From positions 9,248,017 through 9,312,016 of the forward strand of contig NZ_JQML01000001.1 in assembly GCF_000744705.1 (NCBI RefSeq): a DNA stretch of 64,000 nucleotides, given 5' to 3'. The notes beneath the pieces are model-generated. The model saw only the letters and a list, made by a program, of their open reading frames with translations, was not told the DNA's origin and did no database searches. The translations under genes were made by a program, and so were the position numbers. Positions 1-64,000 of the stretch are shown here, in pieces. Position 1 is the first letter of the stretch. Each line of letters begins with the position of its first letter. This stretch comes from Streptacidiphilus albus JL83. GTDB taxonomy: Bacteria > Actinomycetota > Actinomycetes > Streptomycetales > Streptomycetaceae.

Positions 1-2
1 AC

Positions 3-842
3 GCAGTCCGGGTCCACCCCTACGCGCAGCGCGACGATCCGCCGCCCACCCGCATTGTCTCTCCGGACGGCAGGCCCTGGTCCGGGGACCAGCCGCGCGG
101 CCTGGACTACTGGGAGCGGCTGCACGCCGTCTACCAGAGCGAGGTCGTGGACGAACGCGACCGGTTCTTCCTGGCGATGCTGCGCCAGTTGGGCATCGAG
201 AAGGGCAAGCCGTTCGCCCCCGACGAGCGACTGGAGCGGATCCTGGTCGAGGCGAGCGCGGCCGGTGAGCTGATGGCCAGGGCCAACAGCTTCGCCAAGC
301 GTTTTCCCGGCGCCCGCTACTGGCCCGACCGGCAGTGGGACCTGGTCGCGATGATGGAGCACTCCAGCCAGCGCGCCCAGGGCTATGACCAGTTGCTGGA
401 GCGCTCCGCCTGGTTCTACGAGGCGGTCAGCTTCTCCGAGGCCATGCACAGCCAGACCCCGGGCGTCGGGCAGGCGTACCTGGGCGCCTACACCGACGCC
501 GACGGCCAGTGGCTGGACGGCGGCCGGTCCTACACCCTGCACGTGCCGGCCGACCCGCCCGCCAAGCTGTTCTGGTCGGTGACCGTCTACGACACCGAGT
601 CCCGGTGCCTCGTCGACAACGACCAGGGACGCGGGGACCGCGGCTCGCGCGACGCGGACCTGCAGTACAACCCGGACGGCTCAGTCGACCTGCACTTCGG
701 CCCGCAACCCCCCGACGGCCGGGAGTCGAACTGGGTGCAGACCCTGCCGGGCCGGCACTGGTTCTCCTACCTGCGGTTCTACGGCCCGCTCGAACCGTAC
801 TTCGACCGCAGCTGGAAGCTGGGCGACATCCAACCCGACTGA
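3..842 (+). CDS. DUF1254/DUF1214 domain protein, 5'-truncated by the window edge
   Basis: The frame is open from the first bases of the window, so the start lies upstream. The visible 279 residues end in a block typical of the DUF1214 C-terminal domain (LFWSVTVYDTESRCLVDN, then NWVQTLPGRHWFSYLRFYGP), preceded by part of the DUF1254 region. Proteins of this pair-domain family are about 450-480 aa. Their biochemical role is not established, and many are exported. The adjacent downstream stretch carries a broken piece of a second copy of the N-terminal half, which points to an old tandem duplication. Family assignment is confident, function unknown. Confidence 0.85.
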   Translation, partial: AVRVHPYAQRDDPPPTRIVSPDGRPWSGDQPRGLDYWERLHAVYQSEVVDERDRFFLAMLRQLGIEKGKPFAPDERLERILVEASAAGELMARANSFAKRFPGARYWPDRQWDLVAMMEHSSQRAQGYDQLLERSAWFYEAVSFSEAMHSQTPGVGQAYLGAYTDADGQWLDGGRSYTLHVPADPPAKLFWSVTVYDTESRCLVDNDQGRGDRGSRDADLQYNPDGSVDLHFGPQPPDGRESNWVQTLPGRHWFSYLRFYGPLEPYFDRSWKLGDIQPD

Positions 843-872
843 CCGCCCCCGAGGGCCGGCCCGCCCGCGCCG

Positions 873-1144
873 TTGAACCGCCAACCGCACCGGATACCGA
901 GTACGACCCTGGCCTTGCCCGACGCCGCCACCTCGCGCTCCACTGCGGCACAGGGGTGGATCTACGGATACGCCCTGCTGGAGAACTACCGCACGATGTA
1001 CCCCCAGGCCGTCGACAGCGACGACCCCCGCTACGTCGGCGGCTTCGGCGCCTTCCGGCACTACTCCCAGCCGTTCACCCCGACCCCGCCGTCCTGGACG
1101 GCACCTGGTCCATGCCCGACCTGACCGTGAACAGCCGCGGGTAA
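873..1144 (+). pseudogene. Remnant of a DUF1254 N-terminal domain
   Basis: In one frame the sequence reads WIYGYALLENYRTMYP and then DPRYVGGFGAFRHYSQPFTP, the characteristic opening of DUF1254 proteins. The frame then breaks near 1085 and a second frame continues with VLDGTWSMPDLTVNSRG before a stop. There is no complete domain and no room for one before the next gene. It is most likely a decayed duplicate of the neighbour at 3..842. A short translated peptide cannot be excluded. Confidence 0.55.
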
Positions 1145-1309
1145 CTGCTGACCTCGACGCAGAAGCCTCAAGCAGCAGCCGGATCGGCACTGGCCATGAC
1201 TGCCCGGACGGCTCCTCGGGGAGAAAACCCGCTGGCGTGCCGGTCCACCGACTGTGTAATCTCTGGACTGCCTACGTGACACTTACATTCGCTGCTCAGG
1301 GAGTCCCCG

Positions 1310-2695
1310 GTGCCCCAATCGCCCGCGCCTCGGCCGGTTCCCCCTTCCTGGCTTCGGGCAACGGCGCGGGAGACCGTCGGCGGGCTGCCGTCGACCTTCT
1401 GGTGGCTCTGGACGAGCACGTTGGTGAACCGGCTCGGCGGCTTCGTGGTCACCTTCCTGGCGCTGTACCTGACGGTGGACCGGGGCCTGTCCCCGGCCTT
1501 CGCCGGCCTGGTCGCCTCGCTCTACGGGCTGGGCGGCAGCGTCGCGGCCGTCGCCGGCGGGGTGCTCGCGGACCGGATCGGCCGGCGGCCGACGCTGCTG
1601 GTGTCCCAGTCGAGCACCGCCGCCGGAACCATGGTGCTGGGACTCGTCCACCCGGCGTGGGCGATCGCGGTCACCGCCGCGGTGCTGGGCTTCACCAGCA
1701 ACGCCTCCCGCCCGGCCGTGTCCGCGATCATGGCGGACCTGGTCCCGGCCGAGGACCGGGTGCGGGCCTTCTCGCTCAACTACTGGGCCATCAACATCGG
1801 TTTCGCCTTCTCGGCGGCGGTGGCCGGTCTGATCGCGGCCCACGGCTACCTGCTGCTCTTCGTCGGCGACTCCGCCACCACACTGCTCTGCGCGCTGGTG
1901 GTCTTCGCCCGCGTCCCGGAGACCAGGCCGGAACTGCGGCCCGGGACCGCGCCGTCCCGGGGGACCGGGGGGAGGACCGCCGACGCGCCCCGCGACCGGC
2001 CCGGCATCGGCTCGGTGCTGCGCAACCCGGTCTTCATGGCCCTCGTCGGCCTCACCTTCCTGCTGGCCTGCATCGGCAACCAGGGCAGCATCGCCCTGCC
2101 GATCACCATGGGCCACGACGGCTACTCCGCCGCCGACTACGGACTGGTCGTCAGCCTCAACGGCCTGCTGATCGTGCTGTTGCAGATCCCGGTGACCCGC
2201 TTCGCCGAGGGGCGCAACCGCACCGCCATGCTGACCATCGCCGCGCTGCTCACCGGCTGCGGCTTCGGGCTGACAGCGTTCGCCGGAGCTGCCTGGTTCT
2301 ACGCCCTCACGGTCACCGTCTGGACCGCCGGCGAAATGCTCAGCGTCCCGGCCAACTCGGCCCTGGTCGCGGAGCTCTCCCCGGTCCACGCCCGCGGCCG
2401 GTACCAGGGCGTGTACTCGCTGGCCTGGTCCGGCGCCTCCTTCCTGGCCCCGATGACGGCCGGTTACCTGCTCACCGCCTCCGGCGGCGACGCGGTCTGG
2501 CTGAACTGCACCGTGCTCGGTGTGCTGGCCGCCGCCGGATACGTGTGGCTGCTGCGCGGCCGGATCCCGGAGCGGGCCCGTACCGCCCCGCTGCACCGGG
2601 CCGAGCCGGTGCCCGCGGCAGTGCCCGCACCGCGCTCCGAGACGCCTGACGCGGTCAAGGAGAATCCAGGGGCCACCCTGGGCGCGTCCTCGTAG
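1310..2695 (+). CDS. MFS transporter, drug-efflux (MdtH-like) type
   Basis: A 461-aa protein with about 12 hydrophobic segments. The MFS signature between helices 2 and 3 is visible as GGVLADRIGRRPTLL (about residues 84-98). Overall layout resembles MdtH/YfcJ-like drug-efflux proteins, with a central cytoplasmic loop rich in Pro/Arg around residue 210 and a disordered tail. The GTG start is chosen because AGGGAG (1298-1303) sits 6 nt before it; no ATG with comparable spacing exists. It stands alone, in no operon with its neighbours. Substrate cannot be told from sequence. Confidence 0.85.
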   Translation: MPQSPAPRPVPPSWLRATARETVGGLPSTFWWLWTSTLVNRLGGFVVTFLALYLTVDRGLSPAFAGLVASLYGLGGSVAAVAGGVLADRIGRRPTLLVSQSSTAAGTMVLGLVHPAWAIAVTAAVLGFTSNASRPAVSAIMADLVPAEDRVRAFSLNYWAINIGFAFSAAVAGLIAAHGYLLLFVGDSATTLLCALVVFARVPETRPELRPGTAPSRGTGGRTADAPRDRPGIGSVLRNPVFMALVGLTFLLACIGNQGSIALPITMGHDGYSAADYGLVVSLNGLLIVLLQIPVTRFAEGRNRTAMLTIAALLTGCGFGLTAFAGAAWFYALTVTVWTAGEMLSVPANSALVAELSPVHARGRYQGVYSLAWSGASFLAPMTAGYLLTASGGDAVWLNCTVLGVLAAAGYVWLLRGRIPERARTAPLHRAEPVPAAVPAPRSETPDAVKENPGATLGASS

Positions 2696-2947
2696 GTCTT
2701 CCGGACGGCCGGCGACGCCGGCTGCGCCGTGGCGGCGGATTCCCCGCCCCCGCTCGCGGCGGCGGCGTTGAGGCAGGGTCAGTCGGACGTCACGTCACCC
2801 TGATGACGCCCGCTGCCCGTGTCCTCCCCGGCGGCGGCCAGGGGCGGTCCGCCCACCCGGGTCCGGGCCGCGCCCCGCCGGTGCCCGCGAACCGTTGTCC
2901 GGGAGTCCGGCCACTTCTGACGAACTGTGGGCGCTGTCGGCCCGGGG

Positions 2948-3739
2948 CTATCCGGTGACCCGCTCCTGGATCAGGGCGGCCACTGCCGCCATGCCGGTCG
3001 CGTTCGGGTGGAACGAACTGCCCGTCCTGTTCAGGTCCTGCGTGAACGGGGAGATCCAGGGCTGGTCCGAGCCGAGTGCGTGGTCGCGGCTCGCGCGGGA
3101 GACGGCCACCAACTCGGCGCCGGATTGCCGGGCGGCGGTCGCACAGGCGAGTTCGAGCGCGGACTGGATGGCGCGGAACGCGTCGACCTGCTCCCGCTCG
3201 AACGGGATGCCCGGGCCAGGGGCTGTCCGGTCGCCGACGACGGTCAGATAGTCGACGAGCAGGACCCTCGCCTTCGGGGCCCGGGCACGGACGCGCTCGA
3301 CGATCTCGGTGAGTCCGGCCGCGGCTCTCCCGATGTCCTGGGCGCCGGGCGCGGGGATGCCGTCGGCGAAGTCGGCCCCCATCATCTCGGCGACCGGGCC
3401 GCCCGGCTGGACGTTGTTCCAGGCGGTGAAGAGCATGGCGCCGGCGTACCTGAGATCATTGCCGCCGGCGGTGACGGTGACCAGGTCCGCCGTCTGCGGC
3501 AGGCTCTGCAGCTGCGGGGGAATCCGCACGCCTGTCATGGTCTGCTGCGGCGTGTCGAGGATCGTCGAGGTGGTCGCCCCGGAGACCGTCGCGTCGGTCA
3601 GTCGTGCGCCGAGGAGCCCGGCAAGGACATGCGGGTAGTTCCTGCCCGAGCGTCCGGCGTCCACGTCCACGATCGGCGAGATGCCCGGGCCGGCCGCGAA
3701 CGAGCTGCCCAGGGCGGCATATATCGCAGGAGGTGCCAT
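2948..3739 (-). CDS. SGNH/GDSL-type esterase or lipase
   Basis: A 263-aa hydrolase of the SGNH fold. Block I is GSSFAAG near the N-terminus (Ser nucleophile; the usual GDS is GSS here), block III is GGND in VTAGGNDL, and block V is SSFHPNATG with the catalytic His near the C-terminus. This matches the Streptomyces lipase/esterase branch. The start gives MAPPAIYAALG and leaves no signal peptide; the longer upstream frame is low-complexity and rejected. A non-secreted role or an unrecognised export route is possible. Confidence 0.85.
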   Translation of the reverse strand: MAPPAIYAALGSSFAAGPGISPIVDVDAGRSGRNYPHVLAGLLGARLTDATVSGATTSTILDTPQQTMTGVRIPPQLQSLPQTADLVTVTAGGNDLRYAGAMLFTAWNNVQPGGPVAEMMGADFADGIPAPGAQDIGRAAAGLTEIVERVRARAPKARVLLVDYLTVVGDRTAPGPGIPFEREQVDAFRAIQSALELACATAARQSGAELVAVSRASRDHALGSDQPWISPFTQDLNRTGSSFHPNATGMAAVAALIQERVTG

Positions 3740-3902
3740 GGCGTGATCATCGCACGCAGGTTCGCGGCTTTGCACCCGTCCACCTGCTCCAGCCCTCGCC
3801 GGTCGCCGTCCCCTCGGCCACGCCCCGGGGCGCGCACGGGCGTTGAGGACGGTGTGGCCGGCCGCGTCGACGGGGGCCGTGCGCGGTGAGCGGCGACGGC
3901 CG

Positions 3903-3936
3903 GCGGCCCGCAGACCGTGATCGGACTGCGGGCCGC
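3903..3936 (-). terminator. Hairpin terminator of the NlpC/P60-like gene
   Basis: A perfect 11-bp stem, GCGGCCCGCAG at 3903-3913 pairing with CTGCGGGCCGC at 3926-3936, lies 33 nt past the stop codon of the minus-strand gene ending at 3969. There is no U-tract, as is common in high-GC actinomycetes. Confidence 0.6.
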
Positions 3937-3968
3937 TGACCTCGATGATCAGACCTGTGTGGGCAGGG

Positions 3969-4724
3969 TCACTGCCGGCCGTGGTGTGCGTGGCGGCGGT
4001 GGGTGCCGCCCGTGTACGTCGGGTATGCGTAGGGGTTGGCCTCGTACCACTGGCTGTTGTCAGGGGCCTGCCAGTCGCCGTTGTTGCTGAAATCACTACC
4101 CGGCTGGGTGGTGGTGGCTGTCGTCGTGTCCTGGGTGGTGCTGGTGGCGGTGCCGGCCGTGCTCACTGCGGTGGTGTCGTCGGCCGTGCCGGTGATGTTG
4201 TCGTAGCGCAGCGGGGTGTAGTCACTGGTGGGCCAGCCGTCCAGGGTGCTGGCGTCCAGGTCGCCGGTGTAGCTGTTGGTCAGCTCGCTGGGGTCGTTCT
4301 CGGCGTAGTAGGTGAAGGTCCCGGCGGACTGGTCTATCCAGCCGCCGAAGAGGATCACGTGCTCGGCCGTGTAGTCGAGGGCGTCGCCGGGCTGGAGCTC
4401 GGAGGTGGAGATCTGGGTGGAGACGCTGGGGAGGGTCTGGGTGACCAGGCTGGAGCTGAGGTTCCAGGCCATGGAGACGTAGCCGGAGCAGTCCTCGCGG
4501 AAGGAGCCGTTGCTGTCCGAGTAGTAGGCGCCCTGGTTGTAGGGCACCCCCTCGCTGACCCAGTTCTGTGCTCGCTGGATGACCTCGTCACGGGTGATGC
4601 TGCCGCCGGGGGCGGCGGCGGTGTCGGCGTGGGCGGGGGCGGCGGCAAAGAGGGAGGCAGAGGCGATGGCCGCGCCGACCGCTCCGGAGAGGCAGCGGCG
4701 TGCGGAGGGCAGGTGCATGGGCAT
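3969..4724 (-). CDS. Secreted NlpC/P60-like cell-wall hydrolase
   Basis: A 251-aa protein. Residues 1-34 form a Sec signal peptide ending in APAHADT. The mature part starts with ITRDEVIQRAQNWV and contains REDCSGYVSMAWNL (candidate catalytic Cys), then GDALDYTAEHVILFGGW with a candidate catalytic His. This is the Cys-His arrangement of NlpC/P60-type peptidoglycan endopeptidases. The C-terminal third is Thr/Ser-rich and ends in a His-rich tail. ATG at 4724 is preferred because it precedes the signal peptide directly. The lipoprotein gene lies 65 nt upstream on the same strand, so co-transcription is likely. Confidence 0.75.
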   Translation of the reverse strand: MPMHLPSARRCLSGAVGAAIASASLFAAAPAHADTAAAPGGSITRDEVIQRAQNWVSEGVPYNQGAYYSDSNGSFREDCSGYVSMAWNLSSSLVTQTLPSVSTQISTSELQPGDALDYTAEHVILFGGWIDQSAGTFTYYAENDPSELTNSYTGDLDASTLDGWPTSDYTPLRYDNITGTADDTTAVSTAGTATSTTQDTTTATTTQPGSDFSNNGDWQAPDNSQWYEANPYAYPTYTGGTHRRHAHHGRQ

Positions 4725-4789
4725 GGGTGGCTCCGGTTCCGTGGGCGTGGAGACGTGGGGGGAGAGAGAGGTGGGGGAAGTCGGGCCGA

Positions 4790-5509
4790 TCAGCTCAGCT
4801 GTCGGGCGACAGCGGTGAGCAGGGACAGGTCGGCACCGGTGCCGGAGGCGACCGGGTGGGCCGGGGCCCACTGGTCGAAGTGGATGACAGCCAGGGTGTT
4901 GCCGACCTGCACTGCGTAGAGGTGGTCGGTCTGCGGCCCGGCGGCCGACAGTCCCTCGACGCCGGTCCACTGCCTCGACCAGGCGCCGCCGGCCCCGGTC
5001 GCGGCGGTCCGGGTGACCTGGGCGTCGACGACGACGTGGGACTTGGCCTGGAGCGAGCGGGACCGGGCCTGGCAGTCGGACATCTCCTCGGCGAGGCTCA
5101 GCCGTGCGGCACGCGCGGCGGTGCTGTCGGCGAAGGTGAAGACGTCCTGTTCGGCAGGTGTCCGGTAGCTGTCCGCGTAGGCCTGCTGCTGCCAGGTGAC
5201 GGCACCGTGGACGGTGACGCACTCGTTGACCTGGACGGTGCGTCCGGTCACGGTCAGCGTGCGGGGCGACGCGATCGTCTGCCATTTCTCGGCAGTACCG
5301 TCGGGAAGCTGGGCTGCGGTGAGTCGGCCGGCGGCGGCGGTCGACGGTGCGGTGCTGTTGGGGGTCGGTGGTGGCGTGGCGCCGGCGGTGCGGGAGCTGC
5401 CGCCGCAGGCGGTGACGCAGACCAGGATGGCCAGGAGAGTCAGGACACCTGCGACACCGACAGCGGCGGGGCGTCTGTGCGTGGACGAAGGTCTTATGGA
5501 GCCGGGCAT
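4790..5509 (-). CDS. Putative lipoprotein of unknown function
   Basis: A 239-aa protein. After an Arg-containing start (MPGSIRPSSTHRR) comes one hydrophobic segment ending in LVCVTACGG, a lipobox with the modified Cys near residue 34. A Pro/Thr-rich linker follows, then a soluble domain with paired Cys (NECVTV and MSDCQARS) and FADSTAARAARLSLAEEM. The layout recalls extracellular sensor-type domains of actinomycete lipoproteins, but I do not recognise a specific family. The ATG at 5509 is chosen over upstream starts because AGAGG precedes it and the signal sequence begins there. Confidence 0.65.
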   Translation of the reverse strand: MPGSIRPSSTHRRPAAVGVAGVLTLLAILVCVTACGGSSRTAGATPPPTPNSTAPSTAAAGRLTAAQLPDGTAEKWQTIASPRTLTVTGRTVQVNECVTVHGAVTWQQQAYADSYRTPAEQDVFTFADSTAARAARLSLAEEMSDCQARSRSLQAKSHVVVDAQVTRTAATGAGGAWSRQWTGVEGLSAAGPQTDHLYAVQVGNTLAVIHFDQWAPAHPVASGTGADLSLLTAVARQLS

Positions 5510-6012
5510 AGGCGGCCTCTGGTCGGGGACAGCGGACGCGGCGGCACAAGAATGCAGATGCTTCGCGGAAGGGGTTTCCTCGCGGGCAACAGCGGGAGTG
5601 GATCGGTGTGCCACCGCTGGTTCACGCCAGACGGTCCTGGCGCTGTGTATGGCTGTCCTCTGGGTGAGGCGGAAGCCGGTCCTCCGGATTCTTATTGGCT
5701 GGTTCGCAGACTGTCAAGCAATTGATTTTGCGGCCATTGGCGGCGCTATAGAGGCGTATCTAAGGCTCCGTTGGCTTATGCCCATCTTTCGGCCTTTTGT
5801 CCGAAACCTGCGCAGTGCCCCGGTCGGTGACGCCGGGAGGCGCGGGCGGTCGGCGGCGTAGGTGCCACAGGGCCCGTCGGGATGGGGCGCGGTGCGTGCC
5901 GGTCACGCGTGCGGAGTCGCGCCCGGTCGGTCTCTGCTGCGGATCCTCAGCTGCTCCAACTGGACTGCCCCGGTGGCCGGTTGGGGCGGGCGGGGCAGGA
6001 GTCGGGGCCGGT
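5510..6012. other. Intergenic region with a promoter and no visible gene
   Basis: About 500 bases between two minus-strand genes. Base composition falls locally around 5690-5760, where the promoter candidate lies. I see no ORF with actinomycete codon usage on either strand. Confidence 0.5.
5689..5717 (-). promoter_or_regulatory. Candidate housekeeping-sigma promoter for the lipoprotein/NlpC pair
   Basis: On the minus strand a perfect TTGACA (5717-5712) is followed after 17 nt by TAAGAAT (from 5694). It lies in the AT-richer part of the intergenic region about 180 nt upstream of the lipoprotein start, implying a long leader. Confidence 0.5.
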
Positions 6013-6660
6013 TCAAGGTGCCGGTTCGGAGCGGCCGGTGGGGTCCGGGGCGGCGCTGTCACCGCTTGGGGTGTCGGCAACCGGAGGACCGACGGTTGCG
6101 GTGTCCGCCGCCGTGGTCTGTCGCTCCTGGACGAGCTCTCCGACCAGCGTCGAGAGGCGGGTGCCGCGTGCGCCGATCATGTTCCAAGCCCGGGCGACGG
6201 CGATGGGAAAGAAGATCAACACCAGGAGGGCCTGCGACTGGACGCTGTTCCGGCTGTCCGGCCGCAGCAGCAGGTTGATCCCGTTGGCCAGTTGGAGGGC
6301 GTAGAGGATGCCGAGGGCCGGGATGATGACCAGGGCCCAGAGGTGGCGGTGCCCGGGCCAGTTGCGCAGGCTGATGACGGCCATGCCGATGGTCGAGCTG
6401 ATGCCGATGCCGGCCAGGATCACGGCGGCGCCCCCGAGATCCTCGCCGGGCATGAGCGCGACGAGGGAGATGACCAGGGTATTGGTCAGGGTCGTGATCG
6501 CCGTTGCGGCCTCGATCTGAAAGCTCAGTGGCGCATTGCGGCCGACGTCCTTGTGCGGGGATACCGAGACGGCCACGAACAGCAGGCCGATGAGGGTGCC
6601 CGCCACGGTGGCGCAGGCGCCGAAATAGGCGCCGTAGGCGGCGTATGCGTCGGGTGCCAC
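6013..6660 (-). CDS. Multi-pass membrane protein of unknown function
   Basis: A 215-aa protein with about five hydrophobic helices: residues 5-32 (AYFGACATVAGTLIGLLFVAVS), then segments beginning near ITTLTNTLVISLVALM, AAVILAGIGISSTIGMAV, LWALVIIPALGILYALQL and SQALLVLIFFPIAVARAW. A Thr/Ala/Pro-rich cytoplasmic tail of about 45 residues follows. No enzymatic motif is visible. It lies 128 nt downstream of the decarboxylase gene on the same strand, with a hairpin between them. Confidence 0.7.
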   Translation of the reverse strand: MAPDAYAAYGAYFGACATVAGTLIGLLFVAVSVSPHKDVGRNAPLSFQIEAATAITTLTNTLVISLVALMPGEDLGGAAVILAGIGISSTIGMAVISLRNWPGHRHLWALVIIPALGILYALQLANGINLLLRPDSRNSVQSQALLVLIFFPIAVARAWNMIGARGTRLSTLVGELVQERQTTAADTATVGPPVADTPSGDSAAPDPTGRSEPAP

Positions 6661-6745
6661 CTCAGCCCCTCCCCTCCGGTCGGGCAGGCGGGTCCGTGGT
6701 CACAGCCGTCCCACGGGCGGACGGGACGCCCGGCTCCGCAGCCGA

Positions 6746-6775
6746 CCGGCCGGGATCCGATCGGTCCCCGGCCGG
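6746..6775 (-). terminator. Hairpin after the decarboxylase gene
   Basis: CCGGCCGGG (6746-6754) pairs with CCCGGCCGG (6767-6775), a 9-bp GC stem with a 12-nt loop, 14 nt beyond the stop codon of the minus-strand gene ending at 6789. Confidence 0.5.
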
Positions 6776-6788
6776 CCGGGGAGCCCGC

Positions 6789-8732
6789 TCACGAGAGCTG
6801 GCCACTGCCGTTGACCACCTGCGCGGCTGCGGCGAGCGCTGTTGCCGGCAGCGGGGGACTGGCTGGTGCGGTCTGGTAGAGCAGGTCCAACTGGGCTTCC
6901 GGCAACGAGGAGGGGATGTCGGAGCGGCCCAGCATGATCTCCAGATAGCAGCCGTTGTCGTGCCCGGCCGCTGCGGCCAGCGCCGTGTCGAGCTCGCCGA
7001 GGGTGGAGACACGGGCCGTGTACCAGCCCGTGCAGCCGAAGGCTGCCGGGAGCTCGTGGTAGTTCCAGGGCGCGAGGAAGTCGTAGACGTGGCCCTGCTT
7101 CTCGGACAGGACCTCCTCGACGCCGTACATCGTGTTGTTGAGGAGAATGATCACCGGCTTGGCGCCGTAGCGGCCCATCGCGCCGAGCTCGTTGGCCGTC
7201 AGTTGATGGGAGCCGTCCCCGGTCACCAGGACGGTGCGCCGGGACGGGTCGGCCATGGCGGCGCCGAACGCGGCGGGAGTGGCCCATCCGATCGATCCCC
7301 ACAGGGTTTGGTTGTGGAAGACCGCGCCCTTGGGGAGCGGGACCCGCGCCATGTAGTTCATGCACAGGCCGGTCTCGGCGATGACGATGTCGTTCTCGCG
7401 CAGGAAGCCCGCCAGCCGGGGATAGAGCGTGGCCGAGGAGACCCGGTCGGTGGCGGTGCCGGACGGTGCGGTTGCCGCTCTCGCGGAGACCTTCGGTGTC
7501 GCGGTCCTGGGCAGCGTCGCGGTCAGGCGCTCCAGGACGTCGGCCAGGTACACCGGACCGAAGGTGGAGGTGCCGACCTGCACGTAGTCGGGCCACACGG
7601 TGATCATCCGGGCCGGGTCGAGCGCATCCGTCCAGGCGCCGGTGTTGAAGTCGGCGAAGGCGACACCGCCGAGGTTCAGCACCAGGCCGGCTCCCTCGAC
7701 CGCCTCCTGGACGCCCGCGCCCGAAAGCGCTCCGGCGTAGCTGCCGAGGAATCCCGGCTGCGTCTCGGAGATCTGGGCCTTGTCCATCGGTGTCGTGGCG
7801 TAGGCGAGGCCGGTGGCGTCGAGGAACCGGATCAGTTGCTGCTGAAGGCCGAAGCGGCCGATCGTGTAAGCGGGCAGCACGACCGTGGACTTCGCTGCCG
7901 CCACGCGTCGGGTGATGGCCGCGATCGCCGCGTCCAGGCAGGTGGGATCGCTCGACGGGCGCGGTACCTGGGCCAGGGGCACGCCGGTGACCGGGGTGCC
8001 GACGACCGGGAGCACGGCGTCGTCCTCCGCCGCGGTGATGTACGCGGGCCGCCGCTGCGTCAGCGCCTCGGTGATCACCCGTTCCATCTCCGCGACGGCA
8101 TTGTGCGGAGTGAGGTTCGCGACCACGCACGTCGAAGCCGCCGACAGGGACTGGAACTGACGGAACATCCCGTCGCCCAGGGAGTGGTGCGTCACGGCCC
8201 GGGCGCGCTGCAGCTTGCTGCTCGGCTGGCCGACCAGGTGGAAGACCGGCAGCCGTTCGGCGTACGAGCCCATCACCCCGTTCAGGGCACTCAGCTCCCC
8301 GACGGCGTAGGTCGTGGAAAGGATTGCCGCTCCCTGGATACGGGCGTATCCGTCCGCCGCGTAGGCGGCGTTGAGCTCGTTGGCATCTCCGACCCAGGTG
8401 ACACGCCCACTGGCCTCGATGGCCTGGTCGAAGGCGAACGCGTAGTCGCCGGGAACGCCGAACACGTGCTTGATGCCCAGGGCGGCCAGGCGCTCGACCG
8501 CGTACTGCGCCACGGTCATCGCCCCCGTCTGCGCAGACGCCGCAGTCACGTCAACCACGGTGGGCTGTCCTTTCGAGAGGGTTTCCCGCGGGCCGGCCGC
8601 CGCGGCTGATCCGGCGGCAGCGGCGAGGGTCACGGAGGCCCCGGTGATGAGACCGGTGCGCAGCAACGTCCGTCTGCCGAGCCCCGCGCCGGTGGAGCCC
8701 TGGCCGTCGGGGGCTGGCCGCATACCTGTCAT
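6789..8732 (-). CDS. Tat-exported thiamine-diphosphate 2-oxoacid decarboxylase
   Basis: A 647-aa protein of the pyruvate/indolepyruvate decarboxylase family. The decarboxylase core holds the ThDP-activating Glu in ANELNAAYAADGYAR (Glu119), the paired catalytic His in THHSLGDG (182-183), and the ThDP/Mg motif GDGS...NN (505-533). In front is a Tat signal: GRRTLLRTGLITG followed by an Ala-rich hydrophobic stretch ending about residue 47. That is unusual for an enzyme that is normally cytosolic; Tat export would let the folded cofactor-bound protein cross the membrane. The start is supported by GAGGAG at 8738-8743, six nt before the ATG. Substrate (pyruvate, indolepyruvate, phenylpyruvate) is not decidable here. 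Confidence 0.85.
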   Translation of the reverse strand: MTGMRPAPDGQGSTGAGLGRRTLLRTGLITGASVTLAAAAGSAAAAGPRETLSKGQPTVVDVTAASAQTGAMTVAQYAVERLAALGIKHVFGVPGDYAFAFDQAIEASGRVTWVGDANELNAAYAADGYARIQGAAILSTTYAVGELSALNGVMGSYAERLPVFHLVGQPSSKLQRARAVTHHSLGDGMFRQFQSLSAASTCVVANLTPHNAVAEMERVITEALTQRRPAYITAAEDDAVLPVVGTPVTGVPLAQVPRPSSDPTCLDAAIAAITRRVAAAKSTVVLPAYTIGRFGLQQQLIRFLDATGLAYATTPMDKAQISETQPGFLGSYAGALSGAGVQEAVEGAGLVLNLGGVAFADFNTGAWTDALDPARMITVWPDYVQVGTSTFGPVYLADVLERLTATLPRTATPKVSARAATAPSGTATDRVSSATLYPRLAGFLRENDIVIAETGLCMNYMARVPLPKGAVFHNQTLWGSIGWATPAAFGAAMADPSRRTVLVTGDGSHQLTANELGAMGRYGAKPVIILLNNTMYGVEEVLSEKQGHVYDFLAPWNYHELPAAFGCTGWYTARVSTLGELDTALAAAAGHDNGCYLEIMLGRSDIPSSLPEAQLDLLYQTAPASPPLPATALAAAAQVVNGSGQLS

Positions 8733-9284
8733 CCGCGCTCCTCAGGAATTTCAACAAGCACGACCATCGGCTCCCGTACGTCGTCGAATCGTCCGCCGAC
8801 CATGGTGGGTCACACGCGCGCAGTGTCGTGGACGCCGCGCTGAAGAGGCGTTCCGAAGCCGAACCGTGGACAACGTGCTGACGCCGCAGAACGGCGGCAG
8901 GAGATCACTTCGGCGGGGCCGGGCGGCGATCACCGTGAGCGCAGCCGGGGGACTCGTGGCGTCCGCCGCTCCCGGCTTCCAGTGCGGCGCGGCAATGAGC
9001 CGGCCTTCGGCCGCTCAGATACTGAACCGAGCCAGTGCATGGGCGCGCCTTCCTGCTTCAGCAGCAAGGTGGGGTCTGGACCCGGCGGCTAGTTCGTCAG
9101 TTCTCTGCTGCGGACGTTACGCCGGACACCCGCCATTGTCGACGGGGCGAAGGGCCTGCCGGACTGCCGGCGAAAGGGTGGACGAGCCGCACCCTATGTG
9201 CTTCGTCGGACGGGCATTGACCCTACGTCAGGCTGCCCCCAATGTTCGCGGACGCTGCCCCGGCGCGCCGGCACCACCACGCTC
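8733..9284. other. Intergenic region, nothing recognised
   Basis: About 550 bases between two minus-strand genes. Short ORFs exist on both strands, but their composition is arginine/serine-rich frame noise. Apart from the Shine-Dalgarno of the decarboxylase gene and the hairpin at 9271-9300 I see no feature. Confidence 0.5.
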
Positions 9285-9300
9285 TCATTCGTGGTGGTGC
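9271..9300 (-). terminator. Hairpin spanning the 3' end of the DUF2079 gene
   Basis: GCACCACCACG (9271-9281) and CGTGGTGGTGC (9290-9300) form a perfect 11-bp stem. The stop codon (9285-9287) lies in the 8-nt loop, so the last codons (encoding HHHE) form one arm. It could terminate transcription, or the match may partly reflect the His codon run. Confidence 0.45.
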
Positions 9301-10751
9301 AGGAGCAGGAAGCCGTCAGCGTCGGCAGCGGTCGAGTAGCCGTGGGCGCGTGCCTGGTCGACCTGCTGGGCCTGCTGGTCGGGGCTGATCCATTCGGGTG
9401 GGGCAGTGGTGTCGATGATGATCCACTGTGGATCGGGGCGGCTGCCCGGCGCGCCGAACTCGCTGACGGTGCAGCGGTCGGTCAGCTGCGGGGCGATCCG
9501 GTTGGATGCGGCGACGGTGGCCCCGTCGGGGATCAGGCGCATGATCGCTCGGGCGCTGGCGACCCGGGGCGGGGTTTGCCAGGTGCGGGGCTGGGCGAGC
9601 TGGAGCAACGGGAACTCCGGCAGTAGCAGCAGGGTCACCGCTGCCATGACGGTCAGTAGCCGCCGCGTCATCCGGCGGTCGACGGGCCGGCGGACCAGGC
9701 TGTCCACGAACGCCGCGAAGACGATCGGCATGAGGACGGCGCTGTACTGGTAGCCGGTGGTCCAGAACAGCGGATTGTCCGAGGCGAACCGCCACAGCAG
9801 CGTCGGCACGACTGCCCACACCAGCAGGGAGCGCAGGGCGAGGAAGACGGTGGGGGCGAACAGCGCCACCAGGGTGACGGACTTGGGCCCGGGGGCCGCG
9901 ACCAGTGCGACCGTTCCGTGGTAGGCAGCCTGCGCCACGCCGCTGGAGGCTCCCCCCAGCTGGGCCGCGTAGGTGTACTGGCCGCCGGGGTTGAAGGCGG
10001 GGATGACGACCAGTACCTCCAGGAGGGAGCCGGCGATGCCGGCGCAGGCGGTGGCCAGCCCCCACCGGCGGCTGCCGCGCAGGGCGATCAGCAGACCGAT
10101 GACCGCGACCGTCAGGCCGAGATCCTCCTTGACCAGCAGCAGCGGCAACGCCCACAGGGCAGCGGCATGCGGCCGGCCGCGCCCCAGTGCGCACAGCGAG
10201 AAGGCCAGCAGCGGGACGGCGAAGGCGACCTCGTGGAAGTCGAACCCGACCGCCGACGCGATTCCCCAGGACAGCCCGTAGCCGAGGCCGACCGTCCAGG
10301 CGGCCAGTGGGCCGATCGCCTGCAGGGCCCAGCGGGCCAGTGGCACCGCGGCGACCGCCAGCAGGGCGGCCTGGGCGAGCAGCAGGGTGCAGGGCGAGGG
10401 CCAGATCCGGTAGAACGGTGCCAGCGTCGCCAAGATGGGGGAGAAGTGGTCGCCCAGCTCCTGGAAGCCGGGCCCCTTCAGCTCCACCACCGGCAGCTGA
10501 CCGTGCGCCCAGAAGCGCACGGTCTGTTCGAAGATCCCCAGGTCGAAGCCCGAGGTCAGCATCCGCTGGTGCAACCGCACCGAGACCGCGCCACAGACGG
10601 CGAACAGCAGTGCGGCCAGCACCCACGGCAGCGCCGCCCGCCCGCCCGTCCCCCCGCGCCCGAGCACTGCCGGCCGGGGATCGACTGCGGGAGCCCGCAC
10701 CGGGCGTCCCTCGCCTCCGTCGACGCGCGACGGCTCGGACAGCGGATTCAT
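9285..10751 (-). CDS. DUF2079 family polytopic membrane protein
   Basis: A 488-aa protein with about ten membrane helices after a 38-residue Arg/Pro-rich cytoplasmic start. Recognisable DUF2079 features are RMLTSGFDLGIFEQTVRFWA in the first outside loop (Asp-Glu dyad typical of GT-C-like folds), then GDHFSPILATLAPFY, and later GFDFHEVAFAVPLLAF. A soluble C-terminal domain carries DGATVAASNRIAPQL. DUF2079 proteins look like GT-C glycosyltransferases, but no reaction has been assigned that I can name. The gene stands alone. Confidence 0.8.
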   Translation of the reverse strand: MNPLSEPSRVDGGEGRPVRAPAVDPRPAVLGRGGTGGRAALPWVLAALLFAVCGAVSVRLHQRMLTSGFDLGIFEQTVRFWAHGQLPVVELKGPGFQELGDHFSPILATLAPFYRIWPSPCTLLLAQAALLAVAAVPLARWALQAIGPLAAWTVGLGYGLSWGIASAVGFDFHEVAFAVPLLAFSLCALGRGRPHAAALWALPLLLVKEDLGLTVAVIGLLIALRGSRRWGLATACAGIAGSLLEVLVVIPAFNPGGQYTYAAQLGGASSGVAQAAYHGTVALVAAPGPKSVTLVALFAPTVFLALRSLLVWAVVPTLLWRFASDNPLFWTTGYQYSAVLMPIVFAAFVDSLVRRPVDRRMTRRLLTVMAAVTLLLLPEFPLLQLAQPRTWQTPPRVASARAIMRLIPDGATVAASNRIAPQLTDRCTVSEFGAPGSRPDPQWIIIDTTAPPEWISPDQQAQQVDQARAHGYSTAADADGFLLLHHHE

Positions 10752-11323
10752 GCAATCCCTCGGGGCTCGGACACGGGTGCGGGCGCGGGGCCACGGGCAA
10801 CTGCTCAGGCCATCCGATCACCACCTCTGTCCGACCGCACGTCAGAACGGCTGCTCCGTGGCGGCAGGAGTACCCCTGAACGATCGGCGGCTCGGCGGCT
10901 CGCTGGTTCGGTGGCGACGGGTCCGGGGCCGGCGGCCGGCCGGTACGCGCCACCCGGCGCAAGGCGGAACCGCCCCCGCCCTGCCCCGACGCACCTGCTC
11001 GACGAGGAGCGACCCGGACGGGGCGGCACGGCCCGTGCGCTCGAACGCTGCGGGGACCGATGACGGATGGCTTGCTGACGACTGTTCAGGCGTCCTCGGG
11101 AGGTCTAGCGTCTGCAGTGCGGCCCTGGTCCCCGGCAGCGTTGCAAGCCATCGCCTCCCTCGGGAGGCGCACGCTGCGCATCCGTGCTGGACTCCCCTCG
11201 CACTCGGGGCCTGTTCCCGCACTCGCCGTCGACACGCGATCCTGGCGCGGCCTCGATGCGCACACTGTGGGCATGATCCTGCTGCCTGCCGGCGTCGCAC
11301 CGGTTCGACGACAGGCGTTACTC
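10752..11323. other. Intergenic region, divergent side of two genes
   Basis: Holds the upstream regions of the minus-strand DUF2079 gene and the plus-strand small membrane protein. Very GC-rich at first. I see no protein with plausible composition. An in-frame extension of the small gene to ATG 11273 would add a rare TTA codon at 11318. Confidence 0.4.
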
Positions 11324-11530
11324 ATGTACGCGCTGATCATCCCCGCTCTGCTCCCCTTCATCCTGCTCGGTGCCGTCATGGGACTGTCCTGGTGGGAGGA
11401 CCACATGCTGCCACCGGCCAGGCACGTCGAGGCTCTGAGCGAAGCACCGCAGACGCCGTCGGTCCCGGTGCCCGACACACAACCTGCCGCTTTCCCAAGA
11501 CCGTTGACGACGTCCGGCGTGGTGCTTTGA
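11324..11530 (+). CDS. Small single-pass membrane protein
   Basis: A 68-aa protein starting MYALIIPALLPFILLG, one membrane helix at residues 2-23, then SWWEDHMLPP and a Pro-rich tail. Small proteins with this helix and a WWED-type motif occur in streptomycetes, but I know no function. ATG 11324 places the helix at the very N-terminus. The alternative ATG 11273 adds 17 residues including a TTA (bldA-type) codon. The stop is followed after 14 nt by a long perfect palindrome that would end transcription. Confidence 0.55.
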   Translation: MYALIIPALLPFILLGAVMGLSWWEDHMLPPARHVEALSEAPQTPSVPVPDTQPAAFPRPLTTSGVVL

Positions 11531-11544
11531 GCGCCCGGCAGGGC

Positions 11545-11606
11545 GTGGGCGAGGGGCGGCGGTGGGAACGGATCGCGATCCGTTCCCACCGCCGCCCCTC
11601 GCCCAC
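11545..11606. terminator. 62-nt perfect palindrome, likely bidirectional terminator
   Basis: Bases 11545-11606 are a perfect inverted repeat of two 31-nt arms with no spacer; the centre is GATCGCGATC. Three further bases pair outward with one mismatch. It lies 14 nt after the stop of the plus-strand small membrane gene and 8 nt after the end of a minus-strand 48-codon ORF, i.e. between convergent genes. A bidirectional terminator is the simplest reading. Confidence 0.75.
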
Positions 11607-11614
11607 CCCACTGC

Positions 11615-11761
11615 TCAGAGAGCTTGGGTTCGGTAGTGGCCGCCGAGCTCCTGGTGGTAGCTGTCATCACCGAAGTGCTTGTCCTCATCGAATCTCCGGG
11701 GAGCTCCTGATCTCGTCCCCGGTGCGGTCGACGTGAGCGAAGGAGCGTCCACAGAAATCAT
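11615..11761 (-). CDS. Possible 48-aa hydrophilic protein
   Basis: An ORF starting MISVDAPSLT and ending DDSYHQELGGHYRTQAL. The second half (FDEDKHFGDDSYHQELGG) has mostly G/C third positions and a non-random acidic/aromatic composition, unlike shadow frames here. No convincing ribosome site precedes the ATG (11761). It ends 8 nt from the long palindrome, as expected for a real gene converging on a shared terminator. It may instead be the tail of a lost larger gene. Confidence 0.35.
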   Translation of the reverse strand: MISVDAPSLTSTAPGTRSGAPRRFDEDKHFGDDSYHQELGGHYRTQAL

Positions 11762-11922
11762 GCGAACGACATTCGGCGGATCCGTTTCCCCATGCCTTCC
11801 AGGCCCATTCGGCTGCTGCGCGGGTCCGCCACGGAATGCCGGAAAGTGCTTCCCCGCGCCGTGCGCGAAATTCAGCCCGCCGACGAGGCGAGCGAATCGA
11901 GGAAGTGCGGACTGCTGCGCCG

Positions 11923-11997
11923 TCAGCGGCGCCGCAGGAACATGACGATGGCCACGATTATGACAATGATTACCACTGTTCCGAAACCTATGTACAT
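11923..11997 (-). CDS. 24-aa single-helix membrane microprotein
   Basis: ATG at 11997 to TGA at 11923 encodes a peptide starting MYIGFGTVVIIVIIVAIVMF and closing with LRRR: one membrane helix of about 19 residues with a positive C-terminus. The codons use GTC, ATC, GTG and CGC heavily. A good Shine-Dalgarno, AGAGGA, stands 8 nt before the ATG. About 87 nt upstream is a SigB-type promoter. The architecture (tiny helix plus Arg tail, stress promoter) resembles stress-induced membrane peptides. It is too short for ordinary gene callers. Confidence 0.65.
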   Translation of the reverse strand: MYIGFGTVVIIVIIVAIVMFLRRR

Positions 11998-12373
11998 GCG
12001 ATTTTCCTCTTCCCTGTCATTACTGGTCGACCGCGGCCGAACCGACCGGGACGCGTCATGATTCCCTGCTTCTCAAATCGCTCCTACCCGCCACGCCAGG
12101 GGCAAACAGCGAAATCTGGCCAGTACTGCGCGACCCGCTCGACGGCGGACGGAAATGACCGGACGGTGCTGCCGACCGGGCGGGTCTCTTTGACACGCAT
12201 GTCCGGTCCGGTGCCGGCCACGACACCGGCGCGGATTCGCTCAGCGGATGCAGGGCATGCGCAACCTGCGGCTCGGTGAAGTGGCGTCGCGCACCCACCG
12301 GCCGGGCCCGCCACGGATCATCCTTCGCCTTCAACGGAGCTCAGGGGCTACAGAGAGTTGAGGCAGCAGTGCG
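11998..12373. other. Divergent intergenic region
   Basis: About 375 bases between the minus-strand microprotein and the plus-strand WhiB gene. Besides the microprotein leader and its SigB-type promoter, I see no further gene. The WhiB promoter must lie here but is not recognisable. Confidence 0.45.
12084..12107 (-). promoter_or_regulatory. SigB/SigF-type stress promoter
   Basis: On the minus strand GTTT (12107-12104), 14 nt, then GGGTAG (12089-12084). This matches the GTTT-N14-16-GGGTAY consensus of SigB-family sigma factors of actinomycetes except for the last base. Transcription would start near 12077 and give an 80-nt leader to the 24-aa membrane microprotein. Confidence 0.55.
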
Positions 12374-12736
12374 ATGAGGAGAGCACCCCGGCTTCCGATG
12401 GCGCCTCGCCTGCCGAGAGCGCTGCAGCGCAACTGGGAGTGGCAGGTCGACGCCGCCTGCCGCGAGGTCGACGCCCGGATCTTCTTCCATCCGCCCGGGG
12501 AGCGAGGGGCCGAGTACGAGGCGCGTGATCAGGCAGCGAAGACGGTCTGCGAGCGCTGCGCGGTCCGGGAACCGTGCCTGCGGTTCGCGCTGGACACCCA
12601 CGAACCGTACGGGGTGTGGGGTGGTCTGACCGTGGAGGAACGGCTGGGACACGGACCCGCCGAATTGCTGCCCGAGGTCATCGAGGGGGATACCGTCGAC
12701 AGTCGGTTGCAGTCGCGCCCCTCATCGGTCCCCTGA
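12374..12736 (+). CDS. WhiB-family iron-sulfur transcriptional regulator
   Basis: A 120-aa Wbl protein. Four Cys that bind the [4Fe-4S] cluster are at 29 (DAACR), 59 and 62 (VCERC) and 68 (EPCLRF), followed by the GVWGG turn (80-84) and a short tail. Wbl proteins usually work as cofactors bound to the principal sigma factor and respond to redox or NO. The tail lacks an obvious Arg/Lys-rich DNA-contact segment, so the subclass is uncertain. It is not clearly co-transcribed with the STAS gene 360 nt downstream. Confidence 0.9.
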   Translation: MRRAPRLPMAPRLPRALQRNWEWQVDAACREVDARIFFHPPGERGAEYEARDQAAKTVCERCAVREPCLRFALDTHEPYGVWGGLTVEERLGHGPAELLPEVIEGDTVDSRLQSRPSSVP

Positions 12737-13095
12737 GCCTTCGTGCCCGGCCGCTCCGACGGCCGTAGCAACCCCCGAGGCGGCGAGAATCGGCTGCCCG
12801 GCAGCCAACTGTCGGATCGATGCGAGGACTATGCTGCGTACTGGACGCCCCAGACCCCGGCGGTGAGTTGCCATGTGACGCAGATGCGCGCGGGGAGCGG
12901 ATGATCCGTCCGATCGCCCAGCGCATCCCTGAGGGGAATCGGCTGGGGCCGAGGGCTCGCAACGCGGGTCACCGGACCGGCCCTTCGCCTGCCGACCCGC
13001 AAGCACGACCGCAACGGGAGCGCGCCAGGAGGGGCCGGGAGACCGGCGCCGCACCGTGGGGCGCTGCCGGGGGCGGTCCTGGGAACCGAGGGGCC
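12737..13095. other. Intergenic region, no gene seen
   Basis: About 360 bases between the WhiB and STAS genes. A frame extending the STAS ORF upstream is open but Arg/Pro/Gly-rich and has no support. Probably holds the promoter of the STAS-GNAT pair. Confidence 0.4.
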
Positions 13096-13524
13096 ATGCC
13101 CATCCCGCACAGACTGGACCACTACCGCCGCGACACCCACGACCTGGCGCTGATCGCCCTGGTCGGAGAGATCGACCTCGACTCGGCGCCCCGGCTGCGC
13201 ACGGTGCTGGAACAGTGCCTGCGCGAGGGCATGAGCACCATCGACGTCGACCTCACCGCCGTCGCCTTCTGCGACTGCCACGGGCTGGGTGTCCTGATCG
13301 ACGCCTCGCAGCAGGCCTTCGCCGCGGGGGGCGGCTTGCGTCTGAGCCATCCGAGTGCGGCCGTGGCACGGCTGCTCGCCCTCACCGGCACCGACTGCCT
13401 CCTCTCGGGCCGACCGGTCGACGCGGCCACGAGCCCCCGGCAGTTGCAGTCGGCGGCTCCCCGTCACCGGGTGGTACGCCGAGCGGGCGCAGCCGCCCCT
13501 GTCCTGACGGCCGGTGTCCGGTGA
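13096..13524 (+). CDS. STAS-domain anti-sigma factor antagonist
   Basis: A 142-aa protein whose residues 10-105 form a STAS domain: LIALVGEIDLDSAPRLRTVL, then IDVDLTAVAFCDCHGLGVLI. Anti-anti-sigma factors carry a phosphorylatable Ser at the start of the second helix (usually DSSGL). Here the position reads DCHGL, so the usual Ser is absent and regulation by phosphorylation is doubtful. The start ATG at 13096 follows GAGGGG. The stop overlaps the start of the next gene (TGATG), so the two are translationally coupled. Confidence 0.8.
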   Translation: MPIPHRLDHYRRDTHDLALIALVGEIDLDSAPRLRTVLEQCLREGMSTIDVDLTAVAFCDCHGLGVLIDASQQAFAAGGGLRLSHPSAAVARLLALTGTDCLLSGRPVDAATSPRQLQSAAPRHRVVRRAGAAAPVLTAGVR

Positions 13525-14270
13525 TGCCAGAGCCCGGACCGGGGCGGGTTCCGGAGGGAGGCGGGCCCTTCACCGTGGACCGGGTGATCCTGCGTCGGCT
13601 GAACCGGTGGCAGGTGGAGGAACTGCGGGAGGACCTGGCGGATTTGCACGTGGAGTCCTACGACACCTCGGCCGGAGAGGAGTTCGAGGGCCGGGAGGAG
13701 TTCCTGGGACGGTTGGCCGAGGACGTCCAGCGACCCGGGCTGACCATGCTGATCGCGGAGGCGACCACTCTGGTGGGATGCGCCTACGGCTATCCGGTGG
13801 CTCGCGACGGTTCATGGTGGGAGGGCTTCGACGGGGACCTCCCACAGAACATCGAGCAACTCACGGCCTCCGGGCATGTGTTCGCCGTTGCCGGGATGGT
13901 GGTCCACCCGCATGAGCGGCACCTCGGCCTGGCCGACCGGCTCCAGGACCACCTCCTGGCCAAATGCCCGGCGTCGCTCGCCGCCACCCTGCTCGACCGG
14001 TCCGACCGCGCGGCCATCGACGTCTTCCGGGCCTGGGGCTGGCAGGAGATCGGCAGGGTTCACCGCTCCCCGGAGCAGGCTGTGCTCCGGGCCCTGGTCC
14101 GTCCCCTGGGCGAGACCCACACCGACCGCGCAGTAGGGACCGGTGAGCGAAGAGGACGGCAGCAGCGACAAGCCGGGCAGGATGTGCTGCCGGCTCCCCG
14201 CAGCCGTCCCGGAGCAGAGCGGGGTTACGCGGGCGCGCCGGCCCCTTCGTCGAGAGTGTGGGGCAGGTGA
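13524..14270 (+). CDS. GNAT-family N-acetyltransferase-like protein
   Basis: A 248-aa protein. A GNAT-like core is visible: LIAEATTLVGCAYGYPV (strand 2-3), then VFAVAGMVVHPHERHLGLADRLQDHLL, where the usual acetyl-CoA loop Q/RxxGxG/A is represented by ERHLGLA, then SDRAAIDVFRAWGWQEIGRV. The last 50 residues are low-complexity and overlap the 3' end of the opposite monooxygenase gene by 46 nt, so the C-terminus may be degenerate. It starts inside the stop codon of the STAS gene. Substrate unknown. Confidence 0.7.
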   Translation: MPEPGPGRVPEGGGPFTVDRVILRRLNRWQVEELREDLADLHVESYDTSAGEEFEGREEFLGRLAEDVQRPGLTMLIAEATTLVGCAYGYPVARDGSWWEGFDGDLPQNIEQLTASGHVFAVAGMVVHPHERHLGLADRLQDHLLAKCPASLAATLLDRSDRAAIDVFRAWGWQEIGRVHRSPEQAVLRALVRPLGETHTDRAVGTGERRGRQQRQAGQDVLPAPRSRPGAERGYAGAPAPSSRVWGR

Positions 14271-15805
14271 GGCACCGTCGGGCCGGGGGCGGGGCCGGAG
14301 TCGGGGGCGGACGGGTTGGCCGGGAGCTTGCGCAGCAGGGCCGGAGTGAGGCGGCGGTAGGCCGCCGGGTTGATCGGGTTGAGCCAGTGCGAGGCGCGCA
14401 CCAGGACGTTGATGTTGAGGTCGAGGTCGCCCAGCACCTCGTCGGCGTTGTGCATCGAGAACGGGATGATCTTCGTGCCCCTGCAGTGGTGCCGGTCGGT
14501 CGCGGCGTCCAGGAACGCCAACTGATCGATGACTGCCTGGCGTACGGTCTCCGTGCCCGGCAGCCGGATCGCACCGGCGATCGCCGCCGCGATCCACAGG
14601 GCTGCCAGCTCGGCGTTGAGCGGGCTGAAGAACGACGAGTTGTAGCCGTTGAAGTACAGCCCCGGGAGGTCGACGGGCATGATCTGGCGGTAGAGCATGA
14701 AGTTTCCGCGCTCGTCCAGCAACCGCTGCTGCACTTCCGCGGAGAGGAACGGCACTGCCTGGGTGAAGCCGGTCGCGCACACGACGAGGTCGGCCGGGAG
14801 CAGGGTGCCGTCCGCGAGCTCGGCGAAGGGCTTGCCGTCGCGGGTGAGCAGGCGGGTGATCGTCTGGTCCCGGTGCACCCCGATGCTGCCGTCGGCGACT
14901 CCTTCGAAGAAGCCCTCGGTGGCGAGCCCGATGGCGCCTCGGACAATGCCCTCCATGCTGCCGCGGGGGACGAGGGCGAGTCGGTCGAGGCCGAACTGGC
15001 GCACCGACACGGTCCCGATGGAGTCGAGCATGCTGCGGCGCAGGCCGTTGCCCGGGCCGTGCAGGAACTTCTCCAGCCCGCGCAGCCGCCGGTAGCGGAA
15101 GAGTGCTTCACCCATGCGGGTCAGCAGCAGCATCTTGAAGTTGAGGAGGCCGCCGATCCTGCGTGGCACCTTCCACAGCAGCTGCCGCGCGATCACGTCA
15201 GTGGTGTCGGACACCGGGCTGATGGCAACGGCCACGTCGCAGGCGGACTTTCCGTAGCCCACGACCAGGACGTGTCGGCCCCGGGCCTCCTGGGCGTCGT
15301 GGAACTCGGTGGCCGCGCACAGCCGCCCGCCCGCCGCGGTGAACTCCGCCGAGCCGGGGTAGGAGGGGACGGCCGGTTCGCAGAACACGCCGTTCGCCAC
15401 GACGAGTCGGTCGAAGTCCTCGGTGGAGTGTCTGCCCGCGCTGTCCGTTGCCTCGATCGTCCAGCCGCTGTCGGCGCCGGTGCCGACGCGTGGGCGCGCG
15501 GCGGTCACCTCGGTGCTCAGCCGGAGCGTGCGGTCGAGACCGAACGCCGCGGCGTAGGCGGCCAGGTAGGCCTGGACCTGCTCGCCGCTGGGCCACTCGG
15601 GGTACTCCCTGGGCATGGGGAAGTCCGAGAGCGAGTACTGGACCTTCGGGCTCTGGGTCGTCACTCCCGGGTAGCGCCGGGTCCGGCTCCACACGCCTCC
15701 GACATCGGGCGTCCGGTCGAACACCTGGATCTCGTGCCCGGCCTGGGCGAGCACCTTCGCGGTGGTGAGGCCGGCGACGCCGGCACCGATGATGGCGATC
15801 CGCAT
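14225..15805 (-). CDS. Flavin-containing monooxygenase (class B, FMO-like)
   Basis: A 526-aa FAD/NADPH enzyme. The FAD Rossmann motif GAGVAGL is at residues 7-13, the GG of DVGGVW lies near 35-40, and the second (NADPH) Rossmann motif is in VLVVGYGKSACDVA. The FMO signature region before it reads TEFHDAQEARGRHV, a variant of FxGxxxH. VVCATGFTQAVPFL is the typical C-terminal ATG motif. It may hydroxylate or perform a Baeyer-Villiger oxidation. Its start lies 2 nt after the cupin stop, so the pair is one transcript. It neighbours the divergent aromatic meta-cleavage operon and may feed it. Confidence 0.85.
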   Translation of the reverse strand: MRIAIIGAGVAGLTTAKVLAQAGHEIQVFDRTPDVGGVWSRTRRYPGVTTQSPKVQYSLSDFPMPREYPEWPSGEQVQAYLAAYAAAFGLDRTLRLSTEVTAARPRVGTGADSGWTIEATDSAGRHSTEDFDRLVVANGVFCEPAVPSYPGSAEFTAAGGRLCAATEFHDAQEARGRHVLVVGYGKSACDVAVAISPVSDTTDVIARQLLWKVPRRIGGLLNFKMLLLTRMGEALFRYRRLRGLEKFLHGPGNGLRRSMLDSIGTVSVRQFGLDRLALVPRGSMEGIVRGAIGLATEGFFEGVADGSIGVHRDQTITRLLTRDGKPFAELADGTLLPADLVVCATGFTQAVPFLSAEVQQRLLDERGNFMLYRQIMPVDLPGLYFNGYNSSFFSPLNAELAALWIAAAIAGAIRLPGTETVRQAVIDQLAFLDAATDRHHCRGTKIIPFSMHNADEVLGDLDLNINVLVRASHWLNPINPAAYRRLTPALLRKLPANPSAPDSGPAPGPTVPHLPHTLDEGAGAPA

Positions 15806-15807
15806 GG

Positions 15808-16272
15808 TCAGCCGACCTCGGGCGGGAGTTGGAGCTCGATGCCGAACTCGGCCATGATCTTCTTCATCAGCGAGATGTCCTTCGGGCCCGGGGGCATGTC
15901 CGCCAGCGCCTGGTAGTACTTCTCCAGGCCGGCGGGCGAGACCACCGAGATGACCCGCGACTCCTCCCCGTACGGGTTGCGGAACGCGTGCACCACGTCG
16001 CGGGGCAGGAAGAGGTAGTCCCCGTGCTCAAGGACGAAGTCCTCGTCGCCGAGGCGGACATCGAGCCGCCCGGCCAGGCAGATGAACGACTCGTCCTCGC
16101 GGGTGTGGAGGTGCGGGGGAGGCCCGTCCACCCCGGCCGGAACCGTGTACTCGAACAGCGAATAGGCGTCGTGGGTGGACGCGCCGTCCGCCTTCAGCGT
16201 GATGCCGAGCCCGATCGCTGCGATCGCGTGTCCCTCACGCGAGGGCAGCAGGTAGCCACCACCGAGAGTCAT
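15808..16272 (-). CDS. Cupin-domain protein (quercetin-dioxygenase-like fold)
   Basis: A 154-aa single-cupin protein. Cupin motif 1 is PPPHLHTREDESFICLAGRLDV (His, His, Glu ligands) and motif 2 is YLFLPRDVVHAFRN (His ligand), so the metal site is complete. The start at 16272 is set by GAGGAG at 16279-16284. It is the first gene of a two-gene operon with the monooxygenase. It could be a dioxygenase or isomerase acting on the same substrate. Confidence 0.8.
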   Translation of the reverse strand: MTLGGGYLLPSREGHAIAAIGLGITLKADGASTHDAYSLFEYTVPAGVDGPPPHLHTREDESFICLAGRLDVRLGDEDFVLEHGDYLFLPRDVVHAFRNPYGEESRVISVVSPAGLEKYYQALADMPPGPKDISLMKKIMAEFGIELQLPPEVG

Positions 16273-16396
16273 CGTCGTCTCCTCAGGTCGCCGCACCGAC
16301 AGGTCGTCGGTATGCCAGGGATCACAGCATTGGTGCCGGGGGCGCGCAGTGCAAGCATCCGTCCCGCTCACCGGGACCGGGCCTGTTCGGTGCGGG

Positions 16397-17170
16397 TCAG
16401 CGTCGGTGCGAGTAGGCCCGGGACGCGGCCGCCGCGGCGAGCCGGACCGCCGGACCGATCCGGTCCGCGCGCACCAGGCCGGTCGGGCCGGTCACCGACA
16501 GGGCCGCCACCACCTCGCCGAGCGGTCCGAAGATCGGGGCGCCCACGCAGCTGACGCCGATGTTGCCCTCCTCGCGTTCGACCGCCCAGCCCCGGGACGG
16601 GATCGCGGTCAGCTCGCGCATGACCGCGACCGGGCTGGTGAGGGTGCGCGGCGTCCTGGCCGGCAGGTCGGCGCCCAGGACCGCCTCGACGGTCCCGGTG
16701 TCGCTGTAGGCGAGAATCGCACGGCCCAGGGCCGAGCAGTAGGCCGGGACGCTGCCGCCGACTTGGGAGAGCATCGGCATCGGCCGGTGCCCGGTGATCT
16801 TCTCGACGACCAGAACCTGTGTTCCCTTCAGGACGCCGAGCTGCACCGTCGTCCTGGTCGCGTTGTGCAGGTCCTGCAGGAACGGCAGTACGGACTCGCG
16901 CAGTTCGTGCCGGATCGGCGCCAGGCCGGACAGCTCGAACAGCCGGTTGCCGATGCGGTAGCGGTCCCTGGGCTTGTCCAGCCAGCCGAGGCGGATCATC
17001 CGGTCGGCCGTCCGGTGTGTGGTCGAGCGCGGCAGGCCGCAGCGGTCCACCAGGGCCGCGAGGGTCAACTCCCGGTGCTCGGCGTCGAAGGCGCCCAGGA
17101 TGGCCGCCGCGCGGTCCAGCCCGCTGAGGCTGCCCTGGGCACGGTCACTGTCCCGCTCTGCGGGACTCAT
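16397..17170 (-). CDS. IclR-family transcriptional regulator
   Basis: A 257-aa protein. Winged helix at about residues 18-78 (LDRAAAILGAFDAEHREL, then LPRSTTHRTADRMIRLGWL), followed by the IclR effector domain with GGSVPAYCSALGRAILAY and ITSPVAV-like/GISCVGAPIF-like segments (here NIGVSCVGAPIFGPLGEVV). Divergent position next to the meta-cleavage operon and the family (MhpR and other IclR activators control such pathways) make it the likely pathway regulator. Confidence 0.9.
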   Translation of the reverse strand: MSPAERDSDRAQGSLSGLDRAAAILGAFDAEHRELTLAALVDRCGLPRSTTHRTADRMIRLGWLDKPRDRYRIGNRLFELSGLAPIRHELRESVLPFLQDLHNATRTTVQLGVLKGTQVLVVEKITGHRPMPMLSQVGGSVPAYCSALGRAILAYSDTGTVEAVLGADLPARTPRTLTSPVAVMRELTAIPSRGWAVEREEGNIGVSCVGAPIFGPLGEVVAALSVTGPTGLVRADRIGPAVRLAAAAASRAYSHRR

Positions 17171-17216
17171 CGTTGGCTCCGGGGGTCCATGGGGTCAGGC
17201 TAGACCCGTCGCGGAC

Positions 17217-17249
17217 CATCACGCGAGGCCGCCGAGCACCACGCGAGGC
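17217..17249. promoter_or_regulatory. Paired direct repeat, candidate IclR operator
   Basis: CATCACGCGAGGC (17217-17229) and CACCACGCGAGGC (17237-17249) repeat with an exact 20-bp period, two helical turns, inside the 101-bp divergent spacer between the IclR gene and the catabolic operon. The period suits a regulator bound to one face of DNA. Confidence 0.45.
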
Positions 17250-17271
17250 ACGGAACCATGCGGAGGCAGAC

Positions 17272-18048
17272 ATCAGCAAGCGAACCGCTCTCGTCGGCGG
17301 AGGCAGTGCGGGCATCGGCTACGCCGCAGCCGAGCACCTGGCGCTTTCAGGACACCGGGTGGTCGTCACCGGCCGCCGGGCCGGTCCGCTCCACGCGGCC
17401 GCGTCCGCACTGCGGGAAAGCACCGGATCCGTGGTCGACGCGCTGGTCAACGACGTGTCAGCGCCGCAGAGCGCCGCAGCCGCGGTCGCCTGGGTCGAGG
17501 AGCGCCACGGCGCGCTCGACATCCTGGTGCTCAACGCGGGTGGGCCGCCGCCCGGCCGGATCCTGGACGTCAGCGACGACCAGTGGCAACAGGCCTACGA
17601 ACTGCTGCTGCTCGGACCGTTGCGGCTGTCCCGGCTGGTCCTGCCCCGGATGGCCGAGCGGGGCTTCGGCCGCGTCCTGTTCGTGACGTCCTCGGCCGTC
17701 CGTCAGCCGCAGCCCGACCTCGCCGCCTCCGTCGTCCTGCGGTCCGCGGTCAACGCGGCGGCCAAGCTCCTCTCGCGGGAGTTCGCGGCCGAGGGCGTGA
17801 CGGTCAACTGCGTGGCACCGGGCGCGACCGCCACCGAGCGCCGCAGGCAGATTCTGGAGAGCCGCGCCCGGCAGGCAGGGACCGACTACGCCGAGCTGGA
17901 CGCCGCGGACGCCGCGGCCGTTCCGGCCGGCCGGGCCGGGCGCCCCGAGGAGATCGCGTCCGTGGTGGCATTCCTGGCCTCCGAGGCCGCAGGCTACGTC
18001 AACGGCACAGTGATCACAGTAGACGGCGGACGAACGGAGACCATCTGA
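17272..18048 (+). CDS. Short-chain dehydrogenase/reductase, probable non-canonical start
   Basis: A 258-aa SDR. NAD(P)-binding GGGSAGIG near residue 10, NAG motif in LVLNAGGP, and the substrate-helix PGATAT near residue 185. The catalytic Tyr-x-x-x-Lys is not clear: after VTSSAVRQPQPDLA the expected Tyr is missing and NAAAKLLSREFA supplies Lys. A consensus N-terminus (DISKRTALV) needs a start at 17272, which reads ATC, 5 nt after GGAGG (17262-17266). No ATG, GTG or TTG is in frame between 17176 and the nucleotide-binding motif. First gene of the meta-cleavage operon; stop overlaps the next start (TGATG). Confidence 0.75.
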   Translation: MSKRTALVGGGSAGIGYAAAEHLALSGHRVVVTGRRAGPLHAAASALRESTGSVVDALVNDVSAPQSAAAAVAWVEERHGALDILVLNAGGPPPGRILDVSDDQWQQAYELLLLGPLRLSRLVLPRMAERGFGRVLFVTSSAVRQPQPDLAASVVLRSAVNAAAKLLSREFAAEGVTVNCVAPGATATERRRQILESRARQAGTDYAELDAADAAAVPAGRAGRPEEIASVVAFLASEAAGYVNGTVITVDGGRTETI

Positions 18049-18599
18049 TGGCGCAATCCGGACCCGAATTCTCCATGGCCGAGTTCCTCGGCGCGATATC
18101 CGACACCGTTCGGCCGAGCAGCGCACGCCCGATCGTGGTGACCGCAGGCGAGTTGGAGCCGCTTCCGGCGGGGCAGGTGCACAACCCGACGACACTGTCC
18201 ATCGCGGGCAAGCTGCCGACCGCCACGTTCGAGATCTTCCGGCAGTCGATCCCGCCGGGCCTCAGCTCCGACATGCAGCGCCACCACCACGAGACGGTCC
18301 ACTTCGTCATCGCGGGCGAGGGCCACAGCGAGGTCGAGGACGAGACCGCGTCCTGGTCCGCCGGCGACTTCGTCTACACCCCGCCGTGGACCTGGCACCG
18401 CCACTACAACGACTCCACCGAGCACCCGGTGGAGTTCCTGACCATCGAGAACTCGCGCCTGCTCGGCCTGCTGGGGGTCGGCCGACGCCAGAGCGCCGGC
18501 CTGGCGACCGTCGAAGAGGCCCGTGCCCGCTTCGGTGAGGACGAACGGCAGCACCACCCGCAACCCTACGGATCCACAGCTGAGGAGAGCCCAGCATGA
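18048..18599 (+). CDS. Cupin-domain protein in the catabolic operon
   Basis: A 183-aa protein with one cupin domain: MQRHHHETVHFVIAGEGHSEV holds the first metal-binding motif and FVYTPPWTWHRHYN the second. Its relatives are often encoded in aromatic degradation operons (gentisate-dioxygenase-like fold). It overlaps the stop of the SDR gene and its own stop overlaps the next start (ATGA), so all are translationally coupled. It could be an additional ring-cleavage or isomerising enzyme; not determinable here. Confidence 0.8.
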   Translation: MAQSGPEFSMAEFLGAISDTVRPSSARPIVVTAGELEPLPAGQVHNPTTLSIAGKLPTATFEIFRQSIPPGLSSDMQRHHHETVHFVIAGEGHSEVEDETASWSAGDFVYTPPWTWHRHYNDSTEHPVEFLTIENSRLLGLLGVGRRQSAGLATVEEARARFGEDERQHHPQPYGSTAEESPA

Positions 18600-19477
18600 G
18601 CGACCTGCCCGCGCACACGAGCATCTGGGGCGAGCTCGCGGACGTCGAGCACGAGCTGCGCCACGTCGACGTCGGCGGGGTCCGCACCCGCGTCCTGCGG
18701 GCCGGGTCCACCGGCCCGGACCTGGTCCTGCTGCACGGCACCGGCGGACACCTCGAAGCCTACGCCCGCGACATCGCCGGTCTGGCCGCGGACTTCCGGG
18801 TCACCCTCTACGACATGGTCGGCCACGGCTGGTCCGACCTGCCCGACCGGCCCTACACCACCGATGTGCTCTCCGACCACCTGCTCGGCCTGATGGACGC
18901 CCTGGACATCGACGCCGCGCACCTGTCGGGGGAGTCACTGGGCGGCTGGGTGGCCGCCTGGACGGCGGCGCACCACCCGGGCCGGGTGAACCGGCTGGTA
19001 CTCAACACCCCGGGGAACATCGCCAACAAGCCCGAGGTGATGGTCCGACTGCGGCAGAGCACCATGGCCGCGGTCCTGGACCCGAGTGACGACACGGTGC
19101 GCCGCCGCGTGGAGTTCCTGTTCCACCACAAGGAGATGGTGACCGACGAGCTGGTCGGGCTGCGCCGCACGGTCTACAGCCGCCCCGGCTTCGTGCAGGC
19201 CATCACCAACACCCTCGTCCTGCAGGACCCCGAGGTGCGCAAGGACTTCGCCTGGGATCCGGCCTGGGTCGGCCGGATCACCGCACCCACGCTGCTGCTG
19301 TGGACCGACAACGACCCCACCGGCGGACTCGACGAGGCCGAGCTGCTCCTCAAGTGGCTGCCCCGTGCCCGGCTGCACGTCATCGAGGACGCCGGCCACT
19401 GGCCGCAGTGGGAGAAGCCCGAGGAGTACCTCCGCGTCCACCGGGACTTCCTGCTCGCAGAGGCGGAGACGGCATGA
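18596..19477 (+). CDS. mhpC: Alpha/beta hydrolase, meta-cleavage product hydrolase (MhpC-like)
   Basis: A 293-aa alpha/beta hydrolase. Oxyanion loop HGTGG (47-51), nucleophile elbow GESLGG (Ser114), acid in LLWTDNDP (about 238-244) and catalytic His268 in EDAGHWPQWE. By family and position next to an extradiol dioxygenase it should hydrolyse the carbon-carbon bond of the ring-fission product to give 2-hydroxypenta-2,4-dienoate and a carboxylic acid. ATGA overlaps at both ends show tight coupling. The symbol is by analogy; the substrate may differ from that of E. coli MhpC. Confidence 0.85.
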   Translation: MSDLPAHTSIWGELADVEHELRHVDVGGVRTRVLRAGSTGPDLVLLHGTGGHLEAYARDIAGLAADFRVTLYDMVGHGWSDLPDRPYTTDVLSDHLLGLMDALDIDAAHLSGESLGGWVAAWTAAHHPGRVNRLVLNTPGNIANKPEVMVRLRQSTMAAVLDPSDDTVRRRVEFLFHHKEMVTDELVGLRRTVYSRPGFVQAITNTLVLQDPEVRKDFAWDPAWVGRITAPTLLLWTDNDPTGGLDEAELLLKWLPRARLHVIEDAGHWPQWEKPEEYLRVHRDFLLAEAETA

Positions 19478-20409
19478 GCGAGATCATCGGCCTGGTCGGC
19501 ATGTCCCACTCCCCGTTCGCCACCATGACGCCGCCACAGGGAGCCGAGCAGCCGGGCGGCCGGTTCATGGCCGACGCCGATCGGGTCGCCCGTACCGTGG
19601 CCCGGTTGGCCCCGGACGCCGTCGTCGTCATCGGCCCCGACCACTTCCACGCCAACTTCTACGACGCGATGCCGCCGTTCGTCCTCGGGGTCGAGCAGGT
19701 GACCGGTTTCGGGGACTTCGACAGCAGGTCCGGTCCGCTGCCGGTCGCCACCGAGCTGGCCTGGTCGGTCCACGACGGGCTCGCCCGGGCCGGATTCGAT
19801 CTGTCGCTCTCCTACGCGCTGACCGCCGACCACGGCCTGGCGCAGAGCTACGACATGGTCTGCGGCACGGCCGGGATCCCGCTGGTACCGCTGATCGTCA
19901 ACACCGCCGCACCACCACTGCCGAGCATGGAGCGCTGCGTCGAACTGGGTACGGCGCTGGGCGCAGCCCTGCGCGCTGCGCCGTACCCCGGGCGGGTCCT
20001 GGTCATCGCCAGCGGCGGACTGTCGCACTGGCTGCCCTCCAACGACCCGCGCGACCCCTCGCTGGTGGAGGAGCGGCGCACCATGCTGATCCACGGGCGC
20101 AGGGACCCGCACGCCTACGACGCGGTGCGGGAGCCCAGGATCCGCGCGATGGGCGGTGACCCCACCGCCCACGTCAACCTCCTGTGGGACACCTGGTTCC
20201 TCAAGCAGCTCGGCACCGCGGACCCGGAACCGGTCGTGGCCCTGGGCGACCTCGGTCTCGAAGAGCAGGCCGGGAGCGGTGGACACGAGGTGCGGACCTG
20301 GCTGATCGGGCAGGCAGCCGTCGGCGGTCCACTGATCTGGACCAGCTATGAGCCGGTGCCGCAATGGATCACCGGCATGGGCATCGGCACGACCTTCGAG
20401 GTGGACTGA
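19474..20409 (+). CDS. mhpB: Class III extradiol ring-cleavage dioxygenase (MhpB-like)
   Basis: A 311-aa LigB-type dioxygenase. It aligns by eye with 3-(2,3-dihydroxyphenyl)propionate 1,2-dioxygenase: GPDHFHANFYDAMPPF (His57, His59), ADHGLAQ (His120) and ASGGLSHW (His185) carry the Fe(II) and acid-base His residues. It opens a catechol ring next to the hydroxyls. It sits between the hydrolase and hydratase genes that process its product. The identity of the side chain on the catechol is unknown because no ring hydroxylase is nearby. Confidence 0.88.
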   Translation: MSEIIGLVGMSHSPFATMTPPQGAEQPGGRFMADADRVARTVARLAPDAVVVIGPDHFHANFYDAMPPFVLGVEQVTGFGDFDSRSGPLPVATELAWSVHDGLARAGFDLSLSYALTADHGLAQSYDMVCGTAGIPLVPLIVNTAAPPLPSMERCVELGTALGAALRAAPYPGRVLVIASGGLSHWLPSNDPRDPSLVEERRTMLIHGRRDPHAYDAVREPRIRAMGGDPTAHVNLLWDTWFLKQLGTADPEPVVALGDLGLEEQAGSGGHEVRTWLIGQAAVGGPLIWTSYEPVPQWITGMGIGTTFEVD

Positions 20410-20410
20410 C

Positions 20411-21250
20411 ATGTCGCCGCATTCCAGCACGCGCGACCTCGGCACCGCCGAGGCGCTGCGGCAGCTCACCGAGGCCCGGGCCCGGCGCCGGCCCGGCTCT
20501 CCGGTGCGGGACCTGCTGCCCGCGGACGACATCGACGCGGCCTACGCTGTCCAGGCCGCGTGGGTCCAGGCCGGCACGGCGGCGGGAGCCCGGGTCGTCG
20601 GCCGCAAGATCGGTCTGACCAACCCGGCCGTGCGCGCCCAACTGGGCGTGGACCAGCCTGACTTCGGCGTGCTCCTGGACACCATGCAGAGCGCGGACGG
20701 CGCGCTCATCGATGTCGCCAGAACGCTGCAGCCCAGAATCGAGGCGGAGATCGCCTTCGTCCTGGCACGGGACCTGCCGGCCGCCACCGTCACGGAGGCC
20801 GAGGTCGTCGCCGCCACCGCGTACGTCGTCGCCGCGCTGGAGATCGTCGACAGCCGGATCGCCGACTGGGACATCGACATCGTGGACACCGTCGCGGACA
20901 ACGCCTCCTCGGGACTGTTCGTCCTCGGCGCGCAGCGCCGCGAACCCGACGGCCTCGACCTGGCCGACTGCACGATGACGATGTGGCGCGGGCAACAGGT
21001 CGTCTCACGGGGCACAGGCGCGGCCTGCCTGGGCAATCCCCTGTCCGCCGTGGCCTGGCTGGCCGGGACCGCACACCGCTACGGCCGGCCGCTGAGGGCC
21101 GGGGAGATCGTGCTCTCCGGCGCACTGGGCCCGATGGTTCCCGTTGTTCCCGGCGACGGCTTCCGCGCTGAGATCAGCGGCCTCGGCGAGGTCAGCGCGA
21201 CGTTCACGCAGGCACCGCAGTACCCGACTTCGCAAGGAGACGCTGAATGA
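20411..21250 (+). CDS. mhpD: 2-keto-4-pentenoate (2-hydroxypentadienoate) hydratase
   Basis: A 279-aa member of the fumarylacetoacetase-like hydratase/decarboxylase family. Visible motifs: [33 protein letters not shown] (metal-binding Glu residues) and [14 protein letters not shown]. It adds water to 2-hydroxypenta-2,4-dienoate to form 4-hydroxy-2-oxovalerate. The start is one base past the stop of the dioxygenase gene; its own stop overlaps the next ATG. Confidence 0.9.
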
Positions 21251-22200
21251 ACGGGGCCACACGACCCAGGACCAGGGCCGCCGTGATCGGCTCGGGCAAC
21301 ATCGGCACCGACCTGATGGTCAAAATACTGCGGCTGGGCGAGCAGCTGGAGATCGGGGCGATGGTCGGGATCGACCCCGACTCCGACGGTCTGGCCCGGG
21401 CCAGACGCCTCGGCGTGCCGACGACCGCCGAGGGCGTCGCGGGGCTCATCGCCATGCCCGGCTTCGACGAGATCAAGGTCGTCTTCGACGCCACGTCGGC
21501 CAAGGCCCACCGGGCCAACGCCCGCGCCCTCGCACCGCACGCCAAGCGACTGATCGACCTCACCCCGGCCGCGGTGGGCCCCTTCGTCGTCCCGGCAGTG
21601 AACCTGGAAACCCACCTGGACGCACCGGACGTCAACATGGTCACCTGCGGTGGCCAGGCCACGATCCCCGTGGTGGCAGCGATCGCGCAGACGGCACCCG
21701 TGCCGTACGCGGAGATCGTCGCCTCGATCGCCTCGAAGTCCGCCGGTCCCGGCACCCGGGCCAATATCGACGAGTTCACCGAGACCACCGCCGCCGCGAT
21801 CGAATCGGTCGGCGGCGCACGGCGGGGCAAGGCGATCATCGTGCTCAACCCCGCCGAGCCGCCGCTGATCATGCGCGACACCGTCCTGTGCCTCGTGGAC
21901 GCCCCGGACCCGAGCGTCCGCCGGCAGATCGTCACCTCCGTCGAGCAGATGGTCGCGCAGGTCGCGGCCTATGTCCCCGGCTACCGCCTCAAGCAGCCGG
22001 TACAGATCACCCCCGTCACCGACCATCCGCACACGCTGATCGGCCGGAGCCGGGCCACCCACCAGGTCGCCGTCCTGCTGGAGGTGGAGGGCGCGGGCCA
22101 CTACCTTCCGGCCTACGCGGGCAATCTCGACATCATGACCTCGGCGGCCCTGCGCGTCGGCGAGCGAATCGCGGCGCAGCTGTTCGAGGTGGCGAAATGA
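21247..22200 (+). CDS. mhpF: Acetaldehyde dehydrogenase (acylating)
   Basis: A 317-aa protein with NAD-binding GSGNIG (15-20) and catalytic Cys134 in [10 protein letters not shown]. It converts acetaldehyde to acetyl-CoA. In this family it forms a channelling complex with the aldolase encoded next, which matches the ATGA overlap here. Length and motifs are typical. Confidence 0.93.
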
Positions 22201-23234
22201 CCAAGCGACTGTTCATCCAGGACGTCACCCTGCGGGACGGCATGCACGCCGTCCGCCATCGCCTCCGGCCCGGGACCGCGTCCCGGATCGCGGCCGCACT
22301 CGACGCCGCGGGCGTCGACGCGATCGAGGTGGCACACGGCGACGGGCTCGCCGGCAGCAGCCTGAACTACGGTCCCGGCAGCAACACCGACTGGGAGTGG
22401 ATCGAGGCCGTCGCGGGCAGCCTCACCCAGGCCAGACTGACCACGCTCCTGCTGCCCGGCATCGGCACCGTCAGGGAACTCCAGCAGGCGTTCCGACTGG
22501 GCGTGCGCTCGGTGCGCGTCGCCACCCACTGCACGGAGGCTGACGTCGCGGCCCAGCACATCGCCACCGCGCGCGAGCTCGGCATGGACGTGTCGGGATT
22601 CCTGATGATGAGCCACATGGCCCCGGCGCCCGAACTGGCACGGCAGGCCGCACTGATGGAGTCCTACGGAGCGCACTGCGTCTATGTCACGGACTCGGCC
22701 GGCCACCTCACCATGAACGCGGTGCGCCAGCGGGTCCGCGCCTACCGCGAGGTTCTCGACCCGGCCACCGAGATCGGGATCCACGCGCACGAGAACCTCT
22801 CCCTGGCGGTCGCGAACTCCATCACCGCAGCCGAGGCCGGAGCCACCCGTGTCGACGCCTCGCTCGCCGGACACGGTGCGGGGGCGGGCAACTGTCCGAT
22901 CGAGGCGTTCATCGGCGTCGCAACGCTCGAAGGCTGGGAACACGGCTGCGACCTGCACGCCCTCCAGGACGCCGCCGACGATCTCGTCCGGCCGCTGCAC
23001 GACCGGCCGGTCAGGGTCGACCGCGAAACCCTCAGCCTCGGCTATGCCGGGGTCTACTCCAGCTTCCTGCGGCACGCCGAGACCCTGTCCCGCACCCACG
23101 GTGTCGATGCCCGCACCCTGCTGCTGGAGGCCGGTCGGCGCGGCCTCGTGGGCGGCCAGGAGGACATGCTCGTCGACATCGCCCTGGGGGAGTCGGCCCG
23201 GCACCGCGGCGCCCGACGCGCCGAGCGGCCCTGA
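22197..23234 (+). CDS. mhpE: 4-hydroxy-2-oxovalerate aldolase
   Basis: A 345-aa HMGL-like TIM-barrel aldolase. The signature [13 protein letters not shown] (residues 9-21) holds the catalytic Arg and His, and [14 protein letters not shown] contributes metal-binding His residues. It splits 4-hydroxy-2-oxovalerate into pyruvate and acetaldehyde, the latter passed to MhpF. Last gene of the seven-gene operon that starts at 17272. Confidence 0.93.
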
Positions 23235-23363
23235 CCGAGTCGCCCGGGGGTTCCGGACCTGGCTGTGAGCTCGTCGCCGTCCGACGGTTCGAACGGCTCG
23301 GCCACCCGGAGCCCCGCGACGCGGCCCGTGACCGGAGCCAGGGGCCGTGCCGCGCGGCGCAGT

Positions 23364-24611
23364 TCAGCAGGTGCTGGTCGGGGTGGTTCCGGCGAAGCGC
23401 GCAGCCAGGAACAGCTGGACCGAGGTCTCGCGGGCCACGGCCTCCTCCGAGTGCTCGCCGATCAGGTCGCGGACCTCCTGGACCGTGGCGCCCTGCCGGC
23501 ACCAGTTGTCCACCAGGGTGTTGTCCTGGCCGACCGGGACGATCTCGTCGGTGTCCGCGTGGTAGTCGTAGACGGGTGTCGCGGGGGCGGTCGCGCCGAG
23601 GGCGTTCTGCTGGAGCACGGCCGCGACCGAGGGAACGTCCAGCGGGTCGCTGACGGTGGTGTCCTGGTTCAGGCTCCGGAAGGGGAACTGGGCGAGGATG
23701 GTGGTCTCGCACTCCCCGTCGATGGTGGCGAAGTCCTGCACGCCACGGGAGTTGAGCAGGGCCTGGATGCCTGCCTGGGGGAACTCGGTGGCGATCCCCT
23801 CGGCGGCGGCGAACTCGAAGCCGGAGAACAGGCCGCCGTCCATGAACTGGGCCACCGCGGCCGGGTCGGCGGGGGTGCCGCCGATGGCCGCGCCGACCAG
23901 CGGCACGTCCGGGGCGTAGCCGGGCTGCAGCTGGGTGGCCCAGCCGGTGGCCTCGGCGCCGCCCGAGTAGCCGTCCACGGCCCAGGGGTTGGCCGGGCCG
24001 ACACCGTCGGTGTCGAAGTTCTTGACGGCGCGGATGCCGTCCAGCACCGCGTGGCCGGCCTGCGGACCGGCCATGAACACCGACTTGGGCCCCTCGAAGT
24101 CGGGGAAGGCCACCGCCCAGTTGGCGAGCAGCAGTTCGGCCGCCAGGCCGACCTCCTCGACGTCCTGACCGGTGGCCAGCACATATGAGGGGGCGCACTG
24201 GGTACCCAGGCTGTCCTCGGGCGCCTGGAGCGAGACCGCGGGCCGTGCGCCGTGCCCGGTCCAGGCGGTCTGCGGGACGACCAGGGTGGTGACGGCCATC
24301 TCCGGCTGGTTGTTGGAGTCGTTGGTGCGGTAGGAGATCTGCCAGGCGTCGAGCGGGACGGGCACGCCCTCGATGGTGACGTTCGGCACCGGGCGGCTGC
24401 CGACGATCTGGCCCGGCTGGTAGGAGCCGATGTCGGCGGGCGCGGTGTAGAAGGGGTCCTGGTCGGGGACGACGGAGCCGGGCGCGGGTGCGGGGGTGGT
24501 GCTGTCCGGTCGCGGTGCGGCCAGGGCGGCCGCGCCGCCGACGGCCGCCGGTACCAGGGTCAGGGCGCAGGCCAGAGCCGCAGTGGCCGCGCTCGCGAGA
24601 ATGGTGCGCAT
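23364..24611 (-). CDS. Secreted lipase, LIP (secretory lipase) family
   Basis: A 415-aa protein. Signal peptide of about 32 residues (ends AALAAPRP). The LIP-family core follows: QISYRTNDSNNQPEMAVTTL, SLQAPEDSLG, the nucleophile elbow GYSGGAEATG, and VYDYHADTDEIVPVGQ holding the acid, with the closing domain holding paired Cys (DNWCRQG and the C-terminal Cys). Expected to hydrolyse lipid esters outside the cell. Monocistronic, converging on the catabolic operon. Confidence 0.88.
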   Translation of the reverse strand: MRTILASAATAALACALTLVPAAVGGAAALAAPRPDSTTPAPAPGSVVPDQDPFYTAPADIGSYQPGQIVGSRPVPNVTIEGVPVPLDAWQISYRTNDSNNQPEMAVTTLVVPQTAWTGHGARPAVSLQAPEDSLGTQCAPSYVLATGQDVEEVGLAAELLLANWAVAFPDFEGPKSVFMAGPQAGHAVLDGIRAVKNFDTDGVGPANPWAVDGYSGGAEATGWATQLQPGYAPDVPLVGAAIGGTPADPAAVAQFMDGGLFSGFEFAAAEGIATEFPQAGIQALLNSRGVQDFATIDGECETTILAQFPFRSLNQDTTVSDPLDVPSVAAVLQQNALGATAPATPVYDYHADTDEIVPVGQDNTLVDNWCRQGATVQEVRDLIGEHSEEAVARETSVQLFLAARFAGTTPTSTC

Positions 24612-24682
24612 GGGTCTCCCCGATCTGCAGAGGACGTGGGCTGCCGTGGGGGTGGATTACCAGTCGGTAGCCATGCAGTGAG

Positions 24683-24710
24683 CTTGACTGCGCCGTGTCA
24701 AGTGGTCAAG
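24683..24710 (-). promoter_or_regulatory. Candidate regulated promoter of the lipase gene
   Basis: On the minus strand TTGACA (24701-24696) lies about 85 nt before the lipase start. It sits inside an inverted repeat CTTGAC-N8-GTCAAG (24683-24688 and 24697-24702), with a third TTGAC copy directly beside it (to 24710). The -10 region is poor (CTGCAT at 17 nt), as for an activator-dependent or repressor-controlled promoter. Confidence 0.35.
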
Positions 24711-24851
24711 CCCCGTGCAACGAACCGTCAGCAAGGGCCCGCCGGGTGAGCGTTCACACCACGGCACGGGCCGCGGCCCTCTCCCGCAGGGGCGCCAGGG
24801 CTCGGTCGGGGCCTGGGAAGTGGTGGAGGGGATTCCACCTGCGCCGACTGC

Positions 24852-25019
24852 ATCGTCCGGTTCGGACGCAACCTCTTCACGGGTCTCGACGAAGTCGGCA
24901 CCAAGGCCCGGCACCCGATCCGCGAGCGTGACTCGGAGTTCACGGCCCTGGAAGGCCGGATCCAGACCTGCCGACACGAACTCCTGGACCGGACGCTGAT
25001 CTGGCACCAGCGCCGCCTC
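24852..25019 (+). pseudogene. Relic of an integrase-core transposase
   Basis: A short frame reads IRERDSEFTALEG and then CRHELLDRTLIWHQRRL. In intact integrase-core (IS481/IS3-like) transposases of streptomycetes these two motifs (FLIRDRDSxFT and CRRELLDRTLIWNQxHL) are separated by about 35 residues that are missing here. No ends or flanking repeats are visible. It is a dead fragment. Confidence 0.6.
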
Positions 25020-25098
25020 TGCCCCGTCTTCCGCCCCTCCGCCGCGTCGGCGGGACGCCGAGGCGGCGGCGGGCCCGGCCGGACGGCCGGTGGTGGCG

Positions 25099-25698
25099 CT
25101 AGCGGACCAGGGTGAACGGACGAAGGACCTGGTACGGCATCAGCCAGTCGGAGGTCGGCTGGCCGGAGCGGTTGTAGAGCTGGTAGCTCGCGATGCCGCC
25201 CTCCTCCCGCCACTGACCGAGGGGCGCTGCCGAGGTGAAGGCGATCCGGACGGTGATGTGGCCGAACTGGTTCGGCGCCAGCTTCGGCGCCCAGTGTCCG
25301 TCCGGGGAGATGAACTCGAACAGATGGTTGGCCTTGTCGATGGTCGGCTTCTCCCAGCGGCCGGTGGCCGGGTCGAGCCAGGTGACGACGACCCCGGTGG
25401 TGGTCCAGGTGCCGGCGTGGGTCGGCGTCGCGTTCCGCTGCAGACCCATGCCCCAGCTGAGGGGGGCCACCCACTCGCTGGTGTTCTCCTTGTACCAGTA
25501 GGTGATGGTGAGCGTGCTGCCCCGGTGCACGGTCTTGGGAACGCTCTCCCAGGCCCACCAAGTGCCGATCTGCCGTCCCGCCGTTGCCCGCTGCGGCGCT
25601 GTGGCCGCGCCGGCCTGCGGTGCAGCGGTGGCGACCAGCCCGAGTGCCGCCATGGCCGCGGCGGCGGAGACGGCGGCGCGCCGGATCCGGTTTCCCAT
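25099..25698 (-). CDS. Secreted protein of unknown function
   Basis: A 199-aa protein. Sec signal peptide at residues 1-33 (MGNRIRRAAVSAAAAMAALG, ending PQAGAAT). The mature part is Trp/Tyr-rich and probably an all-beta domain (GSTLTITYWYKENTSEWVAP, WTTTGVVVTWLDPATGRW, FGHITVRIAFTSAAPLG). I do not recognise a family. ATG 25698 is supported by GGGGGA directly upstream and by the signal sequence. A TTGACA on the minus strand at 25837-25832 may be its -35 element. Confidence 0.6.
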   Translation of the reverse strand: MGNRIRRAAVSAAAAMAALGLVATAAPQAGAATAPQRATAGRQIGTWWAWESVPKTVHRGSTLTITYWYKENTSEWVAPLSWGMGLQRNATPTHAGTWTTTGVVVTWLDPATGRWEKPTIDKANHLFEFISPDGHWAPKLAPNQFGHITVRIAFTSAAPLGQWREEGGIASYQLYNRSGQPTSDWLMPYQVLRPFTLVR

Positions 25699-26273
25699 CG
25701 GTATTCCCCCTTTGATGACGTGACGGTCGACGGGAGCCCGCCGACGACCGTCCAGGGCCGCTTCATATTGGCCCTTGATTTCCGGTACCCGCTCTTGGCT
25801 CGGTGTCCAGAGACTACTCAACTGACTTCGCTGTCAACACGAGGGCCCCGATGGTGACGCAGGCGACCGACGGCTCGATCCCGCAGTCGCCGAACCAGCC
25901 CTGCGGTCGCGGTGCGACTCGGCCACGGTGCGGATCCGGTGAACACGCATCCATCCGCCGTCGTTCTCCACCAGGCCCCGCTCAGCACCCGCTTGGCGAA
26001 CACGCCCGGACCGGGCGGCACCGCGGATCCTGCGAGGCGTACCCGGTGGCCCCGAACCCGGCCCGGTTCTTCGCGGGGGCGACGTGGACGGCCGGGTCTC
26101 TTCCCCATCCCGGGAGCTGGAGGCGGTACGGCTTCTCTCGCGGCAGCTGGTGCAGCAGGTGCAGCAGGTGCAGCAGAGCTGCGAGGATGGCGCGGTCGGG
26201 CCGGGTCCGGGCCCGCCGACGGCTGCCCGGGACGCCGGGCAGGCCCCCGTTCGGATGTCCCGGACGTCCCCGG
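25699..26273. other. Intergenic region with a short tandem repeat
   Basis: About 575 bases without a convincing gene. Near 26150-26180 a 9-nt unit GTGCAGCAG is repeated about three times. Long frames here are Arg/Pro-rich noise. Confidence 0.4.
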
Positions 26274-26636
26274 TCAGCGGGAGCTGGCCAGCAGCGCGGA
26301 CATCGCCTCCAGCACCCGGGGCTCGACGCGGTAGTAGACCCAGGTCCCGCGCCGTTCGCTGGAGAGCAGGCCGGCCTCGCGCAGCTTCTTCAGGTGGTGG
26401 CTGACGGTGGGCTGGGAGACCCCGACGTCCTGGATGTCGTACACGCACGCCTCCGCGCTCGCATGGGAGGCGATCTTGGAGAACAGCCGCAGCCGGACCG
26501 GGTCGGCCAGGGCCTTGAACATGCCGGCCATGGTCCCCGCGTCGGCCTCGGACAGCTCCGCCGTGGTCAGCGGCGGGCAGCGGGGGACGGCGTCGTCCGG
26601 CAGTAACGGCGATTCCAGTGAAGTCGGATTCACCAT
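26274..26636 (-). CDS. ArsR/SmtB-family transcriptional regulator
   Basis: A 120-aa winged-helix repressor. FKALADPVRLRLFSKIAS (helix 1-2), then ACVYDIQDVGVSQPTVSHHLKKLREAGLL (recognition helix) and ERRGTWVYYRVEP (wing). The classical metal site ELCVCDL reads EACVYDI here, with a single Cys (64), so metal sensing would need other ligands. GAGGAG precedes the ATG at 26636. No arsenic, metal or thiol genes are adjacent; the upstream neighbour on the same strand is the S53 protease. Confidence 0.88.
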   Translation of the reverse strand: MVNPTSLESPLLPDDAVPRCPPLTTAELSEADAGTMAGMFKALADPVRLRLFSKIASHASAEACVYDIQDVGVSQPTVSHHLKKLREAGLLSSERRGTWVYYRVEPRVLEAMSALLASSR

Positions 26637-26701
26637 CTGTCTGCTCCTCTTGTGCTCGTCCAGGCGGTGCGCCACGGGGAGGTTCGGCGCGGTCCGCGGT
26701 T

Positions 26702-26745
26702 CCGGGTGGGCCCTGCGTCGCTGACGGTGGCCGGGGCCCACCCGG
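26702..26745 (-). terminator. Terminator of the S53 protease gene
   Basis: CCGGGTGGGCCC (26702-26713) pairs with GGGCCCACCCGG (26734-26745), a perfect 12-bp stem with a 20-nt loop, 14 nt downstream of the minus-strand stop at 26759. Confidence 0.6.
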
Positions 26746-26758
26746 GGCGTCCGGGACG

Positions 26759-28000
26759 TCAGCCGGTGAAGGCGGCGAGCCCGTCCGGGGTGCCGAGCCC
26801 GGTGGGGCCGTCGTAGCCGACCTCGGCGGTGCAGAGGTAGGCCGGGGTGCAGGTGGCGGTCTTGCCCTTGGTGACGTCGTTCAGGGCGGAGGGGTCGGCG
26901 TACAGGTCCGCCGCCGGGTAGCTCACCGTCGGGGCGCCGGCGTCCGCGAAGACGGAGGCGATGAGCGGGGAGGCGACGCTGGTGCCGCCGTAGACCTCCC
27001 AGCCGGTGGCGCCGTAGGTCTCGTAGACCGCGACCCCGGTGGCCGGGTCGGCGACCGCGGAGACGTCGGCCACGGTCCGCTTGGCGCAGCCGGTGTCCTT
27101 CTGCCAGCTGGGCTTGGCGTCGTAGGCGGAGCAGCCGGAGCCGGCGCCCTCGGTGGACGAGGTGGACCAGACCGACTCGGTCCAACCGCGGGTGCTGGAG
27201 GCGGTCTTGAGCGAGGTGCCGCCGACCGCGGTGACGTACTGGGAGGCGGCCGGGTACTCGACGCCGTAGCCGCCGTCGCCGGAGCTGGCGGTGACGGCCA
27301 CGCCCGGGTGGTCGTAGTACTTGGTGTCGTAGGTCGGGTCGGAGCTGGACTCGGATCCGCCGTAGCTGTTGGAGACGAACTTCGCGCCGAGCTTGACCGC
27401 CTCGTTGACGGCGGCGCCGAGGTTGGCGGTGCTCGCGGACTTGGCCTCGACCAGGATGATGTGGGCGTTGGGGGCTATCGCCGAGACCATGTCCAGGTCC
27501 AGCGACTCCTCGCCCGCCCAGCCCTTGTTGTTCTTCGGCAGCGTGCTGGTGCCGGTCTGGCTGACCTGCTGGAAGCAGCCGCCGGCGGCGGTGCACGCGG
27601 GCAGCCCGTACTGGCTGCGGTAGACGGCCATGTCGGCGCCGGCCTTGGGGTCGTTGTAGGCGTCGATCAGGGCCACGGTCTCGCCGGCGCCGCCGTTGGC
27701 GGGCAGGTTGTAGGCGCTGAGCAGGTCGCTCGGGCCGAAGCCGGAGGGGGTGGCGTCGCGGGTCACGCCTAAGGCGTTGACGTGCTCGGTGGCGTTGGTG
27801 ACCCGCAGCGCGTCGCAGGCCATCTGGCCGACGGCGCTCGGCACGGCGCAGGAGCGGACCCAGGTGGTGGCTGCTCCGGCGTTGGCCGGGGCGGCGTTGG
27901 CGGGCGCGGTGGAGACCAGGGCGGTGGTGGCCAGTGCGGCGGAGCCGAGCAGCGGGAGCACGATCCAGCGCCGGCGCTGGGAGTTCGGGACGGTAAGCAC
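26759..28000 (-). CDS. Secreted S53 (sedolisin-type) serine peptidase
   Basis: A 413-aa protein. Sec signal peptide to about residue 37 (TAPANAAPANAG). The catalytic Glu and Asp lie in GEESLDLDM, the oxyanion Asp in SSGDGGYG, and the nucleophile Ser in GGTSVASPL, with SNSYGGSE before it. This is the Glu/Asp/Ser arrangement of sedolisins rather than a subtilisin triad. It lacks the long N-terminal pro-domain of classical acid sedolisins. The GTG at 28000 is chosen because GGAGGC (28007-28012) precedes it; longer frames cover low-complexity sequence. Confidence 0.85.
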   Translation of the reverse strand: MLTVPNSQRRRWIVLPLLGSAALATTALVSTAPANAAPANAGAATTWVRSCAVPSAVGQMACDALRVTNATEHVNALGVTRDATPSGFGPSDLLSAYNLPANGGAGETVALIDAYNDPKAGADMAVYRSQYGLPACTAAGGCFQQVSQTGTSTLPKNNKGWAGEESLDLDMVSAIAPNAHIILVEAKSASTANLGAAVNEAVKLGAKFVSNSYGGSESSSDPTYDTKYYDHPGVAVTASSGDGGYGVEYPAASQYVTAVGGTSLKTASSTRGWTESVWSTSSTEGAGSGCSAYDAKPSWQKDTGCAKRTVADVSAVADPATGVAVYETYGATGWEVYGGTSVASPLIASVFADAGAPTVSYPAADLYADPSALNDVTKGKTATCTPAYLCTAEVGYDGPTGLGTPDGLAAFTG

Positions 28001-28163
28001 GGTAGTGCCTCCAGGAGTTGGGGTTTCCAGGGGTGAAGAGGAGGTCTTCCCCGGTTCAGGCCGACTTGGCGAGAAGGCTACTGACGAGTTCATGACCAAA
28101 CAAGAAGGATGGAACTTCCGATTTCTCGCCATATCGGGAGGTAATCGGGCAAGCGCCGGATTT

Positions 28164-28181
28164 CCCCGCCAATCGGCGGGG
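28164..28181 (-). terminator. Candidate terminator of the sulfosugar operon
   Basis: CCCCGCC (28164-28170), loop AATC, GGCGGGG (28175-28181): a 7-bp GC stem 45 nt after the stop of the glycoamylase-like gene. No U-tract. Confidence 0.4.
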
Positions 28182-28226
28182 GGTGCCCCGCCGGTCGGGG
28201 GGAGCCGGTCCGGCCCCGTCGCTGGC

Positions 28227-29912
28227 TCAGTCGGAGGCACGGCGGCGCCGTTTCCTCGGCCGGGCGCGGCCGGTGGCCGTGGCGGTCGACCGGGCGGTCG
28301 ACCGGGCGGTCGGGACGGCGGTCGCAGCGGCCGTGCCGCCCGGCCCCAGCCCCTGGATCGAGAACTGCTCCAGTCCGAAGTAGGGTGCGAGCCGCTGCTC
28401 GTAGCTGCTCCCGGCGATATAGCTCTGGAGTTGGTCGTGGTCCACCGCGTCGTCGACGGCCATCAGGATCGTCAGCTGGCTCACGGCCAGGTAGCGGCCC
28501 GCGATCTCGCCGTTCCCCGGGCTCACCGAGTCCAGGAACCCGTACTGGGTGTAGAGCGCGGGGTAGTCGGCGACCAGCCGGCCGATGTCGGCGTCCGCCT
28601 GCTGCGGGACGACCGGCAGCGCCAGGAAGGCCGCGTACGGGGTGACCGCCGCGTCCTTCACCTTGCCCTGGTCGCTGGCCAGGTCGGGCACGCCGTAGTT
28701 GGTGTACTTGGGCTTCGCCCCCGGCGCGGTGGCCGGCGCCCAGCCCCAGACCGGGGAGCCGGTGCCGGCCGCGTAGGCTCCCTGGGCCAGCGCGGTGTTG
28801 CGGTCGTTCAGGCCCAGGCTGGCCGGCGCCGCCGTCTGCTCGGGGAAGACCAGGTCGGGGGCGAGCGCCTGGTACAGGCTGCCGTCGAAGGTCGGCACGA
28901 ACTTGATCCGGTCGAAGGTGTAGTGCCCCTCGAACACCGGGTAGCTCTGCCCGCTCTGCGGGTCGGTGTAGTCCTCGGTGGCGCCCTGCGGGGTCTGCCG
29001 CTGCCGGTGGCCGGCGGGCGGCGTCCGGTCCAGTCCCCACCACAGGGATCCGGGGACCTTGCCGCTGCCGATCGCCGCGTACTCGGCGATCCGCGGTCCC
29101 GAGTACGCGTTCAGATAGGTCGACTTCGAATAGCCTCCGCCGACCTGGTAGCCGTTGTACAGCACGTTCCCGGCCCGGTCGTACAGCAGTTGCCACTGCA
29201 TCGCGCCCAGCAGCGCGGCGCAGCCGGGCGCGAGCCGGGGGAACGCGCCCTCGGTCACCAGCAGCCCCTGGGCCAGCCAGCCGTTGTCGACGGTCGAGAC
29301 ATAGCCGGCCGGGTCCTGCTCGCCCTGGGGGGTGGAGATGGCCGCGCCGTTCTGCGTGCTGTACCAGCGGAACAGGAATCCCTGGTACTTCGGCAGACTC
29401 CGGATCTCCGCCAGGGTCGCCGCCGCGTCCGCCTCGGCCTGCGCCGGGGAGGCCAGGCCGAGGTCCCTGGCGGCCACGATCGCGGAGAGGTAGCTGCCGA
29501 TCAGCGAGGGGTTGGTGTACTCCCGTGCGGCCGCGGCCGGTTGCAGCGCCGCGCCGGTGCCCGGCGGGCCGGCCAGCGGGACGCTGTCGAGCAGCAGGTG
29601 CGTCGCCGGATCCAGGTCGGGGCCGGACAGGAAGTTCCAGGTCCTGGCGGCGACCTGGCGCAGGAAGCCGAGCTGGGACGCCGTCAGTTCGCTGGTGGGG
29701 TCGGTCACCAGGGTGTTCCCGGCGGCCGCGGCGGTCCATCCGGCTGCGCCACTGCCGGCCGAGGGGGCCGAACCGGTCGGTCCGGAGGAGCCGGAGGAGC
29801 CTGAGGAGCCGGACGGGCCCGAGAAGGCGCCCTCCAGCTGGGCCGCACCCAGTCCGCCCGCCACCAGCACGACCGTCACCAGCAGCCCGACAGCGCCTCG
29901 CCCTCGCCTCAT
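28227..29912 (-). CDS. Secreted glycoamylase-fold (COG5368/DUF3131-like) protein
   Basis: A 561-aa protein. One N-terminal hydrophobic helix (residues 7-25) acts as signal or anchor, followed by a Gly/Ser/Pro linker (SGSSGSSGSS). The core has the (alpha/alpha) barrel motifs of this family: YVSTVDNGWLAQGLLV, SLYQALAPDLVFPEQ, SPVWGWAPA, VTPYAAFLALPVVP and GFLDSVSPGNGEIAGRYLA. Relatives include beta-1,2-glucan-acting glycoside hydrolases (GH144/GH189). The C-terminal 40 residues are Arg/Thr-rich. It is 40 nt downstream of the processive glycosyltransferase, so it probably trims or transfers the polymer outside the membrane. Confidence 0.8.
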   Translation of the reverse strand: MRRGRGAVGLLVTVVLVAGGLGAAQLEGAFSGPSGSSGSSGSSGPTGSAPSAGSGAAGWTAAAAGNTLVTDPTSELTASQLGFLRQVAARTWNFLSGPDLDPATHLLLDSVPLAGPPGTGAALQPAAAAREYTNPSLIGSYLSAIVAARDLGLASPAQAEADAAATLAEIRSLPKYQGFLFRWYSTQNGAAISTPQGEQDPAGYVSTVDNGWLAQGLLVTEGAFPRLAPGCAALLGAMQWQLLYDRAGNVLYNGYQVGGGYSKSTYLNAYSGPRIAEYAAIGSGKVPGSLWWGLDRTPPAGHRQRQTPQGATEDYTDPQSGQSYPVFEGHYTFDRIKFVPTFDGSLYQALAPDLVFPEQTAAPASLGLNDRNTALAQGAYAAGTGSPVWGWAPATAPGAKPKYTNYGVPDLASDQGKVKDAAVTPYAAFLALPVVPQQADADIGRLVADYPALYTQYGFLDSVSPGNGEIAGRYLAVSQLTILMAVDDAVDHDQLQSYIAGSSYEQRLAPYFGLEQFSIQGLGPGGTAAATAVPTARSTARSTATATGRARPRKRRRRASD

Positions 29913-29952
29913 CGAATCCTCCTCTCACCGTGGTTGACGTCTCGTCCGACGG

Positions 29953-31929
29953 TCATGGGGTCTCCGCCTCCGGCAGGTAGCGCGGCCGGAGCACCGGCCA
30001 GGTGATGTCGGCGTCCGGCTCCGTGCGCCGCACCGGGTGCAGCCACGGCACGCTCACCGGCCGGGTTCGCAGCAGCAGCAGGGCCTCGATGTTGGCCAGG
30101 CGTTTGATCATCATGAAGACGAGGAAGAGCGGCCACCACAGGAACGCGCGCCACAGCCCGCGGTAGAACATGGCACACATGACCATGATCAGCATCGGCA
30201 GTTTGGCGATGATCAGGAACGCCAGCAGGTGCATCACGTTCCGGCGGACGCCGGTGTCGAAGAAGGCGCCCTGGACGGCGAACAGGTAGGCCGCGAACTG
30301 CATCGGCTGGACCAGTCGGCGGGCGCCCTTGAAGAACTCGGCGAACCAGAACCGCGGACCGGCCGAACCGCAGGCCGGCGGCACGAAGCGGGCGAAGTTG
30401 TAGATCGAGCCCTGGCTCCAGCGGCGCCGTTGCAGCCGCAGTTGCGCGGCGTTCTCCGGGACGTCCTCGTAGGCCCAGATCCGGCGGTCGTAGATGGCCC
30501 GGTAGCCGAGCCGGGCGAGGCTGCAGGTGAAGTCGATGTCCTCACCGAGCATCCCCTCGGGCCAGCCGCCGATCTCCAGGGCCGCCTCGCGGCGGACCGC
30601 CGTGTAGTTGCCCGGAACGCACGGTTGGGCGTCGACCACCGCGTAGGCCAGCCGGGGCAGTCCGAACCCGGCCGCCAGCTCCATCGAGCGCATCCGGTCC
30701 ACCCAGGTGGTGAACGGCCGCTTGACGAACATGAATGCCCCCACCAGGCCGATCCGCGGGTCCGACTCGAACCACGGCACGGTGTGGCGGAAGGAGTCGG
30801 GATGCACCTCGCAGTCGGTGTCGTGCCGGATGACGTAGTCCGCCGTGCACCGGGTGAGCGCCAGATTGAGCGCGGTGGCCTTGCCGACGTGCGAGCCGGC
30901 GATCACCTCGCCGCGGACCGCGACCGCGCGGGCCATCGCCTCCTCGGCGAGCCTGCGGGTGTCGTCCTGGGAACCGTCGTCGCACAGGATCAGGTGCACC
31001 GGGCCGCCGTAGACCACCGCCGCGCGGTCGATGCACTCGACCCAGCGGACGATGTTGGTCTCCTCGTTGAAGGCCGGCCCGATGACGTCGATCGGCGGCG
31101 GGTCCTCGCCCGGCTGCGGCAGCCTCTGGCCGCCGCACAGCCGCAGCAGGCACAGCACCACGTAGATGCCGAACTTCAGGTACACCGGCACCGCGATCAG
31201 CACGAAGGTGTACTCGACCGGGTCGTTGGCGCTCAGGTTCACCAGTGCTTCCGCGCCGACCGCCACGAACACCAGGACCACCAGCAGCACCGTGCCCATG
31301 ATCAGGGTGTCGAGGGCGTCGCCCCTCCGCCGGATCGGCACCTGGGTGGGCCGGGGCAGCTGGTAGGTGGTCAGCGCCAGCCGCATGGCCAGCAGGTAGG
31401 CGATCACGTAGTGCAGCAGGATGCTGATCAGCGGGAACCGCCCGAGCGAGAGCCCGGCGTCGATGCCGACCACGCTCAGCAGGGTGTCGGCGGCGATCGA
31501 GGCCGCGATCGCCAGTGGGGCGTGCAGCAGGATCATGATCCGCCGCCCGGGGGTGGCGTGCACGCACAGGGACAGGGCGAGCGCGAACGCCAGGAAGCTG
31601 AGCGGGATCACCGGGCGCAGATGCGAGTCGTAGGCCCCCACCACGCCCGGCTCCGGCAGGATCCGGGTGGTGGAGAACGCGACGGCCGTGCGGTAGTCCT
31701 TGGCCAGGTCGGGGGTGCGCAGCCCGACCAGGGCGATGCTGCCCCCCAGGCAGATGGTGACGAAGGCGGCCACCCGCCACAGTGACGGCGGATGCGGTTT
31801 GGGCAGCACCACCACGTTGCCCACGCCGCGGTCGGCGTCGTCGAAGCGGCGGCGCAGCGCGTGCAGGATGATGCCGACCAGCACCGCCAGGTCGAGCAGG
31901 AAGATCAGCAGGCCGGGGAGGCGGAGCAC
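29953..31929 (-). CDS. Processive family-2 glycosyltransferase, membrane-embedded
   Basis: A 658-aa polysaccharide synthase. About seven N-terminal helices (residues 5-265), then a GT2 domain with all processive motifs: DDGS (317-320), HDTDCEV (369-375, DxD-like), the catalytic-base GEDID (462-466) and QRRRW (500-504). Four C-terminal helices follow. The layout is that of cellulose/hyaluronan/alginate-type synthases that couple polymerisation to translocation. It is the only glycosyltransferase in the locus and lies between the HlyD-like gene and the glycoamylase gene, all minus-strand and closely spaced. Confidence 0.88.
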   Translation of the reverse strand: MLRLPGLLIFLLDLAVLVGIILHALRRRFDDADRGVGNVVVLPKPHPPSLWRVAAFVTICLGGSIALVGLRTPDLAKDYRTAVAFSTTRILPEPGVVGAYDSHLRPVIPLSFLAFALALSLCVHATPGRRIMILLHAPLAIAASIAADTLLSVVGIDAGLSLGRFPLISILLHYVIAYLLAMRLALTTYQLPRPTQVPIRRRGDALDTLIMGTVLLVVLVFVAVGAEALVNLSANDPVEYTFVLIAVPVYLKFGIYVVLCLLRLCGGQRLPQPGEDPPPIDVIGPAFNEETNIVRWVECIDRAAVVYGGPVHLILCDDGSQDDTRRLAEEAMARAVAVRGEVIAGSHVGKATALNLALTRCTADYVIRHDTDCEVHPDSFRHTVPWFESDPRIGLVGAFMFVKRPFTTWVDRMRSMELAAGFGLPRLAYAVVDAQPCVPGNYTAVRREAALEIGGWPEGMLGEDIDFTCSLARLGYRAIYDRRIWAYEDVPENAAQLRLQRRRWSQGSIYNFARFVPPACGSAGPRFWFAEFFKGARRLVQPMQFAAYLFAVQGAFFDTGVRRNVMHLLAFLIIAKLPMLIMVMCAMFYRGLWRAFLWWPLFLVFMMIKRLANIEALLLLRTRPVSVPWLHPVRRTEPDADITWPVLRPRYLPEAETP

Positions 31930-32001
31930 CGCAGTCCCTCCCTTCCGGGGTCGGTCGCCGTGGTCGCGGTCATCGCCGTGGTCGCGGTCGGACCGGCGGG
32001 C

Positions 32002-33564
32002 TCAGGGGAAGACCACATCGGCGCTCATCCCGGTCATGGTCCCCTGCGGCCAGCTGGGGACGGCCAGTCGTACCGGGTACTCCACGTTTCCGTCCTGGTC
32101 CACCGGGATCGGGCTGATCTGCGTGATCGTGGCGGCGACGGTCCTGCCCAGGGCGTTCACGGTCACCTTGGCCGCTCCCCCCAGCCGCAGCTTCGCCGCC
32201 TCGTCCTCGCTGACCTGCGCCAGCAGGTACCGCTGCGAGCTCACCAGCCAGATCAGCGGCTGCTCGCTCGCGCCGGAGTTGCCGGACCCGGACGAGGAGT
32301 CCGGCGGGAAGAGGCTGAACGCCGGGCCCGAGGTGGCCTGGGCGGTGCCGGGGCCGGAGAAGCCGTGCACCCCGTCGGTGCCGTCCAGGTCCCCGACGAT
32401 CCCGCCGACATCGGCGACGACGCCGCTGATGGGGGAGAGGAGGGTCAGCGCGGCGAGGTTCTGCTGGTCCTGGTCCACGGCGGTCTGTGCGGAGGCCACG
32501 TTCGCCTGCGCGGTCGAGAGCTGTGCGCCGGTGGCCGGCGCGGTGTCGACCGCCTCCTGGTTCTGGGCGAGGGCGAGGGCCGAGCCGGCGCTGGAGGCGG
32601 AGTGCGCCGCCGTGTCCTGCAGCTGCTCGGCGTCGGCCCTGGAGTTGGCCAGGGCGGCGGCGGCGCTGGCGATGGCGGTGGAGTCCTTCTGGAGCTGGGA
32701 CTGGAGGCCGAGGCAGTAGGTACTGGCCGTGGCCGGTGCGGTGGCCTGCGGCGGCTCCGTGGCCGCGGATCCGCCGGACGCGCGGGTCGGACCGGGCGTA
32801 CCGACCGCACCGACGGTTCCGACCGTACCGACAGTTCCGACAGTTCCGACCGGGCCGGGGAGGTCGGGCGCCCGGACCGCGCCGGGTACCCGCACGGAGT
32901 CGGCGGGCGGCGTCGAGCAGTCGGTCCGGTACTGGGCGGTGTCCGCCCTGAGCGTGGCCTGGGCGTTCTCCACGGTCTGCTGGGCCTGGGCGATCTGGGT
33001 GCCGCCCTGAGCCTCGGCATCCTGGGAGGCCTGCTGCGCGGCCGACAACTGCTGTTCGGCGGCCGCCGTCTGGAGTTGCAGGCTCTGCTTTCCGGCCGAC
33101 GAGAGGGTGGGTGACTCCAGGGCCTTCACCACGGTCCGGTCGGCGGCCAGGACCGCGGTCGCGTCCTGCAGCGTGGCCTGCGCGTACGCCTGGTCCAGGG
33201 TCGCCAGCGGCTGCCCCTTGGTCACCGTCTGCCCGGCGGAGACCAGGATCTGGCTGACGCGTCCGGTCTGGGTGAAGTCCAGGCTGACCGAGTTCTGTGC
33301 CTCGACCGTGCCGGCGAAGCCGGTGGGTCCGCCGGTGATCTCGGTGAAGGTGTACCGGGCGAGGACGCCACCGACCACCAACAGGGCCACTGCCACCAGG
33401 AGCTGGCGCATCGAAGCATGGGGTAACCGGCGGTGCGACGGCTCCGGCCGGCCGCCGGCGCCGGCGTCGCCGCCACCACCGCTCGAACTGCCGTCCGCGG
33501 ATGCGTCGTTGACGGCGGCGGCGGCGTTCATACCGCGCACCCGAACCGGGACCTTGCTCGTCAT
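32002..33564 (-). CDS. HlyD-type membrane fusion (periplasmic adaptor-like) protein
   Basis: A 520-aa protein. One helix at residues 53-72, then a split lipoyl/barrel-sandwich domain (QTGRVSQILVSAGQTVTKGQPLATLD and, after the hairpin, LLSPISGVVADVGGIVGDL) flanking a long Ala/Gln-rich coiled-coil hairpin of about 250 residues. A beta-barrel end domain follows. The hairpin is interrupted by a Pro/Thr linker with TVG repeats encoded by 9-nt tandem units near 32812-32860. Partner of the polysaccharide synthase by analogy with the Alg8/Alg44 pair. Its ATG overlaps the stop of cysN (ATGA), so its translation is coupled to sulfate activation. Confidence 0.82.
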   Translation of the reverse strand: MTSKVPVRVRGMNAAAAVNDASADGSSSGGGGDAGAGGRPEPSHRRLPHASMRQLLVAVALLVVGGVLARYTFTEITGGPTGFAGTVEAQNSVSLDFTQTGRVSQILVSAGQTVTKGQPLATLDQAYAQATLQDATAVLAADRTVVKALESPTLSSAGKQSLQLQTAAAEQQLSAAQQASQDAEAQGGTQIAQAQQTVENAQATLRADTAQYRTDCSTPPADSVRVPGAVRAPDLPGPVGTVGTVGTVGTVGAVGTPGPTRASGGSAATEPPQATAPATASTYCLGLQSQLQKDSTAIASAAAALANSRADAEQLQDTAAHSASSAGSALALAQNQEAVDTAPATGAQLSTAQANVASAQTAVDQDQQNLAALTLLSPISGVVADVGGIVGDLDGTDGVHGFSGPGTAQATSGPAFSLFPPDSSSGSGNSGASEQPLIWLVSSQRYLLAQVSEDEAAKLRLGGAAKVTVNALGRTVAATITQISPIPVDQDGNVEYPVRLAVPSWPQGTMTGMSADVVFP

Positions 33565-34919
33565 CGCCGCTCAGCTTCCGTTTCTTTGTCGAGCGCGCCG
33601 ACCATGCCGGCGGTCACGGTGGCGCCGTCCGCCTCGTCCACGAGGAGGAAGGAGCCGGTCCGGCGGTTGGCGCGGTAGTCGTCCAGGGGCAGGGGGGTCG
33701 CCGTGTGCAGGGTGATCCGGCCGATCTCGTTGGCCGACAGGCTCGGCGGCGCGGGATCGGCGGTGAGGGTGCGCAGGTCCAGGCGGGTGTCCAGGGAGTT
33801 CACCACGGCCCTGACGGTGCCGGCGGCGTGCTGCAGCAGCACCCGGTCGCCGGCGTGCAGCGGCCGCTCGTCGAGGTGGCACACGGTGGCGGTCAGCCGG
33901 TCGGTGACCCGTGGCAGCGCGTCCGGCGGCACGTCCAGCGGCACGATCAGGTCGCCCCGGGAGACGTCGAGGTCGTCGGCGAGCCGTAGGGTGACCGACT
34001 GCGGCGCGAACGCGAACTCGGCGTCGAGCTCGCCGAGCCGGTCGATCGCGGCGATCGAGGTGCGCTGCCCGGAGGGCAGCACCAGCACCCGTTCGCCCCG
34101 GCGCAGCACTCCGGAGGCCAACTGCCCGGCGTAGCCCCGGTAGTCGCGGAACTCGCCGGCGTGCTGCGGGCGCAGCACGTACTGCACCGGGAAGCGGGCC
34201 GGTTGCCCGGCCGGGTCCTGGTCGGTGTCCACCTGCTCCAGGTGCTCCAGCAGCGTGGGACCGCGGTACCAGGCCGTGGCCGCGGACCGGTGCACCACGT
34301 TGTCCCCGTTCAAGGCGCTGATCGGGATCGGGACGACGTCGGGCACGCCCAGCCGGGCGGCGTACCGGGTGAACTCGGCGGCGATGGCGGCGAAGACCGA
34401 CTGGTCGTGGCCGACCAGGTCCATCTTGTTGACCGCCAGCACCAGGTGCGGGACCCGGAGCAGGGCGGCGACGGCGGCGTGCCGGCGGGTCTGCTCGACG
34501 ACGCCGCTGCGGGCGTCGACCAGCACCACGGCCAGCTCGGCGGTGGAGGCACCGGTGACCATGTTGCGGGTGTACTGCACGTGCCCGGGAGTGTCGGCGA
34601 GGATGAACCGGCGCCGGGGCGTGGCGAAGTAGCGGTAGGCGACGTCGATGGTGATGCCCTGCTCGCGCTCGGCCCGCAGGCCGTCGGTGAGCAGCGCCAG
34701 GTCGGGGACGTCCTGACCGCGTGCGCGGGACGCCCGTTCCACCGCTGCCAGCTGGTCGGCGAGCACCGCCCGGCAGTCGTGCAGCAGACGGCCGACCAGC
34801 GTCGACTTGCCGTCGTCCACGGAGCCCGCGGTGGCCAGCCGCAGCAGTGAGGCCTCGCCGGGGCGCGGGCGCGCCTCGGCGGCGCGGCCGCCTCGGGTGG
34901 GTCGGTGTGGGGAGCTCAT
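33561..34919 (-). CDS. cysN: Sulfate adenylyltransferase subunit 1 (GTPase)
   Basis: A 452-aa translation-factor-like GTPase: P-loop GSVDDGKST (32-40), DTPGH switch II, NKMD and EF-Tu-like barrels behind. With CysD it makes adenosine 5'-phosphosulfate (APS) from ATP and sulfate, driven by GTP hydrolysis. No APS-kinase (CysC) fusion is present. The start at 34919 lies 2 nt after the cysD stop. Its stop overlaps the start of the HlyD-like gene. Confidence 0.93.
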   Translation of the reverse strand: MSSPHRPTRGGRAAEARPRPGEASLLRLATAGSVDDGKSTLVGRLLHDCRAVLADQLAAVERASRARGQDVPDLALLTDGLRAEREQGITIDVAYRYFATPRRRFILADTPGHVQYTRNMVTGASTAELAVVLVDARSGVVEQTRRHAAVAALLRVPHLVLAVNKMDLVGHDQSVFAAIAAEFTRYAARLGVPDVVPIPISALNGDNVVHRSAATAWYRGPTLLEHLEQVDTDQDPAGQPARFPVQYVLRPQHAGEFRDYRGYAGQLASGVLRRGERVLVLPSGQRTSIAAIDRLGELDAEFAFAPQSVTLRLADDLDVSRGDLIVPLDVPPDALPRVTDRLTATVCHLDERPLHAGDRVLLQHAAGTVRAVVNSLDTRLDLRTLTADPAPPSLSANEIGRITLHTATPLPLDDYRANRRTGSFLLVDEADGATVTAGMVGALDKETEAERR

Positions 34920-34921
34920 GG

Positions 34922-35830
34922 TCAGAAGTACCCTTCCCGCTTCCGGTCCTCCATCGCGGCCTCGGACAGCTGGTCGTCCGCACGGGTGGCGCCCCGCTCG
35001 GTCAGCGTGGAGGCCGCGATCTCCTGGATCACCTCGTCGACGGTCCTCGCGTGCGAGTCGACGGCGCCGGTGCAGGACATGTCGCCCACCGTGCGGTAGC
35101 GGACCTGCCGCCGTTCCACGCTCTCGCCCTCGCCCGGGCCGCCCCAGTCGCCGGGGGCCAGCCACATGTCGTCGCGGCGGAAGACCTCGCGCTTGTGGGT
35201 GAAGTAGATCTCCGGCAGCGCGATCTGCTCCCGGCCGATGTACTGCCACACGTCCAGTTCGGTCCAGTTGGACAGCGGGAAGACCCGGACGTGTTCGCCC
35301 CGGCGGCGGCGGCCGTTGTAGAGCGACCACAGCTCGGGCCGCTGCCGGCGCGGGTCCCAGGCGCCGAAGCGGTCGCGCAGCGAGAACACCCGCTCCTTGG
35401 CGCGGGCCTTCTCCTCGTCGCGTCGCCCGCCGCCGAACAGCGCGTCCAGTCGGCCCTGGGCGACGGCGTCCAGCAGCGGTACCGTCTGCAGCGGGTTGCG
35501 GGTGCCGTCCGGGCGCTCGCGCAGCCGGCCGTCGTCGATGAACGCCTGGACGTCGGCGACCGTCAGCCGCAGCCCGTGCTCGGCCACCACCGCGTCGCGG
35601 AAGGCGATGACCTCGGGGAAGTTGTGCCCGGTGTCCACGTGCAGCAGCCCGAACGGCACCGGCGCGGGCCAGAAGGCCTTGCGGGCCAGGTGCAGCATCA
35701 CGATCGAGTCCTTCCCGCCGGAGAAGAGCATCGCCGGCCGTTCGAACTGGGCCGCGCTCTCGCGGAAGATGTGCACCGACTCGGATTCCAGCACGTCCAG
35801 TTGGGAGAGTCGCAGTCCGGACCCGGTCAT
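34922..35830 (-). CDS. cysD: Sulfate adenylyltransferase subunit 2
   Basis: A 302-aa PP-loop ATP pyrophosphatase: SGGKDS (37-42), LHVDTGHNFPEV, RVFPLSNWTELDVWQYI, and the C-terminal KREGYF ending typical of CysD. Catalytic subunit of ATP sulfurylase. Its ATG overlaps the stop of cysH (ATGA). Confidence 0.95.
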   Translation of the reverse strand: MTGSGLRLSQLDVLESESVHIFRESAAQFERPAMLFSGGKDSIVMLHLARKAFWPAPVPFGLLHVDTGHNFPEVIAFRDAVVAEHGLRLTVADVQAFIDDGRLRERPDGTRNPLQTVPLLDAVAQGRLDALFGGGRRDEEKARAKERVFSLRDRFGAWDPRRQRPELWSLYNGRRRRGEHVRVFPLSNWTELDVWQYIGREQIALPEIYFTHKREVFRRDDMWLAPGDWGGPGEGESVERRQVRYRTVGDMSCTGAVDSHARTVDEVIQEIAASTLTERGATRADDQLSEAAMEDRKREGYF

Positions 35831-36561
35831 GTGTGCAGCCCACATTCGGTCTTGGCCAGGCCCGCCCAGCGGCCGGAGCGCGGATCGGCCCCGGGCAGCG
35901 GGCGCCGGGTGCAGGGCTCACAGCCGATCGAGGTGTAGCCCTCCGCCAGCAGCGGGTTGACCAGCACGCCGTGGCGCGCGACGTACTCCTCGACCTGGTC
36001 CTGGGTCCAGGCCGCCAGTGGCGACACCTTCACCAGTTCGCGCCTGGCGTCGTAGTCGACCACCCGGATCCGCGCCCGTCCGGGGTGCTCCTCCCGGCGC
36101 ATCCCATTGATCCACGCGGTATAGGGCCGCAGCCCGCGGTTCAGCGGCTCGACCTTGCGCAGGGAACAGCACAGGTCCGGGTCGCGGTCGTGCAGCCGGG
36201 GGCCGTACTCGGCGTCCTGCTCGGCGGTGGTCTGCCGGGGGGTGAGCGGGAGCAGGTTGATCCGGTAGGTCTGGGCCACGGCGTCCCGGGTGCCCCTGGT
36301 CTCGGCGAAGTGGTAGCCGGTGTCGAGGAACAGCACGTCGATCCCGGGTGCGACGGTCTGCGCCAGGTGCACCAGATGGGTGTCCGCCATGGAGGAGGCG
36401 ACCACCAGTCCGGAGCCGAAGGTGCGGTGCGCCCAGGCGATGATCTCGCCGGCGTCGGCGCCGGCCAGTCGCACATCAGCCTCGTCGGCGAGCGCACGGA
36501 GTTCCGGAGCGGAAATCGGCACTGCCGGGGAATCCTCTTCCAAGCGGGCTCGCTTTTCCAT
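35827..36561 (-). CDS. cysH: Adenylyl-sulfate (APS) reductase, [4Fe-4S] type
   Basis: A 244-aa reductase. It has the cluster-binding CC at 131-132 (LCCSLRKVEPL), the CxxC at 214-217 (GCEPC) and the catalytic Cys240 in ECGLH. The CC...CxxC set marks APS reductases rather than PAPS reductases, so sulfite can be made directly from the CysDN product without CysC. AAGGAGGG stands just before the ATG. First gene of the operon cysH-cysD-cysN-hlyD-GT2-glycoamylase. No sulfite reductase gene is in the window. Confidence 0.93.
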   Translation of the reverse strand: MEKRARLEEDSPAVPISAPELRALADEADVRLAGADAGEIIAWAHRTFGSGLVVASSMADTHLVHLAQTVAPGIDVLFLDTGYHFAETRGTRDAVAQTYRINLLPLTPRQTTAEQDAEYGPRLHDRDPDLCCSLRKVEPLNRGLRPYTAWINGMRREEHPGRARIRVVDYDARRELVKVSPLAAWTQDQVEEYVARHGVLVNPLLAEGYTSIGCEPCTRRPLPGADPRSGRWAGLAKTECGLHT

Positions 36562-37117
36562 TGGAGCCCTCCTTTCAGTGGTCCAAGTGGTACCAGAGGC
36601 GTGGCTCGAATATACCTCCCCCACCGCTCCTTCTTAGCGAACCTTTACCTTCATATCTGTCGAATCAAGGGGTCCGAACCACTGCGCACATGCGCCGTCC
36701 GGCCTGTATTTGCGGCCGTCTAACCAGGTACTTTGTTGAATTATCATTCATGGGGCGGGGTGCTGCCGGCGGCACGGAGTGCGGTGCAGAGTGCCACCGT
36801 GCGGCGACAGGACCGGCATGACACCCCTGATCAGTGGTGACAGGCACCGCCTGTGCCAATAGACGAATATCTAATCTGTCGGCTGCCGAAGCAACGAACA
36901 ATCTGTACTGGACACGACAGTGGTCTTGTGCCACAGTCCCTAGATATCCGGCAGCCCCTCACGGGCCAGCCGCCCCCGGCCGACATTCGGCGGGGCCCTG
37001 GATTGTCACGCGGAGCGCCCAGGGGCACTTCCGCGACCGGCCGCTTCGCGTGCCGTTCCCCGGACATATTCCGATTGAATCGTGTCCGTAGACGTATCTA
37101 TTCACTGGAGTGAGTGC
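36562..37117. other. Divergent regulatory region between cysH and sqdB
   Basis: About 555 bases, clearly less GC-rich than the surroundings, with no credible gene. It must hold the promoters of the two opposed operons. Visible small repeats are ACAGGC-ACC-GCCTGT (around 36840-36855), and on the minus strand a TATATT near 36608. No known operator consensus is recognised. Confidence 0.5.
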
Positions 37118-38353
37118 ATGCGTATTCTCGTACTGGGCGGCGACGGATTCTGCGGCTGGCCCACCGCGCTCCACCTCTCCGACCGCGGCCACGATGTGAC
37201 CGTCGTCGACAACCTCAGCCGCCGTGCGATCGACCTGGAGCTGGAGGTCGAGTCGCTCACGCCGATCCGGCCCCTCGGCGAACGGCTGCGGGTCTGGCAG
37301 CAGGTCTCCGGCCGGGAGATCGGCTTCGTCCGGCTCGACCTGGCCACCGAGGGCGACCGGCTGACCGCCCTGCTGCCCGGGCTGCGCCCGGACGCGATCG
37401 TGCACTTCGCCGAGCAGCGGGCGGCGCCGTACTCGATGCGGTCCACCGCGAGCAAGCGCTACACCGTCGACAACAACGTGCGGGCCACCCACAACCTGCT
37501 GTCCGCGCTGGTCGCGACCGGGACCGACGCGGCGCTGGTGCACCTGGGCACCATGGGCGTCTACGGCTACGGCTGGTCCGGCTCGGCCCCGATCCCGGAG
37601 GGCTACCTGACCGTCAAGGTCCCCACCCCGGAGGGCGACCTGGAGCGCGAGATCCTGCACCCGGCCAATCCCGGCTCGGTCTACCACCTCACCAAGACCC
37701 TCGACCAGCTGATGTTCTCCTTCTACGCGGCCAACGACCAGGTGCGGATCACCGACCTGCACCAGGGCATCGTCTGGGGCACCCAGACCGAGCAGACCGC
37801 CCGCGACGAACGGCTGATCAACCGCTTCGACTACGACGGCGACTACGGCACCGTGCTCAACCGGTTCCTGATGCAGGCCGCCATCGACCACCCGCTGACC
37901 GTGCACGGCACCGGCGGCCAGACCCGCGCCTTCATCCACATCCAGGACACCGTCAGGTGTATCGAGATCGCCCTGGCCAATCCGCCGGCCGCGGGCGACA
38001 AGCCGATGGTCTTCAACCAGGTCACCGAGAGCCACCGGGTGCGCGACCTGGCCCAGCTGGTCGGCAAGCTGACCGGGGTCCCGGTGGCGAACCTGCCCAA
38101 CCCGCGGATGGAGGCCAAGGAGAACGACCTGGTCGTCCGCAACGACCGGTTCCTGGCGCTCGGCCTGGCCCCGACCACGCTGTCCGACGGACTGCTCGAC
38201 GAGTGCACCAACATCGCCCGGCGCTACCGGCACCGGGTCGACCCGAGCAAGATCATCGCCAGGTCGGTGTGGCGCCGGGGCATGGAGACCGCCCCGGACC
38301 TGCTGACCGAACTACCGGCGGCCCCCGCCGGGCGGCCCGGCGACGGGCGGTAG
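37118..38353 (+). CDS. sqdB: UDP-sulfoquinovose synthase (SQD1/SqdB-like)
   Basis: A 411-aa extended SDR that matches SQD1/SqdB block by block: GGDGFCGWPTALHLS (8-21), VHFAEQRAAPYSM (95-107), LVHLGTMGVYG (140-150), YHLTK (189-193, the Tyr-Lys pair), NRFDYDGDYGTVLNRF, GGQTRAFIHIQDTVRCIEIA and NPRMEAKENDL. The enzyme joins sulfite to UDP-glucose to give UDP-sulfoquinovose. The TMGEYG motif of most relatives reads TMGVYG. ATG 37118 is preceded by GGAG. Divergent from the sulfite-producing operon, which strongly supports the sulfite-using reaction. Confidence 0.9.
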   Translation: MRILVLGGDGFCGWPTALHLSDRGHDVTVVDNLSRRAIDLELEVESLTPIRPLGERLRVWQQVSGREIGFVRLDLATEGDRLTALLPGLRPDAIVHFAEQRAAPYSMRSTASKRYTVDNNVRATHNLLSALVATGTDAALVHLGTMGVYGYGWSGSAPIPEGYLTVKVPTPEGDLEREILHPANPGSVYHLTKTLDQLMFSFYAANDQVRITDLHQGIVWGTQTEQTARDERLINRFDYDGDYGTVLNRFLMQAAIDHPLTVHGTGGQTRAFIHIQDTVRCIEIALANPPAAGDKPMVFNQVTESHRVRDLAQLVGKLTGVPVANLPNPRMEAKENDLVVRNDRFLALGLAPTTLSDGLLDECTNIARRYRHRVDPSKIIARSVWRRGMETAPDLLTELPAAPAGRPGDGR

Positions 38354-38357
38354 CGGG

Positions 38358-39740
38358 ATGCAGCACCGGCCGAGCGGCGCCCGTGCCTCCGCCGGGCGGC
38401 CGCAGGATCCCTACGGCCTCCCGCTGACCACCACCCCGGAGGCCGCCGACGCCTACAACCAGGGCCTGCGGCGCTTCCTGGGGGTGCGCTCCGGGGCCGC
38501 GGACGAGATCCGGCGGTCCGTGGCGACGGATCCCGACTTCGCCCTGGGACACGCCGCGCTCGCCCTGCTCGGACACGCGGGCGCCGCCGAGGTCGACATC
38601 CCCGACGCCCTGGGCGCCGCCGTCCGGGCGGCCGTGCACCGCCGCCCGGACGAACGCGAACGAAGCTTCCTGGTGGCCGTCGCCGAGCAGATCGGCGGGC
38701 CGGTGGACGGGCCGGTCGGCGGGCGGGTCAACGGCTGCTCCCGGGCCGCGGCGCCGCAACTGCTCCGGCACATCCGGGACTTCCCACGCGACGCCCTGTG
38801 CGTGAACATCGCCGTACCGACGATCTCCTCCAACGGGGTCACCCAGGGCGAGCAGGCCTGGTCCCTGATCGAGTCCCTGGACCTCGTCTACGGCGAAGAC
38901 CCCTGGTACCTGGGCCAGTTGGCCTTCGTCCGGCAGGAGCAGAGCCGCTGGCAGGAGGCCGAGACGCTGGCCTGCCGCGCGCTGGACGCCGACCCGGGCG
39001 CGGGCCACGCCGTGCACGCCCGCGCCCACGTCCTCTACGAGACCGGCGAGCACCTGGCCGGCCTGGACTGGCTGGAGGGCTGGCTGGGCCGCCACGGCGC
39101 CGACGCCTTCCAGTCCGCCCACTTCAGCTGGCACGCCGCGCTGTACGAGCTGATGCTGGACGATCTCCGGGCGGTGCGCGACCGCTACCGCACCCAGCTG
39201 GCACCGCCGCAGGTCACCGGCGCCCGGGCGCTGATCGACTCCGGCTCGCTGCTCTGGCGCTGCCACGTCACCGACCGCTGGGAGGGCAGGCTGCCGGCGG
39301 CGGCCGTGGTCGACACCACCCCCGAGGGCTGGCTGGACCGGCCGCCCACCGCGTTCGCCGCCCTGCACGCGGCCCTGCTGCTGGCGGCGTCCGCGGACGG
39401 CGACGGCCTGAGCCGGCTCCGGCGCAGCTGCCTCGCCCACGCCGAGCCCGATGTCAGTCCCACCCTGGCCGGGCTGTGCCAGGCGCTGATGGCGGTGGTC
39501 GAGCACCGCTGGGACCGCGCCGCCCGACTGCTCCAGCCGCTGCTGCCCCGACTGGAACCCCTGGGCGGCAGCGCGGCACAGCGCGACGTGGTCGAGGAGA
39601 CCCTGCTGTACGCCCTGGTCCGGGCCGGACGTAACAGGCAGGCCGCCCGGCTGCTGTCGGCCCGGCTCGACCGCCGCCCCGCACCCCTGGACCGGAACCG
39701 ACTGGACGTCCTCATGCAACGGGAGGTTGTGCGAGACTGA
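38358..39740 (+). CDS. TTC38-like tetratricopeptide protein
   Basis: A 460-aa helical-repeat protein. The start DPYGLPLTTTPEAADAYNQG and later GHAVHARAHVLYETGEHLAGLDWLEGWL, followed by FSWHAALYELML, match the TTC38 family (bacterial and animal TPR-like proteins with no known enzymatic activity). It begins 4 nt after the sqdB stop and is surely co-transcribed. Its role in the sulfosugar pathway, if any, is unknown. Confidence 0.75.
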   Translation: MQHRPSGARASAGRPQDPYGLPLTTTPEAADAYNQGLRRFLGVRSGAADEIRRSVATDPDFALGHAALALLGHAGAAEVDIPDALGAAVRAAVHRRPDERERSFLVAVAEQIGGPVDGPVGGRVNGCSRAAAPQLLRHIRDFPRDALCVNIAVPTISSNGVTQGEQAWSLIESLDLVYGEDPWYLGQLAFVRQEQSRWQEAETLACRALDADPGAGHAVHARAHVLYETGEHLAGLDWLEGWLGRHGADAFQSAHFSWHAALYELMLDDLRAVRDRYRTQLAPPQVTGARALIDSGSLLWRCHVTDRWEGRLPAAAVVDTTPEGWLDRPPTAFAALHAALLLAASADGDGLSRLRRSCLAHAEPDVSPTLAGLCQALMAVVEHRWDRAARLLQPLLPRLEPLGGSAAQRDVVEETLLYALVRAGRNRQAARLLSARLDRRPAPLDRNRLDVLMQREVVRD

Positions 39741-39828
39741 GGAGAGTGGGCAAGGATGACGTCCACTTCCGGACGAGGTGCGCCGTACCCGGTCAGACAA
39801 GACGACGCTTCGATGGAGGCACGTCGTC

Positions 39829-40089
39829 ATGGGTGAGCAGCTGGTGCAGATCCTCGGCTCGATCCTGGTCCTCATACCCTTCGCGCTGGCGCAGGCGGGC
39901 CGGCTGGACTCCAAGTCGCTCGGCTACCTGGGGCTGAACCTGATCGGCTCCGGCACCTTGGCGGTGGACGCCGCGGTCACCTCCCAGTGGGGGTTCCTGC
40001 TGCTGGAGGGCAGCTGGGCGCTGGTCTCCCTGTCGGCCCTCGTCGGCGCCCTCCGCCGTTCCGGCGCGCTCACCACCAGGTGTCGTTGA
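39829..40089 (+). CDS. Small CBU_0592-like membrane protein
   Basis: An 86-aa protein with three hydrophobic helices: LVQILGSILVLIPFALAQAG, LGYLGLNLIGSGTLAVDAAV and LLLEGSWALVSLSALVGAL. The RLDSKSLGYLGLNLIG block is typical of the CBU_0592 family, function unknown. GGAGG (39815-39819) lies 9 nt before the ATG. The 3' end abuts a transposase relic. Confidence 0.7.
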   Translation: MGEQLVQILGSILVLIPFALAQAGRLDSKSLGYLGLNLIGSGTLAVDAAVTSQWGFLLLEGSWALVSLSALVGALRRSGALTTRCR

Positions 40090-40370
40090 GCGTTGTAGGT
40101 GTCATCAACCCTGTCCATGCTGGTCAGGCCGCGTGCTGGTACCTCGCACAGCGCGTGCAGGGGATGCGTCTGGCTCCAGGTCAAGGTGTGGTTCAGAAGT
40201 TCGGTCCGGCAGGAGCGGATCCGTCTCTTCATGATCGAGTTCATGCGCGGCATCCGCACGCCGGTCTTCACGGTCTCGATGCCCTCGATGCCGGCGGCGT
40301 GCAGGATCTCCCACGCTGTGGACGGGGCGATGCAGGCCAGTTGGGCGAGTTCGCCTTGTATGCGCCGGCG
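40090..40370 (-). pseudogene. Relic of an integrase-core transposase
   Basis: On the minus strand a continuous frame from 40370 reads RRRIQGELAQLACIAPSTAWEILHAAG (broken here as two motifs: the RRIxGELxxLG helix-turn-helix and the APSTxWEIL block), then CRTELLNHTLTWSQTH and YNAQRH. Intact relatives have a DDE domain of about 100 residues between these blocks; it is missing. The same transposase type left the relic at 24852..25019. No stops within, but no start and no ends. Confidence 0.6.
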
Positions 40371-40559
40371 GCTGCCGTTGTGGCGATCAGGATCCGGAAC
40401 GGCTCAGCGGGGATGGGGAGCGGCACATACCGGCCGTTCTCGATGCTGTGCGGAGCGCTGCCGGGATCGGAGAATCTGCAGATCGGGGCCAGAATCGTGC
40501 TTTCGAACCGGGCAGCCGGGGCCGCGGGCGCTGAGCCGCGGATCTGCCAGGGCGGCCGT

Positions 40560-40589
40560 CGGCCCCCGGAACTGATGTTCCGGGGGCCG
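40560..40589 (-). terminator. Strong hairpin terminator of the TIR-like/S1 gene
   Basis: CGGCCCCCGGAAC (40560-40572), loop TGAT, GTTCCGGGGGCCG (40577-40589): a perfect 13-bp stem with a 4-nt loop, 21 nt past the stop of the minus-strand gene ending at 40611. Confidence 0.75.
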
Positions 40590-40610
40590 GCGGGGACTGT
40601 CCGTCCGAGG

Positions 40611-41909
40611 TCAGGCCGCGCTTGCCTCTTCCGCTGCCTCGTCCTCGGCCTCGGGCAGGTCCTTGAGCAGGAGGCGGTCCCGGGCGGAGTCCACCGAAGT
40701 CACTTCGACCCAGAGCAGGTCACCGGGGGTGAGCAGCCCCGCGTTCAGGTCCTCGCGCAGCTCCGCGCTCATGGCGGTGCAGTGGAGGATCGCCGGGCGC
40801 GTCCGACCGGGCAGCTTGAGTAGGGCGTAGCCGCCCTGGCCCTCGGGGCTGGCCTTGATCACCTCGCCGTCCAGCCGTTCTCCGACGGTGGGGCCGGTCG
40901 GGTCGGAGGGAGGAGCCGGGGGACGGGGGTTCCCGACGGACGTGAACCGGGGCGGGAGAGCCGCACGCAGCAGGACACGGCGGCGCTCCGCGTCCATGCG
41001 GGCCACCGAGACCTCGACCCGGTCGCCGGGGCGGAGCTCGCCGAAGGGCATCGACGGGTCGTGCGGGAGCAAGCCGTTGACGCCTCCGGTGACCGCGACG
41101 AACGCACCCAGGCTGGGATGGACATTGTGAACCGTCCCGGTGAAGGCACGGCCGACCGGGTACTCCGCCGCGAGGACGGGCCATGGGTTGCTGACACCGG
41201 CCTGGAGGGTGTACCGCATGTCACCCTTGGTATCGACGTCGAACGCCCCGTTCAGCCGCGTCCCGACAGCGAACTTGGCCGACATGTCGGGGATCACCCG
41301 GCTGTAGTCGACGTCCAGAGCGGACAGCACGCCGTGCCGCCCGTCGTCGGTCTCGACGACGGCGAGCTCCCGTGTCGTGGAGACGACACGGGCAGGGACC
41401 GGGAGGCTCCCGCCGCCGATGAGCGGCACGAGCGCCATCTCGGTCGCCGACTCGGCGTGGACCGCCTCCAGCGCGAGCCGCAGCTCCACCTTCATCCGGT
41501 CCATGTGGCGCCAGTCCGAGGAGTAGGTGATCGTCCGCAGGTCCTTGACGTCGCTGGGGATCTCCTTGGGGTCCTGGGTCAGGTAGATCATCTTCTTGCC
41601 GATGATGTACGAGAGCATGAACTCCATCGCCACGTTCACGGACTCGTTGGAGAACACCACGAGCACGATCTCGGCGGTTTGGATCCCGTGCCACACCCGC
41701 GAGAGCACGGAGTCGCCCCCGTACATGGCGTCCGCCCGGGTGGGGGTCATCCCGAGGCTCTCGATGGTCGGCACCAGCGCGTTCTTGTACATCTGGTCGT
41801 AGTCGAAGGGGTTGCCCTGGGCGTCCGGCCGCTCGCCGTACGCCATCGCAGTGAAGACGGTTCCGGCCTCCGGGCGCTCGTCCCTCATCAGCCTGCTGTT
41901 CTGCACCAT
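40611..41909 (-). CDS. TIR-like (nucleotide-hydrolase-like) domain fused to S1 RNA-binding domains
   Basis: A 432-aa protein with an unusual domain order. Residues 17-150 look like a TIR/deoxyribosyltransferase-like Rossmann domain: VFTAMAYGERPD, PTIESLGMTPTRAD, AEIVLVVFSNESVNVAMEFM (conserved Glu96) and GKKMIYLTQDPKEIPSDVKD. Then come S1/OB-fold units: about 170-235 (weak), 252-316 (GTVHNVHPSLGAFVAV, GVNGLLP) and 340-425 (GEVIKASPEGQGGYALLKLP). The start at 41909 is chosen because the upstream extension is Arg-rich noise. Such a fusion could be an RNA-sensing effector; function not established. Divergent from the SARP-receiver regulator. Confidence 0.7.
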   Translation of the reverse strand: MVQNSRLMRDERPEAGTVFTAMAYGERPDAQGNPFDYDQMYKNALVPTIESLGMTPTRADAMYGGDSVLSRVWHGIQTAEIVLVVFSNESVNVAMEFMLSYIIGKKMIYLTQDPKEIPSDVKDLRTITYSSDWRHMDRMKVELRLALEAVHAESATEMALVPLIGGGSLPVPARVVSTTRELAVVETDDGRHGVLSALDVDYSRVIPDMSAKFAVGTRLNGAFDVDTKGDMRYTLQAGVSNPWPVLAAEYPVGRAFTGTVHNVHPSLGAFVAVTGGVNGLLPHDPSMPFGELRPGDRVEVSVARMDAERRRVLLRAALPPRFTSVGNPRPPAPPSDPTGPTVGERLDGEVIKASPEGQGGYALLKLPGRTRPAILHCTAMSAELREDLNAGLLTPGDLLWVEVTSVDSARDRLLLKDLPEAEDEAAEEASAA

Positions 41910-42082
41910 GGTTCTGTCCTGCTTCCCTTGCGATGGAGCGACCCCGCCACGGGGCCGTGACCGAATCATCTGGGAGAGCGCGCCGACAGCGGTACGGGCT
42001 GCGGGCCTGACAGACCGGCGGGTTGCGCACACCGTGTCCGCAGGCTGTCAGGATGGTGTCAGCCCTGCGATTCGGACCCGTA

Positions 42083-42097
42083 TTCGACTTCCTCGAA
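42083..42097. promoter_or_regulatory. Small inverted repeat in a divergent promoter region
   Basis: TTCGA-N5-TCGAA, 40 nt before the start of the SARP-receiver gene. It lies within the 227-bp AT-richer spacer between two divergent genes and may be an operator. Only a weak signal. Confidence 0.3.
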
Positions 42098-42136
42098 ACA
42101 TATCTGACGGTAGCTCATATTCCCTAGCATGGATGG

Positions 42137-43360
42137 ATGGCGGCGCAGACGGATATGCGAGGCGACAGCTCCACTCCTTGCCGGGTCCAGATCCTGGGCC
42201 CGCTCCGGATCACGAAAGAGGGCGTGCCCCTCGACGGGACTCCGGCTCCTGCACTGACAGAACTGCTGCTGGTGCTGGCGCTTGCCGTCGGTCCGGTACC
42301 GACCCACCAGATCTGCTCCCTGCTCAAGGTGACCTCGGAGACCCTCCACCGCCGAAAGGCCCGGCTGGCGGCCGAGTTCGTTCCTGTCGAGCTCAACGGC
42401 GGCTGCTATCTGCTCGCCCCCTCCACCGTCTCCGTCGACGCCCGGGACTTCGTCTCGGCCATGGAGGAACTCCCCGCCGATGCCCCGCCCGACGCTCTGG
42501 GCCGCCTGGCCGCGCTCTGGCGCGGTGATCCGCTCGCCCTGTACCGGGACTCCGTGCCCGCAGGACTCTGGGCACCGTTGCTGAGCGCCCGGAACGAACT
42601 GGTCCGACGGCTCGCCGCACTTCCTGAGCGGCGCCGTCCGGCACCGGCGATGAGGCTCGCCGCACACTTCCCCGACGACCCCGCCCTGGCCCCGCTGCTG
42701 CCCGCGGCTCTGCTGCCGAAGCGGAAGCGACTGCTCATCGTGGACGACACCAGTTCCGACAGGATCGTCCACCTGCTCGGCACCGGCTACGAGTTCGTCG
42801 TCCTGACGGCCTGGACCGAGTGGGCTCCGTTCGTGGAAGCGGGTGGGCTCAAGGGAGTGGACGGCGCACTGGTGGACCTCCATCTCAGCAAGTCCGGAGA
42901 GGGGCCCGGCCATGAGGGGGTCGCCATCATCAACGACCTGTGCAGGGGTACCGAGATACCCACGGCACTCGTCTCCGTCTTTCCGCCGCCGGATCTGGAC
43001 GACCGCCAGGGCAGCGTCTTCCTCCCCCGCTACCGGCTGGTGCGGCTGCTCTCGAAGGGCAGGGACGACGAACACCTCACCAGCCATCTGGGCGACCTGG
43101 CGGAGCAGTTGGTCGGAGAGGAGCCCCGGCACCAGCTCTGCCGCCTGGAGGCATGGCTGAATTACGCCGCCTACAACTTGGAGGTGCAGGCGGCGAAGCG
43201 GCAGCGCCCCGGCGGCCGGCCGGTGGCCCAGCCCTGGACCGGGGAGCACCGACGGGCAAAGGAGGCGGTAGAGCAGGGGCGGCTGAACGAGGCTGTCCGC
43301 CTGGTGGACGCCTTCTGCCGACGCTGGACCGATCGCCCCGGCCCCCGCCCGCCGCTATGA
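42137..43360 (+). CDS. SARP-type DNA-binding domain fused to a receiver-like domain
   Basis: A 407-aa protein. Residues 15-165 resemble the OmpR/SARP winged helix plus a short bacterial transcriptional activation segment (VQILGPLRI, LSLLKVTSETLHRRKARL-type recognition region, VDARDFVSAM). Residues 197-310 resemble a response-regulator receiver: acidic pair in LLIVDDTSSD (203-204), phosphoacceptor-like Asp247 in ALVDLHL, then PTALVSVFPPP. Receiver after the DNA-binding part is the reverse of the normal order. It converges with, and overlaps by 6 nt, the GHKL ATPase gene, a possible cognate kinase. Confidence 0.65.
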   Translation: MAAQTDMRGDSSTPCRVQILGPLRITKEGVPLDGTPAPALTELLLVLALAVGPVPTHQICSLLKVTSETLHRRKARLAAEFVPVELNGGCYLLAPSTVSVDARDFVSAMEELPADAPPDALGRLAALWRGDPLALYRDSVPAGLWAPLLSARNELVRRLAALPERRRPAPAMRLAAHFPDDPALAPLLPAALLPKRKRLLIVDDTSSDRIVHLLGTGYEFVVLTAWTEWAPFVEAGGLKGVDGALVDLHLSKSGEGPGHEGVAIINDLCRGTEIPTALVSVFPPPDLDDRQGSVFLPRYRLVRLLSKGRDDEHLTSHLGDLAEQLVGEEPRHQLCRLEAWLNYAAYNLEVQAAKRQRPGGRPVAQPWTGEHRRAKEAVEQGRLNEAVRLVDAFCRRWTDRPGPRPPL

Positions 43361-45952
43361 CCCTGGGGCTGGTACCAGCGGCATCCTGATGCGGACCAGG
43401 GCACCTCCTAGCTCCGTCGGTTGGTCCAGGACCTGGAGCGTCCCCCGGTACTCGCGGATCAGTGCCCTCGCGTAGGCCAGGCCCTGGCCGCCACTGCCCC
43501 GGGTGCTCAGCCGTTCACCTGCGTTGAGCCGGGCCGCCACCCCCTCGGCGAGCCCGCAGCCGGAGTCCTCGATCTCGATCCTGCACCACCGCCGGCCGTC
43601 CGGAGTGGTCTCCTCCGCCGCTCTGATCTCGATGAAGCCATGAGCCGCCCCGGTCTGGTCGATCGCGCGGCGGGCGTTGTCCAGCAGGATCCAGAGCAGG
43701 TGCTGGAGCAGCCACCGGTTCGCTCGGACCCGCAGCCGCTCCGGGCAGTCGATGGTGGTGTGGTCCCGTCCACGCGAGTGGATTACCTCCTTGTTCGCCA
43801 GACCCGTCAGCAAGGTGCGCAGTTCCTGCGGCTCCGGCGGTCGGAACGCCTGCTCCTGGAGCTCGGTCAGCGGCTGTTGCTGTTGCTGGAGCCGGGTCAC
43901 CTCCTCGAACTGGCGCCGGCGCTGCTCCTCGTCGTTGGAGGTGAGCATGATCTCCAGGGCGCTCTGGATGTCCCTGGTCAGATTGCCGTTGTAGTGGTCG
44001 ATCATCTCGGAGATGGTCATGCTGATCGCGACGATGGCCTGCGCGTCCGTTGCCGCCGACCTCTCTCGCAGCGTGTTCAGGGCATCGGCCACACGGGCCT
44101 CCGGTGGCGTGTCGCTGCCGTCGGAGAGGAGGTCTCGCAGACCGTTGGCGGGCAGCGCGTACTCCTCACCGCTCCGGGCCAGGAGGTGTGCGGCGACCAG
44201 CCGTTCGGCTGCGCCCTCGAAGTCCAGTGACGTCGGCAGCCCGCCACCGTTCGCAAGGGACTCGGCATCGCCGGTCAGCACGACCAGGTTGTTGTTGGTC
44301 CGGTCGCCCGCGGCGTACAGCCAGACCACGGTGAACAGCAGGGCCACCGCTTCCTCGTCCTCCGCCAGTTGCTCCATCAGCCGTTTGAAGGTGTGCCGCC
44401 GCCAGTCGAGGTCCTGCCGGAAACGGTCGAGCACCGTCAGACGCAGTTCGACCGGGGCCACCGTGCCGCCCGGGCGGGCGCACAGCACCTCCAGCAGTTC
44501 GCGCAGCACCCGCCGGTGGCCTCCGGTCTCGTAGAGCAGCGCCTCCAGTGTGGCGTTGCCCGTCCGGAAGCCGAGCAGGTCGAGGAGCCAGGACAGCAGC
44601 AGCGCCGGCTTGCGCCCACTGGGCAGTTCCACGCCGCGTCCCCCGCCCGACTCACCGTCCAGCAGCCCGCGCAGGCCGAGCTGCGGGCCCAGCATCCGAA
44701 GCAGTGCGATCTGCCGCGCCGGGGCGGCCTCGGAGGTCTCGACGGACGGTCCGGGCGCGGCGAGTCGGAGCAGGTCGGTGCCGGTGAGGAGGGCACAGCC
44801 GGCGGGAACGGGTCCTGAGGCCACCGACTCGGGAACCAGCCACACGATCGGGCGGGGCAGCTCGGTGTCCGGCGGCGGCACGGTCGAGGGGGCGATCCAC
44901 AGGGCAACCCCGGTGCGCTCCAGCAGTCCCAGCGGCGGCAGCCGGTGGTCGCCGGGCCAGTACAGGCGGCTGACCACGCCCTGGCCCTCCGGCCTGGCCT
45001 CGGCTGCGGCCTCGGCGCTGCCGATGCACCGGTGCAGGGCGTGCACCAGGCGCCGGGCGGTGGAGAGGGCGGGTGCGACTCCCGGCTCCGAGAGCCTGCT
45101 CAGCTCGGACAGCGCGTCGATGAGCTCCCAGCCCGCCGCATCGTCGGCCGACGGCCTCCAGCCGTCCAGCCCCGGGGCGGAGGATCCGACCGTCGAAGCT
45201 TCTCGATACCACCCGAGCACCTCGTCCAGGGGGTAGCGGCTCCAGCTCCAGGGGCGGCCGTTCCTGGGCCACCCCCGGGGACCGGCTTCTGGCGGCACGG
45301 TCAGCGGTTCGGCGCCCAGCAGCCCTTCGGCGACCCGGAACTCCCCTGCGTCCAGGCACTCGCGGACGGTGTCGCGCACCGATTCCGAGACCTCGCCCTG
45401 CTGGGCCAGGCGCTCGAGCAGTTCGGCCCGGCGCGCCGTCTCCTCGTCGGCGGCCTCCTTCTCCCAGCCACGCAGGAGGTCGCGGAGGGTTTCGGTGTCC
45501 TCGGCCGCGAGGGTGGCCAACTCCATGTCGGAATAGCCCGACTCACGCTCCGGCCAGCTCTGGACGTCGAGTTCGTGGGCCCGGCGCCGCAGCAGGTGGA
45601 GCGACCTGGTCAGGGCTTCGCCGGTACTCCGGCGGGCGGCCTCCAGCCGGTCGAGGACCTGCCGGAGCTGCGCCGTGGGCAGACCCGCCTCGTCGGCGAC
45701 CAACTGCACTGCCCGGAAGTCCTCCTCACGGAGCAGGTGCTCCACCGCTTCGAGGACGGTCCTCGGCCGGGCCAGTCCCTCCAGCACCAGTTCCGCGAGC
45801 TGCTCTGCGGTGACCGGCTGTCCAGCGGCCAGCCGTGAGACCAGCCCCGGGTACGACCAGCGGTCTGGCCAACTTGGCAGCGCCTCGGCGAGGACCCGGT
45901 CCGTCAGCTCCGCGTGCACCCCCGACGGCGGCAGGGTTCCGGGTTCAGTCAT
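43355..45952 (-). CDS. Large protein with C-terminal GHKL/histidine-kinase-type ATPase domain
   Basis: An 865-aa protein. The first 600 residues are mostly helical and not recognised. Residues about 620-865 resemble a sensor kinase: a dimerisation-like helix (ISEMIDHYNGNLTRDIQSAL), the N box LLWILLDNARRAI, G1 box EIEDSGCGLAEG and G2 box GSGGQGLAYARALI. The phospho-acceptor H-box is not canonical, so autophosphorylation is uncertain. The gene starts 8 nt inside the PLD-like gene (overlap 45945-45952). It is the third gene of the helicase-kinase/PLD/GHKL operon. Confidence 0.65.
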   Translation of the reverse strand: MTEPGTLPPSGVHAELTDRVLAEALPSWPDRWSYPGLVSRLAAGQPVTAEQLAELVLEGLARPRTVLEAVEHLLREEDFRAVQLVADEAGLPTAQLRQVLDRLEAARRSTGEALTRSLHLLRRRAHELDVQSWPERESGYSDMELATLAAEDTETLRDLLRGWEKEAADEETARRAELLERLAQQGEVSESVRDTVRECLDAGEFRVAEGLLGAEPLTVPPEAGPRGWPRNGRPWSWSRYPLDEVLGWYREASTVGSSAPGLDGWRPSADDAAGWELIDALSELSRLSEPGVAPALSTARRLVHALHRCIGSAEAAAEARPEGQGVVSRLYWPGDHRLPPLGLLERTGVALWIAPSTVPPPDTELPRPIVWLVPESVASGPVPAGCALLTGTDLLRLAAPGPSVETSEAAPARQIALLRMLGPQLGLRGLLDGESGGGRGVELPSGRKPALLLSWLLDLLGFRTGNATLEALLYETGGHRRVLRELLEVLCARPGGTVAPVELRLTVLDRFRQDLDWRRHTFKRLMEQLAEDEEAVALLFTVVWLYAAGDRTNNNLVVLTGDAESLANGGGLPTSLDFEGAAERLVAAHLLARSGEEYALPANGLRDLLSDGSDTPPEARVADALNTLRERSAATDAQAIVAISMTISEMIDHYNGNLTRDIQSALEIMLTSNDEEQRRRQFEEVTRLQQQQQPLTELQEQAFRPPEPQELRTLLTGLANKEVIHSRGRDHTTIDCPERLRVRANRWLLQHLLWILLDNARRAIDQTGAAHGFIEIRAAEETTPDGRRWCRIEIEDSGCGLAEGVAARLNAGERLSTRGSGGQGLAYARALIREYRGTLQVLDQPTELGGALVRIRMPLVPAPGS

Positions 45953-48900
45953 CGGCGCTGCCTCGGCCGCCCAACGTGATCACGTCGTCGAAGTCGCCGA
46001 GAGCGGTCCGGGCGAGGCGCCGCTCGGCTGCCGCCAGGGCGTTGACGGCCTCGCCCAGGACGCCGCGCAGGGGGGTCAGCGTCCGGGCGAGTGCGCGCAC
46101 TGCCGCCACGTCGCCCGCCTGCTCGAATCCGTGCGCCGCCCGGTCTGCCTCCACCGGGTCGGCGGCCGCCTCCCTGGCCGCGTCCAGGACCTCGGCCAGG
46201 CGGCTCTGGTACTTGTCCCTCGGCCTGCCGGTGAGCAGTTCCGCTCGCGGCTGGGCGTAGGCGCGCCAGGTCTCGTCGATCAGCACACCGACCTGCGCCC
46301 TGGAGTCCTTGTGGCCGATCGGCAGCTCCACGGCCAACAGCCGGTCCAGCGCGGCAGTGTCGCGGTGCTCCGCCGCCGACTGGAGCCGGGTGAACACTCC
46401 GCCGGGGCCGAAGAGGTTGCGGTGCATGCGCACCGCGACTCCGATGTCGACCGGAAGCTGGGCGCCCATGAGCAGCGCGTACTCCAGGCGTCGCCATCTG
46501 GCGTCGTCGTCCTCACGGCGCCGGTCCACGGCGAGGGCGCTCCTGACCGCCGGGGCAGCGGGCTGGCAATAGAGCTCCTCCCAGCAGCGGTGCACCGCCC
46601 GGCCCAGGGAACTCCACGGGTGGCCCAGCCGAGCCGTCAGGTCGGCCACCACGTCGGCCGCCGAGCCATCCCCCGAACGGAGCAGCTCGGCGGCAGCCAC
46701 CACCAGCAGCGCGGCCTGTTCGTCCGGCACGGGGTCCGTGTCGGCAATGACCTCGAACAGCACGGAGCCGATCCCCGGGGAATGCAGGGCCGCACCGACG
46801 GCTGCGAGGGCTGCCCTCGGGCTGAGGTCGGGGTCGGCCACGGAGCGGCGGAGCGCCGCGGCACCGAAGAAGTCGCCCTGCTCCCAGCACAGTTGCACCA
46901 GGCGCCGCTGCCAGCGCTCGATGCGGGTGGGAGGGCAGCCGCCGCAGTGGTCCAGGAGACAGCGGGCCGCCGTTGCGGCTACGATCGCCGGTTCTGCGGT
47001 GTCCGCGAGGTCCTCCAGGACGGCCCAGGGGTCGGGTGCGAGGAGCAGCTCGGTGCGGATGATCTCGGCGCCCGCCGCGCCGGGGAGGTAGCGGTTGACC
47101 ATCCGCTGGCGGATGTTGACGACGACCGGGTCGGCATGGGGAGCGACGTGGACGGCTGAGGAGACCGGCGCGTGGACGCGCACCTCCGCAGGCTCGCCGA
47201 CAGCGGCGGCGACCTCCGCGGCGATCCGCTCCCCGATGAGTTCGACGCCCAGTTCGGCTCGGCGTCGGTGCCGTCCGAAGGCCGCCCCCCTACTGCCGTC
47301 GGTCAGGAAGTCGAAGCTGCCGAGGACCACGACGTCGTCGCAGACCAGGACCCGCCCCGAAGCCGGCCCGAAGTGCAGCTGCCCCGGATGGTCGCGGGCG
47401 AGTTCGCGCAGGGACTCGAACCGCTTGCGGGGATCGGCGGCGGCCGGGTCCGGCTGGTCGAAGGCGAGCGTGATCTGCACGCCGTTGCTGAGGCGGGACT
47501 GCAGCAGGCTGCGGAACCGCTCGTCCACGGCGTCGAGTCCGGACCGGTCCGTGGCGATCACCAGCCGGTGCTGGGCCGACCGCAGGGCACGCCAGAGCAG
47601 ATCGAGGTGTGCACTCCCTTCGACGCAGCGCACCGAGGGGAGTTCCCTGGCGGTGGACGAGGCGGTGAGTCCCGCGACGCGGGCCCGCCAGGCGTCCCCC
47701 CAGGCGCGCAGGGCGGCGAGGGGCGCATTCTCGTCGTCGGGGGGAGCTTCGGGGAGCATGAGGTCCTGGGCCTGGGCAGTGGCCGGAGGGTGCCCGAAGT
47801 CTGCCTCGGAGGTGCACAGTCGCCTGCTCATCCTGCCCTCGGGCACTGTGGAGGCCGCCCAGTCGAGCACTCGCCGTACCGTCGCGCTGCCGCTCCCGGA
47901 GTCGGCCCCGGGATTGCCCAGCAGCACTCCGAGCCCGTGAGCGCTGGTGTGCCCCAGGACGGCTCGGTTGCTGACCAGGGCGGCACGGTCGTCCGACACC
48001 ACGACACTGGCTCCCAGCCGGGCGGACGCGGCCGGGTAGAGCAGCAGACTCTGCCCGTGCTGCCGAGCCAGGGTGCTCAGGGCGATGGAGAGCGGCTTCG
48101 ACAGGCCGGATCCCGGCTTGTCGCCCCACAGCAGCACGACCTGGACCCGCCGTTCCAGCGCCCGTCCCAGCTCCGGTTCCAGTTTGTTCCAGACGCTGTC
48201 GAGAATGCTGGGGCAGGCGAGCACCACCTGTCGCTTCGCCTGCCGCACCAGGTCGACGGCGTGGGTCAGGTGGTCCTCCGCCGGGACCGTCCTGACCTGG
48301 ATCTCGGCCGCAATCCGGCTGTCCAGGGCCGCGGACACCGCCCGTGCCTCGTCGCAGAGTTCCAGGTGTCGGTTGGTGCGCTGACCTGCGGGGATTCCGA
48401 CTGCACCCTCGGCGTGGGCAGCCAGCCTGCGGAGCAGGGCGTCCAGCGGCGGCGGGTCGACGGCCCGGCTGGCGGCGGTCGACCTCAGGTTGCGGGCGAA
48501 GCGTCCGGCGGGGAAGTCCGCGACCAGCTGGGTCAGCCGCTCACCGGCCAGCTGGTGCCGGTCGGTGGGGTAGTCCCGGTCGACGACGGTGATCTGCACA
48601 AGGCCGGTGTTCGGGTCCTCGTGGGTGAGCAGGTCGAGCGGAATCCACCAGCGCTGGGCCGGCGGTTGGAACTCGCGGGCCGTCAAACGGAAGGACAGCA
48701 CCCGGGGCGGACGCCCGGCGTCGCGTCCTGAGGGTGCCGGAGGCCCGCCGTCGGTACCCTCGCCAGTGTCGTCGAAGCTACGGCCGGAGTCGGTCTGGCG
48801 TCGCCTGAGGTCACTTTCCAGGGCGCTCACCAGGTCTGCCCGGGGCGCCCGCTGCGGGTCCGTGGCATCGCATTCGGGACTCATCGCCAGCTGTGGATCG

Positions 48901-49325
48901 GCGGGTGCTCGGCGGCCGCGGCGCGGCATGACGAGGCCGGTGAGCCGGTCGATCATCAGCTCGCCACGGGCGTCGGACATCTCTGCACCGGGCAGCAGGT
49001 GCAGGGTGTCCTCCGCGATGCGGCGATGGACCTCCTCGGTGACGACCACCCCGCCGCTGCCGAAGTCGATTCGGGCGTAGCCCTTCCGCCAGACGTCGTG
49101 CAGCAGATCTAGGGTGACTCGGCGGCCCAGGCCGAGCAGCTCGGCCAAGTCGTCCGCCGAGGTGACCCCTGGATGGCCGACCCGGTCCATCTCCATGGCG
49201 TCGATCACCCGCAGGGCGGCCTGCTCGATCGGTGACAGGACCTCGCCGTAGCCGACCCTGACCTGCACCGAGAAGCTGTCGCAGGGGATGTGGACGGTCA
49301 CCGGGGTGCCCTGGGCCAAGATCAT
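45945..49325 (-). CDS. PLD-like protein with N-terminal winged helix (MkoB-like)
   Basis: A 1126-aa protein. N-terminal beta segment, then a winged-helix-like part (LSPIEQAALRVIDAM, SADDLAELLGLGRRVTLDLL). The middle carries two PLD-fold halves: VNLRT-like VQVVLLWGDKPGSG with ARLGASVVVSDDRAALVSN, and later VQITLAFDQPDP with GRVLVCDDVVVLGSFDFLT. The HxK of the HKD motifs is degenerate (ARLGASVVVSDD, SGRVLVCDD), so catalysis is doubtful. The start ATG at 49325 once overlapped the stop of the upstream helicase gene before an IS inserted. Confidence 0.65.
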   Translation of the reverse strand: MILAQGTPVTVHIPCDSFSVQVRVGYGEVLSPIEQAALRVIDAMEMDRVGHPGVTSADDLAELLGLGRRVTLDLLHDVWRKGYARIDFGSGGVVVTEEVHRRIAEDTLHLLPGAEMSDARGELMIDRLTGLVMPRRGRRAPADPQLAMSPECDATDPQRAPRADLVSALESDLRRRQTDSGRSFDDTGEGTDGGPPAPSGRDAGRPPRVLSFRLTAREFQPPAQRWWIPLDLLTHEDPNTGLVQITVVDRDYPTDRHQLAGERLTQLVADFPAGRFARNLRSTAASRAVDPPPLDALLRRLAAHAEGAVGIPAGQRTNRHLELCDEARAVSAALDSRIAAEIQVRTVPAEDHLTHAVDLVRQAKRQVVLACPSILDSVWNKLEPELGRALERRVQVVLLWGDKPGSGLSKPLSIALSTLARQHGQSLLLYPAASARLGASVVVSDDRAALVSNRAVLGHTSAHGLGVLLGNPGADSGSGSATVRRVLDWAASTVPEGRMSRRLCTSEADFGHPPATAQAQDLMLPEAPPDDENAPLAALRAWGDAWRARVAGLTASSTARELPSVRCVEGSAHLDLLWRALRSAQHRLVIATDRSGLDAVDERFRSLLQSRLSNGVQITLAFDQPDPAAADPRKRFESLRELARDHPGQLHFGPASGRVLVCDDVVVLGSFDFLTDGSRGAAFGRHRRRAELGVELIGERIAAEVAAAVGEPAEVRVHAPVSSAVHVAPHADPVVVNIRQRMVNRYLPGAAGAEIIRTELLLAPDPWAVLEDLADTAEPAIVAATAARCLLDHCGGCPPTRIERWQRRLVQLCWEQGDFFGAAALRRSVADPDLSPRAALAAVGAALHSPGIGSVLFEVIADTDPVPDEQAALLVVAAAELLRSGDGSAADVVADLTARLGHPWSSLGRAVHRCWEELYCQPAAPAVRSALAVDRRREDDDARWRRLEYALLMGAQLPVDIGVAVRMHRNLFGPGGVFTRLQSAAEHRDTAALDRLLAVELPIGHKDSRAQVGVLIDETWRAYAQPRAELLTGRPRDKYQSRLAEVLDAAREAAADPVEADRAAHGFEQAGDVAAVRALARTLTPLRGVLGEAVNALAAAERRLARTALGDFDDVITLGGRGSADD

Positions 49326-49450
49326 GTCCCATCCCCGGGAAGGAGGTCGGCGGCCGACAGTAGAGTGCCGTTCAGCTCGACCGCGCGGCATACCTGGCTC
49401 CAGAACCGGCCGTCGACCGGGTCGGAGTCGGCCGTCCGGGGCTTTGTCTC
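49322..49450 (-). pseudogene. Displaced 3' end of the helicase gene
   Basis: If the IS and one copy of its target repeat are removed, the helicase frame runs through without a stop for 42 more codons, including GRFWSQVCRAVELNGTLLSA and LLPGDGT, and ends at TGA 49324-49322, overlapping the PLD-like start as ATGA. This segment is now separated from its gene by the insertion. Confidence 0.75.
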
Positions 49451-49457
49451 CACCGGG

Positions 49458-49476
49458 GACTCTGCTGCGCTATTCG
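49458..49476 (+). repeat. Left terminal inverted repeat of the IS
   Basis: GACTCTGCTGCGCTATTCG. It matches the reverse complement of 51304-51322 at 18 of 19 positions. Confidence 0.85.
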
Positions 49477-49477
49477 G

Positions 49478-51226
49478 TTATGCGGTGAGTCGGTAGCTGA
49501 GGTGGGTGAGTCTGCTGGCGCGTGACAGTGCAGGTGGGGTTCCTTCGGTGCTCCAGTGGGCGTCGAGGCGGATGACGTTGAGTGCGGCGGCGGAGAAGGC
49601 GTGCTGGAGACGGACCTTGGGCAGGCCGCGGTAACGGGCCCGGCGGATTCCGGTGACGTCCAGGGCCTGGTTGATGGTGCCCTCGATCCCGGCGCGCAGG
49701 GCGTACTTGGCTTGCCAGGTATCGGTCTTCTGCTCGGTGCGGGCGGCGGTCAGTGCCTGGTGGAGCTCGCGGGGCTGGAGCGTGAGCATGCGGGTGCCGC
49801 GTCGCGAGGCGGTGCACTGCTCGCGTGCGGGGCAGGGCCGGCAGTCGCTGCGGGCGAAGTCGACGACGATCGCGTCGTGGCCGTGCTGCCGGACCGGGTA
49901 CCAGCCGCTGCTTGTCCTGCCTTCGGGGCAGCGGACCTGGCGGGCCTTCCAGTCGATGCGGAAGGCGTCCTTGGCGTAGCCGGTGTCGGCCCTGGCCTGG
50001 GGCGAGGTGTCGGGCCGGAGCGGGGTGACCATGGTGATGCCCTGCTCGGAGGCGGCCCGGACCAGCGCGGCGGAAGGGTATCCGGCGTCAAGGTAGTGCT
50101 CGCCCGGTGCCAGGCCCCGCGTCGCCAGGTTCTCCTGGACCGGCGCGGTGGCGTTCACGTCCGGCACGGTCGCGTCGGTGGTGTACACATCCGTGATCAG
50201 CCGCACCGGCAGACGCCCGGGCGACGGCTCACCACCGGCTTCGGCTTCGGCTTCGGCTTCGGCTTCGGCTTCGGGAGGAGCATCGCAGCTCTCTGTCAGA
50301 TGGATCTTGTATCCGCACCAGAACAGGTCCCCGCCTTTCGCCGCCCAGCGCGCGTCCGGGTCGTACGGAGAGGCGAGGCGCGTATGGCCGGGCGGGACGC
50401 CGTCACTGTCGGCCTCCCGCTTGCGGATCACCTCCCGTCCCCGGGTGTCGGTGGCAACCAGGTACGTTTGCACCGTGATCCGCCGCAGCAGCGCAACGGG
50501 CTCCAGGGTCCGCAGCACCGGAGGGGCTGTCGGTGCCCACACCGCCCGCAGCAGGGCGACGGCGTCCTGCCCGAACACCGTGGCCAGCCGTTCCCGCTTG
50601 ACCTGGGAGGAAGGTATCTTCCAACCGTTCACCCGCTCGCCGTAGCGCAGCGCGAGCTCGGGCACGTTCACTGCCTGGGCCAGCCAGGCCGGAGCGACCA
50701 CCGCCAGCGCTTCCAGCGCCGCGCGCACCGATTCCCCAGCCAGCTCGAGGCGGTTCAGGTCACGCACCGCGCTGATCACGTGCGTGGAGTCCGTGCGCTG
50801 CTTGCCCCCGGCCCCGACCAGGCCCTGCCCGCGGCACCAGTCCAGCAGCCGGTCGAAGACCACACGCTCCATCCCGTGCTCGACCAGCCGCGCCCGGAAC
50901 CGGGCCAGCACACTGTCATCGAAGCCGGTCGCGCCCAGCTCCATCCCCATCGCGTACTTCCAGTCGATCGCGCGAACCGCCATCGCCGCCGCCTGCCGAT
51001 CCGTCAGGTCCTCGGCGAACTGCAACACCGTGACCAGCGACAACAAGGCCGGCGACAGCCCCGGGGCACCCCGGACCCCGAACGCACCCGCGAACGGCTC
51101 GTCCGCGAAGACCTCACCAAGCCTGTCCCGCACGCTCATCGCCAGCGACCCCTGCGGAAACGCCGACCGTGCCACCCGGACCGTATCCGCCGGAATCTCC
51201 GGCAAGCCCCTAACCTGCAACGACAT
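49478..51226 (-). CDS. IS1182-family-like transposase
   Basis: A 582-aa DDE transposase. N-terminal domain with DRLGEVFADEPFAGAFGVRG and LQFAEDLTDRQAAAMAVRAIDWKYA, the DDE core with GGKQRTDSTHVISAVRDL (first Asp), LDAGYPSAALV (second Asp) and a Cys cluster CRPCPAREQC before the C-terminal IEGTINQALDVTGIRRARYRGLPKVRLQ (Glu). A Glu-Ala repeat at about residue 318-330 is encoded by a GCTTCG hexamer repeated about six times (50237-50276). No frameshift or stop, so it may be active. Confidence 0.9.
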   Translation of the reverse strand: MSLQVRGLPEIPADTVRVARSAFPQGSLAMSVRDRLGEVFADEPFAGAFGVRGAPGLSPALLSLVTVLQFAEDLTDRQAAAMAVRAIDWKYAMGMELGATGFDDSVLARFRARLVEHGMERVVFDRLLDWCRGQGLVGAGGKQRTDSTHVISAVRDLNRLELAGESVRAALEALAVVAPAWLAQAVNVPELALRYGERVNGWKIPSSQVKRERLATVFGQDAVALLRAVWAPTAPPVLRTLEPVALLRRITVQTYLVATDTRGREVIRKREADSDGVPPGHTRLASPYDPDARWAAKGGDLFWCGYKIHLTESCDAPPEAEAEAEAEAEAGGEPSPGRLPVRLITDVYTTDATVPDVNATAPVQENLATRGLAPGEHYLDAGYPSAALVRAASEQGITMVTPLRPDTSPQARADTGYAKDAFRIDWKARQVRCPEGRTSSGWYPVRQHGHDAIVVDFARSDCRPCPAREQCTASRRGTRMLTLQPRELHQALTAARTEQKTDTWQAKYALRAGIEGTINQALDVTGIRRARYRGLPKVRLQHAFSAAALNVIRLDAHWSTEGTPPALSRASRLTHLSYRLTA

Positions 51227-51282
51227 CGCACCACCCCCTGCGACCCCACGACAGGACAGTGGCCGCAGAAGCGATCATCCCC

Positions 51283-54200
51283 TCAACCATCATGCTCATG
51301 CAGCGAATTGCGCAGCAGAGTCACCGGGGGCGTGCCGCCCCGTGGCCGGGGCCCCGGCCACGGGGCGGAGCGGGACCGTGTCCGGTCGGCCGCGTCGGAT
51401 TCCGGTGCGGTGAGTTCGGAGTCGCCGTCCCAGGCCACCACCGGTTCCGGCGTCGGTCCGAACCTGGAGAAGTGGTCGAAGTTGCCGACTATGACCAGGA
51501 GTTGGCGTGCCCTGGAGAACATCACATTGATCAGATCCGGGCTTCCAAGATGTCCGAGGCTCGCCCAGGGGCGGCTGCGTGTATCCGCCCTGACCCGGTC
51601 CCGCACCAGCGAGACCACCACGATGTCCGCCTCCCGGCCCTGGAAGGCGTGGACCGTCGACAGGTACGGTCCCAGGCCCCTGTGCGCCAGGAGCTGGTTC
51701 TGCTTGCGGTAGGGGCTCAGCACGGCAAGGCTCGGGCCGCCGGAGGCAGCACCGGGCGGCACCGGGCGCGGGGCGAGCAGGTCGACGACGGAGCGGACGA
51801 TCCGTGCCTCGCCCTCGTTGGACCACTGGGGCTCGTCCGCGCAGTCGGGAGAGTCGCCCGTGTCGATCCAGACGAGCGACTGCCCGGCGAGCCAGCGCGG
51901 CGTGGTCAACGGGGAGACCGGGACCTCCTCTCCGCCGTGGAGGATGCCGAGGGGGAGACCGTCGTCCTGGATCCGGCCGCTGCGCACCGGGTAGAAAACC
52001 CGGCTGACCACTTCCTTGATGGGAACCCGCATACGGTACTGGGTGCCCAGGGTCAGCAGCGGTCGTTCGAGGTTGGCCTTGAGGACGGCAGGCCCCGCCG
52101 TCGTCTTGGACCTGTCCGCTTCGTCGTCGAAGAGGGAACGGAACAGGTCGAAGGCGCGGACGTAGTCGTCGCGGCGCTCGGCCAAGTGCCGAATATCCTC
52201 GTCCGGATCGTCGGCACAACTGTCCAGGAAGCGGATGATGTCGTTCCGACGGTGGGCGGGAAGCTGCTTGTGGTCGCCGATCAGCGTCCAGCGGGTGCCC
52301 CGGCACAGGGGTACGGCCAGCTCCGTCGGCCATGCCTTGGCGGCTTCCTCAACCACCACCCAGTCCACGGTGCTGCGCAGTCCCATGGGGGTGACATTGG
52401 CTGAGGTTGCCATCGCACATGTGGCAAAGACCAGGTTCGCCGCCCGACGCAGGCGGTCGCCCAGCTCCGGCAGGATGCTGTCGCCCGTGCCGTCGTCCAG
52501 TGCGTGCCGCCACTGCTCCAGGGCCGCAGTCGTGTGTTCGCCGAGCTGGTGGGCTGCGGGTCTCGCGGCGGCCCGGATCCACTCGGCGCGGCGTTCCGCG
52601 AGGCGACCGCCCATCCAGGGCTTGATCGCCTCGTCGACCATAGCGGTTCGGGAGACGACTCGCAGGGCCACCCCGTCCCAGCGGTCGGTCGGGCTGCCGT
52701 CCTCGTCGATCGCACCCAGCCGCTGCATCACCCGTTGGGCCAGGTTGTCCAAGGCGAAGTTGGACTGGGCTGAGAGCAGTACCCGGTTCCCGGGATACAC
52801 CGTGAGGTAGCGTGCCACCGCTTCGGCGGTCACCGTCGTCTTCCCGGTGCCCGGAGGCCCCTGCACGGCGAAGAAGGGCTCCTGGGTGAGGATTTCCCGG
52901 ACGGCGCGCTTGCCGTCCTTGCCGCTCAGGTGCTCGCCGGCCCTGGCCCACCGGTGCGGCAGCATCCTGATCGACCTCGGGCTGCGCAGCTGGCTCAGCA
53001 GCGGACGGTTCCCCAGCAGCTCCCAGCGTTCGTCCAGCTGGTGTTGCAGGGCCGATCGAGACCCCCTGTCGTCCAGGGGGCGGATCCAGCCGAACGTCGG
53101 CAGCCGGTCCCACCGGTGGACGAGTTCCAGGTCGACCCGGTCCGCTCCTGCCTTGCGCTTGACCAGCGCGCGCACCCCCGGTCCTGCGCGGGAGGGCCTG
53201 CCGCGGTCGTCCGCCAGTACCTCCACCTCCGGTAGCAACCCGTCCGGGCTGTCGAGGGATCCGAAGAAATCCCCTAGCGGGGAGCGGAGCCCGCTGTCAC
53301 GGTACTTGGCCAGCAATGAGGACTGCCGAACCCACTGCTCGTCCCGGTCGGGGTCGAGCTGCACGGTCAGGCCGCCTTGGCTGTCCCCGCTGTTCTCGAA
53401 GGCGTAGGTCCTGGCCAGCAGCTCCATGCCCTGATACTCCAGCAGCCAGTCGATCGCCTCTTCGTACACCAGTTCCTGCTCCGAGGAGTTCCGAGTCGGC
53501 CGCACCGCGTCGGTGAGCGGCTTCCAGGACGGGTGGCCGACTGCGGTGGCGGCGAACCGCACCGCGTCCATGTCGGTCGGAACGGCCAGGAGTTCGGGCA
53601 TCTCCCGGCGGAACAGGGTACTGGCCAACGGGGCCAGTTTGGTGCGCACCGCAGGCAAGTCCCGCCGGACCACGTACTTGATCAGCAGCACATTGTCCAT
53701 GGCCTTGCCCAGTTGGCCGAACCCGGCGGATGGACGGTAGTTGGTGCAGAACCAGGCCGCGTTCGCGCCGAGCAGGAGGTGCCGGGCCTCGCGCCGTTGG
53801 GTGATGTCCCGGGAGTCACCCCCGACGAACGGGGCAGCGCCGTGCGGGGAGTGCAGCAGGACGGCGCGGCGGAGGTCGTCTTTGATCAGCTCGCCCAGCT
53901 CCCGCCGGCCGGGGTCGGTGTCGGGGGAGTGCTCCAGCCACCCCCAGGCGTAGACGGTGCGTTTGGACTCCTCCGGCATGTAGCCGATGAGATAGGGCTT
54001 GTCGGTCTCGTGCGGCTCCCAGAACGCCAGGATCCGCTCGTAGAGCCGGCTCAGTGTTTCCACGACCTCCGCTGCACTGGGCCGTGACCTTGGGACGCTC
54101 CAGTCGAGCATGGTGCGGAGCAGTTCGGCCAGCGGCTCCGGGATGTCGCGAGAGCTGGGGGCCAGTCGCGCCAGACGGTGGGCGTTCAACTGTGCCAGGC

Positions 54201-55065
54201 GGTCGGCGATCTCCGCCGGTCCGGTGCCCGTCGGAATCGAGAGGCCCCCCGGAACCGGGCCGCAGAACCATTCCCAGACAATGGCGGCCAGACTGAAGAC
54301 GTCAGCGTACTCGTCCTCGAGCAGGGGTACGGGGCCGCTGCCCGGATAGAGGAAGGCCAGCCGCTCGGGCGGGCAGAACTGCACCGACCGCTCCGGCTGG
54401 GACAGGTAGAGACCGCGCAACCCGCTCCCCTCCTGCTGCCGGTCCATGACCGAGTTCTGGAACAGGTTGGCCATCAGCGCGCTCATCTCGAAGCGCGCGA
54501 TCCACAGTTCCGGCGGATCCGAGGTTGTGGCGTCGATGCTCCCCGGCCAAAGGTTGCGGTGGCACACGCCGAGGTCGTGCAGGGCGGCGAGCGCCTCGGC
54601 CAGGATCACGAACTGGCGCAGCGCCTCGATCGGCCGTTCGTACATGTAGGGGACTGCGGACTCGTCGGACATGGTCAGGTTCGATCCCCGGGTCACCGCG
54701 ACCGCGACCCCGAGGAGTTCATTGGCGCCGATGGCATGGGTCACCTGTTGCTCGTCCTGGAAGCCGCCTCCGAGGACTTCCGCCAGGCCCGGACGGCCCG
54801 ACATACCGACCCGGAGCAGGACCCGGACCTCCTGCTCCCACAACACGCCGCCCAGTTCGGAAACCCCCGAGTACACCTGGATGTCGACTGGCAGCCGGTT
54901 GGAGTCAACCACGCGGTAGCGGTAGAGGCAGCCGGGGATCAGCGCCTCGCCGCGCGGTGGGATGCCCGGGCCCTCGGGCGACTCGTAGGGTCCGTACACA
55001 GCTGTGCGGGGGGAGCAGCAGAAGTAGTCGATCGCGCGGTCGAGTTGCGCGTCCATGGCCGACAT
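51283..55065 (-). CDS. Kinase-like/SF1 helicase fusion (MkoA-like), 3' end replaced by IS sequence
   Basis: A 1260-aa protein. Residues about 30-345 form a Ser/Thr-kinase-like domain with degenerate catalytic loop [12 protein letters not shown] (HRD is HRN), no clear DFG and no clear VAIK Lys, but with CPPERLAF (APE-like) and [13 protein letters not shown] middle region follows. The C-terminal half is a UPF1/COG1112-type SF1 helicase: Walker A GPPGTGKT (736-743), EEAAK (906-910), [35 protein letters not shown] and NVMFSRARQ. The last 12 residues come from the IS; about 42 native ones are lost. First gene of the operon; the start follows GGGG. Confidence 0.8.
51304..51322 (-). repeat. Right terminal inverted repeat of the IS
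   Basis: CGAATTGCGCAGCAGAGTC on the plus strand, paired with 49458-49476. On the minus strand it is read by the interrupted helicase gene and supplies its present last codons. Confidence 0.85.
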
Positions 55066-55813
55066 GTGCCCCCCGGTTCGAGTCCGCTTGGTGACCAGTG
55101 TGCCCCCGGCGGGAGCGCGAGCAGACACGTTCGACGGGATTTGCCGGAGGCGGATCGGGGCGGCGTGCGTGACGAACTCCGAGAGCGCTGGCGCTGAGCC
55201 GCGGCGCGCTGCGTCGGGGGTTTACGGCCGCCTGCCAGCCTCGGCCGCGCCGATGGACCGGCACCGCCCGGTCGGGTGCAGGCTGCCCAGTGAGCAGGCG
55301 CTCGCGGAGGCGATCCGGCACGGGATGCTGATCGACCTGCAAATCGACTTCGACTCGCAGGTCATGGACTCGTCCGCCCCCGTTTCCGGCAAACCTTGTT
55401 TTTGTGAAGTCCTGAAGAAAGCAGCATCACAGTTCGCGACGTTATCGCAGGTCAAGCGGTGCGGCGACGGGTCAGGACACCGTCGGTGGGCTTGGACGAC
55501 ATCGTTTCGATGTTTCGGACGCGGTGGCGAACACGTGATCGACTACGGTGCCCTGAGCTCTGTCGGGGAACGGCAGTGTGAAGTCACCGATGAGCGCCAG
55601 TTCCGCACGCGGGTCCGGCCCCCGGCCGGGGTGGACCGGAACCGTCGGGCATCGGCCGGGTCGGGTCCGCCGGGCACATCCGCCGATCGTGGGAATCCGC
55701 CGCATGCAGACGGGCCGGTCACTCCGCCGGATGAACGGGCGGCGCGGCACTCCCGGCTGCGGGGCGGTAGGTTGGAGCTTGGTGACATCGACCTCCGATC
55801 CCTGGGAGAACTG
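55066..55813. other. Divergent intergenic region, no gene recognised
   Basis: About 750 bases between the minus-strand helicase-kinase gene and the plus-strand amine oxidase. A dip in GC at 55390-55450 may mark a promoter. One plus frame contains [23 protein letters not shown], which looks faintly protein-like but has no start, no family and early loss of composition, so I do not call it a gene. Confidence 0.4.
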
Positions 55814-57670
55814 ATGTCCCACCAGCTCACCGACCAGGCTGATGCCGCCGACCCCTCCGGGCGGCACACGCCCGTCGTCGACCGCCGGTCCCTGCTGGGG
55901 ACGGCCGCCGCCGTCACCGCTCTGGCCGGTGCCACCGCCTTCACCGCGCCCGGCGCTCTCGCGCCCGCCCCCCGCACCGAGCCCGGGTTTGCCCCTGCCG
56001 AATTCCCCGGCGGCGCGGACCCGGCCGCCTCGCTCGATCTGGCCCGCAAGCTGCTGCTGGTCGGCGACCACGGGGAGGACCTCAAGCTCGACTACCTGCG
56101 TATCCTGATCGACGGTCAGCTGCCGCCGCGGGCCAGGTCCAAGAAGGTCCTGGTGATCGGCGCCGGGGTGGCCGGGCTGACCGCCGCGACCCTGCTCAAG
56201 GCGGCCGGACACCAGGTCGTCGTCATCGAGGCCAACGGCAGCCGGGTCGGCGGCCGGGTGAAGACCTTCCGGGGCGTGTTCTCCGACAAGGCGCTGTATG
56301 CCGAGGCCGGGGCGATGCGACTGCCGGACTTCCACCCCCTGGTCCTGGCGTTGGCCGACAAACTGGGGGTCAAGCGGCGGTTGTTCTACAACGCCGACGT
56401 CGCCCCCGGCGCGGAGCCCACCGGGGCCGTGCCGCCGGTCGTCTACACCTCGTTCACCGGCACGGTGTGGACCAACGGCCCGGACCACGGCGGTTTCAAG
56501 GCCCCGGCAGCGACCAACCGCACCCGGATCCTGGTCAACGGCCAGGAGACCAGCCAGGCCGGCTACGCGGCGGCGCCGACGAAGGTGAACTCCAGCTTCG
56601 GGGCCGCCGTCACCACCACCATGGCGGCGGCCGTGGACAAGGCCCTGCAGAAGGTCACCGTCGCCCCTGGCCCCATCCAGCAGCAGATCAACGCCTGGCG
56701 CGAGATCCTGGAGAAGTTCGACGGCTACTCCACCCACCGCTTCCTGGTCGAGGAGGCAGGCTGGTCGCTCCCCGAGATCCAGGCCGCTGGCACCCTGGAG
56801 AACCTCACCTCGCGGCTGCACTACTCGCTGATCCCGACCCTGATGGACCGGGCCGCGATCACCCCGACCGGCCGCTACTGGGAACTGGACGGCGGCACCG
56901 CTTCGCTGACCGACGCCCTGTCCGCTCCGCTGCGCAACGACATCCGGATGGGACGACGGATGACCCGACTGGTGCAGACCGCCACCGGAGTCCGGGTCGA
57001 CACCACCGCCGAGAGCGGCGACGAGGCTTCCTGCGACGGTGCGCCGACCGCCCCGTCCGAGTCGTTCACCGGCGACTACGCCATCGTCGCCATCCCCTTC
57101 AGCGCGCTGCGCTTCTGCAGCGTCGAACCGCTGATGTCCTACCCCAAGCGCCGGGCCGTCACCGAGCTGCACTACGACTCGGCGACCAAGGTGCTGCTGG
57201 AGTTCCGGACCCGCTTCTGGGAGCAGGGCCCGACCGGCTTCACCGGGGGCGGCAGCGTGTCCGACAGCCCCAGCCGCTTCACCTACTTCCCCTCCCACTC
57301 GCCGGCCGGCTCGGCCGGCGGCGTGGTACTGGCCGCCTACACCTGGTCGGACGACGCGGAGCGCTGGGACTCGCTGACCGACGGCGAGCGCTACGCCTTC
57401 GCCCTGGACGACCTGGAGCGGATGTTCGGTCCGGTGGTCCGCCGCGAGTTCACCGGTGTCGGGGCGACCCAGTCCTGGGCGCGGGCCCGCTACGCGCTGG
57501 GCGAGGCAGTCGTGTTCACCCCCGGCCAGCTGCACGAGCTGCACGCGGCGAGCCGCACCGTGGAGGGACGGGTCCACTTCGCCGGCGAGCACACCAGCCT
57601 CAAGCCGGCCTGGATCGAGGGAGCACTGGAGTCCGGGGTCCGCACCTTCCTGGAGGTCCACCCGCGCTGA
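55814..57670 (+). CDS. Tat-exported flavin amine (L-amino acid) oxidase
   Basis: A 618-aa protein. Twin-arginine signal [18 protein letters not shown] near residues 22-39. FAD Rossmann [17 protein letters not shown] (about 115-131), then [10 protein letters not shown] and [12 protein letters not shown] (the monoamine oxidase GG/RM region). The C-terminal FAD closure is [22 protein letters not shown]. Oxidises an amine or amino acid to the imine with hydrogen peroxide release outside the membrane. ATG 55814 is placed by GGGAGA upstream and by the signal. Confidence 0.88.
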
Positions 57671-57748
57671 GGCCGACCCGCTGCAACCATTCGTGTGATC
57701 GTCACACCGGTTGGCGTGTCCTGGAAAGCGGCAGTTCACTACTGGCCG

Positions 57749-59161
57749 ATGCTCAGCAATGTGGACAGGGAACGCTTTCGGCGCAGCAGGACCGCAGCAT
57801 TGCTGGCGTTGGCCGCCGCAGCCCTGACGCCGGCGCTCTGCGCCCCGGCGACGGGGCTGACGCGCGGTGGCGAGGACCGCTACGCGCTGGTGCTGAGCGT
57901 GGCGACCAACACGGTCGGCCGGCCGGGGGTGCCGGTCCGGCCGGGCGAGCGGCTGGTCCGCAGCTACCGGCTGCACAACCTCGCCGAGTACCCGCTGCAC
58001 GGGCTGCGACTCGTCGATCCGCAGGCGCCGGGCGGCGCGATCACCTGCCCGCACGGCGACCGGCTGCCCGGCCTGGTCGACGAGACCTGCACGGCCGTAC
58101 TGAACGCCGGTGCCGCCGCCGGGCTCCGGCTGGTCCGGGTCGAGGCCTCGGCGCGTGCCCCGGGCGAGTACTCGGATCCGATCACGTCGGCCGAGGCCGG
58201 ATACCTGGGCCGAGCCAGCGGGCTGACCCTGCGTCGGGAGGTCGGCCCGGACACCGCCCTGCGCTCGCTCCCCGGCCCGGTGCGGCCGGAGCTGCTGCGC
58301 TACCGGCTCGCCGCCCCGGGAAGCGTGTCCGTCCAGCAACTGCGGCTGACCGATCCGCTGCTGGCCGGCGGCCGGCTGGACTGCGGCGGCGGGAGCGGGC
58401 TGCCGGACCGGCTGGCCGCCGGGGCGACCCTGGACTGCACCGCCGTCGTCCCCGCGCGACCGGGCGTCCACCTGGGGACCGCGCGGGCACTCGGCGCGGC
58501 CGAGGACGGCGCGGTCGCCGAGGACGGACGCCCGCTCCCGCCGGTCGACCTGGCGGCCGAGGCCACCGGCGGCTACACGGTCGCAGCCCCGCCGCCGGCA
58601 GCACCGGCCCCACCGCGCCACCCGCACGCCCCGCACCCGCGCCCTCCCCGCCCCCGCAGGCCCGGCCCCGGCCCCGGGACGGGAATCGGCCCTGGCCCCG
58701 GCCCGGTGGGCCCACCCCCGGCCGGGCAATCGTCCCAGCCGGGTCTCCCGATTCCGGTCCCGGTCCCGGTCCCGGCAGCGGAACGAGCTCCCGGGGCCGC
58801 CGGCCGTGCCCCTGCCCGGATGCTGTCCCAGCAGGTGTCCCACCCCGCACCCGCGTCCCACCCCGCACCCGCGTCCCACTCCTCGTCCCAGCCGCCGTCC
58901 CAGCCGCCGTCCCAGCCCCGGCCCACCGGGCCACGGACCGCGCCCGGAGCCGGGGCCAAAGCCGGGACCGTCGTCCACGCGGCCGTTCCGCCCTGGCAGC
59001 AGGACACCGACGCGCCCGACGACACGGACGACTGGGTGGTCACCACCATGCTGCTGGTCCTGCTCCCGGCGCTGTTGGCAGTCGTCGCCGGCGCTCCCGG
59101 CAGGCGTCCCGGCCTCGGCGGTGGCACTGACGACCGTCCCCGACCTGAGGAGCAGCCGTGA
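57749..59161 (+). CDS. Secreted, Pro-rich surface protein with C-terminal membrane anchor
   Basis: A 470-aa protein. Signal peptide (AALLALAAAALTPALCAPATG), two related beta domains that look DUF11-like (RSYRLHNLAEYPLHGLRLVDP and YRLAAPGSVSVQQLRLTDP, each followed by a Cys pair), then a 130-residue Pro/Ala/His/Gln linker and one C-terminal helix (VVTTMLLVLLPALLAVVAG) with an Arg-rich tail. A wall-spanning anchored protein of unknown role. The start is uncertain; a GTG 54 nt upstream is possible. The stop overlaps the next gene (GTGA). Confidence 0.6.
   Translation: MLSNVDRERFRRSRTAALLALAAAALTPALCAPATGLTRGGEDRYALVLSVATNTVGRPGVPVRPGERLVRSYRLHNLAEYPLHGLRLVDPQAPGGAITCPHGDRLPGLVDETCTAVLNAGAAAGLRLVRVEASARAPGEYSDPITSAEAGYLGRASGLTLRREVGPDTALRSLPGPVRPELLRYRLAAPGSVSVQQLRLTDPLLAGGRLDCGGGSGLPDRLAAGATLDCTAVVPARPGVHLGTARALGAAEDGAVAEDGRPLPPVDLAAEATGGYTVAAPPPAAPAPPRHPHAPHPRPPRPRRPGPGPGTGIGPGPGPVGPPPAGQSSQPGLPIPVPVPVPAAERAPGAAGRAPARMLSQQVSHPAPASHPAPASHSSSQPPSQPPSQPRPTGPRTAPGAGAKAGTVVHAAVPPWQQDTDAPDDTDDWVVTTMLLVLLPALLAVVAGAPGRRPGLGGGTDDRPRPEEQP
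58838..58909 (+). repeat. Tandem repeats in the Pro-rich linker
   Basis: An 18-nt unit TCCCACCCCGCACCCGCG occurs twice in a row (58838-58855, 58856-58873) and a 12-nt unit TCCCAGCCGCCG twice (58886-58909). They encode SHPAPA and SQPP repeats. Confidence 0.8.
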
Positions 59162-59934
59162 TCGTCGCCAGCGTCCTCTGCGCACTGATCGGTGCCGGCT
59201 GCGCCTTCGCGCTCACCTGGGGCCTGTCGCGGACACCGAGTTCGCGGGAGGCGAGCAAGGCTGCTCCGGGGCTCAGCTTCGTGGGCAGCACCACGCTGTC
59301 GATGTTCGTGCTGTGCCTGGGCTTCCTGGTGGCGAGCTCCTGGCAGGAGCACGGCACCGCCCGTGACCACAGCTACGGCGAGGCGCGCGCACTGACCACT
59401 GTCTACGCGGCAGCCGGCGGACTCGCCGAGAGCGACCGGACACAGGTCCGGAGCTCGCTGCGGAAGTACGTCGCCCTGGTCGTCGACGACGAGTGGCCGA
59501 TGATGGGACGCCACCAGTCCAGCGCCACCGCCTGGCTGACACTGGATCAGGCCAGCGGCACGCTGGAGCGACTGACGAACGGCGCCGGGTCGCCGACTCC
59601 GGCCCGGGCGCTGGCGGTGTCGAACACGGCCAAGGCCATGGAGGACGTCTACGAGTTGCGCAGCCAGCGGATCAGCGACGTCCGCTGGACCGTCCTGCCG
59701 CAGCTGGAGTACGCACTGGTGGCGACCGGACTGCTGGTACTTCTGTTCCCGGCCCTGGTCGGGATCAACGCCGGTCCGCGCCACCTGGTGATGATGGTGC
59801 TGCTGGGGGCGGTCCTGGGCTTCGGGATCTTCCTGGTCTTCAGCCTCCAGCACCCGTTCTCCGGACCCACCGGCGTCTCTCCCGCCGCCTACACCCAGGC
59901 GGTGGCCCGCTTCGACCAGCTCGACGCGCAGTAG
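59158..59934 (+). CDS. DUF4239-like (bestrophin-like) membrane protein
   Basis: A 258-aa protein. Two N-terminal helices (VASVLCALIGAGCAFALTW and GSTTLSMFVLCLGFLVASSW), a soluble part with SYGEARALTTVYAAAGGL and RKYVALVVDDEWPMM, and two C-terminal helices. These segments are typical of DUF4239. GTG start after GAGGAG, overlapping the stop of the upstream gene, so translation is coupled. Confidence 0.75.
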   Translation: MIVASVLCALIGAGCAFALTWGLSRTPSSREASKAAPGLSFVGSTTLSMFVLCLGFLVASSWQEHGTARDHSYGEARALTTVYAAAGGLAESDRTQVRSSLRKYVALVVDDEWPMMGRHQSSATAWLTLDQASGTLERLTNGAGSPTPARALAVSNTAKAMEDVYELRSQRISDVRWTVLPQLEYALVATGLLVLLFPALVGINAGPRHLVMMVLLGAVLGFGIFLVFSLQHPFSGPTGVSPAAYTQAVARFDQLDAQ

Positions 59935-60313
59935 GGTCCGCCACCGTTCCGGTCCACCGGGATGCGCCGGCGCGGTGCTTCCGTACGGCGTCGTCCGAGG
60001 CGGCCCCGCTGACGTGGTTCGGCGCGGCGCGGCGCCCGGTCCGAGTCCTGGAGACCGGCGGCGCTCGTGGGCGACTGAACGTGAGGCCACTGGCCACTTA
60101 TTGATCTGGCGTCATCAACTGCCGGAGCCTTGAGGCGGGCTCGCGGGGGAGAGGTGACCAAGGGGCCCGAGTCCGCTCTCTCCCGGGAGGACTGTCGGCG
60201 GGTGGCGGCAGGCCCGGTCGGCCCGTGCCGGCGGTGGCGGCGGGGCGCGACCTTTGAGGGACCGCACCAATCCCGCACCTCTTAGCCACGCCCCCCCCGG
60301 GAGGGACTCCGTC
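59935..60313. other. Intergenic region with a small inverted repeat
   Basis: About 380 bases without a credible gene. TTGAT (60101-60105) and ATCAA (60114-60118) form an 8-nt-spaced inverted repeat at a local AT-rich spot that may mark the promoter of the next gene. Confidence 0.35.
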
Positions 60314-60934
60314 ATGCTGATCACCGCTCGTACCGTCGTCCGCTGGCTCATCGCGATCACCGGGCTGTCCGTACTCGTCGCCGGACCGATCATGATCGGG
60401 GTCGGGTTCTCCGGACAGTCCCAGGTCACGCAGCAGCTGACCGCCCAGCAGATCACCTTCCCCGGCAACGCCAAGTCCGGGCTTCCGGCCGCCGAGGCCG
60501 GCTACGCCGGGCAGCAGGTCACCACCGGTTCGCAGGCCAAGGCGTTCTCGACCATGATCGAGACCCACATCAAGGAAGCCACCGGCGGGCTGACGTACAG
60601 CCAGGTGTCCGCGAAGTACCTGGCCGCCACGGCTGACAAGTCCACTCCGGCCGCGACGCTGGCCACGCTGGGCGGCGAGCGGCAGACCGCCTTCATGGGC
60701 GAGTCGCTGCGCGGCAGCCTGCTGTCGGCCTACCAGGCGTGGGAGGTCACCTACCTGGTCATCGGCCTGGGCGTGGCGTTCACCGGCACCGGCGCGGTCA
60801 CCCTGCTCGGTGCCGGCGTGGCGCTGGCCGGTAGCCGCAAGGCCCGGAGGGCGGTCCGGCCGCAGGGCGCCGAGACGATCACTGTTCCGGACAACGCGGC
60901 CGGCATCACCGGGACCGACCTCAACGTCAGCTGA
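60314..60934 (+). CDS. Two-helix membrane protein of unknown function
   Basis: A 206-aa protein with a helix at residues 10-32 (WLIAITGLSVLVAGPIMIG), an extracytoplasmic domain of about 110 residues (QVTQQLTAQQITFPGN, TMIETHIKEATGGLTY), a second helix near 145-175 (VTYLVIGLGVAFTGTGAVTL) and a short tail. ATG 60314 follows GGAGGG. No family recognised. Followed by a strong terminator. Confidence 0.65.
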   Translation: MLITARTVVRWLIAITGLSVLVAGPIMIGVGFSGQSQVTQQLTAQQITFPGNAKSGLPAAEAGYAGQQVTTGSQAKAFSTMIETHIKEATGGLTYSQVSAKYLAATADKSTPAATLATLGGERQTAFMGESLRGSLLSAYQAWEVTYLVIGLGVAFTGTGAVTLLGAGVALAGSRKARRAVRPQGAETITVPDNAAGITGTDLNVS

Positions 60935-60950
60935 ACCGGATCAGCGGCAA

Positions 60951-60993
60951 CGTGCCGCGGGCAGCCCCGCACGAAGGGGCTGGCCGCGGCACG
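60951..60993 (+). terminator. Strong hairpin terminator
   Basis: CGTGCCGCGG (60951-60960) pairs with CCGCGGCACG (60984-60993), and AGCCCC with GGGGCT inside, separated by a 2-nt internal mismatch; the loop is 7 nt. It lies 16 nt after the preceding stop. The remaining 260 nt to the permease gene show no gene. Confidence 0.75.
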
Positions 60994-61251
60994 CTGCTTC
61001 GCCTCGCCGCAGCGGACGCGTGGGCAGGGACGGTCGGCCCAGGGGCGGGGACCGCAGGTCACCCGGTAGGTCCGAGTTCCCGCTGCCGTGGAGGCACCAG
61101 GACCTTCGGGCCCTCACCAGGGGGACTGGTGGCACAGGCGAGGGCCCCGTGGTCCCTGTGCCGCAGTGCTGCCCGCAGCCCAGGATCTTGTCTCAGCGGG
61201 CCGCACCCGGCGCGGCCTGCTCCCTTCCCCCCGCTGCCCAGGAGTCCTTCC

Positions 61252-62832
61252 ATGTCCGGATCAGAGCACGACACCCCCCTCCCCGCTGCGGAGCCCGCCA
61301 CCGTGGCGGACAGCACGGCGGAGCGCCGCTCGACGTTCGGCCTGCCCGCCGCGACCGCACTGGTCATCGGCAGCGTCATCGGCACCGGAGTGTTCGCCCT
61401 CCCCTCCGCGCTCGCCCCCTACGGCCCGATCGCGCTGGTCGCATTCGTGGTCGTCACCGTTGGGGCGCTGGCGCTGGCGATGACCTTCGGGTCGCTGTCC
61501 AAACGGGTGGCCGGCAGCGGCGGCCCCTACGTCTATGCCAAGGAGGCGTTCGGCGAGTTCGCCGGGTTCCTGACCGCCTGGTCCTACTGGATCACGGCCT
61601 GGGCCGGGAACGCGGCCATCGCCGTGGCCTGGGTCGGCTACGTCGAGGTGTTCATCGACAAGGGCCACCACACCTGGGGCTCCATCGCCATCGCCCTGGT
61701 CGGACTGTGGATACCCGCCGCGATCAACCTCACCGGGATCCGCAACATCGGCGCCTTCCAAGTCGTCACCACCGTCCTGAAGTTCATCCCCCTGGTGTTC
61801 ATGGCCAGCGTCGGCCTGCTGTTCATGAAGGGCGGCAACTTCGGCACCTTCAACGCCAGCCACACCTCCGCCGTCGGCGCGATCTCCGCAGCCTCGGCCA
61901 TCGCGCTGTTCAGCTACATCGGACTGGAGACCGCCTCGGTCGCCGCAGGCCGGGTCCGCAACCCCAAGCGCAACGTCGCCCGTGCCACCGTCTACGGCAC
62001 CCTCGCCTGCGCCGTCATCTACATCCTGGGCACCCTCGCGGTCTTCGGCACCGTCTCCCACAGTGCGCTCGGCAGCTCCACCGCACCGTTCACCGACGCC
62101 GTCAACAACATCGTCGGCGGCAGCTGGGCCGGCGACGCCGTCGCCATCGCCGCGATCATCTCCGGACTGGGCGCACTCAACGGCTGGACCATGATCTGCG
62201 CCGAGATGCCCATGGCCGCCGCCCGCGACGGACTCTTCCCCCGCGCCTTCACCAGGACCGTCGGCCGCAACCAGGTACCCGCGTTCGGCATCATCTCCGC
62301 CACCGCCCTGGCCTCACTGATCACCGTCATCAGCTACACCCACTTCACCAAGGTCTTCACCGAGATCGTTCTGCTCAGCGTCCTGACCGCGGTCGTCCCG
62401 TACCTGTTCTCCGCCGCCGCCCAGCTGTACTGGCTGGTGGTCAAGGGCCAGGCGATCCTCACCCGCGGGCGCTTCGTCCGTGACGTGACGATCAGCGCGC
62501 TCGCGCTGGCGTTCTCCTACTGGTCCATCCAGGGCAGCGGCTACCAGACCGTCTACTACGGCCTGTTCGTGATCCTGCTCGGTGTCCCGGTCTACATCTG
62601 GCTCAAGCGTTCACGCGGCGAGTACGGCGAGAGCGCCCTGCCCGAGACCGCCGCCCCCGCGCTGACCACGGCCGCCGCCACCAACACCCCCGGCGCCACC
62701 GCCCCGGTTCCCGCCGTCGCGGAGACACCCACCCAGGCCCACCCCGCGCACGCGGCCCGGACCACCCGCCCGATCCACCTGCCCGCCATCCTGCTCCGCG
62801 CAGCCGCAGCCGGCCTGCACCGCCAGCACTGA
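61252..62832 (+). CDS. arcD: APC-family basic amino acid permease (arginine/ornithine antiporter type)
   Basis: A 526-aa protein with twelve membrane helices. The first helix carries GSVIGTGVFALPSALAPYGP, the substrate-binding GxG of APC antiporters such as AdiC, and FSYIGLETASVAAGRVRNPKRNVARAT is the usual helix 6 motif. The C-terminal 70 residues are Ala/Pro/Thr-rich. AGGAG precedes the ATG. It lies 47 nt upstream of an arginine deiminase gene, so arginine uptake with ornithine or citrulline exchange is the likely role. The symbol is by context. Confidence 0.8.
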   Translation: MSGSEHDTPLPAAEPATVADSTAERRSTFGLPAATALVIGSVIGTGVFALPSALAPYGPIALVAFVVVTVGALALAMTFGSLSKRVAGSGGPYVYAKEAFGEFAGFLTAWSYWITAWAGNAAIAVAWVGYVEVFIDKGHHTWGSIAIALVGLWIPAAINLTGIRNIGAFQVVTTVLKFIPLVFMASVGLLFMKGGNFGTFNASHTSAVGAISAASAIALFSYIGLETASVAAGRVRNPKRNVARATVYGTLACAVIYILGTLAVFGTVSHSALGSSTAPFTDAVNNIVGGSWAGDAVAIAAIISGLGALNGWTMICAEMPMAAARDGLFPRAFTRTVGRNQVPAFGIISATALASLITVISYTHFTKVFTEIVLLSVLTAVVPYLFSAAAQLYWLVVKGQAILTRGRFVRDVTISALALAFSYWSIQGSGYQTVYYGLFVILLGVPVYIWLKRSRGEYGESALPETAAPALTTAAATNTPGATAPVPAVAETPTQAHPAHAARTTRPIHLPAILLRAAAAGLHRQH

Positions 62833-62879
62833 CACCCCGCACCCGTCCTGCCCCCGACCGCACCGCCCAGGAGCCAGCC

Positions 62880-64000
62880 ATGCCCACCTCTCCCGTCCTC
62901 CGTGTCGACTCCGAGACCGGCCGCCTGCGCCAGGTCGTCCTGCACCGCCCCGGCCTGGAACTGTCCCGGCTCACCCCGGGCAACGTGGACGAGCTGCTGT
63001 TCGACGACATCCTGTGGGCCGAACGGGCCCGCGAGGAGCACGACGCCTTCGCCCAGGTCCTGCGCGACCACGGGGTCCGCGTCCACTACTACGCCGAACT
63101 CCTCGCCCGGACCCTCGACCTCCCCGAGGCCCGCAGCTGGCTCCTGGACCAGGTCATCGCCGACGGCACCGTCGGCCCGGCCCTGGTCGACCCGGTCCGC
63201 GCCCTGTGCGCGGACCTCGACGGGCAGACCCTGGCCGAGTACCTCATCGGCGGCGTCCTCAAGGACGACCTGCGGATCACGAACCCGCACAGCCTGGTCT
63301 GGAACAACCTCGGCGAACAGGACTTCGCCCTGCCGCCGCTGCCCAACCACCTCTTCCCGCGCGACAACTCCTGCTGGATCGGCGACCACTGCACCGTCAA
63401 CCCGATGGCCAAGCCCGCCCGCCGGCGGGAGACCCTGCACAGCGCCGCGATCTACCGCTTCCACCCGTTGTTCGCCGACGCTGCGGCCCCGCTGATCGAC
63501 GGCACCACCGCAGTCCCCGGTACCACGCTGGAGGGTGGTGACGTCCACTCCCTGGCTCCCGGCGTCGCCATGGTCGGCATGGGCGAGCGCACCACCCCGC
63601 AGGCCGTCGAGGCACTCGCCCAGCGCCTGTTCGCCACCGGCACCGCGCACCGCCTGATCGCCGTCCAGCTGCCACGCAGCCGCGCGTTCATGCACCTCGA
63701 CACGGTCATGACGATGATCGACAAGGACGCCTTCGCCGTCTACCCGGGGCTCGCCGACTCGCTCCGCTCCTGGACACTCACCCCGAGCACGGAGCGGCCC
63801 ACCGGCTTCGAGGTCACCCCCGACGCCGACCTCGCCGGCTCCCTGGCCGGTGCCCTGGACCTGGACAAGGTCCGGTTCCTGTCCGCCACCCAGGACGTGC
63901 GGGCCGCCGAGCGCGAGCAGTGGGACGACGGCAGCAACTTCCTCGCCCTGGCCCCCGGCGTGGTCGTCGGCTACGAGCGCAACGTCACCACCAACACCTA
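62880..64000 (+). CDS. arcA: Arginine deiminase, cut by the right window edge
   Basis: 373 residues are visible. Typical blocks: LRQVVLHRPGLELSRLTPGN at the start, LFPRDNSCW (usual FTRD), GGDVHSLAPG (Glu/Gly of the active site), RAFMHLDTVMTMID with catalytic His, and WDDGSNFLAL. The catalytic Cys near residue 400 lies outside the window. Converts arginine to citrulline and ammonia, first step of the arginine deiminase pathway (ATP yield without respiration). Operon with the upstream permease. Confidence 0.92.
   Translation, partial: MPTSPVLRVDSETGRLRQVVLHRPGLELSRLTPGNVDELLFDDILWAERAREEHDAFAQVLRDHGVRVHYYAELLARTLDLPEARSWLLDQVIADGTVGPALVDPVRALCADLDGQTLAEYLIGGVLKDDLRITNPHSLVWNNLGEQDFALPPLPNHLFPRDNSCWIGDHCTVNPMAKPARRRETLHSAAIYRFHPLFADAAAPLIDGTTAVPGTTLEGGDVHSLAPGVAMVGMGERTTPQAVEALAQRLFATGTAHRLIAVQLPRSRAFMHLDTVMTMIDKDAFAVYPGLADSLRSWTLTPSTERPTGFEVTPDADLAGSLAGALDLDKVRFLSATQDVRAAEREQWDDGSNFLALAPGVVVGYERNVTTNT

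Follow-up and report, generated by a model that had tools for sequence, protein, structure and literature searches.

The DNA analysed here (the window) is a stretch of 64,000 nt from Streptacidiphilus albus JL83 (GCF_000744705.1; contig NZ_JQML01000001.1, positions 9,248,017-9,312,016 of the forward strand), and all coordinates given below are window positions. The locus on which we have focused (28227..39740) encodes on the minus strand, in this order, a cysH-cysD-cysN set, an HlyD-like protein, a GT2 synthase and a glycoamylase-fold protein, and a SqdB-family gene lies divergently on the plus strand (Table 1). Profile matches to curated families confirmed that the genes named in the original prediction are present where it had placed them. 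A promoter and terminator scan of the divergent region between cysH and sqdB found none. Two further genes stand at the edges of the locus: one whose product we take to be sedolisin-like, close to the locus in 4 of 8 close relatives, and one encoding a TPR-like protein, found in one of them (G054).

Table 1. Features of the locus, with window positions, strand and remarks.
Presumed sedolisin-like secreted protein	26759..28240	-	no Pfam match; uncertain member of the locus
Exported DUF3131/glycoamylase-fold protein	28227..29912	-	probable glycan hydrolase
GT2 processive-type synthase	29953..31929	-	7 hydrophobic segments, GT-A domain (DDG, HDTD, GED, QRRRW), 2 further segments
hlyD-like, membrane-fusion/adaptor protein	32002..33564	-	hydrophobic segment at the N-terminus
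cysN, ATP sulfurylase GTPase subunit	33561..34919	-	no APS kinase fused to it; stop codon shares ATGA with the hlyD start
cysD, ATP sulfurylase small subunit	34922..35845	-	overlaps the end of cysH
cysH, APS-type reductase	35827..36624	-	CC, CEPC and ECGLH motifs; likely start ATG near 36561
sqdB-like, putative UDP-sulfoquinovose synthase	37082..38353	+	TMGVY, YHLTK; probable start ATG 37118
TPR-like protein (judged by eye), after sqdB	38358..39740	+	no Pfam match

CysD and CysN scored above the cut-offs of TIGR02039 (439.5 bits; cut-off 396.6) and TIGR02034 (523.6 bits; cut-off 336.1), respectively. CysH passed the general CysH model NF002537 (250.6 bits; cut-off 154) and fell under the cut-off of the APS_reductase model TIGR02055 (217.4 bits; cut-off 235.3). 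The hallmarks of APS-type CysH enzymes are two cysteine pairs for the 4Fe-4S cluster and a catalytic ECGxH motif, and the protein carries both pairs and the motif (CC152, CEPC235 and ECGLH260).

A search of the rest of the genome for a second cysDNH set had been suggested, and one is indeed present outside the window, in a separate assimilatory cluster with the order sulfite/nitrite-type reductase-cysH-cysC-cysD-cysN-ssu. The genes shared by the two clusters follow the same order, and their products are 64% (CysH), 81% (CysD) and 73% (CysN) identical, whereas the reductase and the APS kinase (CysC) of the second cluster have no counterpart in the window cluster. The earlier statement that no sulfite reductase is present holds within the window and fails genome-wide, since the single NIR_SIR protein of the genome is encoded beside the second cysHDN. 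Because the window cluster has neither a reductase nor cysC, sulfite is its expected end product, and the window cysHDN should be an extra set ending at sulfite. In a CysD tree, the locus copies of eight Streptomycetaceae, with which the window CysD groups, are separate from 17 primary copies (95/94). The CysD copy number agrees only partly with the presence of the locus, since a single copy is found in G058 and G146 and two copies in each of two genomes that lack the locus.

The best solved relative of the SqdB-like protein is SQD1 (1i24; 1.4e-96 over residues 10-401 of 423). The protein contains the fingerprint [ST]MG...YxxxK given for UDP-sulfoquinovose synthases in Table 1 of PMC8987622, as T157-M158-G159 and Y201-HLT-K205, and T157, M158, G159, Y201 and K205 are invariant in eight aligned sequences. 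In Agl3, the alanine mutants of His95, Arg101, Met145, Tyr182 and Lys186 have been described as inactive (PMC4388408); a motif-based mapping places H108, R113, M158, Y201 and K205 of the window protein at these positions, and all five are invariant in the same eight sequences. The window protein departs from Agl3 and SQD1 just after TMG, where Val160-Tyr161 stands in place of the Agl3 pair E147/Y148; the Glu147 alanine mutant of Agl3 kept 12.4% of the activity (PMC4388408). It also reached 306 bits against the UDP-sulfoquinovose synthase model NF041015 (cut-off 575), which, at a guess, describes the TMGEY branch. TMGVY is found in 78 of 80 named loci of this SqdB subfamily and in 7 of 8 translated plasmid proteins; the eighth (L213, 47% identical to the window SqdB) does not have the TMG pattern. 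We infer from the homology, the fingerprint and the invariant residues that the SqdB-like protein is probably a UDP-sulfoquinovose synthase, making UDP-sulfoquinovose from UDP-glucose and sulfite. Its gene differs from those of SqdB, SQD1 and Agl3 in adjoining a polymer synthase gene and an exporter-like gene.

The valine in place of Glu147 and the score under the NF041015 cut-off could also be explained if a spare sulfate-assimilation set happened to lie beside a separate polysaccharide cluster, the "SqdB" being some other nucleotide-sugar SDR that does not use sulfite. This is very improbable in view of the TMG...YxxxK fingerprint, the closeness to SQD1, the sqdBDC-like neighbours of the same subfamily in other bacteria (see below) and the absence from the window cluster of the reductase and cysC, both of which are present in the second cluster. 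It is also at odds with the existence of a CysH-SqdB fusion reading frame, an independent link of cysH to sqdB. Such a pairing suggests that sulfite, a toxic intermediate, may pass straight to its user. In addition, two plasmids of Rhodobacterales carry sqdB in the vicinity of cysH, and one of these is rich in exopolysaccharide genes; Rhodococcus has the order sqdB-BcsB-like-GT2; a search of annotated plasmids for the GT2 at E <= 1e-40 found none.

Processive GT2 synthases of the cellulose/PNAG/HA type are recognised by DxD, (T/G)ED and QxxRW motifs and by flanking TMs, and the GT2 of the locus has these features (HDTD 369, GED 462, QRRRW 500 and nine hydrophobic segments). It matches Pfam Glyco_tranf_2_3 (8e-22); its best named synthase model, PgaC_IcaA, gave 96 of 422 bits, and there was no equivalog match. 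An AlphaFold model of the GT2, built with 4 sequences, had a low mean pLDDT (52.8) and was left out of the evidence. The HlyD-like protein is above the cut-off of HlyD_3 (27.8 bits; cut-off 22.2) and under that of RND_mfp (63.5 bits; cut-off 94.9). The glycoamylase-fold protein matches PF10091 (44.7 bits; cut-off 27), and its best solved match is a cyclic beta-1,2-glucan synthase.

Synthase-dependent exopolysaccharide systems, such as those for cellulose, PNAG and alginate, comprise a multi-TM GT2, an extracytoplasmic partner and an adjacent hydrolase or lyase. The locus resembles them in its multi-TM GT2 with DxD, GED and QxxRW, in its HlyD-like partner (compare Alg44) and in the hydrolase alongside. 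It differs in belonging to an actinomycete envelope, in having about seven hydrophobic segments ahead of the GT domain and in adding a precursor module predicted to lead from sulfate to a sulfonated sugar.

Of 150 Streptomycetaceae genomes, nine encode both the window type of SqdB and the GT2, and none has one without the other; the chance of such a coincidence is 1/C(150,9) = 1.2e-14, uncorrected for kinship. Within the genus, both are found in the same 7 of 14 genomes. A kinship-aware co-occurrence test, with CysD as species proxy in 19 genomes, contained one independent pair on well-supported branches and five on all branches, and had no power. The GT2 and HlyD genes are near sqdB in all eight close relatives and cysHDN in seven, G146 being the one without. 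All genes of the set are present in Kutzneria, where sqdB and hlyD overlap (TGATG), and Catenulispora has cysND and the beginning of HlyD, cut by the contig end. This recurrence in relatives, together with the shared nine genomes, indicates that the arrangement is more than chance. The conservation of gene order, for which a test had been proposed, is thus borne out for GT2, HlyD and, largely, cysHDN, but not for the glycoamylase gene, which is limited to 2 of 8 relatives and Kutzneria. The window SqdB type itself is widespread: in the sister clade sqdB sits amid housekeeping genes, a phylum sample contained 24 further genomes with it and without the GT2, and 74 of the 80 named loci showed no cysHDN, GT2 or HlyD in the available DNA, many of the contigs being short.

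UDP-sulfoquinovose might instead be used for SQDG by a glycosyltransferase encoded elsewhere in the genome, the GT2 and HlyD being neighbours that use another sugar. Gene orders in other bacteria would fit such a lipid route. Among alphaproteobacteria, window-type sqdB is followed by a GT8 gene and an SDR-type gene in Marinovum and Palleronia, an order that we take to be sqdBDC (SQDG-type). In Loktanella the genes that follow it encode a glycosyltransferase and an oxidoreductase, and on pSymB of S. meliloti the next gene is a GT8, the SqdB protein there being 65% identical to that of the window; in Jeotgalibacillus and Trueperaceae it stands directly before GT4 genes. At the S. albus locus, neither a GT4 nor a GT8 was found among the window genes scanned. 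We have searched the genome with the GT4 adjoining sqdB in Jeotgalibacillus (L128), which is presumably SqdX-like (the NCBIfam matches listed include no SqdX model), and have rejected the best match as a partner of sqdB: 106 of the 150 family genomes have it (E <= 1e-60) and nine have this sqdB, so a partnership is unlikely. The co-occurrence of SqdB and GT2, the conserved neighbourhood and the overlaps of hlyD with cysN in the window and with sqdB in Kutzneria argue against the lipid route as well, and we consider it unlikely.

Sulfoquinovose could also be a single decoration or cap, on the GT2 glycan, on a cell-wall polymer or on a secreted small molecule, rather than a backbone unit of the GT2 product. 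The substrate specificity of a GT2 is unreadable from its sequence, and between locus subtypes the identity falls to about 42% for GT2 and 31% for HlyD, whereas SqdB remains at 84-90%. Moreover, G228 has HlyD-GT2-C17 (C17 being the exoprotein) and no SqdB found at E <= 1e-80, and the polymer module is therefore able to use other sugars. A decorating transferase would nevertheless have to be encoded elsewhere, since the scan of window genes at the locus recognised no glycosyltransferase besides the GT2, and we think that a decorating role is improbable.

We favour, with a probability of roughly 0.7, the reading that the locus builds an exopolysaccharide by a synthase-dependent route and itself supplies the sulfonated sugar. 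CysDN would convert sulfate into APS, the APS-type CysH would reduce APS to sulfite, and the divergent SqdB would join sulfite to UDP-glucose to yield UDP-sulfoquinovose. The membrane GT2 would then polymerise a sulfoquinovose-containing glycan, either a homopolymer or a copolymer with another UDP-sugar, and extrude it with the HlyD-like protein as extracytoplasmic adaptor, and the glycoamylase-fold exoprotein would trim or edit the product. The enzyme activities, as well as sulfoquinovose as GT2 substrate and polymer component, are deduced here from the genes. The sulfosugar polymer of the original prediction gains support from the second cysHDN with its reductase, the conserved neighbours of sqdB and the poor candidacy of the SqdX-like GT4.

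The main known occurrences of sulfoquinovose are in sulfolipids and in the N-glycans of archaea. The Agl3 pathway of Sulfolobus uses UDP-sulfoquinovose for a glycan and not for a lipid (PMC4388408), the same direction that the genes of the locus suggest; Agl3 serves an archaeal S-layer N-glycan, whereas the locus has a bacterial GT2 synthase with HlyD and its own sulfite-making genes. Among actinomycetes, the wps-1 cluster of Actinoplanes missouriensis is likewise predicted to produce a sulfur-bearing polysaccharide and adjoins a sulfate-activating gene, but it is described as a Wzx/Wzy system with predicted sulfotransferases, i.e., with sulfate esters (PMC13390465), whereas the genes of the locus suggest a sugar with a C-S bond and a synthase of the GT2 type. 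The scan of window genes at the locus found neither the sulfotransferase nor the APS kinase of ester-type clusters, and CysN is not fused to a kinase. The expected novelty for actinomycetes agrees with our search of the open-licence PMC literature, which found, among the papers listed, no precedent for an actinomycete polysaccharide containing sulfoquinovose; PMC7922415 was rejected as such, naming sulfoquinovose only in its references.

We lean towards the view that actinomycetes make extracellular polysaccharides of a class not described before, for which a dedicated GT2/HlyD pair, fed by its own sulfate-to-sulfite operon, polymerises sulfoquinovose, and that bacteria arrived at this solution repeatedly, as the Rhodobacterales plasmids, Rhodococcus and the fused CysH-SqdB suggest. 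If the chemistry confirms it, this would add a new type to the surface polymers of bacteria, an acidic sulfonated biopolymer that would represent the C-S counterpart of the sulfated glycosaminoglycans and would provide a further source for sulfoquinovose-eating bacteria.

Family and profile searches over the window bore out the reading frames and gene families named in the original prediction. The cysH gene overlaps cysD, and the start of hlyD overlaps the stop of cysN (ATGA), and thus, judged by sequence, the exporter gene appears to form a single unit with the genes for sulfite formation. CysH carries two cysteine pairs and ECGLH, which we take to be APS reductase motifs, and scores 217.4 bits against TIGR02055, below the cut-off of 235.3; CysN has no APS-kinase part. 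The GT2 synthase presents DDG, HDTD, GED, and QRRRW within a GT-A domain flanked by hydrophobic segments, seven before and two after. A gene encoding a sedolisin-like secreted protein adjoins the locus and is found near it, at varying positions, in 4 of 8 relatives. Directly after the TPR-like gene there is a Guanidine-III riboswitch (RF01763, 59.2 bits), next to which a gene (ATG at about 39829) encodes a small CBU_0592-family membrane protein with no Pfam match.

Positions of the locus genes and of the other features discussed (L-numbers are single DNA stretches from comparison genomes and plasmids)
Feature	DNA	Positions	Strand	Remark
cysH	window	35827-36624	-	first in transcription order
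cysD	window	34922-35845	-	second in transcription order
cysN	window	33561-34919	-	third in transcription order
HlyD-like protein	window	32002-33564	-	fourth in transcription order
GT2 synthase	window	29953-31929	-	fifth in transcription order
Exported DUF3131/glycoamylase-fold protein	window	28227-29912	-	sixth in transcription order
SqdB-family gene	window	37082-38353	+	divergent from the cys-hlyD-gt2 strand
TPR-like gene	window	38358-39740	+	after the SqdB-family gene
Sedolisin-like protein	window	26759-28240	-	
Guanidine-III riboswitch	window	39741-39811	+	
CysH-linker-SqdB frame	L110	9092-11215	+	Nocardioidaceae MAG
sqdB and APS-type cysH	L207	8001-9907		Rhodobacterales plasmid
sqdB and APS-type cysH	L214	38427-42190		Rhodobacterales plasmid
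sqdB, BcsB-like gene, GT2	L208	8001-12998	+	Rhodococcus qingshengii linear plasmid
sqdB, GT2-looking gene	L092	10022-12222	+	Saccharibacteria MAG
HlyD-GT2-C17	L168	8-4150	+	genome G228

The best solved relative of the window SqdB is the UDP-sulfoquinovose synthase SQD1 (residues 10-401), and the protein carries the fingerprint [ST]MG...YxxxK listed for SQD1 and the Sulfolobus synthase Agl3 in Table 1 of PMC8987622. The five residues whose alanine mutants are inactive in Agl3 according to PMC4388408 (His95, Arg101, Met145, Tyr182, and Lys186) are also present by our motif mapping. Against a synthase function, the NF041015 score is below its cut-off, and a Val is found where Agl3 has Glu147, a position at which the E147A mutant shows 12.4% activity (PMC4388408). 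A scan of named genomes confirmed at least 574 relatives, and 78 of the best 80 loci, which were kept, have TMGVY. Despite the Val, this branch occurs on annotated plasmids in gene orders that resemble what we take to be the sqdBDC arrangement: sqdB is followed by a GT8 and an epimerase-like gene in Marinovum, by an annotated GT8 and an oxidoreductase in Palleronia, by a glycosyltransferase and an oxidoreductase in Loktanella, and by a GT8 on the S. meliloti replicon pSymB (SqdB 65% identical, same Val), where the gene table is incomplete. In S. meliloti, sqdB is required for SQDG. UDP-sulfoquinovose may instead serve lipid synthesis of this SQDG type. However, the best SqdX-like GT4 of the S. 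albus genome has relatives (E <= 1e-60) in 106 of the 150 family genomes while the sqdB type occurs in 9, and the GT2 is the sole glycosyltransferase recognized in the scan of window genes around the locus; both points argue against a lipid destination, though a SqdD-type GT8 elsewhere in the genome would still allow one.

SqdB was detected at E below 1e-100 in 10 of the 150 family genomes, nine at 84-100% identity and one (G007) at 50%, and GT2 (E <= 1e-60) in exactly the nine with 84-100% SqdB. Half of the genus sample (7 of 14) has both proteins and the other 7 have neither. When the 20 kb around sqdB were compared in eight close relatives, GT2 and HlyD were found close to sqdB in all eight and cysHDN in seven, but the glycoamylase was present in only two (G054 and G070). 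The HlyD near sqdB of the second subtype, i.e., relatives with close SqdB but more distant GT2 and HlyD, is a partial match of about 30-34% identity. In G070 (L046), sqdB, hlyD, cysN, and glycoamylase match in pieces, and its completeness of 76% makes assembly errors likely. The 20 kb around the G007 sqdB contain no GT2, HlyD, cysHDN, or glycoamylase. At E <= 1e-40, GT2 is rare both in the phylum (3/396 genomes, S. albus and two at 30-32%) and in the class (1/394, S. albus). SqdB is much commoner (93/396 phylum genomes at E <= 1e-80), reaching at least 64% identity in 25 of those 93, S. albus counted and one partial; GT2 (E <= 1e-40) is absent from the 24 others. On a proxy tree of primary CysD, the label must change 5 times, but supported pairs were too scarce for the independent-pairs test to carry weight.

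The S. albus genome (9.9 Mb, one contig, with the window at 9.248-9.312 Mb) contains a second cysDNH at 1.96 Mb. The lack of a sulfite reductase proposed originally holds for the window cluster but not for the genome, since the second cluster (L048) reads NIR_SIR protein, cysH, cysC, cysD, cysN, and ssuA- and ssuB-like genes. This reductase, the sole NIR_SIR-domain protein found in the genome, stays below every NCBIfam cut-off (its highest score, 383.9 of 594, is for ferredoxin-nitrite reductase) and is called a sulfite reductase because it is placed before cysH; the cysC product scores 182.5 bits against TIGR00455 (cut-off 138.7). The window cluster keeps the shared genes in the same order, without the reductase and cysC. 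An SsuABC-like transporter (SsuA_fam 130 of 163.5 bits) adjoins cysN at the locus in Kutzneria and, as permease and ATPase, in four of eight relatives (G119, G050, G074, and G058). The locus therefore resembles an assimilation cluster that retains uptake (in some genomes), sulfate activation, and reduction as far as sulfite, but not the two genes whose products would divert sulfite or APS. In the 32-row CysD tree, the locus CysD of eight Streptomycetaceae genomes is split (95/94) from the 17 rows labeled primary; the locus CysD of Kutzneria, Catenulispora, and one MAG, which are long and lack a firm placement, fall on the primary side of this branch, and a divergent partial second CysD of G070 could not be placed with confidence. 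Two CysD matches occur in seven of nine locus-bearing genomes (the second in G070 partial, 60%), the exceptions being G058 (locus CysD alone) and G146 (a copy elsewhere alone), while locus-free genomes have one (10/12) or two (2/12, G046 and G062). CysD copy number thus agrees only in part with a dedicated set.

Among the best 80 loci of the at least 574 named relatives, six carry cysHDN, GT2, or HlyD with scores of at least 60 bits; none of these was found at the other 74, many of which are short DNA stretches. Kutzneria sp. 744 has the SsuABC-like genes and cysNDH divergent from sqdB-hlyD-gt2-glycoamylase, with sqdB overlapping hlyD (TGATG) and a glycoamylase 60% identical to the window protein. 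Kitasatospora sp. MAP5-34 is no independent case because its contig is that of G119. Catenulispora rubra has cysND plus an hlyD start running to the contig end, the MAG stretch L095 has cysNDH 6-8 kb away from sqdB, the Acidimicrobiaceae MAG stretch L091 has the C17 exoprotein, HlyD, and GT2, all at low identity, and L110 enters through CysH. The identities to the window proteins in Kutzneria and Kitasatospora, respectively, are SqdB 83/89%, CysD 75/85%, HlyD 42/31%, and GT2 72/42%; one SqdB type thus accompanies two GT2/HlyD types, and the sulfosugar and polymer modules differ in history. The SqdB tree (88 rows, L110 counted as "other") has one group of 10 (SH-aLRT 93), comprising Streptomycetaceae, Kutzneria, and Catenulispora, beside Streptosporangiaceae and other MAG proteins and with L091 and L095 outside; at seven sister loci, sqdB lies amid genes that look by eye like housekeeping genes. 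Of the six second-subtype genomes, five were found to have a C17 exoprotein, whose two scanned members match no Pfam family, and three to have a beta-helix protein (Pect-lyase_RHGA_epim); none gave a glycoamylase match. HlyD, GT2, and C17 stand in a row in another actinomycetote (G228), in which SqdB was not found at E <= 1e-80, and therefore, the polymer module can exist apart.

Links between sulfite, SqdB, and polymer genes were also found independently. An open frame of 707 codons in L110 (WQZX01000007.1) joins an APS reductase part (TIGR02055, 240.4 bits, above the cut-off of 235.3; CC, CAPC, ECGIH) through a Ser/Thr/Pro-rich linker to an SqdB with TMGVY and YHMTK. Ahead of the SqdB part, the frame contains a further ATG accompanied by a possible ribosome site, and thus, this one frame may yield two proteins. 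A plasmid scan gave 18 records with an SqdB match, eight of which were inspected. An APS-type cysH is the gene next to sqdB in Pelagovum pacificum and the next but one, with a sulfotransferase between, in Rhodobacteraceae bacterium M382, whose plasmid carries many genes for polysaccharides (an export protein, YjbH, YjbF, rfbABCD, and several glycosyltransferases). In Rhodococcus qingshengii, sqdB overlaps a BcsB-like gene (19 of 21 bits, sub-threshold), after which comes the gene of a GT2 synthase with 32% identity to the window GT2 across 236 residues, and a SulP-family anion transporter is encoded about 3 kb upstream. A gene that looks by eye like a GT2 directly follows sqdB in a Saccharibacteria MAG.

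No sulfoquinovose-containing actinomycete polysaccharide was found in the open-licence papers searched. The nearest precedent is a Wzx/Wzy cluster of Actinoplanes missouriensis, with two predicted sulfotransferases and an adjoining sulfate-activating gene, described in 2026 (PMC13390465), where bacterial sulfated polysaccharides are stated to have been known previously from cyanobacteria only. That cluster represents sulfate-ester chemistry, whereas the genes of the window locus point to a C-S bond. Sulfate would be converted to UDP-sulfoquinovose via SqdB, and we infer from the co-inheritance and the coupling of frames that GT2 would polymerize this product. The gene content and order support that a polysaccharide system of synthase-dependent type is joined here to a dedicated route from sulfate to UDP-sulfoquinovose.
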